Assembly: GCA_000238815.2 (NCBI GenBank)
Contig: AFXB01000009.1
Coordinates: 1 to 64,000 of the forward strand
Source of the DNA: SAR116 cluster alpha proteobacterium HIMB100
GTDB lineage: Bacteria; Pseudomonadota; Alphaproteobacteria; Puniceispirillales; Puniceispirillaceae
Length of the DNA: 64,000 nucleotides
Direction: 5' to 3'
Positions 1-64,000 of the stretch are shown here, in pieces. Every line of letters begins with the position of its first letter. The first letter of the stretch is position 1. The translations under genes and the position numbers were made by a program. The notes under the pieces were generated by a model. The model was not told where the DNA came from and made no database searches. It was given only the letters and a program-made list of their open reading frames with translations.

Positions 1-1023
1 AGTGACAGAAATGTCAGAAGCGATAAAGTCAGTCGCTGTTTCCGACAAGGTGAAGCTGAGCGCGATTGAGCTGTCATTGCTGGTATTCCCGCTAGTGACA
101 GTGGTTGAAGAGATGCTGACAGTTGGCGGTGTAGTGTCCGGGTCAGATATCGTTACCGTGGTCTGGACAGGGGATTTATTGATCCGGAAATTATCAATAA
201 CATAACCGCAATAGCCTTCATATTGTCTGTTGGTTGTATCATAAACTACAAATTTGACCTGAGCGGCGCTGTTTCCCGTCCAGGATAAGTTTGAAATTTT
301 GCCCTGAAAATTGAAGATGGAATCACCGCTGGTCTGGGCTGCCCCATTGCCCATATTATTATCAATGGTGAAGCTGACGTTATTTGATGAATCAACTGTA
401 TCGATAACTTGCAGAACCAGCCTGTCTGCCGCATTGACAAAGCCGCTGTAGACAGAGCTGTCATCACAGTAGCTGCCATAGCCATCAGCATTGGCTTCAG
501 ACCAATCAAATTCAATGTCATAATCAGTGCCGCTGTTCAGGCTGACAGACCTGTAGGGTTCTTCTTTGTTCTGGATATGAAGAACATTATTGCCAATTGG
601 CGGAGAGCTGGACGTGAAATCAACATTTGGCTGCGTGCGGATGGTTTTGTCAGACCATTCCGTTGCCCCGCCGTCGAAGGTCGCATTGGACGATACATTT
701 TCCAAAAAGGCGACCGGAAAGACCTCATTCCCCTCTGTCACACCGTCACTGATAATTGCGGCAGTCACAGTCAGGGTTTGGTTACCAGCGGCAATGGTCC
801 GATAGCCAAGCTGGCTGGCCGCGACTGTGAAATCAGTCCCCAAAGTTGCCGTGGCGCTATTAGCAGACACATAGACCTCTACCCCGCCTGAAGGCGCGGT
901 ATAGCCCAGGTCAAAGGTCACAACAGCATTATTGCCTTCAGTGACTGACGGGCTGGTCGCTGTGCCCGCAAGAGCCAGACCAGACGCAACAAGAAATAGC
1001 AGTGTGAGCGCGAAACGTATCAC
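1..1023 (-). CDS. Secreted Calx-beta / Ig-like repeat protein, 3' end beyond window
   Basis: The frame is open from a GTG at 1023-1021 to the left edge (341 codons), so the C-terminus is missing. An in-frame TAG lies just upstream and no ATG is available, which forces the GTG start; no strong ribosome site is seen. The N-terminus is a signal peptide (IRFALTLLFLVASGLALA) with cleavage likely after ALA. A Calx-beta-like segment follows (SPSVTEGNNAVVTFDLGY, then GTDFTV), then a longer beta-rich insert with two cysteines, and at the edge the start of a bacterial Ig-like module (LSFTLSETATDFIASDISVT). Such modules build extracellular adhesins or surface layers. The specific role is unknown. Confidence 0.8.
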   Translation of the reverse strand, partial: MIRFALTLLFLVASGLALAGTATSPSVTEGNNAVVTFDLGYTAPSGGVEVYVSANSATATLGTDFTVAASQLGYRTIAAGNQTLTVTAAIISDGVTEGNEVFPVAFLENVSSNATFDGGATEWSDKTIRTQPNVDFTSSSPPIGNNVLHIQNKEEPYRSVSLNSGTDYDIEFDWSEANADGYGSYCDDSSVYSGFVNAADRLVLQVIDTVDSSNNVSFTIDNNMGNGAAQTSGDSIFNFQGKISNLSWTGNSAAQVKFVVYDTTNRQYEGYCGYVIDNFRINKSPVQTTVTISDPDTTPPTVSISSTTVTSGNTSNDSSIALSFTLSETATDFIASDISVT

Positions 1024-1143
1024 AACGGTTACCCAAAAATTCTAATTTTCGATCCACTCACCACAGGGATTAAACGACATCTTCCCCGCATTTCTTAACA
1101 AAAAGGCAGAAAATGGGTTCACAAGCGAACATTTCATTCGTTT

Positions 1144-1158
1144 ATGCTACAGTAGCAT
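1144..1158. promoter_or_regulatory. 15-bp inverted repeat upstream of small ORF
   Basis: ATGCTAC-A-GTAGCAT is a perfect 7-bp inverted repeat with one central base, about 35 bp before the start at 1193. A partly overlapping direct repeat (CATGTAGTCATGTAG) follows. It could be an operator. No known regulator is recognised. Confidence 0.3.
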
Positions 1159-1192
1159 GTAGTCATGTAGCAGAGAAGTATGATGAGGAAAG

Positions 1193-1378
1193 ATGATGGC
1201 TGATATCCCTTCACATGCAGATAAACTGAAAGATCTGGCAAAGAAGAGAGCGCTGGAAGCGTTATTAGAGGACACCAAAGGCAGCGTTGAAGAAAAAGTT
1301 GCTGCCTTGCAAACGGTCCATGCAGTTGACCGGCAACGGATCAGCGCAGCGCTATCCGGGCTGATGAAAAAAGATTAG
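1193..1378 (+). CDS. Small helical hypothetical protein (61 aa)
   Basis: The ATG at 1193 (a second ATG follows directly) is preceded by GAGGAAAG at good spacing. The product is short, charged and predicted to be alpha-helical (e.g. ADKLKDLAKKRALEALLED), with no signal peptide or membrane segment. The stop overlaps the stop of the convergent DUF1330 gene by 4 bp. The family is not recognised. Confidence 0.5.
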   Translation: MMADIPSHADKLKDLAKKRALEALLEDTKGSVEEKVAALQTVHAVDRQRISAALSGLMKKD

Positions 1379-1671
1379 TCCGCTGCCTCTATAATCCGGA
1401 CTTCGCGGATCACACCCCCATCAAGAGCCGCCAAGGCTTCGGCATAGGCCGGGCTTTCATAAGCGGCGTTTGCGGCCTCAACACTGTCAAATTCAATCAA
1501 TACAGTGCGTTGCATCTGGCCGTGTTCATGCAAAGCAGACGGCATTCCGCGGGCCAGAATCCGCCCGCCACTTGCTGTCAGAGCTGGACCTGCCAAAGCG
1601 GCATAGGCCGCCAGCTTGGCGTCATCCAGAACCTCATTATAGATAGAAATCCAATAGGCTTTTTTGCTCAT
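1375..1671 (-). CDS. DUF1330 family protein
   Basis: The 98-aa product has the DUF1330 dimeric alpha/beta-barrel pattern: an N-terminal AYWISIYNEV strand, a central GGRILARG, the RTVLIEFDS strand and the AANAAYESPAY helix. The start at 1671 is chosen because GGGGGAA lies about 10 nt upstream; a TTG at 1689 would add six residues. The enzymatic function of the family is unknown. It lies 21 bp behind the ArsC/Spx-like gene and is probably co-transcribed with it. Confidence 0.85.
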   Translation of the reverse strand: MSKKAYWISIYNEVLDDAKLAAYAALAGPALTASGGRILARGMPSALHEHGQMQRTVLIEFDSVEAANAAYESPAYAEALAALDGGVIREVRIIEAAD

Positions 1672-1692
1672 CGCCGTGTTTTCCCCCAAAGG

Positions 1693-2034
1693 TCAGCCTT
1701 TTTTCAGCTCTGCCCGGATTTCAGCTGTCCAGCCAATATAACTTTTACCCTCATCGGCAACCAAAACAGGCCGTTTCATCACCGCAGGGTGGTTCGTGAT
1801 CAGCGTATAAGCTTTCTTTTCTTTTTCGTCTTCAGACAGGTTCCGCCATGTGGTGGAATTGCGGTTCAGGAGCGTATCATCCCCGTGCTTGGCCAACAGC
1901 CCAGCCAGTAAGCCAGGGTCCATGCCATCCTCGCGCACATCAATCATGGCAACCTGGTGCCCGTCAGCCTCTATATCTTTCAGGGCTTTGCGGCAGCTGT
2001 CACAATTCTTTAGTCCATACAGTGTTACATACAT
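1693..2034 (-). CDS. ArsC/Spx-family (YffB-like) reductase-fold protein
   Basis: The 113-aa thioredoxin-fold protein begins MYVTLYGLKNCDSCRKAL, so the ArsC/Spx-type motif is CDSC near residue 11. The family region around NRNSTTWRNLSEDEK and the C-terminal KRPVLV (Arg-Pro) motif also match. YffB-type members are annotated as arsenate-reductase-like glutathione-dependent thiol proteins. No arsenic genes are nearby, so an arsenate role is not implied. The start at 2034 has GAGGGG upstream, while an earlier in-frame start at 2055 lacks support. Confidence 0.85.
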   Translation of the reverse strand: MYVTLYGLKNCDSCRKALKDIEADGHQVAMIDVREDGMDPGLLAGLLAKHGDDTLLNRNSTTWRNLSEDEKEKKAYTLITNHPAVMKRPVLVADEGKSYIGWTAEIRAELKKG

Positions 2035-2225
2035 TATCAGCGTCCCCTCACCCAACGCGGGTTTTGCAGCACGACTTTCAGCCTGATAGGGATAAGAGTA
2101 TGAAAGAGTTACAGATTTAGCAAGTCTGAAGCCACTTAATCAGGGGCTACAGTCTAAAAACCCTGTATTTTCGGCTGTTTTAAGCAAAAAATAGCAGGAA
2201 TGGGAGGCATTTACAGCCACCCCAG

Positions 2226-2239
2226 CAGCTGATCAGCTG
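2226..2239. promoter_or_regulatory. 14-bp perfect palindrome
   Basis: CAGCTGATCAGCTG is fully self-complementary. It lies in the 303-bp intergenic region between the divergent ArsC-like gene and the 53-aa Cys-containing gene. It is a candidate binding site for a dimeric regulator. Confidence 0.3.
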
Positions 2240-2260
2240 ATGTTTTGGGCATCAATATTG

Positions 2261-2287
2261 TGCTTGTGTTGGCTCTTGACACAAGCA
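2261..2287. promoter_or_regulatory. 9-bp-arm inverted repeat upstream of 53-aa gene
   Basis: TGCTTGTGT (2261-2269) and ACACAAGCA (2279-2287) are perfect inverted arms separated by 9 nt, about 50 bp before the ATG at 2338. A TTGACA-like hexamer (2276-2281) overlaps the spacer and right arm. An operator or a 5' UTR hairpin are both possible. Confidence 0.4.
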
Positions 2288-2337
2288 ACGCGTTCGTTTG
2301 TCATGAAAGCTTTCCGCCACCCCCGCAGGAGAGACAG

Positions 2338-2499
2338 ATGTCAGATAAGCGCCGTATAGAACTGCTCAGCATCCTAGCGAAAGGCTGCAAGACACATCCG
2401 GCCTATCGGGCGATCCGTCCAGCAACAGGGCGATGTGAACCCTGTCAGATCATGTGGCAGGCCCGGCTTGAGCTGAATGAGATTGAGACCAAGCAGTGA
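2338..2499 (+). CDS. Small Cys-containing hypothetical protein (53 aa)
   Basis: Begins MSDKRRIELLSILAKGCKTH; the ATG at 2338 has GCAGGAGAGACAG directly upstream, a much better start than the in-frame one at 2245. Three cysteines (GCK, then CEPC) suggest metal binding or a redox role, but four ligands are not complete within one chain. It ends 30 bp before the FAD oxidoreductase start and may be its leader gene. The family is not recognised. Confidence 0.6.
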   Translation: MSDKRRIELLSILAKGCKTHPAYRAIRPATGRCEPCQIMWQARLELNEIETKQ

Positions 2500-2529
2500 G
2501 ACAATCAACCCGGATCCGTCAAAACACAG

Positions 2530-3855
2530 ATGGCTGAGTTATCTGTGTGGCAGGCAACCGCCCGCAATGAGGTGGAAGCGAACAAGACATCTGCACCCCT
2601 GAAAGGGCAGGCAGATTATGAGATTGTGGTGGTCGGCGCCGGATTTACCGGCCTGAGCACAGCTGTGCATCTGGCGGAAAAAGGGACAAGTGTATGCGTG
2701 CTGGATGCCCACGATATTGGATGGGGGGCGTCAGGACGCGCAGGCGGTCAGGTTAATCCCCTGCTGCCTGTGGCCACACCAGATGAGCTGTTTTCCCGGC
2801 TGCCGCAACCCTTTGCTGAACGATTGGCGCGGCTTTCCATCGGATCTGCTGATTTTTTGTTTGGGCTGATCAGCCGCCATCAGATCAGATGTGAGGCCAG
2901 GCAGACAGGATGGCTGCGGGCCCATCATGGCCGTAAGGCCAGATATCAGGCTGAACAATCTGCTCAAAAATGGGCCGCATTTGGGGCTGAGATGCGTATC
3001 ATCGACGCAGAAACAACTGCGGCTTTGACCGGCACAACCACATACAGATCCGCAAGTTTAACGCCGTCTGGCGGGTTGGTTCATCCGCTGATGCTGGCGA
3101 TTGGCATGGCACAGGCCGCAAAAGGTTTAGGGGCACATATTTTCAGCTTCAGCCCGGTAAGACGCCTACAGCAAAAGGGGACAGGCTGGCAGGTGCATAC
3201 CAAAGATGGCAAGGTGAATTGCCGGGCCGTGATTTTTGCCACTAATGGGTATTCGGGCCTGTTTGATGAAGGAAATTGCAGTCTGCAAGGCCAGCTGAAA
3301 GCCAGTATTTTGCCCGCCGGGCCAATTCAGATCGCAACAGACCCCCTTGAAGACGAGCTAGCAAACAGCCTGTTACCAAACGGCCATTCCATTTCAGATT
3401 CGCGCCGGATGATTATGTATGCACGGCGTGAGCCAGATAACCGGTTTATCTTTGGCGGTATTGGCAGATACGGCCTGAATGGACACATATCTGGTTATGA
3501 CTGGCTGATCAAAGATGTGAGGCGTATTTTTCCGCAACTGCGCCATCAGGACTGGCCCTATAGGTGGTCAGGCCAGATTGCGCTGACCGATACACATCTG
3601 CCTCAGCTCATCGAACTGGCGCCTGGTGTGGTTGCTGGCTTAGGGTATAATGGGCGCGGTGTGGCCATGGCCCATGTGATGGGCAGTATCCTGGCTGATT
3701 ATGTGCAAGGGGCTGCCTCGGACAGCTTGCCTCTCCCGCTGCTGCCTGCCTGCCGGATGCCGTTCCGGCTGAGTAAACAATTCGGGATGGGCCCGTTTAT
3801 CTCTGTTGCCAGAGCCCTGGACTGGCTGGAGAGCCGCGGCCAGACCAGCACTTAA
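2530..3855 (+). CDS. FAD-dependent amine/amino-acid oxidoreductase (DAO family, PuuB/OrdL-like)
   Basis: The 441-aa protein has an N-terminal Rossmann motif (VVVGAGFTGLSTAVHLAEKG, about residues 33-52), the family signature GASGRAGGQVNP (about 66-77), and a C-terminal FAD-contact region LGYNGRGVAMAHVMG. This is the pattern of gamma-glutamylputrescine oxidase and related DAO-family enzymes that oxidise a C-N bond and release an aldehyde or imine. The substrate cannot be told; no polyamine or proline genes are adjacent. The ribosome site before 2530 is weak, which could mean coupling to the upstream 53-aa gene. Confidence 0.85.
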   Translation: MAELSVWQATARNEVEANKTSAPLKGQADYEIVVVGAGFTGLSTAVHLAEKGTSVCVLDAHDIGWGASGRAGGQVNPLLPVATPDELFSRLPQPFAERLARLSIGSADFLFGLISRHQIRCEARQTGWLRAHHGRKARYQAEQSAQKWAAFGAEMRIIDAETTAALTGTTTYRSASLTPSGGLVHPLMLAIGMAQAAKGLGAHIFSFSPVRRLQQKGTGWQVHTKDGKVNCRAVIFATNGYSGLFDEGNCSLQGQLKASILPAGPIQIATDPLEDELANSLLPNGHSISDSRRMIMYARREPDNRFIFGGIGRYGLNGHISGYDWLIKDVRRIFPQLRHQDWPYRWSGQIALTDTHLPQLIELAPGVVAGLGYNGRGVAMAHVMGSILADYVQGAASDSLPLPLLPACRMPFRLSKQFGMGPFISVARALDWLESRGQTST

Positions 3856-3864
3856 AAACAAGTG

Positions 3865-4560
3865 TTATTTTATGAATGTTGGCGCGTCATTGATGTTTTT
3901 CACCTCAATGACATAGCTTTGCTGAGCCGTCAGCTTGCCGCTGTCTGAAACCTCAACCACCACTTCATGCATGCCGACATCTTCGTTTGACGGTGTGCCT
4001 GTCAGACGTCCTGCAGAAGATAAATTCAGCCAGCCCGGCAGGCTGAGCCCTGAAAAGCGCAGCTGGTCGCCATGTGCGATATCAATATCAGCATATTCAA
4101 GCTGTACCTCATATGGTTTATCCTGAGTCGCATGGCCCAGCGCACCAGTCACAACAGATGGCGCATCATTGGTGTTTTCAACAATAATGGTCAGGTTAAG
4201 TTCATCAGACTGGCCCGCAAAATCGGTGACTTTCAGCAGCAGATCATGTGCGCCCACATCATCATTATCTGGGGTTCCTTCCAGCAGACCATCACGAGAC
4301 AGATACAGCCAGCTTGGCATACGGATGGCTGTAAAATTCAGCTTGTCACCATATTGCAGATCAACATCTCTGACATTGAGCTGCAGGCTGAACATCGCAT
4401 CTTCAGTGGCGGTCAGGCGCCCTGCTGACTGCGTTCCTGTCTGTGAAGACGATGCAGATACAGCCAGCCGGTCAACAAAGCTGGTCATCTGATCCAATGG
4501 CGCACAGGATGTCAGGACAAGTAACCCCCCTAACACATGGAACATTTTCAACGCACGCAT
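3865..4560 (-). CDS. Lipoprotein with two cadherin-like (CADG / putative Ig) modules
   Basis: From the ATG at 4560 the product starts MRALKMFHVLGGLLVLTSC, a lipoprotein signal with Cys at the LTSC lipobox. After a short linker two similar modules of about 90 residues follow, each with the pattern GDxLxFxxxxxPxWLxLSxxGxLxGTPxxxDVGxH and ending in NDAP. These are dystroglycan-type cadherin-like repeats, usually calcium-dependent beta-sandwiches on the cell surface or in the periplasm. At 231 aa the protein is far shorter than most CADG proteins. It is convergent with the oxidoreductase gene, 9 bp apart. Function unknown; a surface or sugar-binding role is inference. Confidence 0.8.
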   Translation of the reverse strand: MRALKMFHVLGGLLVLTSCAPLDQMTSFVDRLAVSASSSQTGTQSAGRLTATEDAMFSLQLNVRDVDLQYGDKLNFTAIRMPSWLYLSRDGLLEGTPDNDDVGAHDLLLKVTDFAGQSDELNLTIIVENTNDAPSVVTGALGHATQDKPYEVQLEYADIDIAHGDQLRFSGLSLPGWLNLSSAGRLTGTPSNEDVGMHEVVVEVSDSGKLTAQQSYVIEVKNINDAPTFIK

Positions 4561-4821
4561 CACGCCCTGATCATCACCAACACATACCCGCTTATACCCA
4601 GCCTGTCGCACAGCCTCGTATGAAGAGATTACTGGCTTTTCATCAAAAAGGCCACCTGTATCTTACTCCAAATCATGACGTGAAAGCCAGCCTGTTGATT
4701 CAGCTATTTACGGCCTATCTTATGTGTTTCAGATTGACCTGCACCGCTGTGGTGCGGCAGGTTCGGATGATGAAGGCGCCGGTTCTTTTGCAGAACAACA
4801 GGCTTTGAATTAGGGTAAGTT

Positions 4822-5724
4822 ATGTTTGAAATCCTGGTTAATGATATTCTGCCTGTATTCTCTGTTCTGGTTCTGGGCTTTTTGCTGGGAAAACAAAAAG
4901 TGGTGTCAGGAGACGAGGCATCCACCCTCAACCGGATTGCTTTTCTGGTCCTGCAGCCCCCGCTGATTTTTTTGCTGTTGTCTCAGGTTGATCTGGCCTC
5001 ATTTTATTATCTGGCGATCCTGACCTATGGGGCGGGGCAAGCGGTTATTTTTCTGGCCTCATTCACGCTATGCCGTTATGTGCTGAAACATGATGTGCTG
5101 GAGTCCTGGCTGTTGGCCATGGCCACAATTTTTGTCAACTCGCTGCTCTATATCTGGCCCATTTCGACACTTATCTATGGCGAGACAGGCAATGTGCCCA
5201 TAGTTGCGATTTTAACTTGGGATGCGGCGATCATCTTTGCCTTTTTTGTGATTTCAACAGACCTGCTGGTGCATAAATCTGCCTCTATGGCTATGTCTGT
5301 CAAGCGGCTGGCCAAAAATCCGGTCCTGCTGACCATTATGTGCGCAATCCTCTTCAATCTTTCAGGCCTGCAGCTGATAGCCCCGGTGCAGACTGCCCTG
5401 GAATTCTTAAGCGCTGGAACCGCCGCAATCACCTTGTTTGCCTTAGGAGTCATTTTATCCGCAACCAGCCTTATGCCTTCAAAAACGGTAACCTTGTTAT
5501 CTGCTGCAAAGCTGTTTGGCTTGCCTGTGCTGGTCGCAGGCCTGTTGGGGGTCGGCGACTGGCCTTTACAGTGGGACCAGCTGTTAACCCTGAACGCGGC
5601 CGGGCCGTCCGGGGCAATGGCCTTTGCAATCGCCATGCTGTATGGGGTGAACACCGCACGAATTGCGCCAGTCATTATCTGGACATCGGTCTTATCTTTA
5701 TTCACGCTGGCCTGGCTGGCCTGA
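4822..5724 (+). CDS. AEC (auxin efflux carrier) family transporter
   Basis: A 300-aa polytopic inner-membrane protein with about ten hydrophobic segments. The N-terminus (DILPVFSVLVLGFLLGK, then LNRIAFLVLQPPLIF) and the C-terminal AAGPSGAMAFAIAMLYGV are typical of AEC carriers such as malonate or malate permeases. The start has AGGGTAAG about 6 nt upstream. It is followed by the 2-hydroxyacid dehydrogenase on the same strand, so an organic acid substrate is plausible but not shown. Confidence 0.88.
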   Translation: MFEILVNDILPVFSVLVLGFLLGKQKVVSGDEASTLNRIAFLVLQPPLIFLLLSQVDLASFYYLAILTYGAGQAVIFLASFTLCRYVLKHDVLESWLLAMATIFVNSLLYIWPISTLIYGETGNVPIVAILTWDAAIIFAFFVISTDLLVHKSASMAMSVKRLAKNPVLLTIMCAILFNLSGLQLIAPVQTALEFLSAGTAAITLFALGVILSATSLMPSKTVTLLSAAKLFGLPVLVAGLLGVGDWPLQWDQLLTLNAAGPSGAMAFAIAMLYGVNTARIAPVIIWTSVLSLFTLAWLA

Positions 5725-5815
5725 GGTCCGCTTTAAAAGGACGAGCAGTATATGAGCATATTTTGCTGTTGAGCTTGCCCAGAGTGAGGCTATAACCAGT
5801 AAGAGATTACCATAT

Positions 5816-5850
5816 GAATGCGCGATCTGAATGTGCGATCTGAATGCGCG
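5816..5850. repeat. 13-bp tandem repeat, 2.7 copies
   Basis: The unit GAATGCGCGATCT occurs at 5816-5828, with one change (T for C) at 5829-5841, and as a partial copy GAATGCGCG at 5842-5850. It ends 11 bp before the dehydrogenase ATG, so copy-number change would alter the ribosome-binding region. Confidence 0.7.
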
Positions 5851-5861
5851 GGGGATAAGCC

Positions 5862-6830
5862 ATGGCAGAATTAACAATTGTTCACCTTGACAGAGGCTCT
5901 ATCGGCCCGGATGTTGATTTGCGCAAACCTGGCTGTGCGCATCACTGGATCAGTTATGATGTCACACCAAAAGATGAGGTTATCCCCCGCCTTGCCTCTG
6001 CTGATGTGGCGATTGTGAATAAGATTGAGCTTGATCAGGCCACCCTTGATCAGCTGCCTCGTTTAAAAATGATTGCCATTTCCGCGACCGGGTTTGACAA
6101 GATTGATATTGAAACCTGCCGCAAAAAAGGCATCGTTGTTTCAAATATACGTGGCTATGCCAAACATAGCGTGCCCGAACATGCATTTGCATTGATGTTA
6201 GCGCTCAGGCGGGGGCTGAAAGGCTATACTTCAGATCTGCAGCAGGGGCTGTGGCAGGCAGGTCCGCAATTTTGTCTGTTCACCCAACCTGTGGCTGATC
6301 TGTATGGGGCCACTTTAGGGGTGATCGGCAGTGGTGTGATTGGCAGCCATGTTGCCCGTATCGCTGAAGCTTTCGGCATGACGGTGCTGAAGGCAGGCCG
6401 CAAGGGGGCTGCGGGCCTGCCTGAGGGCTATACAGCGTTTGATGAGGTGATTTGCCGATCTGATGTGATCTCGTTGCATTGCCCGCTGACACCAGAGACA
6501 CATCACCTGATCGCAGCAGCTGAGCTAAAGCAGATGAAGCAAACCGCCCTTATCCTGAATACGTCACGTGGCGGGCTGATCAATGAAACAGATTTAATTG
6601 ACGCCTTAAAAACCAACCAGATTGCCGGTGCAGGTATTGATGTGGTCAGCAGCGAGCCGCCACCGGCAGATCATATTTTCTTCGCCCATCTGGATTTGCC
6701 CAATTTCATCTTAACCCCACATACGGGCTGGGCCTCAAATGAGGCTATGCAGGTATTATGGGAACAGCTGATCAGCCATATCGACCAGTTCGCGGCCGGC
6801 AGCCCGACAAATAATCTATGTGCTGAGTAA
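5862..6830 (+). CDS. D-2-hydroxyacid dehydrogenase (glycerate dehydrogenase-like)
   Basis: The 322-aa NAD(P)-dependent enzyme has the nucleotide motif GVIGSGVIGSHVAR (about 153-166). The catalytic triad of the family is visible: Arg236 in NTSRGG, Glu265 in SSEPP and His287 in LTPHTGW. The subgroup resembles glycerate/hydroxypyruvate reductases, which interconvert hydroxypyruvate and D-glycerate. The N-terminal region is a full substrate domain, so the length is normal. GGGGGATAAG precedes the ATG. The exact substrate cannot be set from sequence. Confidence 0.9.
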   Translation: MAELTIVHLDRGSIGPDVDLRKPGCAHHWISYDVTPKDEVIPRLASADVAIVNKIELDQATLDQLPRLKMIAISATGFDKIDIETCRKKGIVVSNIRGYAKHSVPEHAFALMLALRRGLKGYTSDLQQGLWQAGPQFCLFTQPVADLYGATLGVIGSGVIGSHVARIAEAFGMTVLKAGRKGAAGLPEGYTAFDEVICRSDVISLHCPLTPETHHLIAAAELKQMKQTALILNTSRGGLINETDLIDALKTNQIAGAGIDVVSSEPPPADHIFFAHLDLPNFILTPHTGWASNEAMQVLWEQLISHIDQFAAGSPTNNLCAE

Positions 6831-6833
6831 GAA

Positions 6834-6938
6834 ATGCGGCAAAAATTTAACGCAGAAGACAAACGAATCCTGCGGCAGTTCACCATCAGCATCGGGCTGG
6901 CGATTGTGGCCGTGATTGTGGTTATCTGGCTTGTCTGA
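6834..6938 (+). CDS. 34-aa single-span membrane microprotein
   Basis: ATG at 6834, 3 nt after the dehydrogenase stop, encodes a basic N-terminus (MRQKFNAEDKRILRQF) followed by one hydrophobic helix (ISIGLAIVAVIVVIWLV) that runs to the stop. The positive-inside layout suits a type II membrane peptide. The ribosome site would lie inside the dehydrogenase gene, so expression by translational coupling is likely. No homologue is recognised. Confidence 0.45.
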   Translation: MRQKFNAEDKRILRQFTISIGLAIVAVIVVIWLV

Positions 6939-6941
6939 GGG

Positions 6942-7211
6942 CTATTTCACCCAAGTGGAATAGCGTTTGCGCTGGCCTTCAATATCTGTGCGCATAAATT
7001 CCGAAAAAACCGTCGCCAGGCCATTATAGGCCGCCCGGTTCTGTTTCAGTACCGCATCCAGCGGAATCACCACATCGCCATCTTTGCGCAGATAGGGCTT
7101 TTCGTAATTCGGGAAGCTTTCAACCAGCTTATAAAGGGCTTTCAGAAGCTCTTTTTCCTGTTCTGCATTTTCAGCAGCGGTGCGCTTTTTTTCCTGATAA
7201 TATTCAGACAT
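6942..7211 (-). CDS. Conserved hypothetical protein (89 aa)
   Basis: The start at 7211 is set by CCGGAGGCAGAA before the ATG. The product begins MSEYYQEKKRTAAENAEQ, is mostly helical and charged, and has no membrane segment. The same frame stays open to an ATG at 7388 and reads plausibly (e.g. RLRFNPGKAGGGLASL), so a longer 148-aa form is possible although it lacks a good ribosome site. The gene lies downstream of tRNA-Val and its terminator. Function not recognised. Confidence 0.6.
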   Translation of the reverse strand: MSEYYQEKKRTAAENAEQEKELLKALYKLVESFPNYEKPYLRKDGDVVIPLDAVLKQNRAAYNGLATVFSEFMRTDIEGQRKRYSTWVK

Positions 7212-7416
7212 TTCTGCCTCCGGTTCGGGGTTGCTGTTAAAGAATAACGGCATGATTTCACAGTTTGTCAGTGACGCCAGCCCGCCGCCCGCCTTGCCGG
7301 GATTGAAGCGCAAACGAATGGAATTTTCGCTTTTGAATTTTTCTAATGTTACAGAATTTTCGGCCCTTACATTATTCTGGGTCGGCATCAGAAACCTGTT
7401 AAAGCCATTATTAAAC

Positions 7417-7440
7417 GCAAAACGGCGCCAGAAGGCGCCG
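7417..7440 (-). terminator. Rho-independent terminator of tRNA-Val
   Basis: On the minus strand CGGCGCC-TTCT-GGCGCCG is followed by TTTTGCGTTT. It starts 17 nt after the tRNA 3' end and would end the tRNA transcript. Confidence 0.8.
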
Positions 7441-7457
7441 CATGCATCGAGTTCAAA

Positions 7458-7532
7458 TGGTGGAGCGTACTGGGATTGAACCAGTGACCCCCACGATGTC
7501 AACGTGGTGCTCTCCCGCTGAGCTAACGCTCC
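7458..7532 (-). tRNA. tRNA-Val (anticodon GAC)
   Basis: The minus strand folds as a full cloverleaf. The acceptor arms are GGAGCGT and ACGCTCC with discriminator A and an encoded CCA. The D-arm begins AGCTCAGCGGGAGAGC, the anticodon arm is CCACGTTGACATCGTGG with GAC, and the T-arm contains GGTTCAATCC. GAC reads valine codons GUC and GUU. Confidence 0.97.
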
Positions 7533-7543
7533 TTATCCATCTG

Positions 7544-7574
7544 AATATAACCACGCTGCCGGGCGGACCGACAA
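7544..7574 (-). promoter_or_regulatory. Likely sigma-70 promoter of tRNA-Val
   Basis: On the minus strand TTGTCG (7574-7569) and TTATAT (7550-7545) are 18 nt apart; the -10 box ends 12 nt before the tRNA 5' end. The TTGTCG hexamer fits alphaproteobacterial -35 elements. Confidence 0.45.
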
Positions 7575-7779
7575 GCCTGTCTTGGGCAAAGATGTAGTTA
7601 AGTTTGCAGATCAAGTCAAGCAGAAGACCGCCCCTTCTGGCTGAAGCACGCGTGGCTGCTGTCGGCACCTGAAAAGAGGAAGACAGCTGTATCGCTCACC
7701 CATAGCTGTAAGCCGGACAGAGATAAGTTTCGGCAGTAAATTTTTGGCAGCGTGCAGAAAGTCAGATAAGCTGTTCAGT

Positions 7780-8730
7780 ATGAATGATATTTCTCATGCC
7801 GTTTCTGCATCACCCCGCCCGTCCGATGACAAAGCAGGATTGCTGGTGCCCCGCATCACAGATGACCGTGATATTCCAGCTTTTCAGCTGGTCGACGGCG
7901 TGCCTGAAAGTCGTGTTGTTCTGTCGGTACCGCATGGTGGCTGGCTGTATCCGCAGAGCCTGATTACTGCGCATAATTTTAGCCGTTGTTCCAGCCTTGC
8001 TGACACAGGAACAGCCGAATTGGGCCTGATGCTGGCGGGGGGGCATTATCCGGCCCTGATTGCCTGTTGTTGCCGGGCGGTATGCGATTTAAACCGGCCA
8101 GCTGAGGCTCTTGACCCGCAGCTATGTGCAGAAGCCGGGCGGCCATTACCAGCGGTCTATAAGCCCTATGTGGCAGCCGGATATGGCGTGATCCCGCGCC
8201 TGTCTGCACAGAAACAGCCGCTTTATCCGCAATTATTATCAAAGGCGTGCTGGCAAAGGCTGCTGGATGCCTGGCATCAGCCTTATCATCGCCGCCTGGC
8301 CGAGCTTTTACGGCGCGCTGCCGCACGACATGATGAGGTCATTTTAGCTGATCTGCATTCCATGCCAGACAGTCCGAAACATGCAGGAAAAGCCCGGTTA
8401 TTACCTTTACGGACAGGGCAGCTGCCTGATTTTGTGTTTGGCAATCTGCATGGCGCGACCTTGCGGCAGGATTATGTACAGAACCTTGATCAGCTGATGA
8501 AGTCCAGCGGCTATAGCTGGCGCTGGAATACGCCTTACGCTGGCGGCTATATCACCCGTCATTATGGGCTGGACGCAGAAGATGCGGATATAAAAACACC
8601 TGTGCAGGTCCTGCAAATTGAAGTCAATCGCAGCCTGTATTGTACCCCTGCCGGCGTGCTGGAGCCGCACCGGCTGGCGCCAATCCATGCATTATTAAGC
8701 CAGCTTCTGGCAACCCTGACAGACAGATAA
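7780..8730 (+). CDS. N-formylglutamate amidohydrolase family protein
   Basis: The 316-aa protein has the family signature VVLSVPHGGWLYP near the N-terminus and ILADLHSMP in the middle, with further histidines and acids expected for a zinc hydrolase. The family hydrolyses N-formyl-L-glutamate in histidine degradation, but many members work on other N-formyl or amide substrates. No hut genes are nearby. The ATG at 7780 is favoured; a TTG at 7747 or 7744 would add about 12 residues, and neither start has a clear ribosome site. It is convergent with der. Confidence 0.8.
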   Translation: MNDISHAVSASPRPSDDKAGLLVPRITDDRDIPAFQLVDGVPESRVVLSVPHGGWLYPQSLITAHNFSRCSSLADTGTAELGLMLAGGHYPALIACCCRAVCDLNRPAEALDPQLCAEAGRPLPAVYKPYVAAGYGVIPRLSAQKQPLYPQLLSKACWQRLLDAWHQPYHRRLAELLRRAAARHDEVILADLHSMPDSPKHAGKARLLPLRTGQLPDFVFGNLHGATLRQDYVQNLDQLMKSSGYSWRWNTPYAGGYITRHYGLDAEDADIKTPVQVLQIEVNRSLYCTPAGVLEPHRLAPIHALLSQLLATLTDR

Positions 8731-8741
8731 AGCCGGCATGA

Positions 8742-10172
8742 TCAGCGTTTTGGGGCGTAAGGGTTTTCGCTGCCTTTGCGCAGCAACATGCGAATAGGAA
8801 TACCGCCAAGACCGAAATCAGCCCTCAGCCCCCCTATGAGATAGCGCAGATAAGATTCCGGCAAATCAACAGGACGGCTGGCAAACAGCGCAAATGTTGG
8901 CGGCCGCGTGCGCACCTGTGTCATATAGCGAATCCGCAAACGCCGTCCCTGGCTCATGGGCGGGGGATGTGCTTCCAGCATCGGCTCAAGCCAGCGATTC
9001 AGGCGGCCTGTTGAAATGCGTGTATTCCACAGCTTGTGCGTGTCCTCAATCGTTTTCATCAGCCGGTCAAGCCCGCGCCCATATAGGCCGGAAATCGGCA
9101 CAACAGGGACCCCGCGCACCTGAGCAAGAGAGGTTTCCAGCCGGTCGTTAATCAGCTGCATCGCGGCCTGTTTATCGGCGACATCATCCCACATATTGGC
9201 AGCAATGACCAAGGCCCGCCCTTCATCGGTGATCTGGCGGGCAATCACCATATCCTGGCGATGTGGCGGCTGGCGGGCATCCAGCATCAGAACGCACACC
9301 CGGGCATATTGAATGGCCCGCTGGGCATCATTAACCATCAGCCGTTCGACTTTTTCAGTAACACGGGCCTGACGGCGGATGCCGGCTGTATCCACCAGCT
9401 GGTAATTCTGCCCCTGCCAGGCAAAGGGCAATGTGATCGCATCACGGGTGATGCCCGCTTCAGGCCCTGTCAATAACCGCTGTTCACCAAGCAATGCATT
9501 GACAAGCGTCGATTTGCCCATATTCGGGCGGCCCACAACCGCAATACGAATTGGATCGTAAGCCGCCTCATCAATCCAGATATCCGGCTCATCTTCAGAA
9601 TCAGCAGCCAGCACATCGGTTTCATCCTGTTCAGATTCTGCCTCATCTTCGCCAAACAAGGCCGGTTCCAGACCTTGCTGGCGCGCCTGTTCCAAAATCG
9701 CATCATATAAATCAGACAAGCCGTCCCCATGCGCCGCTGATACAGGAACAGCCGCGCCAAGACCTAATTGCCAGGCCTCAGCCAGCGTTTCCACACCTGA
9801 TTTGCCTTCGCATTTATTGGCCAGAACCACAACCGGTGTGCCACTGCGCCTGATCTGGCGCGCAAAATATAAATCATCAGGCAGCAAGCCAGCCCGTGCA
9901 TCAATCACCAGCAAGGTGATATCTGCCTGCTGGACCGCCAGTTCCGTCTGCTGACGCATCCGATCTTCAAGGCTGCCTGATTTTGCCTTTTCTAGGCCAG
10001 CTGTATCGATCAGTCGGAATCGCATTTCCGCCAGCCGCCCGTCTCCTTCACGCCGATCGCGGGTCACGCCAGGCTGATCATCGACGATCGCGTGACGTGT
10101 TCCGGTCAAACGGTTAAACAGCGTGGATTTGCCCACATTCGGGCGGCCAACGATCGCAAGAGTGACTGTCAT
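8742..10172 (-). CDS. der: Ribosome biogenesis GTPase Der (EngA)
   Basis: The 476-aa protein has two tandem GTPase domains, which is diagnostic: P-loops GRPNVGKST (9-17) and GRPNMGKST (214-222), with G3 motifs DTAGLEKA and DTAGIRRQ. An acidic linker (about 174-202) joins them, and a KH-like domain ends the protein (PPPMSQGRRLRIRYMTQ region). Der assembles the 50S subunit. It starts 3 nt after the bamB stop and is the last gene of the yfgM-like/bamB/der operon. Confidence 0.97.
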   Translation of the reverse strand: MTVTLAIVGRPNVGKSTLFNRLTGTRHAIVDDQPGVTRDRREGDGRLAEMRFRLIDTAGLEKAKSGSLEDRMRQQTELAVQQADITLLVIDARAGLLPDDLYFARQIRRSGTPVVVLANKCEGKSGVETLAEAWQLGLGAAVPVSAAHGDGLSDLYDAILEQARQQGLEPALFGEDEAESEQDETDVLAADSEDEPDIWIDEAAYDPIRIAVVGRPNMGKSTLVNALLGEQRLLTGPEAGITRDAITLPFAWQGQNYQLVDTAGIRRQARVTEKVERLMVNDAQRAIQYARVCVLMLDARQPPHRQDMVIARQITDEGRALVIAANMWDDVADKQAAMQLINDRLETSLAQVRGVPVVPISGLYGRGLDRLMKTIEDTHKLWNTRISTGRLNRWLEPMLEAHPPPMSQGRRLRIRYMTQVRTRPPTFALFASRPVDLPESYLRYLIGGLRADFGLGGIPIRMLLRKGSENPYAPKR

Positions 10173-10175
10173 GAG

Positions 10176-11528
10176 TTAACGATATGCCTGGAGCCGGCCA
10201 TCGCGGCTCAATACTATAAATATATTCTGAACAATAAGAGGATGCACATTCACGGCCCCGCTGACAGAGGTGCTGCTGACCTGCTCGCCAGTATCAGCGT
10301 TCAGGCTGTAGAGGCGTCCGGAGGCTGACAGGACGTGCACCTGGCCAGCAGCAACGATCGGGCCGATATACCGAGACACGTCAGTTGCAGAAATCCGCCC
10401 CAGTTCAGCACTGCCCGGCAAATCGCTGTGCCAGCGTATAGCCCCATCCGATTTTCGCAAGGCAACCACATGGCTGTTGGCAGTCAGCACATACAGGCTG
10501 TCACCGGCCACCCATGGCGTCTGCACACTGCTGATAGGCTGGTCCCACAGCAAAATGCCGGTCAGCGGATCATAAGCACCCAGCAGGCCAGACTGGCTGA
10601 CCACATAAATCGCCTCCCCATCATGAACAGGTTCAGCCAGAATATCGCCCAGCTCTTCCAGAGGTGTACGCGGGGCAAGAGTGGCCAGACTATCCGCCCA
10701 TAACAGCCCCCCATCGCTGACCGCATTGGCCGATATCTCGCCGCCAATGCCCGCGATAATGACCGCCCCGTCTCTGACCGCAGGTGACCCTGACCCAAGC
10801 ACCACTGTATCAGCAGGCAGCCCTGCAGACTGCCAGACCAGAACGCCATCATTCAGCCGAAAGGCTAGTGAGCTGCCATCAATATCGGTAACAGCAACAC
10901 CTTCATCTGCAATTAATGTTGGCCCACCTGATAGCGGCTCTTCATGTTCAACAGTCCAGATGACCTCAAAGCTATTCGCATCAATCGCCGTCAATGTCTT
11001 GCGGCCAGCATGCACAGCCACTACTGACGGGCTGGCAGCCAGCCCCCCTGCGACCCCGGGAAATAGACCTTGTTCTGCGTCATCAACCTGCACTTCAGCA
11101 AGTGTTTCGCCTGTTTCCAGGTCAAACACAGACAATACCGCATCTGCGCCGAGGGCAAAGACCTTGCCATTGACAGCAACTGGCTGTGCCAAAGAAACTA
11201 TATCGGTATCGGTATCGGTAATCCGGGCTGACCACAGCCGCTTTAACGGCAAATCAACAGACAGATGGCCGCCATCATGTGCCGCATTAACAGCAGGATG
11301 CGTGAATTCACTGTTCACAACCGGTGCGCCCAGCCCCGCCAATTCAGCAAAGGCCGCCTCATCAACAATTAAATTGCGGGTGTTGGCAAACACATCCTCG
11401 CGTTCACCTGACAGCCGAACCTCGCCATCTGCACAAGCCGCCAGCAGACCAAAACCAGCAATAAGGCCAAGGCGCAGACCTGCCCTGAGAGCAGCGTGAG
11501 AGGAGAATAATTTGTTCTTCATGTTCAT
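10176..11528 (-). CDS. bamB: Outer membrane assembly lipoprotein BamB (PQQ/beta-propeller)
   Basis: The 450-aa product begins with a lipoprotein signal ending GLLAAC (Cys32). It then shows repeated propeller blades such as GKVFALGADAVLSVFDLETG and LYVLTANSHVVALRKSDG. BamB is the eight-bladed scaffold of the BAM complex that inserts beta-barrel proteins into the outer membrane. Its place directly before der supports the call. The ATG at 11528 is used; an ATG at 11522 is equally possible. The length is slightly longer than the E. coli protein. Confidence 0.95.
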   Translation of the reverse strand: MNMKNKLFSSHAALRAGLRLGLIAGFGLLAACADGEVRLSGEREDVFANTRNLIVDEAAFAELAGLGAPVVNSEFTHPAVNAAHDGGHLSVDLPLKRLWSARITDTDTDIVSLAQPVAVNGKVFALGADAVLSVFDLETGETLAEVQVDDAEQGLFPGVAGGLAASPSVVAVHAGRKTLTAIDANSFEVIWTVEHEEPLSGGPTLIADEGVAVTDIDGSSLAFRLNDGVLVWQSAGLPADTVVLGSGSPAVRDGAVIIAGIGGEISANAVSDGGLLWADSLATLAPRTPLEELGDILAEPVHDGEAIYVVSQSGLLGAYDPLTGILLWDQPISSVQTPWVAGDSLYVLTANSHVVALRKSDGAIRWHSDLPGSAELGRISATDVSRYIGPIVAAGQVHVLSASGRLYSLNADTGEQVSSTSVSGAVNVHPLIVQNIFIVLSRDGRLQAYR

Positions 11529-11584
11529 ATTACATCCACTCTTGTGGTTTCGTCCTGCAAGCTCCAGAGCAACCAGACAGACCG

Positions 11585-12217
11585 TTACTGGCCTTCAGAC
11601 ACCACATTCAGAATCTGTGCAGCACGCTGGCGCAAGCTGGTCGGAATATCTGTAAGGGCAACCAGCCTGTTCAGTTTTTCAATTGCCGCAGCGCTGTCAC
11701 CGCGCTGCAAATCAAGAGCCACCATCTGTTCCAACGCCAGCCCCTGAAGCGAAGATGATGCTGAGGCAAGCGGCTCCAGCCGTGCCTGAAGATCTGCAGC
11801 ATCAGCAGTTTGCGGGGCGTGCATCACAGACAGCAGCAGTGCAAGGTCACGATAAATCTGTTCAGCATCTGTCCGTTCAGCCAGCGCAAGGTAACGCTGT
11901 TCTGCCTCAGCTGCCTTGCCGTCCTGTGCCAAGGCCGCCGCAGACCGAAATTCAGCCAGCAACGCATACCCCTCATTCAATTCAGGGGCAGCTGTCTCGA
12001 GGCTGCTGGTCACATCATCAGCCAAAATAGCCTGAAAGAACGCATCTGCAGCGCGGGCATCACGTTGGGTTGTGTAATAGCTGTAGCCTTGAGACAGGCT
12101 CACCCCGGCCACAATTGCCACCACCACCGCAATCAGGTATTTCCCATAGCGTTGCCACAGGGCAGCCATGCGATCCTGTTTCAGCTCTTCATTAATTTCA
12201 TCAAAGATATCAGCCAT
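11585..12217 (-). CDS. YfgM-like TPR membrane protein
   Basis: The 210-aa protein has a cytoplasmic N-terminus (MADIFDEINEELKQDRMAAL), one transmembrane helix (YLIAVVVAIVAGVSLSQGY, about residues 27-45) and a C-terminal helical-repeat region. This matches the YfgM/TPR family, which associates with the SecYEG translocon and periplasmic chaperones. AGGATAAG precedes the ATG. It is the first gene of the operon with bamB 56 bp downstream. Confidence 0.88.
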   Translation of the reverse strand: MADIFDEINEELKQDRMAALWQRYGKYLIAVVVAIVAGVSLSQGYSYYTTQRDARAADAFFQAILADDVTSSLETAAPELNEGYALLAEFRSAAALAQDGKAAEAEQRYLALAERTDAEQIYRDLALLLSVMHAPQTADAADLQARLEPLASASSSLQGLALEQMVALDLQRGDSAAAIEKLNRLVALTDIPTSLRQRAAQILNVVSEGQ

Positions 12218-12491
12218 TGCACTTATCCTAAACCGTCAGACCCGATGTCAGCCGGACTGCGCTGTTTTCAACTTCAGCCTTTATACGTCTGTTAGGTCAC
12301 GTTTTTCCAGCCTTTTTGTTCACTGCGTTTGTCATAAGGCTGAACATCGCCCCGCTGGAGGGTCTTTTCGCGTCTGTCATGTCTGGTTTTTCTTGACCTC
12401 TCAGGCCGTCTGGTACACCGTTTACAGTGGAATTACAGCTTTATGTCTGGTGAAGCTGTCTTAACAAAACCAGCGCCAGTTGATTGTTTAT

Positions 12492-12818
12492 ATGTCTCAT
12501 ATGAATGTTACCCGAAAACAGACCAAAGCCTTTTATTTCAGCCGTGCTGAATTGTCTGTTATTCTGTCTGCTTATGCCACCAGGGTGGCCAATAGTGACT
12601 GGCGGGATTATGCACTTGATCATATTGCTAATTGCGCAATTTTTTCTATCTTCCGGCACACCCATGAACAACCCCTGTTCACGATCGAAAAACACCGCCA
12701 GAAAGGTAAAGATAAAGCCTTGTTTATGTTAAGAGACAGACAGAAAATCCTGTTTAAAGGCACAAAATTATCTGATTTGATCAGCTATCTGCATCGGCTG
12801 CCCCGGTTGGTGAAGTAA
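12492..12818 (+). CDS. DUF2794 family protein
   Basis: The 108-aa protein contains the DUF2794 core: FYFSRAELSVILSAYATRV, then SDWRDYALDH, AIFSIFRHTHEQPLFTIEK and a C-terminal LSDLISYLHRL. The family is confined mainly to alphaproteobacteria and has no known function. The start is uncertain: ATG at 12492 is used, with ATG at 12501 and TTG at 12480 as alternatives. The 274-bp gap behind it must hold divergent promoters for this gene and the yfgM-bamB-der operon. Confidence 0.85.
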   Translation: MSHMNVTRKQTKAFYFSRAELSVILSAYATRVANSDWRDYALDHIANCAIFSIFRHTHEQPLFTIEKHRQKGKDKALFMLRDRQKILFKGTKLSDLISYLHRLPRLVK

Positions 12819-12988
12819 ATTCTCCTGTCACATGTTCTGCCCGCTCTTCCAAAGAGAGGCAAAAGACACCCTGCCCTGAAGCAAAAAAGAGAAGCAAAAT
12901 CGCACCTGCCCTCTTGTTTTATTTATCCCTAATGTTTAAATTAGAACAAAACAAGAACACATAATCTGAATCAAGATGTGATACCGCA

Positions 12989-13267
12989 ATGGGCGCTTTC
13001 AAACAACAGCAACTTCAGGAAACAGAACCGCGTCAGCCAATGTGCCTGCATCATCTGGTGAAGCAGAATTTAAAGGTATTCTGCTGGTGTAACAGATGCA
13101 GCCATAATGCTGAACTGGAGAGTGATGTTCTGATCGATCGTCTGGGCCCGCTTTATCCGGTCCCTGAACTGGGGATTCACCTGCGCTGCAGTCATTGCGG
13201 CGCACAGGATGTCAGCACCCGACCGGCCTGGCCCAACCATGGCGGCCAGATCGCCCGACATGGCTAG
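12989..13267 (+). CDS. Small zinc-ribbon-like protein (92 aa)
   Basis: Two CxxC pairs (CWCNRC near 32-37 and CSHC near 67-70) bracket ESDVLIDRLGPLYPVPELG, and STRPAW follows. This spacing is a zinc ribbon seen in a family of small alphaproteobacterial hypothetical proteins. The first 30 residues are less typical and the true start could be the Met at residue 18. No function is known. Confidence 0.7.
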   Translation: MGAFKQQQLQETEPRQPMCLHHLVKQNLKVFCWCNRCSHNAELESDVLIDRLGPLYPVPELGIHLRCSHCGAQDVSTRPAWPNHGGQIARHG

Positions 13268-13399
13268 ACAGCCAGAAACACAGCATCTGGTAAAGACCAT
13301 AAAAAGAGGCTGAGCTCATCTCTGGACAGCCGTGGACGGACAGGCTAGGGTCAGGCCATAAATAGCCCTAAAAATAGCTCCGGAAAGAGGCGAAAGACG

Positions 13400-13609
13400 A
13401 TGACTCCGACTGAGATTGAAAAGCTGCAACGTTTCCTGCGCCAAACATTTGGCAATCATGGCATCACCCTGGCCAGACGCCCAGAAGCGACTGATTCGGC
13501 CGAATTCCAGATCAATGGGGAAACCTTTGGGGCGGTTTATAAAGATGAAGATGAAGGCGAGCTGAGCTATAATGTTCAGATGACCGTGCTGTCAGAAGAT
13601 CTGGACTGA
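13400..13609 (+). CDS. DUF3126 family protein
   Basis: The 69-aa protein (MTPTEIEKLQRFLRQTFGN, then EFQINGETFGAVYKDEDEGE) matches the small alphaproteobacterial DUF3126 family in length and pattern. Function is unknown. GAGGCGAAAG lies upstream of the ATG. The gene is convergent with the ArgO-like exporter, 14 bp apart. Confidence 0.88.
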   Translation: MTPTEIEKLQRFLRQTFGNHGITLARRPEATDSAEFQINGETFGAVYKDEDEGELSYNVQMTVLSEDLD

Positions 13610-13623
13610 TGAACGAGATATGT

Positions 13624-14250
13624 TTAACCGGTTATCTGGGTCAATAACAATACCGCGAACAGCAACATCACAAACGCGGTGGCAAAATCTATCATCTGCC
13701 AGGCCCGAACGCTGGTCATATAGCGGCTGAAGCGGCGCGCACCAAACCCCAACACAGAAAAAAAGAGTAAGCTGGCCACAGACGCCCCGGCGGTAAAAGC
13801 CAGCTTTTCTGTATCCTGATAAGGCACAGACAGGCTGCCTAACAACACTACTGTATCCAGATAAACATGCGGATTAGCAAAAGTCAGCACAGCCACAACT
13901 GATAATGTGCGCGGCAACGATACATGATCTTTTTCTGGTGCAGCTGTCTTATCGAGTGCGCTGGCCATACGCAGCCCGTCACGAAGCCGCAATATCCCAT
14001 ATCCTGCCAGCCACAGCGCCGCCAGCGCAAACAGCCAGGTGCCATACACATCAAACAGAGGAGCCAACAGCCGGCCCAAACCCAGCACGCCAAGACAAAT
14101 CAAAAGCATATCAGACAAGCCGCAAAACAAGACCACGGCAAACACATGCTGGTTCAGCAGCCCTTGTCTGATGACAAAGCTGTTCTGCGCCCCGATAGCC
14201 AGAATCAGGGACAGGCTGAGCGCAAAACCGGACAATGCCGCAGAAATCAT
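13624..14250 (-). CDS. LysE/ArgO family amino acid exporter
   Basis: The 208-aa inner-membrane protein has about six hydrophobic segments and the hallmark LAIGAQNSFVIRQGL at the N-terminus, plus FANPHVYLDTVVLLGS in the middle. Members export basic amino acids such as arginine or lysine. The upstream region contains inverted repeats shared with the divergent Lin0512 gene, so the two may be co-regulated. Arginine is the likely but untested substrate. Confidence 0.88.
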   Translation of the reverse strand: MISAALSGFALSLSLILAIGAQNSFVIRQGLLNQHVFAVVLFCGLSDMLLICLGVLGLGRLLAPLFDVYGTWLFALAALWLAGYGILRLRDGLRMASALDKTAAPEKDHVSLPRTLSVVAVLTFANPHVYLDTVVLLGSLSVPYQDTEKLAFTAGASVASLLFFSVLGFGARRFSRYMTSVRAWQMIDFATAFVMLLFAVLLLTQITG

Positions 14251-14288
14251 CTGACCATCCCTGAAAAGAGGTGTACAACTTCCCCTTC

Positions 14289-14342
14289 ATGACAGACCGA
14301 ATGTCATTTCGCAATTGCGTATCTGTCAAGCAGGGGCATAAT
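14289..14342 (+). promoter_or_regulatory. Promoter and operator-like repeats before the Lin0512 genes
   Basis: ATGACA-N7-TGTCAT (14289-14307) is followed by the perfect palindrome CGCAATTGCG (14310-14319). A possible -35 TTGCGT (14315-14320) overlaps the palindrome and a -10 CATAAT (14337-14342) lies 16 nt further on. A protein bound at the palindrome would block this promoter. The region is shared with the divergent exporter gene. Confidence 0.4.
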
Positions 14343-14387
14343 AGACAAATTGCGCGTATAAAGCACAAAAGAACAGGACAGAGAATC

Positions 14388-14780
14388 ATGGCAAAAAAAC
14401 GTGTCGCAATGGAGCTGGGGATGGGCACATCGCTGCGCCGGCAAGATTATACAAAAGCTGCCGTCAGGGCGTTACAAGACGCGCTGTGGCACAATTCTTT
14501 GACTATGGCAGATGCGTTTGGTTTTTCGCGTGAAGATATGATCGTTGAGGTTGATATCGCGGTGCAAAAACCTGAACAGGTGGATATTGAAACGGTCAAA
14601 GCTGTGTTGCCTTATGGCCAGCCCCATATCAGGGTTGTACATGGCGGGCTGGACATTGCCAAACCACCTAAGCCAGGAGGGGCGGCTGCGGATACGGATA
14701 AAACCGTCATCGCTAACGCCGCGGTAAATGTGTATTTCGACATGGAACCCGCACCAGCCAAAGCAGGAGATAAGATATGA
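14388..14780 (+). CDS. Lin0512 family protein, copy A (130 aa)
   Basis: Starts MAKKRVAMELGMGTSLRRQD. The signature E(L/M)G(M/T)G near the N-terminus, then DYTKAAVRALQDALWHNS, then GQPHIRVVHGGLDI mark the Lin0512 family, which has no established activity. The C-terminus carries an extra proline/alanine-rich tail after NAAVNVYFDM. It overlaps copy B by 4 bp (ATGA), so the two are translated together, probably as partners of one complex. The in-frame ATG at 14388 has GGACAGAGAATC upstream. Confidence 0.85.
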   Translation: MAKKRVAMELGMGTSLRRQDYTKAAVRALQDALWHNSLTMADAFGFSREDMIVEVDIAVQKPEQVDIETVKAVLPYGQPHIRVVHGGLDIAKPPKPGGAAADTDKTVIANAAVNVYFDMEPAPAKAGDKI

Positions 14781-15133
14781 AGCGCCTGATTCTGGAAATG
14801 GGTACAGGAAATGATCTGTATGGTGAGGATTATACCAAAGCCGCCAACCGGGCAGTACAAGATGCGCTGCATCACAGCTCGTTAGTATTGTTCAGGTCGC
14901 TGGATCTGCCGCATGAAGCGATGCAGGTCAATGTGACCATTGGCGTCCAAGAGCCTGATCAAGTTGATACAGATGCGGTTGCCGCTACCCTGCCGCGTGG
15001 CCAGGCAACGGTGAGCGTTGTAAAAGGCGGGCTAAATGTGGTGGATACAGAAAATGACACTGTATCTGTAATCGCCACAGCTGCGGTTGAAGCCTGTTAT
15101 GATATCCGGGCAGAAGACTGGCAGCTGAGCTGA
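14777..15133 (+). CDS. Lin0512 family protein, copy B (118 aa)
   Basis: A second family member, clearly paralogous to copy A: LILEMGTGNDLYGEDYTKAA against VAMELGMGTSLRRQDYTKAA, and VSVVKGGLNV against IRVVHGGLDI. Both chains keep EMGTG/ELGMG, DYTKAA and the GGL motif. The tandem, overlapping layout suggests a heteromer. The amidohydrolase gene starts 13 bp later, so all three form one operon. A role in purine metabolism is inferred from that neighbour and the nearby BMP transporter. Confidence 0.85.
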   Translation: MKRLILEMGTGNDLYGEDYTKAANRAVQDALHHSSLVLFRSLDLPHEAMQVNVTIGVQEPDQVDTDAVAATLPRGQATVSVVKGGLNVVDTENDTVSVIATAAVEACYDIRAEDWQLS

Positions 15134-15145
15134 TAAGGAGAGTTT

Positions 15146-16537
15146 ATGCACAAACAGTTGCTGACACATATTGACGTATTGGCCACCATGGATAATGGCG
15201 AGAGCCATGACCAAAATTCAGCCTGCGGACGCGAATTAACAGATGCGGCTATCCTGATAGTCGATAATGTCATTACCAAAGTCGGCCCCACAACTGTGCT
15301 TGAACAAGAGGCCGCAGATTGTGACGAAGTGCATAATCTGGCTGGTCATATCGTGATCCCTGGCCTGGTGAATACCCATCACCATCTGTTTCAGAATCTG
15401 ACCCGGGTTGTGCCAGATGCCCAAAATCACAGCCTGTTCGGGTGGTTGCAGACCTTATATCCGATCTGGAGCCATTTAACGCCAGATGATTTTTATGTTT
15501 CTGCCGCAACCGGGCTTGCCGAGCTGGCTTTAAGCGGATGTACCACATCATCAGATCATCAATATCTGTTTCCCAATGGCAGCCAGCTGGATGATTCGAT
15601 AAAAGCGGCTCAGGATATCGGCATCCGCTTTACGGCCACACGCGGGTCAATGAGCATTGGTGAGAGCAAAGGCGGGCTGCCGCCAGATCAACTGACTGAA
15701 GCCGAAGACAGTATCTTAGCTGATTGCCTGCGGCTGATTGATGCCTATCATGACAGCTCTGCGCAGGCTATGACGCAGATTGCCCTCGCGCCTTGCTCGC
15801 CATTTTCAGTCAGCACCGGACTGATGCGTGATACAGCTGAAATGGCCAGAGATAAAGGTGTGGGCCTGCACACGCATTTAGCAGAAAATGTTGAGGATAT
15901 TGATTATTCACTGGCTCAATTCGGGCTGCGGCCAGGTGATTATGCCCAAGAGCTTGGCTGGACCGGGGAACATGTCTGGCATGCCCATTGCGTGCAGCTG
16001 AATGATGATGAAATCAACCTGTTTGCCCGCACAAAAACAGGTGTCGCCCACTGCCCCTGTTCAAATATGCGGCTGGCCAGTGGCATTGCCCCGGTGCGCC
16101 AGATGATCGATGCTGGTGTGCCTGTCGGGCTGGGGGTCGACGGATCATCATCAAGTGACAGCGGTCATCTGATGAATGAAGCCCGCCAGGCCATGTTATT
16201 ACAACGCGTGTTAGGTGGTGCAGATAATCTGTCCGCCCGCCAGGCCCTGCGGCTGGCAACACGCGGCGGCTCAGAGGTGCTGAACCGGCATGATATTGGC
16301 CAGATTGCGCCTGGGTTCGGCGCGGATATGGCGATTTTCAACCGCAATGTTATTGAGCTGAGCGGAACCCAGACAGACCCGCTGGCAGGGCTGGTCTTCT
16401 GTGGGCCGGTAAAGCCGCGCCATGTCCTGATTAATGGCAAATGGGTGGTGCGTGAAGGCGTACTTACAACTCTGTCCCTGCCCGATTTGCTGGCACGGCA
16501 CGATACATGCGCAAAAGACCTGCAGAACCGCAGTTAA
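15146..16537 (+). CDS. 8-oxoguanine deaminase-like amidohydrolase (TRZ/ATZ family)
   Basis: The 463-aa metal-dependent amidohydrolase shows all metal ligands: His78 and His80 in NTHHHLFQNLTR, His244 with Glu247 in THLAEN, His281 in WHAHCV and Asp332 in GVDGSSSSD. The segment HHHLFQNLTR and the GVDGSSSSD end are those of 8-oxoguanine deaminases, which convert 8-oxoguanine to urate plus ammonia. Related TRZ/ATZ enzymes deaminate or dechlorinate triazines or guanine, so the substrate needs testing. AAGGAGAG lies 5 nt before the ATG. It is the third gene of the Lin0512 operon. Confidence 0.85.
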   Translation: MHKQLLTHIDVLATMDNGESHDQNSACGRELTDAAILIVDNVITKVGPTTVLEQEAADCDEVHNLAGHIVIPGLVNTHHHLFQNLTRVVPDAQNHSLFGWLQTLYPIWSHLTPDDFYVSAATGLAELALSGCTTSSDHQYLFPNGSQLDDSIKAAQDIGIRFTATRGSMSIGESKGGLPPDQLTEAEDSILADCLRLIDAYHDSSAQAMTQIALAPCSPFSVSTGLMRDTAEMARDKGVGLHTHLAENVEDIDYSLAQFGLRPGDYAQELGWTGEHVWHAHCVQLNDDEINLFARTKTGVAHCPCSNMRLASGIAPVRQMIDAGVPVGLGVDGSSSSDSGHLMNEARQAMLLQRVLGGADNLSARQALRLATRGGSEVLNRHDIGQIAPGFGADMAIFNRNVIELSGTQTDPLAGLVFCGPVKPRHVLINGKWVVREGVLTTLSLPDLLARHDTCAKDLQNRS

Positions 16538-16554
16538 CACAAATCAACAAAGAA

Positions 16555-16589
16555 GATAAAAAAAACAGGCCGCCCTTAAGACGGCCTGT
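16555..16589 (-). terminator. Rho-independent terminator of the BMP transporter operon
   Basis: On the minus strand AACAGGCCG and CGGCCTGTT form a 9-bp stem with a 9-nt loop, followed by eight T. It lies just after the substrate-binding protein gene. On the plus strand the hairpin has no T tract, so it mainly serves the minus-strand operon. Confidence 0.88.
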
Positions 16590-16617
16590 TCGGTATAAGG
16601 TTGGTCTTTGGCAAGGC

Positions 16618-17712
16618 TTAGTTCGGGATTTTGCCTTCTACGCCTTCGACATAGTAATTCATTGACCACAGGCCACCATCATCAAGCACTTCACCTGCTT
16701 TCAGAATCATGTTCCCGCCATTATCCTTCATCGGACCTTCAAAGATATTCAGGCTGCCGTTACCAATACCGTCACGAGCAGCGGCGGCAGCTTTCGCTAC
16801 GTCTGCTGGCATATTTTTGAATTCAGTCAGAACCAGGAAGTCATCACTAATGCCTTTCCAGGTGTTGCCTGCCCAATGATCCGGCCCGTCACCTGTTGAC
16901 CAGCTGCCATCCATCACCTTCTGGACCTGTTCAATATAATAAGGCCCCCAGTTATTCACTGAAGCAAACAGCTGTGCGTTCGGGGCAAATTCATGCATGT
17001 CTGATGACTGGCCAAAGCCTTTCACACCTGCTTTTTCAGCTGTCTGCAGCATCGCCGGGCTGTCTGTATGCTGAGCCAGCACATCAGCACCTTCAGCAAT
17101 CAGCACCTTTGCCGCATCTGATTCCTTGACCGGATCATACCAGCTGTTCACCCAGACGACCTTGATAGATGCATCTTTGTTCACTGAACGCAGACCACGG
17201 GCAAATGAATTGATGCCCTGAATCACTTCCGGAATCGGGAAGGCACCCAGATAACCGATTTTGTTTGATTTGGTGGTCAAACCAGCAACCACACCCTGAA
17301 CATAACGGCCTTCATAAAACCGGATATTGCCGGTGGCCACATTTGCCGCCCGCTTATAGCCGGTAATGTGATCAAAACGCACGTCCGGATATTCTTTTGC
17401 AACACGGATGGTTGGATCCATATAGCCAAATGACGTGGTAAAAATAACCTTATTTCCCTGTGCCGCCAATTCGCGAATCACACGGGCTGCATCCGGGCCT
17501 TCAGGCACATTTTCCACATAAGTGGTTTCAACCTTATCACCGAAATGGGCCTGCAATTGCTGGCGGCCAACTTCATGGGCGTAAGTCCAGCCATGATCAC
17601 CCGGATTGGTCAGATAAACAAAGCCAACCTTCAGCGCGTCAGCCTGTGCAGAGCCAAGCCCCAAGCTCATCAGGGCTGTGGCCAAGGCCAGTTTTGAGAG
17701 TAGTTTTTTCAT
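16618..17712 (-). CDS. BMP family ABC transporter substrate-binding protein
   Basis: The 364-aa periplasmic protein begins with a Sec signal (MKKLLSKLALATALMSLGLG, cleaved near SAQA) and the BMP/PnrA hallmark VGFVYLTNPGDHGWTYAHE, then SFGYMDP and RFDHITGYK. BMP proteins bind nucleosides or related purines. No lipobox is seen, so it is probably soluble. The start at 17712 has GGAAGGAG upstream. Unusually, it is the last gene of its operon, 31 bp after the permease stop. Confidence 0.93.
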   Translation of the reverse strand: MKKLLSKLALATALMSLGLGSAQADALKVGFVYLTNPGDHGWTYAHEVGRQQLQAHFGDKVETTYVENVPEGPDAARVIRELAAQGNKVIFTTSFGYMDPTIRVAKEYPDVRFDHITGYKRAANVATGNIRFYEGRYVQGVVAGLTTKSNKIGYLGAFPIPEVIQGINSFARGLRSVNKDASIKVVWVNSWYDPVKESDAAKVLIAEGADVLAQHTDSPAMLQTAEKAGVKGFGQSSDMHEFAPNAQLFASVNNWGPYYIEQVQKVMDGSWSTGDGPDHWAGNTWKGISDDFLVLTEFKNMPADVAKAAAAARDGIGNGSLNIFEGPMKDNGGNMILKAGEVLDDGGLWSMNYYVEGVEGKIPN

Positions 17713-17743
17713 GATCTTTTTCTCCTTCCTCATGAATGCAAAT

Positions 17744-18652
17744 TTACCGTGTTGGATGGAACACCCGGCCAAGATGTGCCGGCGCCCCGAGATAGTTGCG
17801 GCCACGGCTGGAAATAAACACCAGCACGAAAATCGTCGCCAGATAAGGCAACATAGACAAAAACTGTGGCGGTATGGTCCAGCCCTTGGCCTGGCCTGCC
17901 AGCTGCATGATCGTCACACCGCCAAATAAAATTGCCCCGGCCACCAGCCGCCACGGCCGCCAGGACGCAAACACAACCAAGGCCAGCGCAATCCAGCCGC
18001 GCCCGGCCGTCATCCCTTCGGCCCAATGCGGGGTCAGCACAAGCGGCAGATATGCACCGCCCAAACCCGCCATAAAACCGCCAAACAGAACCGCCCCAGT
18101 GCGGATCAGAAGAACAGGATAGCCCAAAGCGTGAGCGCTGTCATGATTAACCCCAACCGACCGCAAAATCAGGCCTGAGCGGGTTGCCGATAAAAACCAG
18201 GCCGTCAGCGCAACAAGAGCGATACAGCCATAAGCCATAATATCCAGCTGGAAGGCCACACCCAGAAGCGGAATTTGAGCCAGACCAGGAATGACCAAAG
18301 ACGGCAAACCGTCAATGGCCTGCCCCACCAGAGGTGCGCCCACAAGCCCTGACAGGCCAGTCCCAAAAATGGTCAGCGCCAGACCGGTCGCTACCTGATT
18401 CGTGGCCAGCCCCAATGCAAATAACGCAAAAACAGCAGCTGTCGCCATGCCGGCCAAACCGCCACCCAGAATACCTGCATATGGGCTGCCGGTCACAGAT
18501 GCCGCACCAAAAGCAGCGACCGCCCCCATCAGCATCATGCCTTCAACACCCAGATTCAACACACCGCTTTTTTCGGCAACCAGCTCGCCAGTTGCCGCCA
18601 GAATCAGTGGCACAGATGTAAGCAGTACCGTCAGCAGAAGTTCATCAATCAT
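17744..18652 (-). CDS. BMP-type ABC transporter permease (second)
   Basis: The 302-aa membrane protein with 8-10 hydrophobic segments has the BMP-permease motif EKSGVLNLGVEGMMLMGA near the N-terminus. This is the partner of the larger permease in nucleoside/simple sugar uptake systems such as NupPQ. It overlaps the preceding permease by 4 bp (ATGA). Start at 18652 (MIDELLLTVLL); a GTG at 18664 is possible. Confidence 0.92.
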   Translation of the reverse strand: MIDELLLTVLLTSVPLILAATGELVAEKSGVLNLGVEGMMLMGAVAAFGAASVTGSPYAGILGGGLAGMATAAVFALFALGLATNQVATGLALTIFGTGLSGLVGAPLVGQAIDGLPSLVIPGLAQIPLLGVAFQLDIMAYGCIALVALTAWFLSATRSGLILRSVGVNHDSAHALGYPVLLIRTGAVLFGGFMAGLGGAYLPLVLTPHWAEGMTAGRGWIALALVVFASWRPWRLVAGAILFGGVTIMQLAGQAKGWTIPPQFLSMLPYLATIFVLVFISSRGRNYLGAPAHLGRVFHPTR

Positions 18653-19758
18653 GATCCTGCCCACCTTTGTTGTGTGTTCTGGCCAGCCCGGCCAACCCAG
18701 ACCAGCTGGTAGCGTGTCAGCGTTTCACCCGCCAACAACAGAAATAAAAGTATACCTTTGAAAATACCGGTTACAACCTTGGGAATGGCCATTGAAATCT
18801 GGGCCGTATCCCCGCCCAGCTCTGCCAGCGCGACCACCAGCCCCGCCACAATCACCGCCAACGGATTCAGCCGCGCCAGAAACGCCACAATAATTGCCGT
18901 AAAGCCATATCCGAATGAGATATTCGGCTGCAGCTGGCCAATATTGGCAGAGACTTCGATCATGCCTGCCAGCCCGGCGAGCGCCCCTGACGCCAGCAAA
19001 ACCGCCACAGTCACCCGGTTCGGGCTGAATCCGGCAAAGGTCCCTGCACGCGGCGCATCGCCCATCAGCTTGACCTGGAAGCCGCCCAGCATGCGCGAGA
19101 GGACAATATAACCCGCCACCGCAATCAAAAGCGCGGCCGGCACGCCCCAATGCAACTGGCCAAGACGGCCAATAACAGGCAGATGCATCGAACTTATCAG
19201 GCCAGCATCAGGATAATAAGGGGTCAGGGGAAAGCCAAAAGACATGGGATCGCGCCAGGGCCCGCGCACAATCCAGTCAATCAGCAATGCGGCAACGTAA
19301 GTCAGCATTAAGGAAACCAAAATTTCATTGGTTCTAAACCTGACTTTGCAAACCGCCGGTATCGCCGCCCAGGCCGCCCCGCATGCCATCGCCGCAACGG
19401 CCATACCGGGAAGCAAAAACACAGATGTGGTGTCCGGAAAGGATAGTGCCAGCCCCCCTGCCCCAAGCGCACCTGCAATCAGCTGGCCTTCAGCACCGAT
19501 ATTCCAGATATTTGCCCGATAGCAGAACACCAAGCCTGTACCAATGATGATCAATGGACAGGCTTTCACCAGCAGGTTGCCAAACTGGTCAGGACGGGAC
19601 AGCGGCGCCACAAAAAATTCATAGAGAGCAGGCAGAGGCGCATAGCCAAGGGCGGCAAAAATTAACCCGCCTGCCAGCAATGTGACCAATACCGAAACCA
19701 GCGGCACGGCAAGTGTCACATAAACTGGAACAGCGGGTCGTGGCTGCAGAATAAACAT
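18649..19758 (-). CDS. BMP-type ABC transporter permease (first)
   Basis: The 369-aa polytopic protein has the motif NIWNIGAEGQLIAGALGA, where permeases of this class contact the ATPase. It begins MFILQPRPAVPVYV at 19758, one base after the ATPase stop region, so translation is coupled. It should form the channel with the second permease. Confidence 0.92.
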   Translation of the reverse strand: MFILQPRPAVPVYVTLAVPLVSVLVTLLAGGLIFAALGYAPLPALYEFFVAPLSRPDQFGNLLVKACPLIIIGTGLVFCYRANIWNIGAEGQLIAGALGAGGLALSFPDTTSVFLLPGMAVAAMACGAAWAAIPAVCKVRFRTNEILVSLMLTYVAALLIDWIVRGPWRDPMSFGFPLTPYYPDAGLISSMHLPVIGRLGQLHWGVPAALLIAVAGYIVLSRMLGGFQVKLMGDAPRAGTFAGFSPNRVTVAVLLASGALAGLAGMIEVSANIGQLQPNISFGYGFTAIIVAFLARLNPLAVIVAGLVVALAELGGDTAQISMAIPKVVTGIFKGILLFLLLAGETLTRYQLVWVGRAGQNTQQRWAGS

Positions 19759-19759
19759 A

Positions 19760-21319
19760 TCAGGCCACCCCCACAGATTGCGCTGCTGCGGTTGATTTCT
19801 GAACACCGCCCATCAATAAACCGACCGCCTGAGCAGACATATCTGTCGCATGTTGCGGAGCAGACAGACGCCCTTCAGACAGTACCGCAATACGGTTTGA
19901 GATGGCAAAAATCTCTTCCAAATCCTGAGAGATTACGATCACAGCTGAGCCAGAGGCAGCCAGTTCAATCATCGCCTGACGGATAAAGGTTGCGGCACCA
20001 ACATCAACGCCCCATGTGGGCTGTGCTACAATCAGCACACGCGGCTGTTTGATAATCTCTCTCCCGACCACGAATTTCTGCAGATTACCGCCGGACAAGG
20101 CAGAGGCCTGCGGATCAGCCAGCGGTTTGCGCACATCAAAAGTGGTGCTGATTTGCTGCGCCCGAGCCTGCAGCTTGCTTTGCTGAATAAAGCCGTTTGC
20201 AACCATACCCTCATCCTGATGGCTGGTCAGCAGCGCGTTCTGAGACAGGCTCATCGCTGGGACCGCGGCATGGCCGTTCCGCTCTTCAGGAATAAAGCAG
20301 ATTTCATGCTGGCGGCGCTGATGCGGGCCAAGCTGGCTGATATCTGTCCTTCCTGCCCAGATCAGGCTTGAATGCTGTGATCGCCATTCGCCAGATAAAG
20401 CGGCCATCAGTTCATCCTGGCCATTACCCGCAACACCTGCAATGCCCAGCACTTCTCCTGCATGAACGCTGAGCGTGATGTGATCAAGGGCAACCTCAAA
20501 CGGCCCAAAAGCAGGGCGGGAGAGCGCATTTACGCTGAACAGAACTTCGCCAGCTGAAAAGCCTGCACCAGTCTTAACCGCATCAACAGATGTGCCCACC
20601 ATTAATTCAGCCATCTGATGAGTTGTCTTATCCGCTGTATCAACTTCAGCGACTTTTTGCCCGCCACGCAGGATTGTTGCGCGGCTGGTCAGCTGTTTAA
20701 TCTCATCCAATTTATGCGAAATAAACAAAACCGCACAGCCAGATTCGGCCAAATGGCGCAAGACTTCAAACAGCTGGTCTGTTTCCTGCGGGGTGAGCAC
20801 TGAAGTCGGCTCATCCATAATCAGCAATGACGGGTCTTGCAGCAGGCAGCGCATAATCTCTACCCGTTGTTGCTGGCCAACTGACAAATCTGCAACCAGG
20901 CTGTCAGGATCAAGTGGAATACCGTAATCTGTGGAACGGGTGCGGATCAAGTCATTTAACTGGTCGCGCGCCAATCTCTGCGGCAGCGCCAGTTCTATAT
21001 TCTCTGCCACCGTCAGGCTTTCAAACAAAGAGAAATGCTGGAACACCATGCCAATGCCCATGGCCCTGGCCTGTTGCGGATTGGTTATCTGAACAGGCTG
21101 TCCCTGCCATTCAAATTGACCTGAGTCAGGCTGCAGAAGACCGTAAATCATCTTCACAAAAGTTGATTTTCCGGCCCCGTTTTCCCCCAGCAGCGCATGC
21201 AATTCACCGGCCCTGATGGTGAAATCGATATCATCATTGGCCACAAATTGACCGAATGATTTGCGGATGTGGCGGCCAGACAGCAGACTGCCGGTCTGTG
21301 AAGAAACAGAGCTGGTCAT
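19760..21319 (-). CDS. BMP-type ABC transporter ATP-binding protein (two ABC domains)
   Basis: The 519-aa protein carries two ABC cassettes. The first is complete: Walker A GENGAGKST (45-53), signature LSVGQQQRVEI, Walker B LLIMDEPTS. The second has a degenerate Walker A (GVAGNGQDEL) but keeps LSGGNLQKFVVGREI, as usual for sugar/nucleoside importers of this class. It is the first gene of the four-gene operon; GGAGG lies 14 nt before the ATG. Confidence 0.93.
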   Translation of the reverse strand: MTSSVSSQTGSLLSGRHIRKSFGQFVANDDIDFTIRAGELHALLGENGAGKSTFVKMIYGLLQPDSGQFEWQGQPVQITNPQQARAMGIGMVFQHFSLFESLTVAENIELALPQRLARDQLNDLIRTRSTDYGIPLDPDSLVADLSVGQQQRVEIMRCLLQDPSLLIMDEPTSVLTPQETDQLFEVLRHLAESGCAVLFISHKLDEIKQLTSRATILRGGQKVAEVDTADKTTHQMAELMVGTSVDAVKTGAGFSAGEVLFSVNALSRPAFGPFEVALDHITLSVHAGEVLGIAGVAGNGQDELMAALSGEWRSQHSSLIWAGRTDISQLGPHQRRQHEICFIPEERNGHAAVPAMSLSQNALLTSHQDEGMVANGFIQQSKLQARAQQISTTFDVRKPLADPQASALSGGNLQKFVVGREIIKQPRVLIVAQPTWGVDVGAATFIRQAMIELAASGSAVIVISQDLEEIFAISNRIAVLSEGRLSAPQHATDMSAQAVGLLMGGVQKSTAAAQSVGVA

Positions 21320-21463
21320 TTTTGCAGGGTCAGCCTCCGGAACATGTATACTGTTCTTATTATATTGGGGTGAGCATAAAAGGGTTTGAAAGGAGAGTCT
21401 ATGCAGCCCCTGGTCAGTTCTGTGATTAGCGGGGCAATAGGCTTAAAAAACAGGCAGCATGGC

Positions 21464-22879
21464 TCAGATTGTGACCACCCGAAGCGCGTTTGTGGTCCCG
21501 GCCAGACCAAAAGGCATACCAGACACCAAAACGATTGATTCGCCTGTGCGCGCCAGCCCTCTTTGTTTGACCTGAGCCACTGCTTCGTCAACCGCCTGTT
21601 CGTAAGAGGTTTCATCCTGATGTGCGGTCTGTGTGCCCCAGAGCAGGCTGAGGCGGCGTTCCACAGCTGGTTCAGGGGAGAGCACCAGCAATGGCTGGGA
21701 CGGGCGTTCACGCGCCAGCCGCACCGCTGTATTGCCAGAGGCTGTAAACGCGACAATGGCCGCCGCCTCAATGGTCTGGGCCAGCCGCACAGCAGCTTCA
21801 GCCACCGCGTGATAGACAGACGGTTCCACCGCCAGCCGGGCCGGGCCATCATGCGGGTTTTCACGAATATGGGCTTCAGCAGCGCACGCAATTTCCGCCA
21901 TCATCGAAACCGCCTGTTCCGGATAATCACCAACTGCTGATTCAGCAGACAGCATTACCGCATCGGCCCCTTCAAATACGGCCCCTGCCACATCTGACGC
22001 TTCGGCGCGTGTTGGTGCAGGTGAGATAATCATGCTCTCCAGCATTTGCGTTGCCACAATCACGGGCTTTCCTACCTGACGACATTTGGCCACCAGCTGT
22101 TTTTGGATAGCAGGCACATGGGCAGCAGGCAATTCCACCCCTAAATCGCCTCTGGCGACCATCACCGCATCGGTTGCCTGAATAATCTGGTCAATTTCAG
22201 TAAGAGCAGAGGGTTTTTCAATTTTGGCAATAATTTGTGCACGACCACCAATCAGGCTTTTCGCCTCGAGAATATCACTGGCCCGCTGGACAAAAGACAG
22301 CGCGATATAATCAACATTCTGATCCAGCGCAAAAGCAAGATCTGTTCTGTCCTTTTCAGTAAGCGGTGTGACGTCCAGCGTGACATCCGGCAGATTGACG
22401 CCTTTCTGGCTGGATAATTTGCCCGCATGATGCAGCCTGGCCACCGCATGATGCGCGCCCAGCGCGGTTACAGTAAATTTCAGCTTGCCATCATCCATTA
22501 AAAGCGTGGATTTCGGCTGCAGGCTGGAAAAGATATCTGCATGTGGCAAGGGAATAGCCGGAAGGGGTTCAGACAGGTCAGGAACCGGATGCTCAGGCAG
22601 ATAAAAACACACGTCCTGCCCCGCTGTTAAAGATAGGGGTGTTTCCAGTTTGCCAATACGATATTTAGGCCCCTGCAGGTCAGCCAAAATGCCAATAGGC
22701 CAGCCAAGCCGCTGTTCCACAGACCTGATCGCCTGAACCCGAAGCGCCTGTTCATCATGTGCACCATGGCTGAAATTCAGCCGGAACAGATTTGCCCCTG
22801 CCCGTGCCAAAGTTTCAATCACCTGTTCTGATGACGAAGCTGGTCCCAATGTAGCGATGATTTTTGTTGAACGCTGCAT
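21464..22879 (-). CDS. pyk: Pyruvate kinase
   Basis: The 471-aa glycolytic enzyme converts phosphoenolpyruvate and ADP to pyruvate and ATP. Visible signatures are TKIIATLGPAS at the N-terminus, LFRLNFSHG, the active-site AQIIAKIEKPSA with its lysine, VMVARGDLGVELP, and the phosphopeptide loop VIVATQMLESM. The length is normal. The 144-bp gap downstream contains the start region of the ABC operon, which is on the same strand but probably separate. Confidence 0.96.
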   Translation of the reverse strand: MQRSTKIIATLGPASSSEQVIETLARAGANLFRLNFSHGAHDEQALRVQAIRSVEQRLGWPIGILADLQGPKYRIGKLETPLSLTAGQDVCFYLPEHPVPDLSEPLPAIPLPHADIFSSLQPKSTLLMDDGKLKFTVTALGAHHAVARLHHAGKLSSQKGVNLPDVTLDVTPLTEKDRTDLAFALDQNVDYIALSFVQRASDILEAKSLIGGRAQIIAKIEKPSALTEIDQIIQATDAVMVARGDLGVELPAAHVPAIQKQLVAKCRQVGKPVIVATQMLESMIISPAPTRAEASDVAGAVFEGADAVMLSAESAVGDYPEQAVSMMAEIACAAEAHIRENPHDGPARLAVEPSVYHAVAEAAVRLAQTIEAAAIVAFTASGNTAVRLARERPSQPLLVLSPEPAVERRLSLLWGTQTAHQDETSYEQAVDEAVAQVKQRGLARTGESIVLVSGMPFGLAGTTNALRVVTI

Positions 22880-22945
22880 AGCTGTGAAATCCCCCGAACC
22901 GTTCCCGTCGTGAGCATAGCAGAACTGGCTGAAAAGTGAACAGTT

Positions 22946-24211
22946 TCAGGTTGTTTCTTTCAGCCGAAATGCTGCCAGCAACCCTGCAAGAGCGGTCACC
23001 AAAATCGCCAGAAAGGCAAGCCTGTAAGAGGCTGCGCTGTAACTGGCTGGTCCTGCTTCAGCCAAAACATCAAGCAGCAGACCAACAACAGGTTGCAGCA
23101 CCGCCCCGGAGGCAACAGTCAATGAATTCACAATTCCGATTGACGCGCCGGTCAGATGATCAGGCATCACATCACGAACCAGCGCGAAACAGCTGGTCAT
23201 GGTTCCGCCCGAAACGCCAATCAACACCATGATCAACACAACAACAGCCAAAGGCAGTGTGGGCATAAAAATCAATACGGATAACAGCACCGACACCATC
23301 ACACAGCCGGCAACCAATATTGGCTTGCGCCGCCCTAAGCGATCAGACAACCACCCTGCTGATGGCGCCCCAAAGGCCCAGCCCAACAACAATAATGACA
23401 TCAAAAATGCCGCATCAGGACGCGATAAATCATAGGCCACAATCAGATAGGGTGTGCCCCATAAACCGCCAAGGGTCAGCATCGGCCCGGATAAGGTTAA
23501 GGCAACAAAAGCAATTTTCCAGACCTCACGGCTGGCTGAGGCCTGGTGAAGAGAGGCAAAAAAAGTGGCCCTGTCGAAACCAGTTGAAGCTATCTGAGGT
23601 TGGTCAGGCGGGGCGTTGCGCACCAGAGCAAACACCAGCACAGCCAGAAAGAACCCCACCCCGCCCAGCAACATCAGACTGCTGCGCCATCCGAATTCAT
23701 CCACAAAATAGGCCAAGGGAGCTTGTGCCACCATACCGCTGGTCATGCCTGTAAACATCGCCAGACCCGCCAGAAACGCAAACCGCCGTTCCGGAAACCA
23801 GCGTTTCGCCAGCGCGAGCGACCCTAAAAACCCCACCGAAGAGCCAATGCCGATAAGGATACGGCCGAGATAGGCCAATTCAATCTGCTGCGCCAGACCA
23901 AACAACACCGAGCCCGCTGCAGCCAGGCTGAGCGCACAAGATAGTAACAGGCGCGTACCCACAGTTTCGAGCAGCGTACCCAGCGGTATCTGAAGCAGCA
24001 CATAGGGGTAGAAATATAATGCTGACAATGTGCCCAGCATCGCCCCGCCAATGGTAAATTCAACCATCAGATCAGAGACCATTACAGAAGGCGCAACGCG
24101 ATGAAAAAAAGCATAGCCAAAGCTGATCGCAGCCAAAGCCCATACCAGCCAGGCATAAGCCCCGCCAGTACCGGCAACAGATGATGCTTTTGGCTTCCCC
24201 TTATCAGACAT
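22946..24211 (-). CDS. MFS transporter
   Basis: The 421-aa inner-membrane protein has about 12 hydrophobic segments and the MFS loop motif AGWLSDRLGRRKP between helices 8 and 9. The N-terminal half (WLVWALAAISFGYAFFHRVAPSVM) resembles organic-acid/sugar-acid cotransporters. It is 66 bp upstream of pyk on the same strand. The substrate is unknown. Confidence 0.9.
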   Translation of the reverse strand: MSDKGKPKASSVAGTGGAYAWLVWALAAISFGYAFFHRVAPSVMVSDLMVEFTIGGAMLGTLSALYFYPYVLLQIPLGTLLETVGTRLLLSCALSLAAAGSVLFGLAQQIELAYLGRILIGIGSSVGFLGSLALAKRWFPERRFAFLAGLAMFTGMTSGMVAQAPLAYFVDEFGWRSSLMLLGGVGFFLAVLVFALVRNAPPDQPQIASTGFDRATFFASLHQASASREVWKIAFVALTLSGPMLTLGGLWGTPYLIVAYDLSRPDAAFLMSLLLLGWAFGAPSAGWLSDRLGRRKPILVAGCVMVSVLLSVLIFMPTLPLAVVVLIMVLIGVSGGTMTSCFALVRDVMPDHLTGASIGIVNSLTVASGAVLQPVVGLLLDVLAEAGPASYSAASYRLAFLAILVTALAGLLAAFRLKETT

Positions 24212-24348
24212 TGCCGGTCCTTTTTTAGTCTGCTGCGCGTCCTGCCAACACCACTTCAGGCAGAATTTATTTGTCCGTCAGCATGTGTATCTATATACAG
24301 GCCAGATTGCCATGATTAATTGCGGTTTACGCAAAGGAAGTGCCTGTC

Positions 24349-25410
24349 ATGACCTCTGTTTCATCCTGCCGTCCCGCGGTTTATGTTATTTTATTTGCTG
24401 TTTTTCTTTTCACAGGTTGCAGTTCAATGAGCACTGACCAGCGCAGTCGCATCGAAGCTTCGGCCCATTTCAACAAGGCTGAAGACAGATTTGAAAATAC
24501 AGATGGCACCGCAAATGAGAAATCATTTGGTGCGCTGGCTGGCCTGGCCAGTGACTATTTCAACCGCCCGGATGATCCAAATGAAGAAACCGGCTTTCCC
24601 TTGCTGGCCCCAAGCCGCCAGACAGACAGTGCGCGGCAAGCGATCTGGGTCGGCCATTCCACCGTGCTGGTCACAATTGACGGGATAAATGTGCTGACAG
24701 ACCCTGTATTTTCTGACCGCGCCTCCCCGGTCAGCTTTGCCGGGCCTAAACGCGTTGTTCCGCCTGCAGTCACGATAGATGATTTACCCCAAATTGATGC
24801 TGTTGTGATCTCGCACAGCCATTATGACCATCTTGATTTGCCCAGCCTGACAGCACTTCATGCACGTCAGGACCAGGTGACCTTTCTGGTCCCGCTTGGC
24901 CTGAAAGAACTGCTGCAGGGGGCTGGGATCAGCAATGTGATTGAGCTGGACTGGTGGGAAGAGGTAATGGTCGGTGAGGTAAAATTCACCGCCACACCGG
25001 TCCGCCACTGGTCATCACGCACGCCATTTGACCGGAACCAGACTCTGTGGTCAGGCTGGATGGTGAATTTCCCTGACTACGCTTTTTATTTTGCCGGCGA
25101 TACAGGATATACAGATGATTTCATCGAAACCCGCGAACGGCTGGGCGCGCCCGACCTGGCGGCAATTCCTATCGGGGCTTATGACCCGCGCGAATTTATG
25201 AAAGCGTCCCATATGAACCCAGAAGAAGCTGTTCAGGCCTTTGAAGATTTACAAGCAAGTCAGGCGATTGCCGTCCATTGGGGCACATTCAAGCTCACCT
25301 TGGAGCCGCTGGCAGAGCCGCCGCAGCGTCTGCGAGATGAGCTGGCCCGAAAACAGCTGAAGGCTGACCGGTTTATTGCGCTGACCCATGGTCAGAAATT
25401 ACCGCTTTAA
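24349..25410 (+). CDS. Lipoprotein MBL-fold metallo-hydrolase (NAPE-PLD/RomA-like)
   Basis: From ATG 24349 (AAGGAAG at good spacing) the protein begins with a lipoprotein signal ending FLFTGC (Cys24). The metallo-beta-lactamase motif SHSHYDHLD is clear, with WVGHSTVLV before it and FAGDTGYTDDF plus AVHWGTFKL after it, as in NAPE-phospholipase-D-like hydrolases. These usually cleave phosphodiester or related bonds with a dizinc site. Membrane anchoring suggests a periplasmic or outer-membrane role in lipid turnover, which is inference. Confidence 0.85.
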   Translation: MTSVSSCRPAVYVILFAVFLFTGCSSMSTDQRSRIEASAHFNKAEDRFENTDGTANEKSFGALAGLASDYFNRPDDPNEETGFPLLAPSRQTDSARQAIWVGHSTVLVTIDGINVLTDPVFSDRASPVSFAGPKRVVPPAVTIDDLPQIDAVVISHSHYDHLDLPSLTALHARQDQVTFLVPLGLKELLQGAGISNVIELDWWEEVMVGEVKFTATPVRHWSSRTPFDRNQTLWSGWMVNFPDYAFYFAGDTGYTDDFIETRERLGAPDLAAIPIGAYDPREFMKASHMNPEEAVQAFEDLQASQAIAVHWGTFKLTLEPLAEPPQRLRDELARKQLKADRFIALTHGQKLPL

Positions 25411-25436
25411 CGCATAAACCTGGCGCCGGACAGGCC

Positions 25437-26219
25437 CTAGCGGCCTTTCCAGACGGGATCTCTTTTTTCAGCAAATGCCTTTGCCCCTTCAAGCTGGTCT
25501 TCTGAGGTATAGAGTTTTTCAACTGTTGCAAACTGGCTCTTGGTGATTTTATTCAACGCGTCCTGGAAGGCCATATTTTCAGCATTGCGCACCACTTCTT
25601 TTATGGCGGCATAGACCAGAGGCGGTCCTGAGGCCAACAATTCAGCCATTTCGCGTGCTTTATCCATAAGCTGATCAGCAGGACAGATCTGGTTAATCAG
25701 GCCCCAGCGTGCTGCTTCTTCAGCATCAATCCAGCGTCCGGTAAGCAGCATTTCCATCGCAATATGATAGGGGATACGTTTTGGTAATTTGATCGAAGCC
25801 GCGTCAGCAACCGTGCCAGACCGGATTTCAGGAAGCGCAAAGGTCGCCTGCTCAGACGCCAGGATGATATCGCATGCCAAGGCCATTTCCAGCCCGCCGC
25901 CGCAACAAATCCCATTGACTGCGCAAATCACCGGTTTGTTCATCTGCGGCAATTCCTGGAGCCCGCCAAAACCGCCAACTCCATAATCACCATCAACTGC
26001 ATCACCCTCTGCGGCGGCTTTCAAATCCCAGCCTGCCGAGAAAAATTTATCCCCAGCGGCGCCTAAGATCGCCACGCGCAGTTCTGGATCATCTCTGAAC
26101 TCACGAAAGATTTCACCCATCATCCGGCTGGTTGCCAAATCAATCGCATTGGCTTTCGGCCGATCAATAATGACCTCAAACACATGACCCTGTTTATGGG
26201 TTTTTACAGGTTCAGACAT
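25437..26219 (-). CDS. CaiD-like enoyl-CoA hydratase (carnitinyl-CoA dehydratase family)
   Basis: The 260-aa crotonase-fold protein matches the carnitinyl-CoA dehydratase subgroup closely: IDRPKANAIDLATS, then FSAGWDLKAAAEG, the oxyanion segment NGICCGGGLEMALA, LPEIRSG, and the C-terminal AFAEKRDPVWKGR. The acidic residues at GGGLEMA and LPEIRSG sit where the family keeps its catalytic glutamates. It overlaps the CoA ligase by 8 bp and is the last gene of a three-gene operon. Substrate could be crotonobetainyl-CoA or another enoyl-CoA. Confidence 0.85.
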   Translation of the reverse strand: MSEPVKTHKQGHVFEVIIDRPKANAIDLATSRMMGEIFREFRDDPELRVAILGAAGDKFFSAGWDLKAAAEGDAVDGDYGVGGFGGLQELPQMNKPVICAVNGICCGGGLEMALACDIILASEQATFALPEIRSGTVADAASIKLPKRIPYHIAMEMLLTGRWIDAEEAARWGLINQICPADQLMDKAREMAELLASGPPLVYAAIKEVVRNAENMAFQDALNKITKSQFATVEKLYTSEDQLEGAKAFAEKRDPVWKGR

Positions 26220-28275
26220 TTGGACTGTCTCCTTTCCGGATCAAAGCATCCACCGCCACAGCCCGTTTCGGTGTCAGGATTAAGGGGTTTATTTCAATTT
26301 CACTTATGGCCTCGCGCCCGTCTTGCTGATGGCGGAAAGAGTCAACACACGCCTGAATGGCGAGCACAGCGTCAATCAGCTGTTCTGTATCTGCTGGTGT
26401 TTGGCCACGATACCCCGCCAGAACAGGCGCCAGTTTCAGCTGGCTCAGCGCTGCAGCCACATCTTGTCTTGTCACTGGCAGAAGCAGGCTCTGGCAATCT
26501 GTAAGAACTTCTGTCAACACCCCGCCGGCTGCCAATGTTAAAAGATAGCCATGCACAGGGTCAGCCACAACCCCGACCAGTAATTCAGCAACAGAATCTG
26601 TTACCATTTCTTCGATGAGATAGGCAGACCTATCCATGTCTGTCATCGCCTGTTGGAGAGCCTGGTGATCAGACAACCCTACCCGGACACCTCCGCTGTC
26701 TGATTTATGGGCCATACCCATCGCTTTGAGCACAACCGGATAGTCAAATGGCAGGGAGTCAGGTGCGCTCTGGCCGGTCACCGTCACATGCCGGGGGATA
26801 TCCAGACCAAATCCGCGCAACAGAACTTTGGAGGCTGCTTCATCCTTTGTCACCATTTGGTCAGGAAGTGGTGCAGACCAGACCGGCACATTTTCAACAG
26901 GTGTTCTGCAATCAGCAGCGATCGCAATTCCGGCCAGACCTTCTGCCATACCAGAGAGCGGAATCAGGCCCTGCTCTGCTGCCTGCCAGGCCAGATCTTC
27001 GGGCATATTTTCGACCAGCGACGCCAACAGGGCCATCGGTTTACCACAACGCTGTCTGGCCAGAGCCGCCGCCTCTATCACACAATGCCACGCTTGCGCA
27101 CTACATCTGTCTGTGCGCGGAAAATCCACCACAACAACACCGATATCAACAGGACCGTCAAGCATAGCGGTAAAAGCATCCGCCATCGCCGCCACATTGC
27201 CCCATATATAGGTATGATAATCCAGCGGATTCGCCAAGGCGACCCGTTCACCCAACGCCGCACGCAGACCGGAAATCTGGGCATCTGTTAATTCTGGATA
27301 ATGCAGGGCTTTCGCCTGAAGCACAGCCAGATCCGCCATCAAAGCCGCCTCGCCGCCAGAGCAGGAAACAGAGGCAACCGCCCGGCCCGGCAAAGGGCCT
27401 GTCTGATGCAGAATTTTCAGCGCTTCCATCACTTCTGACAGGCTGTCTGCCCGGCCGATGCCCAGACGCCTGAGCAATGCATCAGCCGCCGCATCACTGC
27501 CGGCCAATGAGGCCGTATGTGAAATTGTGGCTGCCTGAGCTTGTGCTGACCGGCCTACCTTCAGTGCAACCACAGGCTTGCCCTGTTGTGCGGCAAACCG
27601 GGCAAGCTGTTCAAAATCAGCCACATCACCAATCCCTTCAATATGAAGGCCAAGGGCAGTGACACGCGGGTCAGCCAACAGCTCCCTGCCCAATGCGCTA
27701 AGGCTGATTTGCGCCTGATTGCCCGCAGTGAAGGCATAGGCCAAAGGAAGGCCGCGCTGCTGCATGGTCAGGCTAATCATAATATTTGAGCTCTGCGTGA
27801 CAATCGCCACGCCAGATGATACCGGCTGGCCGCCATGCTGGTCAGGCCAAATGCAAAATTTATCCAGATAGTTGATAAAGCCGTAACAGTTAGGGCCAAT
27901 GAAGGGCATCTCTTTTGCTGCGGCAATCAGGGCCTGTTGCAGGGCTGCCCCATCCGCATCTTCAGCATCTGCCTCCAGAAAGCCTGAGGCAAAACAAACT
28001 GCCCCGCCTGCACCCTTTTCAGCTAAGGCAGACACCACGTCAATTGTCGCATCTCTGTTCACCCCGACAAAGGCCGCATCCGGGGCAACCGGCAGGTCAG
28101 CAACAGATCGATAGGGCCGGATTCCCTCCACATCATCTGCATGAGGGTGAACCACAAAAATATCGCCCTTAAACCCAATTTTCCGGCTCTGGCTGATTAC
28201 GGACCGCCCCCAGACACCGCCACCGACAACAACCAGACTGGCCGGATTCAGCAACCGTTTTATGTCACGTTTCAT
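26212..28275 (-). CDS. ADP-forming (NDP-forming) acyl-CoA synthetase, fused alpha-beta
   Basis: The 687-aa protein joins a CoA-binding/ligase alpha part to a C-terminal ATP-grasp beta part. The phospho-histidine of the family is visible as His253 in TISHTASLAGSDA, and the ATP-grasp region has YPVVLKAMGMAHKSDSGGVRVGL and EINPLIL. Such enzymes make acyl-CoA from an acid, CoA and ATP, releasing ADP. The ATG at 28275 has GGAGG 10 nt upstream; a GTG at 28290 is an alternative. In this operon it would activate the substrate for the dehydrogenase and hydratase. A DddX-like activity on dimethylsulfoniopropionate is another possibility for this superfamily. Confidence 0.88.
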   Translation of the reverse strand: MKRDIKRLLNPASLVVVGGGVWGRSVISQSRKIGFKGDIFVVHPHADDVEGIRPYRSVADLPVAPDAAFVGVNRDATIDVVSALAEKGAGGAVCFASGFLEADAEDADGAALQQALIAAAKEMPFIGPNCYGFINYLDKFCIWPDQHGGQPVSSGVAIVTQSSNIMISLTMQQRGLPLAYAFTAGNQAQISLSALGRELLADPRVTALGLHIEGIGDVADFEQLARFAAQQGKPVVALKVGRSAQAQAATISHTASLAGSDAAADALLRRLGIGRADSLSEVMEALKILHQTGPLPGRAVASVSCSGGEAALMADLAVLQAKALHYPELTDAQISGLRAALGERVALANPLDYHTYIWGNVAAMADAFTAMLDGPVDIGVVVVDFPRTDRCSAQAWHCVIEAAALARQRCGKPMALLASLVENMPEDLAWQAAEQGLIPLSGMAEGLAGIAIAADCRTPVENVPVWSAPLPDQMVTKDEAASKVLLRGFGLDIPRHVTVTGQSAPDSLPFDYPVVLKAMGMAHKSDSGGVRVGLSDHQALQQAMTDMDRSAYLIEEMVTDSVAELLVGVVADPVHGYLLTLAAGGVLTEVLTDCQSLLLPVTRQDVAAALSQLKLAPVLAGYRGQTPADTEQLIDAVLAIQACVDSFRHQQDGREAISEIEINPLILTPKRAVAVDALIRKGDSPNV

Positions 28276-28323
28276 CTGCTGGGCCTCCACATATGGGCAA
28301 TCTTGGCAGGAATTGAAGGGGCG

Positions 28324-29484
28324 CTATGCCCCCAGCGGCCGCAATAAATCACGGCTGATGATATGCCGCTGGATTTCGGATGTGCCATCCCAAATCCGTT
28401 CAACACGCGCATCACGCCAGAACCGTTCAATGGGATAGTCACTCATCAGACCCATACCACCATGAATTTGCAGCGTCGTATCTGTTACGCGGGCCAGCAT
28501 TTCTGTGGCATAAAGCTTGGCAGAGGCAATTTCACGATTTGCCGGCAGGCTTTCATCCAGCCGCCAGGCAGAGGCCAGAGTCAGATAATCTGCGGCATCA
28601 ATTTCAGTGAGCATGTCCGCCAGCTGAAAGCTGATCCCCTGGAATTTACCAATGGGCTGGCCAAATTGTTTGCGTGTCGCGCTGTAATCAAGAGCATAAT
28701 CAAAACAGCGGCGGGCCCGCCCAACGCTCATCGCGGCGACTGTGATGCGGGTGGCATAAAGCCAGGTGTTCATCACATCAAAACCACCATCGACCTCGCC
28801 TAGAATTTGTGCATCAGGCAGGCGGCAATCATCAAATTCAAGAATCATATTCTTATAGCCGCGATGACTGACAGACTGATAGCCTTCACGAATGGTGAAG
28901 CCGGGTGTGCCGCGGTCAACCAGAAAAGTGGTAATCCGTTTTTTGGGCCCTTTCGGCGTATCATCTTCACCGGTGGCCACAAACACAATCACAAAATCAG
29001 CATGTTCAGCCCCGGAAATAAAATGTTTCGAGCCGTTCAGCACCCAATCCCCGCCGTCACGCAAAGCTGAACATTTCATCGACCGGACATCAGAGCCCGC
29101 ATCTGGTTCTGTCATCGCCAGCGCATCCATCTTTTCCCCCCGCACCGCAGGCAAAAGATAGCGGTCAATCTGGTCCCCCTCGCAAGCCATCAAAATATTC
29201 TGAGGCCGGCCGAAAAAATGCGTCAAAGCCATAGAGCCGCGCCCCAATTCACGTTCGACAAGCGCAAATTCAAGGTGAGACAACCCAGCCCCGCCGACAG
29301 ATTCAGGAAAATTACAGGCGTAAAACCCCAGCTCCTTGGTCTTTTGCATAATTGCTTCAGCGATATGGGGAGGCACTTCACCTGTGCGTTCAACCTCATC
29401 CTCATATGGATAAATTTCATGTTCAACAAACCTGCGCACTGTATCAACGATCATCTGCTGCTCTTCAGTTAGTCCGAAATGCAT
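28324..29484 (-). CDS. Acyl-CoA dehydrogenase (CaiA-like)
   Basis: The 386-aa flavoenzyme shows ALAMTEPDAGSDVRSM (flavin/substrate loop), YSATRKQFGQPIGKFQ and LQIHGGMGLMSDYPIERFWRDAR. At the place where many family members have the catalytic Glu (YEGTS), this protein reads IWDGTSEIQ, so the base there is Asp. AGGAGAGG precedes the ATG at 29484. It is the first gene of the operon; the CoA ligase starts 48 bp downstream. It would oxidise an acyl-CoA or, like CaiA, reduce an enoyl-CoA with electrons from ETF. Confidence 0.9.
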   Translation of the reverse strand: MHFGLTEEQQMIVDTVRRFVEHEIYPYEDEVERTGEVPPHIAEAIMQKTKELGFYACNFPESVGGAGLSHLEFALVERELGRGSMALTHFFGRPQNILMACEGDQIDRYLLPAVRGEKMDALAMTEPDAGSDVRSMKCSALRDGGDWVLNGSKHFISGAEHADFVIVFVATGEDDTPKGPKKRITTFLVDRGTPGFTIREGYQSVSHRGYKNMILEFDDCRLPDAQILGEVDGGFDVMNTWLYATRITVAAMSVGRARRCFDYALDYSATRKQFGQPIGKFQGISFQLADMLTEIDAADYLTLASAWRLDESLPANREIASAKLYATEMLARVTDTTLQIHGGMGLMSDYPIERFWRDARVERIWDGTSEIQRHIISRDLLRPLGA

Positions 29485-29572
29485 ATATCCTCTCCTGAAC
29501 ATCATTAAGGGTGACTGGAACCCGTTTACATCTGAACCTAGGGCCCTGTGATAAGGCTTTTTATTAGGACTT

Positions 29573-29749
29573 TCAGTAAGGCTGAATCTTCACGCTTTTG
29601 TGCAGCGCAAATTCGCCATCTTCAGCCGTAAATACGCCAACTACCGCAATATAGTCAAAATTCACACGCGCCAGCTGGTCAAACAGGCGGAACGGGCCCC
29701 AGACCCGAAGCCAGAAGAGCCAGTAGGTCTTTGCGTTTCTGTCAGCCAT
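29573..29749 (-). CDS. Hypothetical protein (58 aa)
   Basis: ATG at 29749 overlaps the SMR transporter stop by 8 bp, which indicates coupled translation. The sequence MADRNAKTYWLFWLRVWGPF is aromatic and amphipathic but has no clear membrane span; the rest (VNFDYIAVVGVFTAEDGEF) looks like a small beta domain. No family is recognised. Confidence 0.55.
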   Translation of the reverse strand: MADRNAKTYWLFWLRVWGPFRLFDQLARVNFDYIAVVGVFTAEDGEFALHKSVKIQPY

Positions 29750-30074
29750 GAGCCGGGCTGTATAAATTGACCAGAACCACACCGATAATAATCAAAAACA
29801 ACCCCAAAACCGCAGGCCAGGACAGGGTCTGTTTAAAAATAACCAAGCTGGCAATTGCGATGGCAAAAATCCCCAGACCTGACCAGGTGGCGTACACAAT
29901 CGAAACCGGAATGCTGCGGATGGCAAAGGTCAGCAGATAAAACGCCGCCAGATAACAGGCCGCCAATGTGGCTGTCGGCACAAAACGGGTGAAATTCTGT
30001 GAGGCCGGCAACAGCATTGTGCCCGTCACTTCCAGCAGAATCGCAAAAAACAAACAAATATAATGTGCGGTCAT
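29742..30074 (-). CDS. Small multidrug resistance (SMR/EmrE-like) transporter
   Basis: The 110-aa protein has four hydrophobic helices and the essential membrane-embedded Glu (residue 15, FAILLEVTGTMLL), then SIPVSIVYATWSGLGIF in helix 3 with the family WxG motif. SMR proteins work as dimers exchanging cationic drugs or guanidinium for protons. The ligand cannot be told. It sits 37 bp after the DUF3147 gene. Confidence 0.9.
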   Translation of the reverse strand: MTAHYICLFFAILLEVTGTMLLPASQNFTRFVPTATLAACYLAAFYLLTFAIRSIPVSIVYATWSGLGIFAIAIASLVIFKQTLSWPAVLGLFLIIIGVVLVNLYSPAHG

Positions 30075-30111
30075 GTCTGGTCCCTCATTTGTGCCTGTTC
30101 AGACCGGCTGA

Positions 30112-30462
30112 TCACAAAATTTTTAAGCCGATCGCCTCAGAGAACAGGTTAAACACATACAGACACAGCCCGGTCAAGACAAGGCTGGCCGCCACGGCAC
30201 CAAAGAAACCAAATTTGCTGAGCAGCCAGGGAAAAAGAACAAACATTGGCAGGGTCGGCGCGACAAAAAACAACGTGTAAGTCATATGATTGGCGATTTT
30301 TGCGTCTGAAGCGCCTTCATAATACATCCAGAAAATGACCAGAAAAGTGGTTAAGGGCAAAGCCGCGATCATACCGCCAAACTTATCGCTGCGCTTGGCA
30401 ATTTCAGAAATCAGGACAATCAGCCCGGCAGTGACAAATAATTTGGTTAAGATAAACGCCAT
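30112..30462 (-). CDS. DUF3147 family membrane protein
   Basis: The 116-aa protein has four predicted helices and the family patterns KRSDKFGGMIAALPLTTFL and FFVAPTLPMFVLFPWLL. Function is unknown. GGGAGCTACAGAT lies before the ATG. It heads a likely three-gene operon with the SMR transporter and the 58-aa protein. Confidence 0.85.
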   Translation of the reverse strand: MAFILTKLFVTAGLIVLISEIAKRSDKFGGMIAALPLTTFLVIFWMYYEGASDAKIANHMTYTLFFVAPTLPMFVLFPWLLSKFGFFGAVAASLVLTGLCLYVFNLFSEAIGLKIL

Positions 30463-30584
30463 ATCTGTAGCTCCCTAAACGCTGCTGGCAAATGAGCCTT
30501 TCCTGTGATCAAGCCTAACGGGTTTCAGCAGACAAGATAACTCAAAAAAAATCACCCGCAGGTGTCTGATACAAATCCACAACG

Positions 30585-30962
30585 CTATTCAGCAGCAGAC
30601 GCCACCCACCAGATATTGCCTGTCGGGTCGGTGAATCCGGCCATGCGGTCACCATGCGGACGGATCATCGGGGCCATCAGGCTGTCTGCGCCTTCTGCCA
30701 ACGCCAGTTGGTAGGTTGCCTCAACATCATCAACATACAGATGCATCTGAGAGACAGTCGCGGCAAATTCTTCTGTGGCCTGATTCAGCATGATCAGGCT
30801 GTCCTTTATCTGCAAGCGAACATGCTGGACTGTGCCGTCATCATGGCGGCTGTCTTTCAAGATTTCTGCATCAAACACAATTTGACAGAACCGGATCAGC
30901 GCGTCTGCATCCGCAACCGTGAAATAAGGGGTCAGGGGTAAAAACCCATGTGATGGCCGCAT
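30585..30962 (-). CDS. VOC family (glyoxalase/PhnB-like) protein
   Basis: The 125-aa protein has the paired beta-alpha-beta pattern of VOC proteins: LTPYFTVADADALIRFCQIVFDAE at the start and the second half MHLYVDDVEATYQLALAEGA ending with DRMAGFTDPTGNIWW. Acid and histidine ligands near these strands fit a metal site. Substrate unknown. Start at 30962 is used; a GTG at 30971 is equally open. It is the last normal-composition gene before the AT-rich patch. Confidence 0.85.
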   Translation of the reverse strand: MRPSHGFLPLTPYFTVADADALIRFCQIVFDAEILKDSRHDDGTVQHVRLQIKDSLIMLNQATEEFAATVSQMHLYVDDVEATYQLALAEGADSLMAPMIRPHGDRMAGFTDPTGNIWWVASAAE

Positions 30963-31052
30963 CACTTCCACTCAGTAACGACGTGCATTTTATTTTGTTT
31001 AAAAACAATCACTTATATCCTCACAATAGTGCGTGTGTAACTATTCTGTAAC

Positions 31053-31235
31053 TCACCAATCACTTTGCACGTTTTTTCTACGCTTAAGTTTGTCAGCTAC
31101 GCCTTCTAACTTGTTAAGGCGCTTGGTTTCTTCAGCAGACAATTTGCGACGTGGATTTGCTTTTTCAATTCGCTCTTGTAGCCGCTTTCGGAAGTTGTCA
31201 ATAGGCATTTTCTGCTTATCAAACCAGTCACTCAT
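31053..31235 (-). CDS. Small charged hypothetical protein (60 aa)
   Basis: ATG at 31235, 14 bp after the MBL-fold gene stop. The product (MSDWFDKQKMPIDNFRKRLQ, then ETKRLNKLEGVADKLKRRK) is basic and helical, like a small nucleic-acid-binding or coiled-coil protein. AT-rich codon use matches its neighbour and not the flanking chromosome. No family is recognised. Confidence 0.5.
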   Translation of the reverse strand: MSDWFDKQKMPIDNFRKRLQERIEKANPRRKLSAEETKRLNKLEGVADKLKRRKNVQSDW

Positions 31236-31249
31236 CACGACATAACGTT

Positions 31250-32581
31250 TCAGCGTTTAGCAAGGCGCATAAACTCTTTGATTGTTTTCAGTGGTTTTCT
31301 GAAGCCGAATCCTTGTTTGAGCATATTTTGTGGACCAGAAAAATAAAGGAACTTACTGTTAGATTCCTTACTAGCCGCACGAAAACGCCCATTTACGTGG
31401 GTACAATCAAAGCCAAAATCTCTAGTTATCGAAAACATAAGGTCATCAGAGGACATGGCAATGTCCCATTCATCTAAAGTGTTAAGCGTGGTTGTTCGTT
31501 TTAAATAAGAAAGTTTTATTACTTTATTAAGATCTACTATATGAATCTTCAAAGGTTTAATTACACCTATCAGCTCTATTAGTGCAAATATTCCGACAAA
31601 AACGCTATGTACTCTTAACTTATACGATTTAAAAGCCTTCATGATATCGGTGAGTTCGTATCGTATTTTATCATATTCTATTGGTTCAACTTGTGAATAG
31701 GTGTCTTGCCAGTGCTTTTCTGCAGCCACGGTAAGCGCACGTAAAGAATGTCCCAAGTTCACATCTAGTACCACGCAATCTAATGGCTTCATGAAGAATA
31801 TATCATTACTATAAGGCTTTAGATGGATGCTGTTTCTGACAGTCTTTGGTGTATTTTGACAGTCGTTTAAGTAAAAATTATATCTACTTGAGAAATAGAC
31901 AAATGATGCAAATAAAACCGTATTACTAGGCTGAAGTATCTTTAATTGGGTTGCTATTCTTTTGAGCTTTTCATCTGCTTCAGACTTTCGTTCTTCAACA
32001 TCATTTTCGTTACCACACCAACTCGCATAACCAAACTGAGTGAATAATATATCTAAATTTCGAATGTTCGAGTTTTGTAACAGATTTTTCACTTTGTTGC
32101 AGTCAGCCGTTGTGGAGATAATGCAATCGTTTAGATTTAGGATAGTGTAACCATCGATGCAAACTAATGATAACGAGTCTCCGCTCTTCCATGAGGAAAT
32201 GCTTATCCAAGAATCGTTAGATAAAGATGCAATTTGACCATCCTTTAGCACTTCCACATTAAAGTCATTAGTTGTTAAAAATGAAACTACACGATCGTCT
32301 TCTGTAGTTTGAAAAAAGAATTTTGTTTCTGGTTTAACTCTCTTTAGTTTTTTTAAAAAAGGAATAGAAAAGTGATCAGAATGCTCATGAGAATACCAGA
32401 TATATATATTCTTCTGTGTTTGCGACAGCTCATCTAACAGTAAGTCGTTTTTCGTTGAATTGTCTAATAGTGCCCAGCCATTATTGAATGCGGTTCCCTC
32501 TAGCCAAGGATCACACAAAAGAATAAATTCATCTGTTTCACACATGTAGGAAGCGTGATTAAGAAATTTTAAGGCTTTCAT
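31250..32581 (-). CDS. MBL-fold metallo-hydrolase-like protein in AT-rich patch
   Basis: The 443-aa protein begins MKALKFLNHASYMCETDEF, followed by LLCDPWLEGTAFNNGW and the metal motif YSHEHSDHFSIPFLKKL. This arrangement matches metallo-beta-lactamase-fold proteins related to the CMP-sialic-acid hydroxylase/UlaG-like group, often found in surface-polysaccharide or accessory clusters. The C-terminal half (from about 250) is not recognised. Base composition is foreign to the flanks, which suggests horizontal transfer. The actual substrate is unknown. Confidence 0.7.
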   Translation of the reverse strand: MKALKFLNHASYMCETDEFILLCDPWLEGTAFNNGWALLDNSTKNDLLLDELSQTQKNIYIWYSHEHSDHFSIPFLKKLKRVKPETKFFFQTTEDDRVVSFLTTNDFNVEVLKDGQIASLSNDSWISISSWKSGDSLSLVCIDGYTILNLNDCIISTTADCNKVKNLLQNSNIRNLDILFTQFGYASWCGNENDVEERKSEADEKLKRIATQLKILQPSNTVLFASFVYFSSRYNFYLNDCQNTPKTVRNSIHLKPYSNDIFFMKPLDCVVLDVNLGHSLRALTVAAEKHWQDTYSQVEPIEYDKIRYELTDIMKAFKSYKLRVHSVFVGIFALIELIGVIKPLKIHIVDLNKVIKLSYLKRTTTLNTLDEWDIAMSSDDLMFSITRDFGFDCTHVNGRFRAASKESNSKFLYFSGPQNMLKQGFGFRKPLKTIKEFMRLAKR

Positions 32582-32596
32582 TTTCTTCCACGTCCT

Positions 32597-32827
32597 TCAG
32601 CTAACGAGCCTTTCAGCATTGCAGCAGTAAAGCCAAACTCTTCGCAAAGAAGCTTTACCTTTTTCAATTGCAGTAGCTTCACTGCGTGTGCGTAGGCTTT
32701 TACGTGCGTACTTGTTTTCTTTTGGCAACCACATACGAAACTGCCAATACTCACCTCGCTTGTAGATACAAGCTTCGTCGAATATTGCTATTTCGCCTTC
32801 AGCAAAGTGCTGTTTCTTCAGTGCCAA
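32597..32827 (-). pseudogene. Phage-type integrase N-terminal remnant
   Basis: The frame from a TTG at 32827 encodes an N-terminus typical of tyrosine recombinases (AIFDEACIYKRGEYWQFRMW, then ENKYARKSLRTRSEATAIEK). After EKGK the family pattern is lost and the frame stops within 20 codons; the SAM-like core and the catalytic R-H-R-Y domain are absent. Another frame (GTG 32754 to TGA 32578, 58 aa, ending FTAAMLKGSLAEGRGRK) overlaps it and ends in a 4-bp ATGA overlap with the MBL-fold gene, so a frameshift or deletion fusion is possible. Only the N-terminal arm-binding part remains. Confidence 0.6.
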
Positions 32828-32990
32828 ATCTTAGTCTCTGAGTTACTACGAGTTTCAGTAGTCACACGTTTGTGCAACATTTTGTGTAACTGTAAGAAAA
32901 AAGACTTAGGAAATCAACGATTGATTTCTGATTGTGAAAGTAATGTGTAAGTAAATAATTCAATAAAATCAATTACTTAAAACATATAAA

Positions 32991-34547
32991 CTACTCCCAT
33001 TCAATCGTGCCGGGAGGTTTGCTGGTGATATCATACACCACACGGTTGACGCCTTTGACTTCATTCACCAGCCTTGTGGCCACACGGTTCAAAAACGCAT
33101 GTTCAAACGGATAGCTTTCGGCTGTCATGCCGTCTGTTGAGGTGACCGCCCGCAAGGCACAGACATATTCATATGATCGGGCATCCCCCATCACGCCAAC
33201 CGTTTTCACCGGCAGCAGCACGGCAAAAGCCTGCCAGATATCATCATACAGACCCTGTTTGCGGATTTCATCAAGATAGACAGTATCAGCGGCGCGCAGA
33301 ATATTCAGCTTTTCGTCTGTAATCTCACCTGGTATCCGGATCGCCAGGCCCGGGCCCGGAAAGGGATGCCGGCCAACAAAGGTCTCTGGTAAGCCCAGCT
33401 CACGCCCTAATGCGCGCACCTCGTCCTTGAACAGCATGCGCAGAGGCTCAACAAGCTCAAGGGCCATATCATCAGGCAAACCGCCAACATTGTGATGTGA
33501 TTTGATGGTGACATGATTGCCGCCTGCCGCCGATATGGATTCGATCACATCCGGATATAATGTGCCCTGAGCCAGGAAACCGGCATCTTTAACTTTGGCA
33601 GATTCTTCATCAAACACTTCGATAAAGCTTCTGCCGATAATTTTGCGTTTTTCTTCCGGGTCTGTGACACCAGCAAGACGCGATAAGAACAAATCAGACG
33701 CATCATGATGAACAAGCGGGATATTATAATGGCCACGGAACAGAGAGACCACTTGGTCAGCCTCTCCGGCACGCATCAGGCCAGTATCCACAAACACACA
33801 AGTCAGCTGGTCGCCAATCGCCTGATGAATCAGGACTGCCGCAACAGAGCTGTCTACGCCGCCAGACAGACCGCAAATCACCCCGCGAGAGCCCACCTGT
33901 TCACGAATGGCGGCAATTGCTTGATCTTTATAAGCTGCCATAGTCCAGCTGGGCGTACACCCACAAATCCGGGTCGCAAAATTCCCCAGCAAGCCTGCCC
34001 CGCCCTGTGTGTGAACAACTTCAGGATGGAACTGAACCGCATAATAGCTGCGCGCCTCATCAGCGGTAGCCGCAAAAGGAGCGCCTGGTGAACGGGCAAT
34101 CACAGCAAACCCCTCTGGCAGGGCAGCCACATGATCTCCGTGACTCATCCAGACCGTCTGCTGGCTGTCCTGTGGCCAGACGCCGTCAAATAACGGGCTT
34201 TCGGCCAGCACATCAACGTCAGCGCGGCCAAATTCACGACTGTTACCGGCTTCGACCTTGCCGCCAAGCTGGGCACAGATGGTCTGCTGGCCATAACAAA
34301 TGCCCAAAACCGGAATGCCCGCGTCAAACACAGCTTGCGGTGCACGGGGCGTGTCAGCCTGTGTAACTGAATTTGGCCCACCAGACAGAATGACCCCTTT
34401 CACCCCGCGCAGACGGGCAGCCATGTCGGTTTTGTCCAGAACAGAGCTGGGCAGAATTTCGGTGTAGACAGACTGTTCACGCAGGCGGCGGGCAATCAGC
34501 TGAGTGACCTGTGAGCCGAAATCAATAATCAGTAACGTATCAGGCAT
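32991..34547 (-). CDS. guaA: GMP synthase (glutamine-hydrolysing)
   Basis: The 518-aa enzyme converts XMP, ATP and glutamine to GMP. The N-terminal class I amidotransferase domain shows the nucleophile in LGICYGQQ (Cys84) and the His in QFHPEVVHT. The ATP-pyrophosphatase domain has the P-loop SGGVDSSV, and the C-terminal dimerisation domain ends PPGTIEWE. It lies 27 bp after guaB in the usual guaBA order. The conserved 3' end abuts the AT-rich patch but the coding sequence is intact. Confidence 0.97.
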
Positions 34548-34574
34548 AAATTCACTACACTTTCAAAGACGGAC

Positions 34575-36119
<1,545 letters not shown>

Positions 36120-36128
36120 CTAAACTGG

Positions 36129-36920
36129 TTAAATTGGGGAATAGCCTGTTTGTTCCTCAGGCGCATCCACAAACCGGTCATCAGGCGGGGCACCGCGAAA
36201 GCCTGTTGCCAGCAGATAGGTTTCCACAGATTCGGACCGGCTGGCCGGTGGCTTCAGATAACGCACCTTCTCAAACCGCTGATTCAGCATATCCTGAAAC
36301 TGTCTGTCACTGCCGCCGCGAAAAGCTTTGGCTAGAAAAATGCCATCAGGCGCCAGCACCTGGTCAGCAAAATCAAGCGCGATTTCAAGCAAACCCATGG
36401 TCCGCAAATGATCGGTCTGGCGATGACCGGTTGTCGCCGCCGCCATATCTGACAGAACCGCATCCGCCTGGCCATTTATGGCGGTGTGCACCTGATTGAG
36501 AATAGCAGGATCAGTAATGTCACCGACCAGAAGTTCGGCCCCCGGCACCGGATCAACTTCCAGCAGATCAATGCCAACCAATGCCCCTTTCCCCGTTTCA
36601 ATCCGGCACCGCTTCATCACCACCTGAAGCCAGCCGCCAGGCGCACAACCCAGGTCAACAACCCGCATGTGCGGAACAAGAAATTGATGTTTATCATCCA
36701 TTTGTTCGAGCTTAATCGCAGCGCGTGAGCGAAACCCGCGTGACTGCGCTTCAGCGACAAACGGGTCATTCAACTGGCGGGTCAGCCAGCGTTGCGATGA
36801 CGGCTTGCGGCCGCGCATTTTTTTCGGCTGCAAGGTCAGCCCGGCCTTGGAGCGGTAAGACCGACCAGATGACCCTTTTTTACGTCCCGATGACGAGGAG
36901 TTTCCTGAACGTTCGGACAT
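36129..36920 (-). CDS. rlmE: 23S rRNA (uridine-2'-O)-methyltransferase RlmE (FtsJ)
   Basis: The 263-aa protein has a basic Ser/Arg/Lys-rich N-terminal extension of about 40 residues, then the RrmJ domain: RGFRSRAAIKLEQMDDK (first Lys of the tetrad), the SAM motif VVDLGCAPGGWLQV, VLSDMAA (Asp), FLAKAFRGG (Lys) and SRSESVETYLLA (Glu). This K-D-K-E set methylates U2552 of 23S rRNA. It lies 81 bp upstream of guaB on the same strand. Confidence 0.93.
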   Translation of the reverse strand: MSERSGNSSSSGRKKGSSGRSYRSKAGLTLQPKKMRGRKPSSQRWLTRQLNDPFVAEAQSRGFRSRAAIKLEQMDDKHQFLVPHMRVVDLGCAPGGWLQVVMKRCRIETGKGALVGIDLLEVDPVPGAELLVGDITDPAILNQVHTAINGQADAVLSDMAAATTGHRQTDHLRTMGLLEIALDFADQVLAPDGIFLAKAFRGGSDRQFQDMLNQRFEKVRYLKPPASRSESVETYLLATGFRGAPPDDRFVDAPEEQTGYSPI

Positions 36921-36955
36921 AAGTTCTGTGCTCCCCCTTGCAAGGACCGCTGCAT

Positions 36956-39900
36956 TTAGAGTGAGAACGTAAAGAACTTCCAGACCGGGCGCAAGAGCCG
37001 GCCAATAAACCGGCCAAGACGATGCAGGTCCTGGCCTATGCCCAATGTTGCCGGCACCAAAAACAGAACCAGACTGGTGGTCACCGCCAGACCAAACACA
37101 ATTGTGGTCGCCATGGGAATCAGAAATTGGGCCTGAAGTGAGGTTTCAAACATCAATGTCGACAAACCGCCAATCGTCGTCATTGAGGTCAGCAGTACCG
37201 GCCGCAGCCTGTCTACTGTACCCTGAACAATGGCCTGTTCAGACGGGCCATCAATTTCGTCCATCCTGCGTTCAATCGTTGCCACCAGAATAATTGAGTT
37301 GTTGACCACAATTCCGGATAAGGCAATCAGGGCAAATAAGGACAGAATATTCAGGTTTAATCCCATCACATAATGCCCGACCACCGCGCCGATTAGCCCG
37401 AACGGGATCATGACCATCACTGCAAGAGGCCGTGTCCAGCTGGCAAACACCCAGGCCAGTATCGCATACATGCATAATAAGCCCAGAATACCGCCACTGG
37501 CCATATCAGCAAAAGCCTCACCCTGCTCCTGTTCACGCCCGTCAAAGCGGTAGCGGATATTATTATCTTTGACAAATTCACCAAAATCCCCGCCTTCAAG
37601 AACTTCCCTGACCTGAGAGGTGTTGATAACAGCATCATCCAAATCACCCTGAACAGCCACTTCGCGGAAGCCATCCTGACGCCGGACAATCGAAAAGCCT
37701 AACCGGTTTTCAATGGTTGCGACATCACCAAGAGACACAAAATTGCCTTGCGGCGTGATCAGACGCAGGGCAGACAAGGTATCTGTTGCGACTTCATCTG
37801 CAGGTCGGGACAAACGGACTGTCACCACTTCATCCCCGCGCGGGAACCGCCTGACCACAGCCCCGTCGAGGGCTGCACGCACCTGTGCACCCACAGACTG
37901 AGTGGTAAAACCAAGGGACCGACCAAGTGCAGAGAGCCGGATAATGCGTTCTTCTGCGCCATAATTCAGATTATCTTCAATATCAGATGTGCCCGGAATA
38001 GCAGACGCAATCTGGATCACCTGTTGCGAGATGGCCTTCATCTCATCTAAGTCATCACCCAAGATACGCACGTCCAGCTCACGCCCGGGCGGGCCACCTT
38101 CTGGTGCACGCACAATCAGACGTTCCAGGCCGGGCATTGGTCTGATTTCAGCACGCATAGCCTGAACAAATTCCTGAACCCTGACATCACGCTGATCAGC
38201 TGTAATCAGCTCTATCATCATGCCGGCCCTGATATCACTTGCCCCGCCGCTTGGCTGGCCGTCATTCCCGTCTGAAACATGAGCCCCTGTCACGCCATAG
38301 GCAAAAGACACCAGCCCCCCCTGACCATCAGTCAGATCTGATTCAACGCGGTCTAACGCCCGTTCCATTTCAGCCAGCATAATTTGTGTCTGGGTGGATG
38401 TTGACCCGGATGCCATCGTGACATTGGCATAAATATTATCGGCTTCAGGTGCAGAGAAAAACACAAACCCTACACGCCCGCTGGACATCATGCCGACAGC
38501 CGTCATCAGCAACCCGATAGCCAGAGCAAAAGTGGCATATCTGAAGCGGAACGCTATAGTGACCAGAAGTCCGAATACGCGGTCACGAACAAAGTCGAAC
38601 CCTTTGTCGAATGTCCGCCTGAACCATCCTTCTTCTTTCGCTTTATCCGCACCGGAATGTGCCAGATGCGCAGGCAGAATTGAAAAACATTCAATCAAAC
38701 TGGCCAGAAGAACAGCACAAACAACAGCGGGTATCGCACCGATGATTACACCGATAACGCCTTTGATTGTAAATAGGGGCAGGAAGGCCGCGACCGTTGT
38801 CAGCATGGCAGACATAACCGGCGGCCCCATTCTGGTCGCCGATAATATCGCAGCCTGTTCTATTGGCAGGTTTCGTCGACGACGCAAATATTCAGCATGC
38901 TCGCCAATCACAATCGCGTCATCAACCACAATCCCTAAAGCCATGATCAAACCAAAAAGAGAGATCATATTAATGGATTGTCCGGTGGCGAACATTACAC
39001 CAAATGTGGCCAGAAAGGCTACCGGAATCCCTGCCGCCACCCAGAACGCCACCCGCCATGGCAGAAAGGCAAACAGAACCAGAAGCACCAGAATGAGCCC
39101 GCTGAGCCCATTTTCAACCATCAGCCAAATCCGTTCAGAAATCAGATTGGCCGCTACATTATATTGAGCAATCTGGAGCCCCTGCGGCAAAGACGGGATT
39201 TTATCCGCAACATAGGCCTGAACAATCTCGTTCGTTACAAGAGAATCGCTGGCCTTGCCGCGCAGAACGTGCAGTTCAACAGCAGGCTGGCCCTTATGTT
39301 CATATAATACAGCAGGGGTCTGGATTGTATCCGTGATGGTGCCCACCTCACCCAGAGTAACCACACTGCCGTCCTGGCGCACAAAAATATTGATATCTTC
39401 ATATTCTGCCGCTGATTTGCGCAAGCCGATTGATCTGACGCGCAACGCCCCGTCGGCAAACCGCCCTGCCGGCACATCAACAGAACTTCCGGCAATCATA
39501 TTTGAGATATCAAGCAGTGTCAGGCCAAGACGGGCCAGCTCTGCTTCTCGTATCTCAATTCTGATCTCCTCATCAGGCAGTCCGATCAGCTCGACCTTAT
39601 CCACGCCATTTTGCAGCAGATCTTCTTTAATCAGCTTGGCATGATGACGCAGAGCTGACAGGCTGTATGGGCCAAATAAGACCAGGCGGGATACAGTATC
39701 AAAAAATTCTCCCTTCACAATCTCAGGGGCATCGGCATCACGGGGAAATTCAACAAGCCCGACGGCTGCCTCAACATCGGCCAATGCTTTTTGCATATCC
39801 GTGCCAAAAACAAATTCGACCTGTGCGATACCCCTGCCTTCATAAGACGAGGACATCACTTTCTTCACATTGGCGATGGTCCGCAATTCAGGTTCCAGTG

Positions 39901-40102
39901 GCTGGATAACATTACTGTCCACATCTTCTGCTGTGGCCCCTGACCATTCAACAGTGACGCCAACAACCTCAACATCCACTGTCGGGAAAAACTGTTTATT
40001 CAGACGCGCAGCTGACATACCGCCAACCACGACCATTACAATCATGATCAGATTTGCCGCAGTACGATGTTTGACAAAAAATTCAACAATCTGGCTGAAC
40101 AT
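36956..40102 (-). CDS. RND efflux transporter permease (AcrB/HAE1 type)
   Basis: The 1048-aa inner-membrane pump has the expected 12-helix layout with two large periplasmic loops. The proton-relay acids are visible as Asp394-Asp395 in ALGIVVDDAIVIGEHAE, and the second half has a FGLIGAVVGHYVMGLNLNIL helix. Length and motifs fit the HAE1 multidrug family, but no TolC-type channel gene is present. It follows the adaptor gene by 56 bp. Confidence 0.94.
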   Translation of the reverse strand: MFSQIVEFFVKHRTAANLIMIVMVVVGGMSAARLNKQFFPTVDVEVVGVTVEWSGATAEDVDSNVIQPLEPELRTIANVKKVMSSSYEGRGIAQVEFVFGTDMQKALADVEAAVGLVEFPRDADAPEIVKGEFFDTVSRLVLFGPYSLSALRHHAKLIKEDLLQNGVDKVELIGLPDEEIRIEIREAELARLGLTLLDISNMIAGSSVDVPAGRFADGALRVRSIGLRKSAAEYEDINIFVRQDGSVVTLGEVGTITDTIQTPAVLYEHKGQPAVELHVLRGKASDSLVTNEIVQAYVADKIPSLPQGLQIAQYNVAANLISERIWLMVENGLSGLILVLLVLFAFLPWRVAFWVAAGIPVAFLATFGVMFATGQSINMISLFGLIMALGIVVDDAIVIGEHAEYLRRRRNLPIEQAAILSATRMGPPVMSAMLTTVAAFLPLFTIKGVIGVIIGAIPAVVCAVLLASLIECFSILPAHLAHSGADKAKEEGWFRRTFDKGFDFVRDRVFGLLVTIAFRFRYATFALAIGLLMTAVGMMSSGRVGFVFFSAPEADNIYANVTMASGSTSTQTQIMLAEMERALDRVESDLTDGQGGLVSFAYGVTGAHVSDGNDGQPSGGASDIRAGMMIELITADQRDVRVQEFVQAMRAEIRPMPGLERLIVRAPEGGPPGRELDVRILGDDLDEMKAISQQVIQIASAIPGTSDIEDNLNYGAEERIIRLSALGRSLGFTTQSVGAQVRAALDGAVVRRFPRGDEVVTVRLSRPADEVATDTLSALRLITPQGNFVSLGDVATIENRLGFSIVRRQDGFREVAVQGDLDDAVINTSQVREVLEGGDFGEFVKDNNIRYRFDGREQEQGEAFADMASGGILGLLCMYAILAWVFASWTRPLAVMVMIPFGLIGAVVGHYVMGLNLNILSLFALIALSGIVVNNSIILVATIERRMDEIDGPSEQAIVQGTVDRLRPVLLTSMTTIGGLSTLMFETSLQAQFLIPMATTIVFGLAVTTSLVLFLVPATLGIGQDLHRLGRFIGRLLRPVWKFFTFSL

Positions 40103-40158
40103 CAGGATGTCGCCTTTCTGAGTCTATTCTGGTTCATCTGGCACAATTCATCAGGCAC

Positions 40159-41328
40159 TTATTGGCCGTCAGTGGCTGTGCGGACACGCAGACCATTGCC
40201 AATACCTGGCAGACGAGTAGCAATAACCTGATCACCTGTCGTCAGCTCACCAGAAACCCAAATCCGGCCCGGGCTGCGATGCATCAAAGACACGTTACGC
40301 TGGCGTGCACGCCCGTCTTCGATAACAAATACATTATCCCGACCGACAAGGGCTTCTTCAGGCAGCTCAAAAACGCCGATCAGAACCCGTCCTGAATAAG
40401 ACACTTCAACAAATGCCCCTGGCGGTACCGAACGTGCCGCGTCATCTGGCAGTTCAGCATAAAGCCGCCCACCCCCTTCATTCCGGTCCACCACAACTTC
40501 TGCACGAGTGATGGTCGCTTGTGTCTTTGAGACCACATTCCCTTCAGAAGACCAGCTCAAGGTGACGGGCTGGCCGATCAGTCTGTTAACATTGGCATAA
40601 ATATCAGCAGCCACGACAAACGACACTTCCAGGCTGGACAGATCCGTCAGAGTGGCCACCAGATAGGTATTACTGACCTGATTGCCCAAGGCCAGATCAA
40701 CACCAGATAAGGACCCGCTGAACGGGGCCTTCAGCACCGCATCTTCAAGGTCTTTGCGGTGGCGGCGCTGGCTGACCTTTAATTCGGCCAGCCTGGCTTT
40801 GGCCATGGCGAGTTGGTTTGACGCCTGTGAGACAGCAAGCTCAGATGCATCCACCTCTGCCTGAGAGCCAACCGATTTGTCAAACAAGGACCGAGCCCGT
40901 GCCGCCATGCGCTGGCGCAGAGCCAATTGCGCAGTAAATTCTTTAATCTGGCTTGTTTCCGCCTCAATCTGAACATTCACAGTATCCAAGGCCAATTGAA
41001 GACGTTCTGTATCCAGCCTGGCCAGCTCATCCCCTGTGCTGACATCTGCCCCATTTCGCAATTTGTCTGAGACGCGGGCCACCTCGCCAGCCACACCAAA
41101 GCGCAAATGTGCGTCTCTGGCTGCAACAACCGTCCCAAAAGCCTGTTCAAGCGGACGCGCATCTGCCTGTTGGGCCAGGACGCTTTTCACTGTCCAGACC
41201 TGTTCTTCAGGAGCCTGTGGTTTGACAACCTGTTTTGTGGCCTGCAGGTAATTATACACAACGATAAAAAACCCGAATATGATCAGCGCGGGAACACCTT
41301 TTGTGAGAATGGTTCTGATAATGGACAT
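40159..41328 (-). CDS. RND efflux periplasmic adaptor (membrane fusion protein)
   Basis: The 389-aa protein has a single N-terminal membrane helix (VPALIIFGFFIVVYNYL), a barrel-lipoyl region (AHLRFGVAGEVARVSDKLRN), a helical hairpin of about 100 residues rich in Gln/Ala and leucine (AETSQIKEFTAQLALRQRM region), and a C-terminal beta-barrel. It links the RND permease to an outer-membrane channel. The start at 41328 has AGGCAG upstream; a longer start at 41454 lacks support. Confidence 0.92.
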   Translation of the reverse strand: MSIIRTILTKGVPALIIFGFFIVVYNYLQATKQVVKPQAPEEQVWTVKSVLAQQADARPLEQAFGTVVAARDAHLRFGVAGEVARVSDKLRNGADVSTGDELARLDTERLQLALDTVNVQIEAETSQIKEFTAQLALRQRMAARARSLFDKSVGSQAEVDASELAVSQASNQLAMAKARLAELKVSQRRHRKDLEDAVLKAPFSGSLSGVDLALGNQVSNTYLVATLTDLSSLEVSFVVAADIYANVNRLIGQPVTLSWSSEGNVVSKTQATITRAEVVVDRNEGGGRLYAELPDDAARSVPPGAFVEVSYSGRVLIGVFELPEEALVGRDNVFVIEDGRARQRNVSLMHRSPGRIWVSGELTTGDQVIATRLPGIGNGLRVRTATDGQ

Positions 41329-41632
41329 TATCTGCCTGCCTTGACTATCTATGCTGTTATTTCTACCTGCCGGCGAAAGCTGCTCTTCGACCCGAATGGC
41401 AATGATCAATAGCGATGAGACAAGGCCTGCCTTGATCACGCGCCATTCACCCACAACTATATACTGAAGAAAGTCTATTCCGGTCTGGTGTTACATACAA
41501 AAAAATTTATGATTATGTCCAGATAATTTCACACTTATGCAGACAAAACATTTTTACATGACAAGCTGGATGTCTCCTGCTTTGATGCCAGCATGACCAT
41601 TTCTTTTGCTGCATGTTCAGTCTGAACCATTC

Positions 41633-43060
41633 ATGTCAACAGACCTGCATAACAATATGACGGTGCGATCTGTGTCGGTATTCGCAGATTTAGGCCGTCT
41701 TGCCCTGCCCTTATGTATCGCGCAACTGGCCTCTATCGGCATTATGACAGCGGATGTTGTGATGATGGGGCAGCTTAGCACCCTTGACCTGGCCGCCGGA
41801 TCATTAGCGGTCCGGCTGTATCAGCCATTTTATTTTTTCTCTCTTGGCCTGCTCAGCGTCATTTCCGCATTGGTGGCCCAGTCAATAGGAGCAGACCAGC
41901 CAGATACCGCGCGCCGGGTCTTCAGACAAGGGTTGATCCTCTCATCTGGTCTGGGAGCGGTATTTATGATGCCTGTTCTGGCCGGAGAGCAGCTGATGCT
42001 GTTTTTTGGCCAGTCAGAAGACATTGCCGGACGGGCGGCTGATTATCTGTTTTGGTCAGCTTTTGGCCTGCCTGCCTCACTGGTGTTCCTGACCATGCGG
42101 TTTTTCACAATGGGCCATGGCCGGGCAGGACCGCAATTGCTGGCAACCTTTGCCGGGCTGGCCTTTAATATGGTGGCTAATCCGGTTTTGGCCTATGGAT
42201 ATGGCCTTTTGCCCGCACTGGGCTTAGGCGGCATTGCGCTGGCCACTACCCTGACCTATTTTGTGATGTGCTTCTGCCTGGGCCTCATCATCAAGGTAGA
42301 CGCGCCCTTTGCACAAACCAAACCCTATCAGCGTTGGTGGGTCATTGACCTGTCCCTGATGAAAAAAATTATTCAGGTGGGCTGGCCAAACGGGTTTTTA
42401 GTCATGTCAGAAACCGGCATGTTTGTGGTCGCCGCATTTATCATAGGCCTGTTTGGTGCTGCCCCGCTGGCCGCAGCAGGGATCGCCAATCAAATTGCCG
42501 CAATGGCCTTCATGATTCCCTTGTCGGTTGCACAGGCCTGTGTGATCAGGGTTGGCCGATCTGCCGGCGCTGTTCATCTGGCAGGGGTGAAACAATATGG
42601 GAATGGGGGAATTTGGCTGGGTTGTCTGATTGTGATTCCCCTTACCTGTGGTATTTGGCTCTTTGCTGAACAGCTGGGATTTTTGTTTATTCAGCCAGAT
42701 GACAAATTGAGCGCACAGACCATCGCCTTGATCATTCCAATGTTATGGATCACCGCCCTGTTCCAACTGGGAGACAGTCTGCAGGCCATTATCACAGCCA
42801 GCCTGCGCGGCCTGAATGACACCAGAATGCCTGCTCTTTATGGGTTTATCTGTTTCTGGATCATCAGTCTTGGCAGTGGTGTGGTGATGGCGTTCTGGCT
42901 GGGCTGGGGGCCGGTTGCGGTCTGGGCCGGCCTGGGTTTGGGGTTAACCCTGAACGCGGCTATACTGGCGCTCAGATGGTGGCGCCGGTTACACGCAGTC
43001 GAAGCTGGCAAAATCAGCCTTCTGGAAGTGTCTGTTAAAAGCCAGACAGAAAGACAATAA
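41633..43060 (+). CDS. MATE family efflux transporter
   Basis: The 475-aa polytopic protein has about 12 helices and the MATE N-terminal pattern RLALPLCIAQLASIGIMTAD, VVMMGQLSTLDLAAGSLA and later ASLRGLNDTRMP. It exports organic cations with Na+ or H+ exchange. The ATG at 41633 is chosen; a TTG at 41606 is possible. The glnE gene starts 4 bp after its stop. The 300-bp region upstream is shared with the divergent adaptor gene. Confidence 0.93.
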   Translation: MSTDLHNNMTVRSVSVFADLGRLALPLCIAQLASIGIMTADVVMMGQLSTLDLAAGSLAVRLYQPFYFFSLGLLSVISALVAQSIGADQPDTARRVFRQGLILSSGLGAVFMMPVLAGEQLMLFFGQSEDIAGRAADYLFWSAFGLPASLVFLTMRFFTMGHGRAGPQLLATFAGLAFNMVANPVLAYGYGLLPALGLGGIALATTLTYFVMCFCLGLIIKVDAPFAQTKPYQRWWVIDLSLMKKIIQVGWPNGFLVMSETGMFVVAAFIIGLFGAAPLAAAGIANQIAAMAFMIPLSVAQACVIRVGRSAGAVHLAGVKQYGNGGIWLGCLIVIPLTCGIWLFAEQLGFLFIQPDDKLSAQTIALIIPMLWITALFQLGDSLQAIITASLRGLNDTRMPALYGFICFWIISLGSGVVMAFWLGWGPVAVWAGLGLGLTLNAAILALRWWRRLHAVEAGKISLLEVSVKSQTERQ

Positions 43061-43064
43061 CAGG

Positions 43065-45959
43065 ATGTCAGCAGAACCCTTACCCTCAGCCTTCAGCACG
43101 CCGCAATTATCCAGCCTATTAACACCGGCACAAAAAGCAGGCTGGCAGGACGATGCGGTCAGATTAGCCGGAGACAATCTGACTGAACAGCAGCGTGAGC
43201 AGCTTGCCGCGATCATTGCCGCCAGCCCGCACCTTAACCGTGCTGCTGTTCAATTCGCAGCAGATTTGCCCGGGCTGATACAAGGTGACTGGGAACAGAT
43301 ACTGGCGCAGGCTGAACAGGACTGGCAGACAAGCTGGCCAGCCACATCGTCAGATGCACTCTTGATGAAGGCTGTCCGGCGTTACCGCAACCGGTCACAT
43401 CTTGCCATCGCATTTGCTGAGCTTCTTGGTCAGACCAGCATTGGAACCTCCTGGGGGGTGCTGACAAGCGTTGCTGAGAGCGGCGTGCGCGGGGTTGTTG
43501 GTTATCTGCTGAAGGACCAGCCAGCAGAAGGTTCGGGCTGGGTCATTTTAGGGCTGGGAAAGTTGGGCGCGGCCGAGTTGAATTACTCGTCAGACATTGA
43601 CCTGATCGCCTTACAGGACAGCCAGGCTGAAGACGTTGCCGCAGTAAAGACACCAGACCAGAAAGGCAAATATTTCAGCACATTGACCCGCCGCCTCAGC
43701 CAGCTGCTCAGCCAACAGACAGAGGATGGTTTTGGCTGGCGGGTTGATTTCCGGCTGCGTCCTGATCCTGCTGTCACCCCATTATGCCTGTCAACAGACG
43801 CAGCACTCACCTATTATGAATCCATCGCCCGCAGCTGGGAGCGGGCAGCTTTTATCCGGGCCCGCCCGATCGCAGGTGATATTCGGGTTGGTGCGCAATT
43901 TTTAGCGCATCTCAGTTCTTTTATCTGGCGCCGCAGTCTGGATTATACGGTGCTTGATGATCTGCAGATTTGGCTGCGCCATCTGCCCACGCCCGACGGA
44001 TATCGGGGATTTGATGTCAAGTTGGGCGCATTCGGGATCAGACATTTAGAATTGCTTGTCCATGTGCTGCAGCTGTTAGGAGGTGGACGACATGAGGTAT
44101 TGCGCCAGTTCAACACATTTGCCGCACTGGATGCGCTGGCCAGTGAGGGCTGGCTGGAGGCTGATCAAATCCAGCAGATGAAACAGTGCTACAGCCTGTG
44201 GCGGCAGACAGAACATCGCCTTCAATATCTGCGCGACACACAAACACACAGCCTGCCGCGGAATGACCAGGAAATGGCAGAATTTGCAGCCTTTGCCGGA
44301 CTGGCAGATGCGGCCGAATTTCGCCAGACGCTAGAACATCTGCAGCAGCAAACAAAGATGGCCTGCAGCCATCCGCTGATGGACAGGCTGCTGGCTGCAC
44401 ATAAAACAGGTGCTGATGAGACTGACCGCATTCTGGCCAGTTCAGCAGACCGAACAGTCAACAGCCGCTGGCTGGCCGAAATTGGCTTCAGCCGACCTGA
44501 TGATATGATGGATATCATAGATGGCTGGATGTCAGGCCGGATACCCGCAACCCGAAGTGAACGGGCGCGCGGTTACCTGGGCCGGTTTCTGCCGCCGTTT
44601 CTGGACAGTCTGGGCAAGGCAAGCGACCCGGACAGTGCATTTGCCTGTTTCACTGAACTGATCCGCAATTTGCCTGCAGGAGCGCAGATATTTGCCTTAT
44701 TTGTGCATTACCCGCAAATCGCTGATCTGGTCGGCAATCTGTTGGTAAAAGCCCCTGCGCTGACGCGCCAGCTCAGCCGCAAACCAGCTTTGTTTGACCG
44801 GCTTCTGGACACTGAATTTTTCACCCCCCTGAGCGCAGCACAGATGAACTGGCCGCCTGAACTTCTGCAGATCGCGCAGACTGAGGGGGCTGAACAAGCT
44901 CTTGACCAGCTTTGCCTCTGGGCCAGTGAGATACGGTTCAGGGTCAATGTCCATTTTTTGCAGGGCCTGTGCAGCTGTGAAGACGCAAGCCGCCAGTTAT
45001 CCGCCCTTGCTGATTTGTGTATCGATGCGGTTGTCCGGCTGGCACGGCTGGATATGGAGCGGCGTTATGGCCAGTTGTCCGATAACCGGTTTGCCGTCTT
45101 AGGGCTGGGCCGCCTGGGGAGCAGCCAATTGACCAGCGCGTCTGATCTGGATCTGATTTTCCTTTATCAAAGCACAGCAGACAGCACATCAAATGGTCGC
45201 CAATCCTTAAGCGCCGGCCACTATTATAACCGGCTGGCCCAACTGATTGTTAGCTGGCTGTCCGTACAGACCGCACAAGGAAAGTTATTTGATATTGACA
45301 CCCGTTTGCGCCCTGACGGCCATTCAGGGCCCTTGGCCACCCGGCTGGAACGGCTGGATAGCTATTATCAAACAGACGCCTGGCCATGGGAATATTGTGC
45401 GTTTCTGAAAGCACGTATCCTATCGGCTGATCCAGATATCAAAAAGGCCACAAAGCAACATGTTCAGAAAATAAAAACCACCCCGCCCGCTTTGTCCGCG
45501 CTGGCAGATGATATGCTTTTAATGCGCGAACGCTTCGCGGCTGATCCTGAATCAGCACAATCATTAAAAAAACGTGCAGGCGGCTTCATGGATGCTGAAT
45601 TTCTGGCGATCCTACTGACAGTGCGCAAAAAAAATTATGACCTGATCACGATGCCTCAAGGCAGCCCGTCACAGTGGCTGCGGCAGCTTTCACAAGAAGC
45701 AGAAGACACAAGCGAGCTGGACGCGGTTTGCGCCGGACTGGATGAATTGGAGCTGATTACGCAATTTACCAGCCTGTGTCTGGGGAAGGCAGCAAGCCTT
45801 ATTTCTCAGTCTGACAGTCAGCAAAGCTGGCGTGCGCTAGCTGACCAGCTGGGTCTGGCTTCAGTTGAAGACATCGAGACAAAAATAAATGAAAACTGCC
45901 AGCAGATTGCTTCAGTTTTAGAAAAAAATATCAAAAAAAACAGTAACAAACAGAGCTGA
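43065..45959 (+). CDS. glnE: Glutamine synthetase adenylyltransferase/deadenylase (GlnE)
   Basis: The 964-aa enzyme carries both nucleotidyltransferase halves: the N-terminal deadenylase domain with LGLGKLGAAELNYSSDIDLI (about 163-182) and the C-terminal adenylylating domain with LGLGRLGSSQLTSASDLDLI (about 678-697). It switches glutamine synthetase off or on in response to nitrogen status via PII. The length is normal for the family. It starts 4 bp after the MATE gene, so the two are co-transcribed, an unusual pairing. Confidence 0.95.
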   Translation: MSAEPLPSAFSTPQLSSLLTPAQKAGWQDDAVRLAGDNLTEQQREQLAAIIAASPHLNRAAVQFAADLPGLIQGDWEQILAQAEQDWQTSWPATSSDALLMKAVRRYRNRSHLAIAFAELLGQTSIGTSWGVLTSVAESGVRGVVGYLLKDQPAEGSGWVILGLGKLGAAELNYSSDIDLIALQDSQAEDVAAVKTPDQKGKYFSTLTRRLSQLLSQQTEDGFGWRVDFRLRPDPAVTPLCLSTDAALTYYESIARSWERAAFIRARPIAGDIRVGAQFLAHLSSFIWRRSLDYTVLDDLQIWLRHLPTPDGYRGFDVKLGAFGIRHLELLVHVLQLLGGGRHEVLRQFNTFAALDALASEGWLEADQIQQMKQCYSLWRQTEHRLQYLRDTQTHSLPRNDQEMAEFAAFAGLADAAEFRQTLEHLQQQTKMACSHPLMDRLLAAHKTGADETDRILASSADRTVNSRWLAEIGFSRPDDMMDIIDGWMSGRIPATRSERARGYLGRFLPPFLDSLGKASDPDSAFACFTELIRNLPAGAQIFALFVHYPQIADLVGNLLVKAPALTRQLSRKPALFDRLLDTEFFTPLSAAQMNWPPELLQIAQTEGAEQALDQLCLWASEIRFRVNVHFLQGLCSCEDASRQLSALADLCIDAVVRLARLDMERRYGQLSDNRFAVLGLGRLGSSQLTSASDLDLIFLYQSTADSTSNGRQSLSAGHYYNRLAQLIVSWLSVQTAQGKLFDIDTRLRPDGHSGPLATRLERLDSYYQTDAWPWEYCAFLKARILSADPDIKKATKQHVQKIKTTPPALSALADDMLLMRERFAADPESAQSLKKRAGGFMDAEFLAILLTVRKKNYDLITMPQGSPSQWLRQLSQEAEDTSELDAVCAGLDELELITQFTSLCLGKAASLISQSDSQQSWRALADQLGLASVEDIETKINENCQQIASVLEKNIKKNSNKQS

Positions 45960-46066
45960 AACAGATCGATTAATCTGAACACGACCACTTGAGGGCGCAT
46001 TTGGATTAGCAATGGCTGATAAGGTTTGATAGACGTTAAAAAAAAGAGAGATGAGGAAATTTAGGT

Positions 46067-46095
46067 GTCTTCAAAAAGCAACGCTTTTCGAAGAC
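46067..46095. other. Imperfect hairpin before MFS gene
   Basis: GTCTTC-a-AAAAGC (46067-46079) pairs with GCTTTT-c-GAAGAC (46083-46095), giving a 12-pair stem with one mismatch and a 3-nt loop. There is no T tract, so it is not a typical terminator. It lies about 35 bp before the MFS start and may be a 5' UTR structure. Confidence 0.35.
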
Positions 46096-46129
46096 GGGTA
46101 TCGTTACGGGATCCTGGAGACCAGCTCTA

Positions 46130-47449
46130 ATGTTTCGCTCGTTGATGTCCTCCTGGCCATTATTTTTTGGCCTGCTTCTGATTATGATTGGCAACGGTCT
46201 TTTGGTCTTTTTGCTGGGGGTTCGGGCCTCTGCTGCGGGCTTCAGCACGACCATATCTGGACTGATGATGGGCGGCTATTTCATCGGCTTTTTTGGGGGA
46301 TCGCGCTATGTGCCGCGGATCCTGCAGGATGTCGGCCATATCCGTACCTTTGGCGCGTTATCCGCTATCGCCTCTGCAGCAGTTCTTGTGCATATCATCT
46401 CTGTTAATCCTGCATTATGGACCGTTATGCGGCTGTTTACAGGCTTTGCCTATGCGGGCATGTATATTGTGGTGGAAAGCTGGCTGAATGATAAATCCAC
46501 TAATGAGACAAGAGGCCAGATGCTGGCAATTTACATGATCATCACGATGGCCGGGCTCAGCGCGGGTCAATTGCTGGGCGGGCTTGATGACGGTATCACC
46601 AACTTATTGTTTCTGACCGCTTCAATTCTGGTATCTGTTGCGGTTGTGCCGATTTTGATTACGGCCTCGCAAGCGCCTGAATTTTCGGAGCCAGAAAGCG
46701 TGTCTTTGCGCCGCCTATTTCAGATTTCGCCTCTGGCATTGGTCGGCATGGGGCTGCAGGGCTTCACCGCCTCGATGATTTTTGGCATGGGCGCGATTTA
46801 CGCAGCCTCAATCGGGATGACCAACCAGCAAGGGTCTGTGTTTCTGGCCTCTGTGACCATCGCCAATGTAATCATGCAATATCCGGTTGGCCGCCTGTCC
46901 GATCGGTTTGACCGCCGTCTGGTCATTCTGATTGTGGCCAGCATTTCTGCGGTTGCGGCAGCATGTGCTTCTATTGTTGGCATCTCCAGCTATTGGGTGC
47001 TGGTTTTATTGACAGCCCTTTATGGCGGCTTTTCCATGACGATATATTCATTATGCATTGCCCACGCCAATGACTATCTGAGCCCCAGCCAGATGATCGG
47101 GACAGCTTCTGCACTGATTACAGTAAATGGAATTGGGGCCATATTTGGCCCGCCCATAATTGCTGCGCTGATGGATTTATTTGGCAGTTTTATCTATTTC
47201 GCAGTAATGTCAGGGGTACATATCGGCCTGGGTGTTTTTGTCCTCGCCCGCATGTCTATTCGGTCTGCAGTTCCTGCTGAGGCCCAGGGACCCTTCATTG
47301 CTGTGCCTGAACAAGGGACCGCCGTTGCGGTCAGCTTGAACCCAGAAACAGCCTGGAGTGAACCTGATCCGGACACATCGTTAACAGATGATCCGCTGGC
47401 AGATAATCCTTATCTTGACATCACCGTGCCTGCCAAACCCTCATCCTGA
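46130..47449 (+). CDS. MFS transporter (YcaD-like)
   Basis: The 439-aa protein has about 12 helices. It matches the YcaD-type MFS subgroup: GNGLLVFLLGVRASAAGFST, GGYFIGFFGGSR, VESWLNDKSTNETRGQ and YPVGRLSDRFDRR. The hydrophilic C-terminal tail of about 40 residues (from LNPETAWSEP) is acidic and proline-rich. GGAGA lies about 9 nt before the ATG. The substrate is unknown. It ends 162 bp before the nuclease gene. Confidence 0.9.
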   Translation: MFRSLMSSWPLFFGLLLIMIGNGLLVFLLGVRASAAGFSTTISGLMMGGYFIGFFGGSRYVPRILQDVGHIRTFGALSAIASAAVLVHIISVNPALWTVMRLFTGFAYAGMYIVVESWLNDKSTNETRGQMLAIYMIITMAGLSAGQLLGGLDDGITNLLFLTASILVSVAVVPILITASQAPEFSEPESVSLRRLFQISPLALVGMGLQGFTASMIFGMGAIYAASIGMTNQQGSVFLASVTIANVIMQYPVGRLSDRFDRRLVILIVASISAVAAACASIVGISSYWVLVLLTALYGGFSMTIYSLCIAHANDYLSPSQMIGTASALITVNGIGAIFGPPIIAALMDLFGSFIYFAVMSGVHIGLGVFVLARMSIRSAVPAEAQGPFIAVPEQGTAVAVSLNPETAWSEPDPDTSLTDDPLADNPYLDITVPAKPSS

Positions 47450-47611
47450 CTGCGCACATCTTATACAGACCCTGTCCGAAAGGTCCTCCTGCTTCAGGAT
47501 AACTGGTTTTCATGGCCCGTCATCCGGTTGACTGAGCCATAGGTTCAGCTGCATATTCTTAAATTTAGAAAAAACTTAAATAACGCGCAGAGCCTCTGTA
47601 ATATTGGGGAT

Positions 47612-48136
47612 ATGAGGATGCGTATTTTTGTGATGATCTGGCTGTTGGGTGTTGTGCTGGGGGTGGGTGTGAGCGCGTTATGGCCTGCTGCTGCTGAGCA
47701 GCACGCTCATCTTGAGGTCAGCATCAGTGCTGTCAGTGATGGCGATTCTTTGCGGGCAGGACAGCTGAGGTTACGTTTGCACGGAATTGATGCGCCTGAA
47801 AAAACGCAAGTCTGTTCAACAGCGTCCGGCCAGAGCTATGCTTGCGGACAAAAAGCCACCGCGTGGCTGAGATCACATATTCAGCCAGGACAAAGGCTGT
47901 CTTGCGTGCTGATCGATACAGACCGGTATCGGCGCCTGATTGTGCAATGTTTCAAAAATGGTGAGGATATTAACAAGGCTTTGGTCCGAGCCGGATGGGC
48001 CGTTGCCTATACCCGCTATTCAGATGCTTATGTAACAGCTGAACAACAGGCAAAGGCGGACAGGATCGGGCTGTGGCAAGGGCCATTTCTGCGGCCTGAA
48101 GACTGGCGGCGCCAAAAAGGGGATCGCAAAAAATAA
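47612..48136 (+). CDS. Thermonuclease-family (SNase-like) secreted nuclease
   Basis: The 174-aa protein has a hydrophobic N-terminal signal or anchor (FVMIWLLGVVLGVGVSALW) and an SNase domain with SVSDGDSL-type and RLHGIDAPEKTQ motifs, then TDRYRRLIVQCF and ADRIGLWQG. The Arg/Glu residues around GIDAPE and YRRLI are the catalytic positions of the family. It would be exported to the periplasm or beyond. Four cysteines suggest disulfides. Confidence 0.88.
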   Translation: MRMRIFVMIWLLGVVLGVGVSALWPAAAEQHAHLEVSISAVSDGDSLRAGQLRLRLHGIDAPEKTQVCSTASGQSYACGQKATAWLRSHIQPGQRLSCVLIDTDRYRRLIVQCFKNGEDINKALVRAGWAVAYTRYSDAYVTAEQQAKADRIGLWQGPFLRPEDWRRQKGDRKK

Positions 48137-48142
48137 GCTGTC

Positions 48143-48559
48143 TTACAACAACCCGAGCTCACGTAACTCAGAAGCCAATTCAGCAGGCATCGGGGTTGCA
48201 TCATCACTCTGCGGCATATCTTCAGGCGCGTCTGCCGGCTCAAGATAACGCCACCCCTGGAAGATCCGCACACGGCGCGGCCACACCGGGATCAGCTGTG
48301 GGGCAAGCACAATACCGCAAGCGGGCCGACCATCCTCACGCTTTACTTCGATCAGATCAGCAATAGGCTGCCGCACGCAAATCTGGCCTTTGATGATCCA
48401 AAACAGGCAGCCTCCATCCAGCAGCTCATCTGCACGTCGCGGCCAGTTTCGCGTCGGATGTATGATCGGCAACCCCTGGCGTGTGCGCCTGTTTTGCCAG
48501 CTTTTCAGTGAGTCAATGGACACTGAGCCAACAGAGAGTTTCTTTAAATGAACAGTCAT
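48143..48559 (-). CDS. DUF1489 family protein
   Basis: The 138-aa protein has the alphaproteobacterial DUF1489 pattern: VHLKKLSVGSVSIDSLKSWQ, HPTRNWPRRADELLDGG and WIIKGQICVRQPI, ending near GWRYLEPADAP. Function is unknown. It converges with the nuclease gene, 6 bp apart. Confidence 0.88.
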   Translation of the reverse strand: MTVHLKKLSVGSVSIDSLKSWQNRRTRQGLPIIHPTRNWPRRADELLDGGCLFWIIKGQICVRQPIADLIEVKREDGRPACGIVLAPQLIPVWPRRVRIFQGWRYLEPADAPEDMPQSDDATPMPAELASELRELGLL

Positions 48560-48625
48560 GGCTTCAATTTAAATAGCTGCTGCGGGACCGACAAGGGCTG
48601 AGTGAAAAAAACACACACACCTTGT

Positions 48626-50038
48626 TTACAACAGATACAATGCTGCAAGTCCTAAAAACACAAGGAAGCCGATCACATCTGTGATTGTGGTGATAAAAAC
48701 AGAAGAAGCAACCGCCGGATCAACCCCGGTTTTGACCAGGGCCAGCGGAATTAATGTGCCGGAAATCGCCGCTACGACCATATTCACCAGCATGGCAAAA
48801 CCCAGCACAAGCGCAATTTGTGCATCGCCAAACCAGACATAAGACAGGCCCGCTGTCACCACTGCAAACACCACACCATTGGCGATGCCGACATAGAGCT
48901 CTCGTAAACCAAAAGCCACAGCGACTTTCGGGCTGAATTCGCGCATTGCGATTGCCCGCACAGCCACTGTGACTGTCTGAGTCCCTGCATTTCCCCCCAT
49001 TGAGGCGACAATTGGCATCAGCACGGCAAGCGCGACAATCTTTTCGATCGTACTTTCAAAAAAACCAATCACTACAGAAGCGATCACAGCTGTAATCAGA
49101 TTGACAAACAACCACGGCGCGCGGCCCTGAAGCGTCTCCAGAACAGAGGTGCGGATAGAGGCATCGGACACACCAGCAAGCGCCATCAGATCTTCTTCTG
49201 CCTCTTCATCAATAACATCAATAATGTCATCAAGCGTGATGATGCCGACCAGGCGCCCTTCTGCGTCAATCACCCCTGTGGTCACCATACCATAACGGCG
49301 GAACAGCAACGCCACTTCTTCTTGGTCCATAGTCACCGGGATTGACCTCAATTCGGTTTCCATAATTTCAGAAATCCGTCGTGGCCGTTGCGTACAGAGC
49401 AATTTGTTCAGCCGCACCTCTCCTACCGGATGGCCGCTGACATCTGTTACCATAATCAGATAAAATTCTTCCCTGTCCAGATCAGACGAACGCAGAAAAT
49501 CTATTGTCTGTCCGACGGTCCAGAATGGCGGCACAACCACCATTTCACGTTGCATCATCCGGCCAGCAGAATCCTCAGGATAGGCAAGGCTCTGTTCAAC
49601 CAGAACCCGTTCCTGATCCGGCAGGGCTGATAAAACCTCATCCAGCTGCTCAGGTTCCAGTTCCTCAGCAATCGTTACCACATCATCTGAATCCAGTTCC
49701 GGCAGAGAGGCCGCAAACACACCAGGATCAAGTAAGTCTCGCACATCCTCACGCACTTCTTCATGCAGATAAGGCAGGATTTCAGCATCAAAATCAGAGC
49801 CCAGCTGGGTGACCAGAACCCGCAGATCCTCAGCCGAAATCCGCTCTAAAAAATCAGCTTTATCAGCCGGATGCAATGGGTCCATCAGCATCCGCAAACG
49901 CTGCCATTGTTCTAAATTGATCGCTTCATGAAGAGCCGCTTCGACTTTTGGCGTCAGCCCATACATGGATGCGACCTGATGTGCGCGGCTGTCCGTATTT
50001 TCTTCATGAGGCTGTGATGAATCGGCTGTTTTCACCAT
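48626..50038 (-). CDS. mgtE: Magnesium transporter MgtE
   Basis: The 470-aa protein has the three MgtE parts: an N-terminal helical domain (about 30-135, with PADKADFLERISAEDLRVL), a CBS pair (about 140-260, GVIDAEGRLVGIITLDDIID) and five C-terminal membrane helices (from about 295; VLMPIVASMGGNAGTQT). It imports Mg2+ and gates by CBS Mg2+ sensing. The length is normal and no M-box riboswitch is seen upstream. Confidence 0.96.
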   Translation of the reverse strand: MVKTADSSQPHEENTDSRAHQVASMYGLTPKVEAALHEAINLEQWQRLRMLMDPLHPADKADFLERISAEDLRVLVTQLGSDFDAEILPYLHEEVREDVRDLLDPGVFAASLPELDSDDVVTIAEELEPEQLDEVLSALPDQERVLVEQSLAYPEDSAGRMMQREMVVVPPFWTVGQTIDFLRSSDLDREEFYLIMVTDVSGHPVGEVRLNKLLCTQRPRRISEIMETELRSIPVTMDQEEVALLFRRYGMVTTGVIDAEGRLVGIITLDDIIDVIDEEAEEDLMALAGVSDASIRTSVLETLQGRAPWLFVNLITAVIASVVIGFFESTIEKIVALAVLMPIVASMGGNAGTQTVTVAVRAIAMREFSPKVAVAFGLRELYVGIANGVVFAVVTAGLSYVWFGDAQIALVLGFAMLVNMVVAAISGTLIPLALVKTGVDPAVASSVFITTITDVIGFLVFLGLAALYLL

Positions 50039-50152
50039 ATCACGGCCTCCATATCCAAAAAATCAGACGAACAGGCCAGTTTAACGGCCTATCTCAGGGT
50101 AACATACCCCCAGGGTAAAAACAAATAAGGCCAGCGCAGGAAGACGTGATCA

Positions 50153-50183
50153 TTTTCTTTCAAATTTCAAAATTGAAAGAAAA
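50153..50183 (-). terminator. AT-rich hairpin after threonine aldolase gene
   Basis: TTTTCTTTCAA (50153-50163) and TTGAAAGAAAA (50173-50183) are 11-bp perfect inverted arms with a 9-nt loop, beginning 3 nt after the stop at 50186. The right-side T tract is missing, so termination is uncertain; it could stabilise the mRNA 3' end. Confidence 0.4.
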
Positions 50184-50185
50184 TT

Positions 50186-51217
50186 TCAAGCTGTTTTCAG
50201 ATAGCTGTCCACAGCGTCTGCGAACTGGTCTGTTGCCTGATCAGAAATATCTTTGTGCAGCACAAGACGGAACGCCTGTTTAGCCGGGCTAATGATGATC
50301 CCCTTCGTTTCGAGATAGGGTTTCAGCCCATCGCGTTTATGTTCAGGCAATTGCATATAGACCATATTTGTGTCCACCGCGTCTTTATCAACAGATACCC
50401 CGTCTATGGCCGCCAGCGCATCAGCCAGTTTCCGCGCCCGTGCATGATCATCTGCAAGACGGTCAATATTATGATCAAGGGCATAATGTCCGGCCGCAGC
50501 CAGTATGCCTACCTGGCGCATGCCGCCGCCCAGCATTTTACGCAGCCGCCTGGCCTTCGAAATGAAGGCTGCATCCCCCACCAGAACAGAGCCAACTGGC
50601 GTGCCCAGCCCCTTTGACAGACATAAAGAAATGCTGTCAAAAGCTGAGGTGAAGCTGGGCAGTGGCGTATTTGACGCAACCACCGCATTCATCAGACGCG
50701 CACCATCCAAATGGCAGCGCAAATGATGCCGACGTGCAACCGCGCATAAATCAGCCAAATGCGCGGCAGCCTGTACCCGCCCATTCACAGTATTTTCAAG
50801 ACACAGCAGACGGGTCACCGGAAAATGGGCGTCATCAGGCTTAACCGCCTGTTCAATATCACCAGCGCTGAGGCGTCCGGCGCTATCAACCGGCAACGGA
50901 CATGGGACCACCCCACCCAAAACCGCAGCTCCACCTGCTTCATAAAAAATCGAATGATAGGTCCGGCCAGACAAAAATTCTTCACCACGCGCAGCATGAC
51001 ACAAAATTGCAAGCAGATTGGATTGCGTTCCTGAGGATACAAACAGGCCGGCCTGCTTGCCCAGCATCTCTGCAACGCGCTCTTCAAGACTGGATGTGGT
51101 TTCATCATCTCCATACACATCATCGCCGACAACTGCTGTTGCCATCACCGCGCGCATCGCCTCGTCAGGCTGGGTGACTGTATCACTGCGGAAATCAAAC
51201 TGGTTATGAGCAGACAT
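50186..51217 (-). CDS. Threonine aldolase (low-specificity, PLP)
   Basis: The 343-aa PLP enzyme begins QFDFRSDTVTQPDEAMRAVM and shows GDDVYGDDETTSSLE, HLDGARLMNA and the Schiff-base lysine Lys202 in SLCLSKGLGTPVGSVLVG. It cleaves threonine or allo-threonine to glycine and acetaldehyde. Length is normal. It is a single gene on the minus strand between amtB and mgtE. Confidence 0.93.
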   Translation of the reverse strand: MSAHNQFDFRSDTVTQPDEAMRAVMATAVVGDDVYGDDETTSSLEERVAEMLGKQAGLFVSSGTQSNLLAILCHAARGEEFLSGRTYHSIFYEAGGAAVLGGVVPCPLPVDSAGRLSAGDIEQAVKPDDAHFPVTRLLCLENTVNGRVQAAAHLADLCAVARRHHLRCHLDGARLMNAVVASNTPLPSFTSAFDSISLCLSKGLGTPVGSVLVGDAAFISKARRLRKMLGGGMRQVGILAAAGHYALDHNIDRLADDHARARKLADALAAIDGVSVDKDAVDTNMVYMQLPEHKRDGLKPYLETKGIIISPAKQAFRLVLHKDISDQATDQFADAVDSYLKTA

Positions 51218-51344
51218 AAGACATCCTGTTATTTTGTTTCTAGCGGGGCCCGTTTTCTGACTTCAGCCGCTGAACGGCGAATGGCTCACAGCTTATCGCA
51301 GTTAACCGCGGAAACACAACTGACAGTATGATCAAAAACAAAGA

Positions 51345-51415
51345 CCTGCCCCTGACAACCAGAGGCAGGCCGCTTGAAAAAGCCGGAGGGGGTGTTTAGG
51401 GGGGACAACCCTCCG
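51345..51415 (-). terminator. Tandem terminators of glnK-amtB
   Basis: On the minus strand two hairpins follow the amtB stop. CGGAGGG (51415-51409) pairs with CCCTCCG (51390-51384) and is followed by GCTTTTT; CCTGCC(T)CT/AG(G)GGCAGG (51369-51345) is followed by TCTTTGTTTTT. Tandem stops suit a highly expressed, tightly bounded operon. Confidence 0.8.
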
Positions 51416-51436
51416 ACCTTTTTTCAAGAGCTGATT

Positions 51437-52756
51437 TTAGCGGGAGAATTCAGGATAGGATTCCATACCCAGTTCTGAATTATCCAGGCCGGCCATCTCT
51501 GCTTCTTCTGACACCCGGATACCCATGGTCTTATCCAGAATAATCCAGACGATGAGAGACACGATGAAGGCGAACAATCCGACCACAACAATGCCTGTCA
51601 GCTGCGCAATCAAGCTGGCATCAGGGTTTGTAATGACCACCGCCAGTGTGCCCCATATGCCGGCAATCAAATGCACCGGAATGGCGCCGACAACATCATC
51701 AATCTTCAGCTTGTCCAGAAGAGGAACAGTAAAGACCACAATCACACCACCCACGGCCCCAATCAGGGTTGCTGTTCCCAGCCCGGGGGTCAGCGGTTCT
51801 GCGGTGATCGACACCAGACCAGCCAGCGCGCCGTTTAAAACCATTGTCAGATCGACTTTTTTGTATACCAGCTGGGTCATAATCAGGGCCGCGATTGACC
51901 CGCCAGCAGCAGCAGCATTGGTGTTGGCAAAGATACGCGACACATCCGCGACATCACCGACTGTACCCATAGCCAGTTGCGAGCCACCATTGAACCCGAA
52001 CCAGCCCAGCCACAAGATGAATGTGCCTAAGGTCGCCAAAGGCAGATTTGCGCCAGGCATAGGGATCACACGGCCATTGGGGCCATATTTTCCGCGTCTG
52101 GCACCCAGGATTAACGCCCCGGCCAGAGCCGCCCAGCCACCAACAGAATGCACGACGGTTGAGCCTGCAAAATCGAGGAAACCAAGCGCATCAAGAAAGC
52201 CGCCACCCCATTTCCAGCTGGCCTGAGCCGGGTAAATCAGCGCGGTCAAAACAAAGCTGAAGATCAAAAACGGCCACAGCTTAATCCGTTCAGCCAGCGT
52301 ACCAGAGACAATCGAAGCTGTGGCTGCACAAAACATCAGCTGGAAGAAATAATCTGAGGCGGTAGAAGCGTAAGCGATGTCATCTGCACCTTCAGCTGAT
52401 ACACCAACTGCTTCCATTACCGCGATGGCCGGAAATAAGTTTGACAGAACACCATCAATCGCCCAGTCCCCCAGCGGATACATCAAATTATACCCCACCA
52501 GGTAATAGCCAAGCGCCGCGATAGAAAACAGCGCAATATTTTTGGTCAGTTGTGTTGTGGTGTTCTTGGCCCTGACCAGACCAGCTTCGAGCATACAAAA
52601 GCCGCAGGCCATGAACATGACCAGAAACCCGCCAACCAAAAATAACAATGAATTCAGAATAAACACCCCATGTTCAGGCATGGTCTGGGCAAAGGCAGGT
52701 GTCGTGAACACAGACAGACCCGCCACCAGGGGTATGAGAGATTTACGTAAACGCAT
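51437..52756 (-). CDS. amtB: Ammonium transporter AmtB
   Basis: The 439-aa membrane protein has a cleavable signal (SLIPLVAGLSVFTTPAFA) and about 11 helices. Ammonium-channel motifs are visible: MFMACGFCMLEAGLVRAKN at helix 1 and DFAGSTVVHSVGGWAALAGA carrying the pore His. The cytoplasmic tail that binds GlnK is present. It lies 33 bp after glnK. Confidence 0.96.
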   Translation of the reverse strand: MRLRKSLIPLVAGLSVFTTPAFAQTMPEHGVFILNSLLFLVGGFLVMFMACGFCMLEAGLVRAKNTTTQLTKNIALFSIAALGYYLVGYNLMYPLGDWAIDGVLSNLFPAIAVMEAVGVSAEGADDIAYASTASDYFFQLMFCAATASIVSGTLAERIKLWPFLIFSFVLTALIYPAQASWKWGGGFLDALGFLDFAGSTVVHSVGGWAALAGALILGARRGKYGPNGRVIPMPGANLPLATLGTFILWLGWFGFNGGSQLAMGTVGDVADVSRIFANTNAAAAGGSIAALIMTQLVYKKVDLTMVLNGALAGLVSITAEPLTPGLGTATLIGAVGGVIVVFTVPLLDKLKIDDVVGAIPVHLIAGIWGTLAVVITNPDASLIAQLTGIVVVGLFAFIVSLIVWIILDKTMGIRVSEEAEMAGLDNSELGMESYPEFSR

Positions 52757-52789
52757 AATAACGCTCCTTTTGCATATATTTGAGACTGA

Positions 52790-53128
52790 TCAGAGCGCGT
52801 CGGCGCCAGTTTCAGCGGTTCTGATCCGCATTGCATCTTCAAGAGACAAGAGGAAGATTTTGCCATCACCGATCTTGCCCGTACCTGCAGCTGTTTTGAT
52901 GGCATTCACCACGTCATCAGCCAGTTTTTTTTCAACAGCCACTTCAATTTTGACCTTGGGGATAAAATTCACGACATACTCAGCCCCACGATAAATCTCG
53001 CTTTTGCCTTTCTGGCGGCCATAGCCCTGAACCTCGCTCACGGTCATGCCCGAAATGCCTAAAATGCCCAAGGCTTCATGGACGGCATCGAGCTTTCCTG
53101 GCTGAATGATTGCAATGATATATTTCAT
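52790..53128 (-). CDS. glnK: Nitrogen regulatory protein P-II (GlnK)
   Basis: The 112-aa trimeric regulator has the T-loop GRQKGKSEIYRGAEYVVNF with Tyr51, the uridylylation site. The B-loop is AAGTGKIGDGKIFL and the C-loop region EDAMRIRTAETGADAL. It blocks AmtB and talks to the GlnE and glutamine synthetase control system. It is directly upstream of amtB, the classic glnK-amtB pair. Confidence 0.97.
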   Translation of the reverse strand: MKYIIAIIQPGKLDAVHEALGILGISGMTVSEVQGYGRQKGKSEIYRGAEYVVNFIPKVKIEVAVEKKLADDVVNAIKTAAGTGKIGDGKIFLLSLEDAMRIRTAETGADAL

Positions 53129-53276
53129 AGCGCCCTCATATTCTTTGTTGTTAAAGGGCCCTCCTCATCAGCGTTATGAATGCGGGAAGCAGTTCATAGC
53201 CAAGCGGGGAGAACCTGACGGTTAAAGAGATAACAAAGTGACGTGGAAAAATATTGTGCTTGATTTTTTTCAATGC

Positions 53277-53293
53277 GATGCATTTTTTGCATC
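53277..53293. promoter_or_regulatory. LysR-type T-N11-A inverted repeat between glnK and lysR
   Basis: GATGCA-TTTTT-TGCATC is a perfect 6-bp inverted repeat. Its core TGCA-N5-TGCA gives the T-N11-A spacing typical of LysR-regulator boxes, and it lies in the divergent region between the LysR gene and glnK-amtB. The probable target is the LysR protein encoded next to it. Confidence 0.55.
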
Positions 53294-53300
53294 ACCTCTC

Positions 53301-53328
53301 TTGACCAGCCTTGTTAGAAGGTTATTTA
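53301..53328 (+). promoter_or_regulatory. Possible sigma-70 promoter of the lysR gene
   Basis: TTGACC (53301-53306) and TATTTA (53323-53328) are spaced 16 nt, with the gene start at 53365. The inverted repeat at 53277-53293 sits just upstream, where an activator or autoregulator would bind. Confidence 0.35.
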
Positions 53329-53364
53329 GGAATCAGACAGACACACCAGCGAGGAGTGCGGGCA

Positions 53365-54282
53365 ATGCGTCATTTAACCCATCTGCGGTATATTGATGTG
53401 GTGGCGAGAGAGCGGTCTATCCGCAAGGCATCTGAAAAGCTGAACATCACCTCTACTGCGCTGAACAGGCGCATCCTGGCATTGGAAGAGGAAGTTGGCA
53501 CACCCTTGTTTGAGCGACTGCCCTCTGGGGTCAGGCTGAACACAGCAGGCGAGCTGTTTATTCAGCATATTCGCAGCCAAATGACAGATTTATCACGCGT
53601 TCTCTCTCAGATATCTGATCTGTCCGGCGTGCGGCGCGGACATGTTACGGTCAGTAGCGGGCCTGAAATTATGGCCTCATTCCTGCCCAAACAAATTGCA
53701 AAATACCGGCAGGAGTTTGAAGCGGTCCAGTTTGATGTTATCCGTCATACACCAGCTGAAAGCCTGGCCGCGCTGATGGCGTTTGAGTCAGATATCGCCT
53801 TTGTGTTTGATTCTGTCCTGCCATCTGATGTTCATATCGTGGCATCAGTATCGCAACCTTTATACGCACTGGTGCAGGATCATCACCCGCTCGCCGCAAA
53901 CAGCACGCTGAAGCTACAAGATTGTCTGGCTTGGCCGGTTGTGTCCCCTAAAACAGATAGCGGGCTAAAAACGATGCTGGAAGTTGGCAGGGTCCGCACA
54001 GCCGCCAACCTGCAGACCGTCATCCATACAGATGAGACAGAGTTTATGATGGCTTATGTGCGTCAAGAGCAGGCTGTCGGCTTTGTCATTCCGCTCAGCT
54101 TTGAAGGCAGTCCGCATAGCCTGTCTGGTCTGAAAGCAATTGCGATAGATGAGCGTGATGTACCGCCGGGGATTATTCATCTGGTCCAGCGCAAAGGGCG
54201 GGTCTTGTCTGTTGCAGCGGCAAAATTCATGGATCAGATGGTACAGGCACTGAACCTGCGGTTTCCAGACACAACCAGATAG
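53365..54282 (+). CDS. LysR-family transcriptional regulator
   Basis: The 305-aa protein has the LysR N-terminal winged HTH (about residues 1-60): LRYIDVVARERSIRKASEKL, then ITSTALNRRILALEEEVGTP. A periplasmic-binding-like effector domain follows (from about 90, GHVTVSSGPEIMASFLP). The ATG at 53365 is chosen (GAGGAG upstream); an earlier start at 53311 is not. It diverges from glnK-amtB across an inverted repeat. The inducer is unknown. Confidence 0.88.
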   Translation: MRHLTHLRYIDVVARERSIRKASEKLNITSTALNRRILALEEEVGTPLFERLPSGVRLNTAGELFIQHIRSQMTDLSRVLSQISDLSGVRRGHVTVSSGPEIMASFLPKQIAKYRQEFEAVQFDVIRHTPAESLAALMAFESDIAFVFDSVLPSDVHIVASVSQPLYALVQDHHPLAANSTLKLQDCLAWPVVSPKTDSGLKTMLEVGRVRTAANLQTVIHTDETEFMMAYVRQEQAVGFVIPLSFEGSPHSLSGLKAIAIDERDVPPGIIHLVQRKGRVLSVAAAKFMDQMVQALNLRFPDTTR

Positions 54283-54299
54283 GCCGTTGCGAAAAAACA

Positions 54300-54332
54300 A
54301 AAAAAAGAGATGTGCACGCACATCTCTTTTTC
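54300..54332. terminator. Bidirectional terminator between lysR and the small minus-strand ORF
   Basis: AGAGATGTG-CACG-CACATCTCT forms a 9-bp stem with a 4-nt loop, flanked by A and T runs, so it can stop transcription in both directions. On the plus strand it ends the LysR gene; on the minus strand it lies 6 nt after the stop of the small ORF. Confidence 0.85.
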
Positions 54333-54337
54333 GTGTT

Positions 54338-54489
54338 TCATATCGCCGGGCCACTCAGAGACTCATCGTTTAAACGCCCATACAGCGTCAAGGCTGGCCG
54401 CAAACTGGCTGGTTCAGCTACAGGGGCTGCCCCATACTGTTCCCAAACCTGTTTTTCTGATCTGTCCGGCTTAAAGTCACACTCGACAT
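54338..54489 (-). pseudogene. Small ORF with strong ribosome site, apparently frameshifted
   Basis: AAGGAGGTGGTCAA sits just before an ATG at 54489 on the minus strand, but that frame (MSSVTLSRTDQKN...) stops after 23 codons. In the next frame, after an in-frame TAA, there is no start codon before a well-formed protein-like run: ECDFKPDRSEKQVWEQYG, then PVAEPASLRPALTLYGRL and NDESLSGPAI before TGA at 54340. A terminator follows at once. Together this looks like one small gene with a one-base indel after codon 4, or a sequencing error. The family is unknown. The rest of the 367-bp gap (54490-54649) shows no other gene. Confidence 0.5.
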
Positions 54490-54649
54490 TTGACCACCTC
54501 CTTTTCTGTTATTGACACTTCATTCCTTGATGCAGATGCGCTGCACATAAGCCAGCGTTGCGCGTAAGATGCGGATTTGTCAATGCCGGAGGCAACCGGT
54601 CTGCCACCCTGCAGAAAAGCAGCATGAACCGGCAGATGAAAACATTTCA

Positions 54650-56674
54650 TCAGGCGCGCGAAGATTTGCGCTTGACGGGTTTGAACCCCCCTTGTTTCGG
54701 TTTGCCCGGCCGTTGCGGCCGCGCTGACTTGCCCGGCTTTTTCCGAATCGACAAGGTTTGATCCGCACGTCTGGTCTCTGCCTGTTTCGGACCTGATTTT
54801 TTTGGTGTTGACGGCTTTGGAACAGATGGTTTTTGGCCAGATGGCTTTTGTCCGGCAGTTTTCGGACCAGCCCTGTCTGGCCGCTGACCGGATTTGTCTG
54901 TGTGTCTGGAACCAGATTTTTTGGGCCCTGACGAGCGGGAATCATCCTGCCATGGCTTTGTTTTCTTCGGGCCAGATCGTTTCGGCCGGTCAGCCCTATC
55001 ATCTGGATGCCATTTGCCCGCCGCGCGCGGCTTACGACCAGACTGAAAGGGTCTTTTACGGTCATGTTTATTTTTTTCACGACCTTCTGGGATCACCGGG
55101 CTGTCAATTTCCTGAACCGTAATATCGTCTGTTAACTGGTTATTCCCTTTCAGGCGGGACAGGAACCCTTCTGTAGCTGTATCGGCAATACCCACATGGC
55201 TTTCCGCATGATGTAAGTGAATATCGCCCACATCTGAACGCTTTACACCGCCACGGCCAGTCAATAAGGACAATAACCCGCGCACATGCATATCCTGGCC
55301 TTTACCCGCAGACAGGCTGAACCAACGATATGTTTTTGCAGCATAGGCCATATTCGGCTCCGCAGCCTCGCCCAGTTCTTCAGGGGCGGCCATATCGCGG
55401 CGATGCTGACGGATCAGAGCCAGTGCCAATTGATGCGCAGAAAAACTTTCAGCCAATTGAGCCTGCAAGCTGGCTTCAGCCTCATCAGCCTGGCTGGTTA
55501 AATCAGGGTTGTGCAAAATTCTTTCATCATCACGGGCCCGAATGGCATCTGCATCTGGTGCGCTGCCCCATTCTGCTGTGATGCCAGCCATCTGGAGCAG
55601 TTTCTGGGTTTTCCGGTAGCTGTTATCCGGCACAACGATAATCGCTGTACCTTTGCGCCCTGCCCGGCCGGTGCGTCCTGAGCGGTGCAACAAAACATCT
55701 GCGGTACGCGGCAAATCAGCATGAATCACAAGGTCAAGATGCGGCAGGTCAATCCCTCTGGCAGCAACATCAGTGGCCACACAAACCCGCGCGCGCCCAT
55801 CCCGCATCGCCTGTATTGCCTGATTACGCGCAGCTTGATTGAGATCACCTGACAGCGCCACAACAGACAGGCCGCGATTGGCAAGCCGCGTTGAAAGATA
55901 AGATACTGAGGCCCGCGTCGCACAAAAAATGACAGCCTTTGTTTCATCATGGTAACGCAACAAATTTATAATGGCGTTCTGGCGATCAGAGGGCCGCACT
56001 GAGCAGGCCTGATAAGTGATGTCTTTGTGCTGTTCTTCGGCAGAAATCGTCTCTACCCGCATTGCCTCTGTCTGGTAGCGGCGGGCAAGAGCAGCAATTG
56101 TACGCGGCACAGTCGCGGAAAACATCAGCGTCCGGCGCTGGTCCGGTGCAGCCTTCAGCAGGGTTTCCAAATCTTCACGAAACCCCATATCCAGCATTTC
56201 ATCTGCTTCATCAAGAACAACAGCACGCAAATGGTCAGGATAAAAGCTGTTCCGGTTCAGATGATCAACAAGACGACCTGGCGTACCGATTAAAAGGTCA
56301 ACGCGGCCAGACAGCGCGCGCCGCTCTGTGCGAATATCCATGCCGCCAACAGCAGACGCCAGCACCAGCCCTGTTTCAGCGTAAAGCCAGTCCAATTCGG
56401 CCTTAACCTGAAGAGCAAGTTCGCGTGTTGGGGTGATCACCAGCGCCGCCGGACGAGACGGCAGATCAGAGTCAGCTTCATCATCCAACAGCTGGCCCGC
56501 CACGCTTAACCCGAAAGCAACCGTCTTGCCCGACCCCGTCTGGGCAGAGACCAGCAGATCACGACCAGAGCACTCCTCAGCCAAAACAGCCGACTGAACA
56601 TCGGTCATCGCGGTGAAACCGCGCTTCTCCAGCGCGTCTGCCAAAAGCGGATGCGCGGCGTCAAATTGTGTCAT
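54650..56674 (-). CDS. DEAD-box RNA helicase with long basic tail
   Basis: The 674-aa enzyme has all DEAD motifs: Q-motif near MTDVQSAV, motif I SAQTGSGKT (43-51), DEAD in VVLDEADEMLDMGF, SAT in FSATVP, and HRSGRTGRAG. After a DbpA-like or other C-terminal region, the last about 130 residues are rich in Lys, Pro, Ser and Arg (KPSGQKPSVPKPSTPKKSG). Such tails bind RNA nonspecifically. It likely works in ribosome biogenesis or cold-type RNA remodelling. No operon partner is visible. Confidence 0.92.
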   Translation of the reverse strand: MTQFDAAHPLLADALEKRGFTAMTDVQSAVLAEECSGRDLLVSAQTGSGKTVAFGLSVAGQLLDDEADSDLPSRPAALVITPTRELALQVKAELDWLYAETGLVLASAVGGMDIRTERRALSGRVDLLIGTPGRLVDHLNRNSFYPDHLRAVVLDEADEMLDMGFREDLETLLKAAPDQRRTLMFSATVPRTIAALARRYQTEAMRVETISAEEQHKDITYQACSVRPSDRQNAIINLLRYHDETKAVIFCATRASVSYLSTRLANRGLSVVALSGDLNQAARNQAIQAMRDGRARVCVATDVAARGIDLPHLDLVIHADLPRTADVLLHRSGRTGRAGRKGTAIIVVPDNSYRKTQKLLQMAGITAEWGSAPDADAIRARDDERILHNPDLTSQADEAEASLQAQLAESFSAHQLALALIRQHRRDMAAPEELGEAAEPNMAYAAKTYRWFSLSAGKGQDMHVRGLLSLLTGRGGVKRSDVGDIHLHHAESHVGIADTATEGFLSRLKGNNQLTDDITVQEIDSPVIPEGREKNKHDRKRPFQSGRKPRAAGKWHPDDRADRPKRSGPKKTKPWQDDSRSSGPKKSGSRHTDKSGQRPDRAGPKTAGQKPSGQKPSVPKPSTPKKSGPKQAETRRADQTLSIRKKPGKSARPQRPGKPKQGGFKPVKRKSSRA

Positions 56675-56822
56675 TAAATTTTGCCTTTGTGCTCATGTCC
56701 GGCCCGTCTCTTCACAAACACCTGCTTGTTGTTCCACGGACATGCCTGATGTGTCACGGTTTTAGCAGTGATTGCAGATTTGTAAAGCAAAACAGTCTGC
56801 ACCCCTGCTACTGGACAAGGCG

Positions 56823-56918
56823 ATGAAGCAAGGGCTAAGAAGGGGATCATGGGAAATCTGGCAATTCCGCCAGCAGTTTTTGTCCGGGGATGAACTGAGT
56901 TCTGATTATGTCTGCTAG
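56823..56918 (+). CDS. 31-aa ORF overlapping the GT9 gene start
   Basis: ATG at 56823 (GGACAAGGCG upstream) opens MKQGLRRGSWEIWQFRQQFL and ends DYVC at TAG 56918, overlapping the start of the glycosyltransferase by 11 bp in another frame. The 5' region is open further to a TTG. The overlap is typical of translational coupling, but coding status is uncertain. Confidence 0.3.
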   Translation: MKQGLRRGSWEIWQFRQQFLSGDELSSDYVC

Positions 56919-57957
56919 GTCTGTTCTGTCTTCTGCACGTCATTTGTTGGTAATCCAGCCTCTGGTTGGCATTGGTGATATGATCTGGCACAAGCCCTGG
57001 ATTGACCAGCTGGCCCGCAGCCACAAAGTCACACTGATGACAAAACCGTCGGTTCAGGCAGATGTGATCTTTGCCGACGCCCCGGACAGTTTTTCTGTAT
57101 TGACGCTGGAGAGGTCAATCCGCGGCAAAAGCGGGCGGCATGACGGCCTGTTGGGTTTTTTCAGGCTGGTCAGCGAAATGCGTTCAAGCGGGGCAGATGC
57201 AGCTGTTATTTTGCATGCATCTTCGCGCTATGCGCTGGCTGCGCGGCTGGCTGGCATAAAGGTCAGGTTAGGATATGGCATCGGCCACCAGCAACAGCAT
57301 TTGAACGCTGGCCATTATCTGGATAAGTCTGCGATGCGTGAACATGCGATTGACCGGGTCAGAAATTTTGCAGACTTAAACGGATTTGGACTGAACCCGC
57401 CCGTCTGGACAATAACACCGCGTCCTGCCGCGCGAAAAGAGGCTGAACGGCTGCTGGGCGTATGGGCTGCAACCGCTGAACAGACAAGCTTTTCAACTTT
57501 TTTATGCATCGGTATTGGCGCCATGCATCCCGAGCGGCAATGGGGGGCAGCCCGGTTTGCAGAGCTGATCAGCCTTCTTGCAGATATGCGGCCTGATCTG
57601 TCTTGTCTTATTCTGGGCGGGCCAAGCGAACAGGGCCTGGCGGATGAGATCAGATCAATTTTACATGCGCGCAAACTGGCTCCGCCTGTATTTTTGGGCA
57701 GATTAGATGAAGCTGTTGCGCTGATGGCCTTGTCTTGTGGTTATGTTGGCAATGATACCAGCCTGCTGAATTTTATGGTTTGTGTGGATAAGCCGGCACT
57801 TGGCCTGTTTTCCCAATCTAAGCCGCTGACTTACAGCGCGCTTCTGCATAAAACAGATGCGATTGCAGAGAATGAATTTGGCCAGCCGGGGATCATTCAC
57901 AAAATTACGCCAGCCAAACTGCTCGACAAAATAAATAGTCTGTGGCCTGAGGGCTGA
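56908..57957 (+). CDS. Glycosyltransferase family 9 (ADP-heptose:LPS heptosyltransferase-like)
   Basis: The 349-aa protein has the GT9 layout: LLVIQPLVGIGDMIWHKPWI in the N-terminal Rossmann half, ASSRYALAARLAGIKVRLGY, then the C-terminal half with FLCIGIGAMHPERQW, CLILGGPSEQGL and GNDTSLLNFMVC. GT9 enzymes transfer heptose or related sugars to LPS core in the cytoplasm. The subfamily cannot be set. A TGA lies in frame before the ATG, so the start is fixed. Confidence 0.85.
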   Translation: MSARSVLSSARHLLVIQPLVGIGDMIWHKPWIDQLARSHKVTLMTKPSVQADVIFADAPDSFSVLTLERSIRGKSGRHDGLLGFFRLVSEMRSSGADAAVILHASSRYALAARLAGIKVRLGYGIGHQQQHLNAGHYLDKSAMREHAIDRVRNFADLNGFGLNPPVWTITPRPAARKEAERLLGVWAATAEQTSFSTFLCIGIGAMHPERQWGAARFAELISLLADMRPDLSCLILGGPSEQGLADEIRSILHARKLAPPVFLGRLDEAVALMALSCGYVGNDTSLLNFMVCVDKPALGLFSQSKPLTYSALLHKTDAIAENEFGQPGIIHKITPAKLLDKINSLWPEG

Positions 57958-58079
57958 ACTAAACTGATTTTTTTGCGCCCATTCACACAAGCCTTGTGAA
58001 CAGACAGGCGAGCCGTTATGGTCTATCGCGGGTTTTGTGTGACAGTTACCCGGTTTTAATGGATGAGAGTTCTGCAGAT

Positions 58080-59060
58080 ATGAGTGATACAAATATGGAC
58101 GTCCTGTTCGTCGGTAATGCGATTATGGATGTGCTCAGTGCTTGTGATGAGACATTTCTGAGCGAACATAATATCGAGAAGGGCGGCATGAACCTGATTG
58201 ATGAGGACCGTGCTTTATATCTGTATCAAGCGATGCCAGACAAAACCGAACAGTCCGGCGGGTCAGCAGCAAACAGTGCTTATGGATTTGCCTGTCTGGG
58301 CGGAAAGGCCGGATTTGCGGGCCAGGTCGCTGAAGATGAAGTTGGCAACGGGTTCATTCGTGATCTGCAGGCAGGCGGCGTTACATTTGCAGGCCAGCAG
58401 ACAAATAGCGGCCCCGCCACCGCCCGATCCATGATCCTGGTTACGCCAGACACCATCCGATCAATGAATACTTATCTGGGCACGTCTTTATATCTGGACG
58501 CAAGCCATCTGTCGCCGGAGACCCGTGCTGAAATTATTTATCTTGAAGGTTATTTATTTGACGCTCCTGAAGGGCCATCCATCTTTGCCCGTGCAGCTGA
58601 AATTGCCAGACAGACAGATGCCCAGCTGGCTCTGTCTTTATCAGATGCCTGGTGTGTGGACAGGCATTATGACGCCTTATCTGATTTTGTGCGTGAACAT
58701 GTTTCTATCCTGTTCAGCAATGAAGCCGAAATTCAGAGCCTGGGCAAATCTGACCTGCACAGTTCTGCGGAGCTGGTCTCAGATTGGGTTGACGAATTAA
58801 TCGTGACAAAAGGCGCTGACGGGGCCAGCATTTTTGCAGGAGACGAACAGGTCAGCGTTCCTGCTATGCCGATTGGCAAAGTTGTGGACACAACAGGGGC
58901 AGGAGATTTGTTTGCCGCAGGCTATCTGTTTGGCCGGGTGACAGGCGCATCATTGCTGCAGTCGGCCGAGCTGGCCAGCATGTGTGCAGGGGAAGTTATC
59001 TGCCATTTCGGTGCACGCCCGGCGCAGGATTTATCCGGTTTCATTGCCGAAGCTGTTTAA
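58080..59060 (+). CDS. PfkB-family sugar/nucleoside kinase (adenosine kinase-like)
   Basis: The 326-aa protein (from ATG 58080; 58059 and 58095 are alternatives) has the two PfkB signatures: GGSAANSAYGFACLGG near the N-terminus and DTTGAGDLFAAGYLFG near the C-terminus, with the catalytic Asp in TTGAGD. The family phosphorylates adenosine, fructose or similar sugars. The long spacing to GT9 (123 bp) does not prove an operon. Its stop overlaps the S8 protease stop on the other strand. Confidence 0.85.
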   Translation: MSDTNMDVLFVGNAIMDVLSACDETFLSEHNIEKGGMNLIDEDRALYLYQAMPDKTEQSGGSAANSAYGFACLGGKAGFAGQVAEDEVGNGFIRDLQAGGVTFAGQQTNSGPATARSMILVTPDTIRSMNTYLGTSLYLDASHLSPETRAEIIYLEGYLFDAPEGPSIFARAAEIARQTDAQLALSLSDAWCVDRHYDALSDFVREHVSILFSNEAEIQSLGKSDLHSSAELVSDWVDELIVTKGADGASIFAGDEQVSVPAMPIGKVVDTTGAGDLFAAGYLFGRVTGASLLQSAELASMCAGEVICHFGARPAQDLSGFIAEAV

Positions 59061-62000
59061 AAATTCAGCTTTGCACCAATCCGCATATCTACAGCCGATT
59101 TCCCTCTGATGCCTGCAAAATTATGGCTGTATTGAGCAGAAGAGTACCAGTTGAAGCCAAGCGATGTGTCTGCCTGCATGATATGGTAGAGATCGATTTG
59201 GCGGGCCGGATTGACCAGTGATATCTGGTCATAAACAGACAGATAACCGCCATCAGCCTGATAGCCTCTGGTTGTTGCCTGGGTCATGACCCCAGAGGTT
59301 GTTGCCAACGGCAGGGCTACGCCAAACTGGTGATGCAGAGAGAGGTGATGAGAGGGGCGGTAATCCACCTGAAAGCTCACCTTGTCAGCCATTAAATTAT
59401 GATATCCGATCATATCAGCATATAAGGCCTCGGCAGTGGTGCGGAGCAGGCTGTATCGGCTTTGCAGCTGGAGGTTTTCGGTCACATACCGGTTCATACC
59501 CATTTGCAGATAAGCCGTGCGAGATGGACGTGCCAACTGGTATACACCTGACAAACCTGCCCCTAAAACGCTGTTCTGTTCGGTCAGAATGCCGGCAGTG
59601 ATGTCATGATGCACAAGCTCAGATATCAGATCTGCGGTTACTGCATATTCAGTAAACTGGTGACCCTGATCAGTGGCTCCGCGCAATAACCGCGCGCTCA
59701 GCCCAAGTTCTGTTGTCGGCCGCCAAAATGATGATATCTGGAGGATGTCCTGACTGGAAGCTGATAAAAACGAAGAGGCCAGCTGGGGCGCGTCCACCTG
59801 GCGATCCAGTAATAAGGGATCTGTTTTTTTCAGCCGCAGCAAGTCAATACCGGATACCGCATTGGCATAGCTGAAGGCCAACCGGTCAGGCAACCCGTCA
59901 CCAGCGCTCCCTTGTGATACAAGCTGGAGATTGTCTGACTGATAGACAGGGTCAGGCGCGCTGCGATCCAGCTGGTCAAGAAAGGCCTGATTGGACGGGA
60001 GCGGTTGTACCGCCTGTATAATTGTTGGCTGCCAGCTATAGGCACGGGCATAGCCATCCATAACACCGATGGTCAGGTCGCCAGCCTGTAAAGCCTGACC
60101 AAACACGAAGGACGGGTGAAGAGCCGTATTCTGCATGATTACCCCGGCAAGTGCATGACCGTTGGTTCCGGCAATTGACAACCCGCCCTGAGGCTGGCTG
60201 GCCTCAGCCAGATTAAGAAGCCCCACACCATAGACTGTGTCTGTGCCGGTGGCCCCTAAATCTGTCGCAGTGGACAGGACCAGAGTGGTCAGCTGTTCCG
60301 GGGTCAGATTCGGAAACTGTTCTTTTAATAAGGCCAGCCCGCCAGTAACATGCGGGGCAGCCATAGATGTGCCTTGCAGATTTTTATAGGATACCGGCGG
60401 CGAGGTCGTGTTGTCATCCACATCATAAGTGGAATAAATCGCAACCCCGGGTGCCGCAATACAAAAATCTTTGGCATAGCCACACCCATTGCTGAAGCTG
60501 GCTATCTGGTTATTCTGGTCAACCGCAACAACGGTCAGCCACTGGCCGGATACATTATCATCAACCACCGCATAAGACCCCCGAAATGAGGGGATGTTGT
60601 CATTCACAGATGTATTTGTATTGGCTGCATATTGGACGAAATTATTGGTTGCTGAATCTGAATAGAGCTTGACCTGGCCCGTTTCCGTATTCAGCCCGTC
60701 ATTACCGTTGGCAAAAACAACAACTGTGTTATCTGTTGCGGTCTGCCAGGCTGATAATTCGGTGGGATACAGGCCATATATAGGCGAGGTAACCCCATTA
60801 ACCGTCTGGCTTCCGGAAATGAATTCTGATGAGTTGTTATCATCGTAATTATAATAAGGTCGTTTGTAAAAATAGGTTGACCCATTATAGCTGAGCGTAT
60901 CGGTTTTGGTTGACCCCCAGCTGTTATTCATCACCGCAATTCCAGAACCTGAACCAGCCGCAATTGCATTTACAAGCTGCGGTGTTGTCACAAACGATAA
61001 ATCATTACCAAATATTTTCACTGGCTTGATGGTCACATCAGGGGCAACGCCATGCATGCCTGTATCATTCTTCACCGCACCAATGGTTCCTGCGACATGA
61101 GTACCATGTGAAGAGATACAGCCATTTGCAGGACAAGATACGATGCTGTCGCCATCAAGGGCATCATAGGCTGTGGTCAGATTGGCCTGTAAATCCGCAT
61201 GGTTTGTATCAAAAGGCGAATCCAAAACCGATACGGTCACCCCGTCCCCGGTATATCCTCTGGCATAGGCGGTAGAGGCATTAATCGCCCCAAGCCCGTA
61301 ATTCGCACTATATTCAGCTGTTTCCCAAACAGCGGTATCCAGATTTTCATTGCCGCCACCTGAGCCTCCGCCAGAGCCTCCTCCAGAGCCCCCGCCAGAC
61401 CCGCCATCAGAGCCACCAGCAGAACCAGCGCCCGGCGATGTTTTTGCTGACCCGCCTGAGGCTGCAGCTGCTACCGCGCCCGCCCCAGCCGCAACACCAG
61501 CCATTGTTGCCGTCGTGACCGCGCCAGCTGCTGCACTGGCTGCAGCTGCGCCTGCCCCTGCCCCTGCCCCAAGGCCACCCGCAGCGCCCACCGCAGGTGG
61601 TGGCAGAGGTACCGGGGGCGGAGCAGGCAAAGGCGGTGCAGCATTCAGCTGTCCTAAAAGAGGATCGCGCAAATGAGCAGACATTACCTGGAGCACAGCC
61701 AAACGTGCTTCGGCAGCCAGTTTTTTTGCTGTTGAACTGCGGCGTTTTGCCTTGCGCCTCACATCCTCTCGCCACTGACGCGATCGCGGCTGAGCCCAGA
61801 TCGTCTGACGCGCAGGCTGGGCGGTCATAAAGCCTTGCCGTTGGTCAGGCTGACTGGCTGCCGGAGCGGCGGATGCTGCTGCTACCAGCTGAGTGAGAAG
61901 GCGCTGCAGAGTGCGCGCAGGCAAGGGCAATTTTTCTTTCAGTTCAGCCAGACTATGTGCCTGGATCCGCAAATCATCAGCAGCGGCCCATAAAGCGACC

Positions 62001-62206
62001 AGCTGAGCATGAGACGGCGAATGGCCAGCCGCCGTCAAAAGCTGGTCGACTTCTGCAAACCACCCGGTCTGAGCAAAGACAGCATGACGGTCTGCCCGGC
62101 CTTCAGCCCGCAGAGGAAAGACAGACAATACCAGACAAACGCACGCCAGACACCCGATTACTGTCTGAACTGGCCTCAGTTTTTCATGCCAGCGGCTCAA
62201 CACCAT
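59057..62206 (-). CDS. S8 subtilase-family autotransporter-like protease
   Basis: About 1049 aa. A hydrophobic N-terminal segment (VIGCLACVCLVLSVFPLRA) targets export. A Pro-rich and Ala/Gly-rich low-complexity stretch (about 190-285) ends in Gly-Ser repeats. The S8 catalytic triad follows: Asp329 in SVLDSPFD, His370 in SSHGTHVAGT, Ser614 in LQGTSMAAPH. The C-terminal third (from about 770) has many alternating hydrophobic/polar segments and ends with Phe, like an outer-membrane beta-barrel. The protease would be displayed on or released from the surface. The ATG at 62206 is used; a GTG at 62212 is open. Confidence 0.85.
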   Translation of the reverse strand: MVLSRWHEKLRPVQTVIGCLACVCLVLSVFPLRAEGRADRHAVFAQTGWFAEVDQLLTAAGHSPSHAQLVALWAAADDLRIQAHSLAELKEKLPLPARTLQRLLTQLVAAASAAPAASQPDQRQGFMTAQPARQTIWAQPRSRQWREDVRRKAKRRSSTAKKLAAEARLAVLQVMSAHLRDPLLGQLNAAPPLPAPPPVPLPPPAVGAAGGLGAGAGAGAAAASAAAGAVTTATMAGVAAGAGAVAAAASGGSAKTSPGAGSAGGSDGGSGGGSGGGSGGGSGGGNENLDTAVWETAEYSANYGLGAINASTAYARGYTGDGVTVSVLDSPFDTNHADLQANLTTAYDALDGDSIVSCPANGCISSHGTHVAGTIGAVKNDTGMHGVAPDVTIKPVKIFGNDLSFVTTPQLVNAIAAGSGSGIAVMNNSWGSTKTDTLSYNGSTYFYKRPYYNYDDNNSSEFISGSQTVNGVTSPIYGLYPTELSAWQTATDNTVVVFANGNDGLNTETGQVKLYSDSATNNFVQYAANTNTSVNDNIPSFRGSYAVVDDNVSGQWLTVVAVDQNNQIASFSNGCGYAKDFCIAAPGVAIYSTYDVDDNTTSPPVSYKNLQGTSMAAPHVTGGLALLKEQFPNLTPEQLTTLVLSTATDLGATGTDTVYGVGLLNLAEASQPQGGLSIAGTNGHALAGVIMQNTALHPSFVFGQALQAGDLTIGVMDGYARAYSWQPTIIQAVQPLPSNQAFLDQLDRSAPDPVYQSDNLQLVSQGSAGDGLPDRLAFSYANAVSGIDLLRLKKTDPLLLDRQVDAPQLASSFLSASSQDILQISSFWRPTTELGLSARLLRGATDQGHQFTEYAVTADLISELVHHDITAGILTEQNSVLGAGLSGVYQLARPSRTAYLQMGMNRYVTENLQLQSRYSLLRTTAEALYADMIGYHNLMADKVSFQVDYRPSHHLSLHHQFGVALPLATTSGVMTQATTRGYQADGGYLSVYDQISLVNPARQIDLYHIMQADTSLGFNWYSSAQYSHNFAGIRGKSAVDMRIGAKLNF

Positions 62207-62397
62207 TCCCACTCAACATTCATTAACACAACTTTCATCTCAGGCAGGGACCTGAACAGATTAGGGCAAGATGACTTACAAATCTTTTTAAAACCTGTTT
62301 ACCTCGCGGGCATAGTAACGACAGTAAACGGCAAAATTGCACCTCAGCTGAACAGTAAAATGTTTATTTAAATCAGATTTGTGACCAGACCAGTTTT

Positions 62398-64000
62398 TTA
62401 CAGATGCGGCAACAGGTAACGCTGGCGTTTTTTGTCTGTCAGATAACGCAAATCCACACAGACCAGACCATCCACACAATAGCTGAACTGAGGATCAACA
62501 TTAAAGGCCGAAAACCGCACACCACCTGTCTCACATACAGCTGTATATTGTTTGTATAAGGTCGGCACCTTCACCCCGAGTTGGTCCAGCTGTTCGGTCA
62601 GGCGCCGGAAATCTGCTCTTTTGTCGCGACCGGGGATAAGTTGTTCTGCAAGCTGGCCATGTTTAGCGCTGGGCCGATAAGGCATCAGGCTGCAGGCCAG
62701 TTGTGCCGGATCCGGGTAATGCTGGGCATAATACCGCACCAGCAACGCCTTTGCCCGTTCCGGCAGTGAAGCAGATAAAGATACCGGGCCGAACAGATAA
62801 CCAACCTTCGGATGACGAGCAATATAGGCCCCAATCCCTTGCCAGAGATAATCAAGTGAGCGCATCCCCCAGAATCGTGGCTGAACAAATGACCGGCCTA
62901 ATTCCAGCCCCGCTTCAAACACAGGCTGGGCAGTCTCCTGATAAGAAAACAGAGTGCTGGAATATAGCCGATTTTTGTCCTTTTCAGGCCAGGCCCAAAT
63001 TTCCCCCAGACGATAAGCCCCGACAATTTCAGTAAGCTGTTCATCCCACAACACAATGTGACGATAATAGTGATCAAACTGGTCGATATCATGACATGCC
63101 CCGGTGCCTTCGCCCACAGCTCTAAAGGCTTGCTCGCGCAACCGCCCAATTTCATTCAGAACTGTAGAGTCTATATCTGCTGAAAAGAAAAGAATTGACT
63201 TGCCATCTGCTGTCTGTCCAAGATGCTCGGCCCTCTCCAGCTCACGCTGTAAAGATGAGCGGTTCTGTGGGGGGCTGAGGCTTTCCGGAGCGGTAATGAC
63301 CGGCGGTTGCTGCATCTTTTGCAGGCTGTAGACATGACGCTGAATCAGCTCAACCTTGTGGCGGCGACTGACCGAGAGTCTGTGCAATTGGGTGGTGTTA
63401 ATTTTGGCGCCGATGTAAAACCGCATCTGGCCTGAGAACTTTATCATTTCGCGTGGCAGACACAACATCGACAGAGTCTGGCTGAGCCGCGCGATAAGAT
63501 AAAAGGCTGCTGAATTGCGGGCCTGAATGCAGACCGGAACCACAGGCACCTGACATCGTTCAGCAAACCGCAGGAAGCCGCTGTTCCATTGTCTGTCCTT
63601 GATTCCACCTGATGTCGCTCTGGACACCTCACCTGAGGGGAAAAAAATCACCGCCTGCTCTTCAATCAAAGCCTGTTCGATGCGTTTGATATCTTGCTTG
63701 CGGGTCTCGCCGGTCAGATTGTCAACTGCCAGAAACAAATCTGATAAGGGGCTGATTTGTGTCAGCAGCTGATTAGAAACAATTTTCACATCTGGCCGAA
63801 CCGTGCTGACCAGATGTAACAGGCCAAGCCCATCCAACCCGCCCAACGGATGATTCGCCACGATAATGACAGCCCCTTTTTCAGGAATATTGCGCAGATC
63901 ATTATTCATGATGGTGTAGCTGACATTAATTTCTGCAAATACCTGCTCAATGAAATCGGCCCCCTTGAGGTGAGCGTTTTCGTGTAAGAAGCGGTTAATC
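62398..64000 (-). CDS. PlsC-like acyltransferase fused to GNAT (ornithine-lipid/hemolysin type), 5' cut
   Basis: The frame is open to the right edge, so the start is missing; the first visible residues read INRFLHENAHLKGADFIEQV and lead into VANHPLGGLDGLGLL, a PlsC-type motif (HxxxxxD variant), then FFPSGEVSRAT. The C-terminal part (from about 250 of the visible length) is a GNAT N-acyltransferase domain of the OlsB/hemolysin group. Such fusions make acylated amino-acid lipids. Product and substrate are inferred only; ornithine lipid is one option. The ATG at 63909 is internal. Confidence 0.82.
   Translation of the reverse strand, partial: INRFLHENAHLKGADFIEQVFAEINVSYTIMNNDLRNIPEKGAVIIVANHPLGGLDGLGLLHLVSTVRPDVKIVSNQLLTQISPLSDLFLAVDNLTGETRKQDIKRIEQALIEEQAVIFFPSGEVSRATSGGIKDRQWNSGFLRFAERCQVPVVPVCIQARNSAAFYLIARLSQTLSMLCLPREMIKFSGQMRFYIGAKINTTQLHRLSVSRRHKVELIQRHVYSLQKMQQPPVITAPESLSPPQNRSSLQRELERAEHLGQTADGKSILFFSADIDSTVLNEIGRLREQAFRAVGEGTGACHDIDQFDHYYRHIVLWDEQLTEIVGAYRLGEIWAWPEKDKNRLYSSTLFSYQETAQPVFEAGLELGRSFVQPRFWGMRSLDYLWQGIGAYIARHPKVGYLFGPVSLSASLPERAKALLVRYYAQHYPDPAQLACSLMPYRPSAKHGQLAEQLIPGRDKRADFRRLTEQLDQLGVKVPTLYKQYTAVCETGGVRFSAFNVDPQFSYCVDGLVCVDLRYLTDKKRQRYLLPHL

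Follow-up and report, generated by a model that had tools for sequence, protein, structure and literature searches.

The window, a 64,000-nt stretch of DNA from a SAR116 bacterium, carries two Lin0512-family genes (A and B) followed by a deaminase gene and the genes of a BMP-type importer (Table 1). In the reading we prefer, to which we give about an even chance, two unrelated modules abut here and the Lin0512 pair most likely serves C2-sulfonate catabolism. The pair is an old two-gene unit, and only SAR116 genus g1 places it beside the deaminase. One branch of Lin0512 is a conserved A/B pair that follows C2-sulfonate catabolism, which poses a directly testable question about an unknown family. 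The sea is rich in taurine and its relatives, a context relevant to the window's organism.

Table 1. Features of the Lin0512 locus and its surroundings in the window
Feature	Coordinates	Strand	Evidence and remarks
LysE-type exporter	13624..14250	-	PF01810 104 bits; divergent from A
Lin0512 paralogue A	14388..14780	+	PF09585 122.0 bits, TIGR02058 71.6 bits; A side of tree
Lin0512 paralogue A start codon	14388		ATG
Lin0512 paralogue B	14777..15133	+	PF09585 122.8 bits, TIGR02058 66.4 bits; B side of tree
8-oxoguanine-deaminase-type amidohydrolase	15146..16537	+	NF006055 657.7 bits, cut-off 532
BMP/PnrA-like substrate-binding protein	16618..17712	-	PF02608 168.8 bits; start chosen by inspecting the ORF
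BMP-system permease	17744..18664	-	PF02653 96.2 bits
BMP-system permease	18649..19806	-	PF02653 121.5 bits
BMP-system double ATPase	19760..21319	-	PF00005, two stretches, 165.6 bits

Each Lin0512 protein (A, 130 aa; B, 118 aa) contains a single Lin0512 domain by Pfam, and both exceed the family cut-offs of PF09585 (Pfam, 23.4 bits) and TIGR02058 (NCBIfam, 56.85 bits). The first-pass annotation of this DNA had described a 4-bp overlap of the two genes, an amidohydrolase matching 8-oxoguanine deaminase 13 bp downstream, and a complete BMP operon converging on the block. We recovered the overlap (14777–14780), the deaminase match, which lies above the NF006055 cut-off, and the full operon of PnrA-like binding protein, two permeases and double ATPase. 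The amidohydrolase does directly follow the pair, but its ATG comes after 12 intervening bases rather than 13. The deaminase gene and the operon converge, with 80 bases between the two facing genes.

To place the pair, we examined the best 80 of at least 575 Lin0512 loci, which were picked by likeness to B, so that pairs are favored among them. A lies directly upstream of B in all 80 of these loci, and the genes overlap by 4 bp in 32, by 8 bp in 18 and by 1 bp in 12. A tree was built from nine singletons and 44 sequences each of A and B, out of 81 of either kind (plus-strand hits only), leaving out L133, L134, L138, L143, L145 and L035. In this tree, A and B each group to one side of a branch, with supports of 96/87 and 100/98, and the separation spans Alpha-, Beta- and Gammaproteobacteria. 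For the singletons of Listeria and Azospirillum, in contrast to the tandem diverged pair of the window, no second annotated Lin0512 gene was present in the stretches viewed. The earlier suggestion that diverged paralogues act as a two-gene unit is therefore upheld at the level of genomics, by the tandem order and the separate branches. A and B likely form a two-subunit complex; translational coupling would probably set a fixed ratio, and the two would form a mixed oligomer.

Structure prediction points to a shared fold. AlphaFold2 monomer models of B (pLDDT 91.3) and A (pLDDT 87.1) both resemble 3c8l (Npun_R1471), a solved Lin0512 member annotated as of 'unknown function', with Z 17.0, rmsd 2.0 and 110 aligned residues for B and Z 17.1, rmsd 3.1 and 117 aligned residues for A. 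A literature search found no paper naming the Lin0512 family and none on 3C8L/Npun_R1471. For FtsZ, only the C-terminal-domain region aligns with the A/B models (Z up to 8.0), and no GTPase Pfam match corresponding to the FtsZ N-terminal domain was seen in either protein. Foldseek listed Rid chains for the B model at low TM-score (~0.36–0.40, E 4.5e-3 and above), and neither protein matched a Rid/YjgF Pfam family at E ≤ 1. A and B are predicted to belong to the chorismate-mutase/Rid/FtsZ-C-terminal fold type. B has an invariant loop, N-D-L-Y-G-x-D-Y-T-K, which is the best candidate for a putative ligand site; K21, H33 and S34 are invariant over 37 sequences. The corresponding loop of A has drifted in most lineages; in place of K21, many A proteins have E, Q or G. 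Some A proteins retain a B-like loop, so the division into a B that binds the ligand and an A that has drifted does not hold throughout.

The sulfonate connection comes from co-occurrence with xsc. In a phylum sample of 398 genomes, xsc was found in 14 of 15 genomes with a full pair (two near-full matches) versus 13 of 383 others. Among the latter, it was seen in 0/11 Lin0512 genomes without a full pair, including G260 with one full and one 45-position match, and in 13/372 genomes without Lin0512; for these xsc counts and the CobT counts below, at most three first-look candidates were scored per genome. Within families, Fisher tests that ignore phylogeny gave similar trends: 12/12 with the pair versus 3/14 in family f16 (P = 5e-5), and 22/27 versus 2/10 in family f1 (P = 0.001). 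The sizes of the f16 set (n = 26) and of the alphaproteobacterial set (n = 135) were read off a kinship-ordered list that extends to 20 unmatched genomes. The association has exceptions. Above-cut-off xsc was absent from 8 of 35 selected genomes, three of which hold lower-scoring pieces, and from 6 of 30 pair-bearing relatives; the search sets of 59, 80 (TauY) and 35 (xsc) genomes were selected from pair genomes and some others. In the window's genome, the pair (contig C9) and xsc (contig C8) sit on different contigs, and no xsc was found within the fetched stretch of any alphaproteobacterial-titled locus among the best 80 of at least 575. In Alphaproteobacteria, including the organism of the window, the link to sulfonates consists of co-occurrence only, which may reflect lifestyle. 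The Lin0512 unit most likely acts in a route that breaks down taurine or isethionate by way of sulfoacetaldehyde and Xsc, perhaps as a small hydrolase/tautomerase or an imine/aldehyde-handling protein.

In Beta- and Gammaproteobacteria, the connection is physical. A CobS–CobT-like AAA+/VWA gene pair precedes the Lin0512 pair in 12 of the best 80 of at least 575 loci, with the CobT match ending 18–412 bp before A. Eight of these 12 stretches carry xsc, and 11 carry any of xsc, pta, tauX or tauY; the CobST/tau tie recurs in several Beta/Gamma lineages. TauX–TauY also adjoins the pair in three further loci of the 80. When 13 pair genomes of the Beta/Gamma-type set were searched for TauY, 10 gave a match of over 800 bits. 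The available part of PMC5320631 describes taurine dissimilation clusters of tauR, tauXY or tpa, xsc, pta and tauE. The Beta/Gamma CobST–LinAB loci share Xsc, Pta, TauE, TauX/TauY and a GntR-aminotransferase regulator with such clusters; that same part makes no mention of CobS–CobT-like genes or Lin0512 A/B, and the window's genome does not have such genes adjoining the pair. No TauY match was found in 37 SAR116-order genomes at E ≤ 1e-60, and for SAR116 we reject an accessory role to TauXY as the general explanation. Several apparent neighbors were set aside. The DAO gene beside the pair in L080 and L111 shows only 28–29% identity to TauY, and three Litoreibacter-type 'xsc' genes proved on testing to encode acetolactate synthase, sequence cluster c2 having mixed both. 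A family of 671-aa ORFs (cluster c43) overlaps xsc in antisense at L105, L183 and L197, as judged by coordinates for the last two.

The CobST proteins of these loci do not look like parts of a CobNST cobaltochelatase. At L105, CobS (526.8 bits) and the C-terminal part of CobT (290 bits) score below the respective cut-offs of 558.55 and 759.05, and of the 12 CobST–LinAB genomes, no more than three have CobN above its cut-off, two have a sub-cut-off match and seven have none. Several lineages thus place the pair behind an AAA+/VWA gene pair mostly lacking CobN. The motor pair probably serves A/B. We tentatively propose, as a rather unlikely elaboration, that A/B is a two-subunit enzyme for an undescribed taurine/sulfoacetaldehyde step, remodeled or metal-loaded by a CobS–CobT-like motor, which would be dedicated in Beta/Gamma and the cell's own CobST in Alpha. 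Of the literature searches pairing CobST with taurine or xsc, some gave no paper and one a list of matches. CobT occurs in 129 of 135 sampled alphaproteobacterial genomes and is therefore uninformative there. Among 263 non-alpha genomes of the phylum sample, the same six carry CobT and xsc, and none of the six has a Lin0512 match; therefore neither xsc nor CobT needs the pair.

The window's deaminase and importer have the features of a purine module. The deaminase aligns over nearly its full length with PDB 3hpa and 7ww2 (E about 1e-170), including the amidohydrolase pattern of an HxH, two more His and an Asp, here as THHH, HTH, HAH and VDGS, whose residues are presumably metal ligands. None of 14 control genomes passed the NF006055 cut-off. 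The enzyme falls with the 8-oxoguanine deaminase/AtzB/N2,N2-dimethylguanine hydrolase group, its substrate being assigned from sequence only; according to the part of PMC13054789 available, relatives differ in acting on 8-oxoguanine, guanine or N2,N2-dimethylguanine. The importer is a complete four-gene set of the BMP/PnrA nucleoside type, and all four proteins score below the cut-offs of the NCBIfam models for a putative 'B6' importer. Outside genus g1, the deaminase frequently accompanies xanthine dehydrogenase (XDH) genes and at times a BMP importer, with no Lin0512 alongside. G014 holds importer, deaminase and xdhABC-like genes together and has no Lin0512 match in its genome. In G001, a pair-bearing genome of genus g1, an XdhB gene flanked by XdhA- and XdhC-labeled ORFs lies between importer and deaminase. 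Across 18 deaminase regions outside genus g1, XdhB (58–68% identity) was found in seven and a complete BMP operon in two; none had a match to LinA/LinB. The groupings in G014 and G001 support the earlier idea of BMP uptake plus ring deamination. With the XDH encoded at G000:C10, this module would serve purine salvage or degradation.

Other explanations for A/B can be weighed against these data. It is possible, though we consider it somewhat unlikely, that A/B performs Rid-like general metabolite repair, acting on imines and enamines from many amine and amino acid routes, and that xsc simply marks osmolyte-eating heterotrophs. The pair's very mixed neighbors in Alphaproteobacteria fit this idea: DAO flavoenzymes, Ldh_2, cupins, PALP, aldo/keto reductase, EamA and SBP (operon-like tally using 78 of 112, with clusters c3 (EamA), c7, c9, c10 and the deaminase left out, and giving 25 of 47 families). 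So do the low-scoring Rid matches of B and the Lin0512 singletons beside other genes in Listeria and Azospirillum. Yet the contrast in xsc between pair genomes and Lin0512 genomes without a full pair argues against it, as do the recurrent CobST/tau tie and the failure of A/B to match Rid in Pfam. We regard it as extremely unlikely that A/B represents the AtzD/barbiturase 'Toblerone' fold in dispersed form, as a multi-subunit Ser-Lys amidase opening the ring of a purine product. The available part of PMC3758960 gives AtzD three Ser-Lys dyads and a proposed origin in the joining of monomers of YjgF type, and B has its invariant K21, S34 and H33. However, AtzD/barbiturase is described in that same part as one chain of three repeating units, whereas A and B have one domain per chain; the fold hints at a relation, but this is not supported. 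Furthermore, many A proteins lack the lysine, and outside genus g1 no ring-amide substrate is suggested. AtzD was not among the listed fold matches, although absence there is no exclusion.

The first-pass proposal was that A/B supplies the deaminase with a second pair of subunits or with a partner for substrate channeling, the BMP importer feeding the enzyme; we consider this very unlikely. The genes share a strand and a 12-base gap, and the pair adjoins the deaminase in all seven pair-bearing genus-g1 genomes (G000, G001, G002, G003, G005, G006 and G007; in G005 the contig ends inside the deaminase), an eighth, G004 (64% complete), giving no Lin0512 match. Within genus g1, this linkage is not random. 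Yet among the 38 Lin0512 genomes elsewhere whose deaminase passes the cut-off, many of them drafts, none showed adjacency, and among the best 80 of at least 575 loci only three did, all three being genus-g1 genomes already counted. The neighborhood comparison proposed in the first pass thus largely gave the outcome named there as refuting the idea, with linkage to purine deaminases and BMP transporters mostly absent outside the genus. The pair occurs without a deaminase match in some genomes, e.g. G011, G021 and G107, and G014 shows the converse. The solved deaminase relatives 3hpa, 7ww2, 8is4 and 8is5 have no Lin0512-like chain, 3c8l being the only Lin0512 structure found. The BMP importer is not a standing neighbor either. 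Outside genus g1, it lies near the pair only in G009 among 20 stretches, at a distance of 3.6 kb that takes in three other ORFs, a point in favor of partnership; but G030, from the genus of G009, has no BMP match across about 19 kb of the corresponding flank. It is likewise quite improbable that A/B kept its ancestral role and, co-transcribed with purine genes in genus g1, was recently recruited to purine use as well. The tight operon-like spacing kept within the genus favors this, whereas the end branches of the window's A and B are short (0.04 and 0.077) and no protein feature was seen marking a changed role. Under the preferred reading of two unrelated modules, they would have become neighbors in genus g1 by accident; a function inferred from an operon kept in a single genus can mislead. 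The divergent LysE-type exporter is also kept in the genus, showing synteny with the pair in five genus-g1 loci, and we do not read it as part of the Lin0512 unit.

The two Lin0512 genes of the window, A and B, lie on contig C9, part of a 2.46-Mb genome in 10 contigs whose closest named relatives place it in the SAR116 group. They overlap by 4 bp, as the first-pass annotation described, and both belong to the family by Pfam and NCBIfam scores. The deaminase-type gene after B was also recognized correctly, with the gap misread by one base (12 rather than 13), and a complete BMP-type importer on the opposite strand does converge on this block.

Lin0512 genes, the adjoining deaminase and CobS-CobT-like genes
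Feature	Position	Remark
Lin0512 A	14388-14780	above Pfam and NCBIfam Lin0512 cut-offs
Lin0512 B	14777-15133	above Pfam and NCBIfam Lin0512 cut-offs
Amidohydrolase, 463 aa	starts 12 bases after B	NF006055 '8-oxoguanine deaminase' cut-off exceeded by 126 bits
CobS-CobT-like genes in xsc/taurine clusters, Beta/Gammaproteobacteria	L105:4805-7602, L187:12947-15744, L190:4679-7638, L191:5585-8290, similar others	many genomes without CobN

Comparison of neighbourhoods across genomes did not bear out a link between Lin0512 and purine deaminases. We searched 57 genomes (56 with Lin0512 or of the window's genus, plus G014) and found an NF006055-type deaminase above cut-off in 45. The deaminase adjoins the A–B pair in six genomes of the window's genus and in a seventh, G005, whose contig ends inside the deaminase gene. 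In 38 other above-cut-off genomes it is never beside the pair, lying on another contig or >350 kb off (many are drafts, in which a contig break could hide a case). Among 18 deaminase regions outside the genus, XdhB (58–68% identity) is within the stretch in seven, a complete BMP operon in two and a Lin0512 gene in none. G014, one of the 45, has no Lin0512 match, and its compact purine-use cluster (L170:3874-14824) places xdhABC-like genes, an 8-oxoguanine-type deaminase and a complete BMP importer side by side. Thus BMP uptake followed by ring deamination of a purine, as originally suggested, fits the neighbours well, and Lin0512 is not needed for it; the purine neighbours are a module different from the pair. 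Contig C10 carries the best XdhB of the window's genome. Enzymes of the deaminase group differ in substrate, some acting on 8-oxoguanine, others on guanine or N2,N2-dimethylguanine (PMC13054789).

A scan of a genome collection gave at least 575 relatives, of which the best 80 were taken. In all 80 loci, an A-type gene lies directly upstream of a B-type gene on the same strand, with overlaps most often of 4 bp (32/80), 8 bp (18/80) or 1 bp (12/80), as judged from script-picked start codons. Gene order kept in this way usually marks two subunits made together, as A and B probably are. In an unrooted tree of 97 sequences (121 columns only, so inner order is weak), 44/44 A proteins fall beyond one branch and 44/44 B proteins beyond another, in agreement with the earlier view that the paralogues have diverged. 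Each group spans Alpha-, Beta- and Gammaproteobacteria, and so the duplication seems older than the spread of the pair. One SAR116 genome, G015, has a third, singleton-like Lin0512 gene beyond the pair (L035:1565-1897), and Listeria monocytogenes has a single one 6 bp after a helix-turn-helix gene (L160:7524-8348). In G009, of genus g3, the pair is flanked (L051:8889-11173) by a putative HAD-type dehalogenase gene ∼20 bp before A and a putative HpcH/HpaI-type aldolase gene that overlaps B at its end, both named by eye from translation.

In Alphaproteobacteria outside the window's genus, neighbours of the pair are mixed. In 12 of the 80 loci (best 80 of at least 575), which come from Halomonadaceae, Zoogloeaceae, Gallionellaceae, Comamonadaceae and other groups, two CobS-CobT-like genes precede the pair in the same orientation, and 18–412 bp separate the end of the CobT match from A. 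Eleven of these 12 stretches carry one or more of xsc, pta, tauX and tauY (xsc in eight, pta in five); in the twelfth, L083, the contig stops just upstream of CobS. TauX and TauY were assigned where a SnoaL_2 protein adjoins a DAO flavoenzyme and a GntR-aminotransferase regulator lies close by (TauX is SnoaL-like). They adjoin the pair in three further loci (L103, L107, L108). TauY exceeded 800 bits in 10 of 13 searched pair genomes of the Beta/Gamma-type set. Two family-like ORFs of >670 aa opposite xsc (L105:10184-12199, L183:12431-14497) were rejected as antisense frames of xsc.

CobN scored above cut-off in only 3 of the 12 genomes and had no match in 7; hence CobST can hardly serve cobalamin synthesis in most of them. 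CobT was matched in 58 of 59 genomes searched, the exception being Halomonas urumqiensis (G474). Since 129 of 135 sampled alphaproteobacterial genomes have CobT, its presence is uninformative there. Among the 263 sampled genomes from outside this class, exactly the same six have CobT and xsc, ≤5 kb apart in four. None of the six has a Lin0512 match, so the CobST–xsc link stands without the pair. Where the pair does not adjoin CobST, CobT is still 2.7–4.3 kb from xsc in six genomes (G471 and G472, Halomonas; G473, Cobetia; G475, G476 and G478); in G476 the pair is apparently on the xsc contig, ∼14 kb from xsc. A survey of the TauR regulon includes xsc, pta, tauXY and tauE, and the passages of it consulted mention neither CobS/CobT nor Lin0512 (PMC5320631). 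Among the matches listed, our literature search found nothing on a CobST link to taurine or xsc, and no publication naming Lin0512 or structure 3c8l; subscription literature lay mostly outside it, making this weak evidence of absence.

Across 398 genomes sampled over the phylum, with at most three candidates scored per genome, xsc was found in 14/15 full-pair genomes, 0/11 with other Lin0512 matches and 13/372 with none; G199 is the pair genome without above-cut-off xsc. Within one family, f16, xsc is in 12/12 pair genomes versus 3/14 others (P = 5e-5), and in the window's family in 22/27 versus 2/10 (P = 0.001), by Fisher tests that ignore descent and with incomplete genomes included. For all 61 relatives, again including incomplete genomes, the figures are 24/30 and 11/31. 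Eight of 35 pair genomes in one set lack above-cut-off xsc, three of which have lower-scoring pieces. Two pair genomes lacking above-cut-off xsc, G486 (Kiloniellaceae) and G487 (Pelagibius), have TauY.

Our analysis shows the order of the genes, their families and predicted fold, the tree, the linkage and the co-occurrence. In the mechanism we propose, A and B would form one oligomer, B would carry the ligand-binding loop, and the unit would act in C2-sulfonate use. Other MoxR/VWA pairs drive or load partners; by analogy, CobS-CobT would drive or load the A/B unit or a partner. B has an N-D-L-Y-G-x-D-Y-T-K stretch, H33 and S34, invariant in 37 sequences. Most A proteins have T-S-L-R at the position of that stretch, some (e.g. 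L071, L074, L076, L082) retain a B-like T-D-L-x-G, and in many E, Q or G replaces the lysine. A general Rid-like repair role for A and B is a serious rival to the sulfonate role. AlphaFold2 models (pLDDT 91 for B, 87 for A) both match Lin0512 structure 3c8l with Z 17; the FtsZ C-terminal domain is a much weaker match (Z up to 8.0 for B, 7.8 for A), and Rid proteins, chorismate mutase and IspF are among the weaker Foldseek matches for B. These weaker matches appear to show a common arrangement, not function. For C2-sulfonate use in the window's organism, it is only co-occurrence that points to a role of the pair, because xsc is on contig C8, with the pair on C9, and a TauY search of that organism found none. 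Positions 2596-3741 of the window code for a DAO-type flavoenzyme ∼28% identical to TauY.
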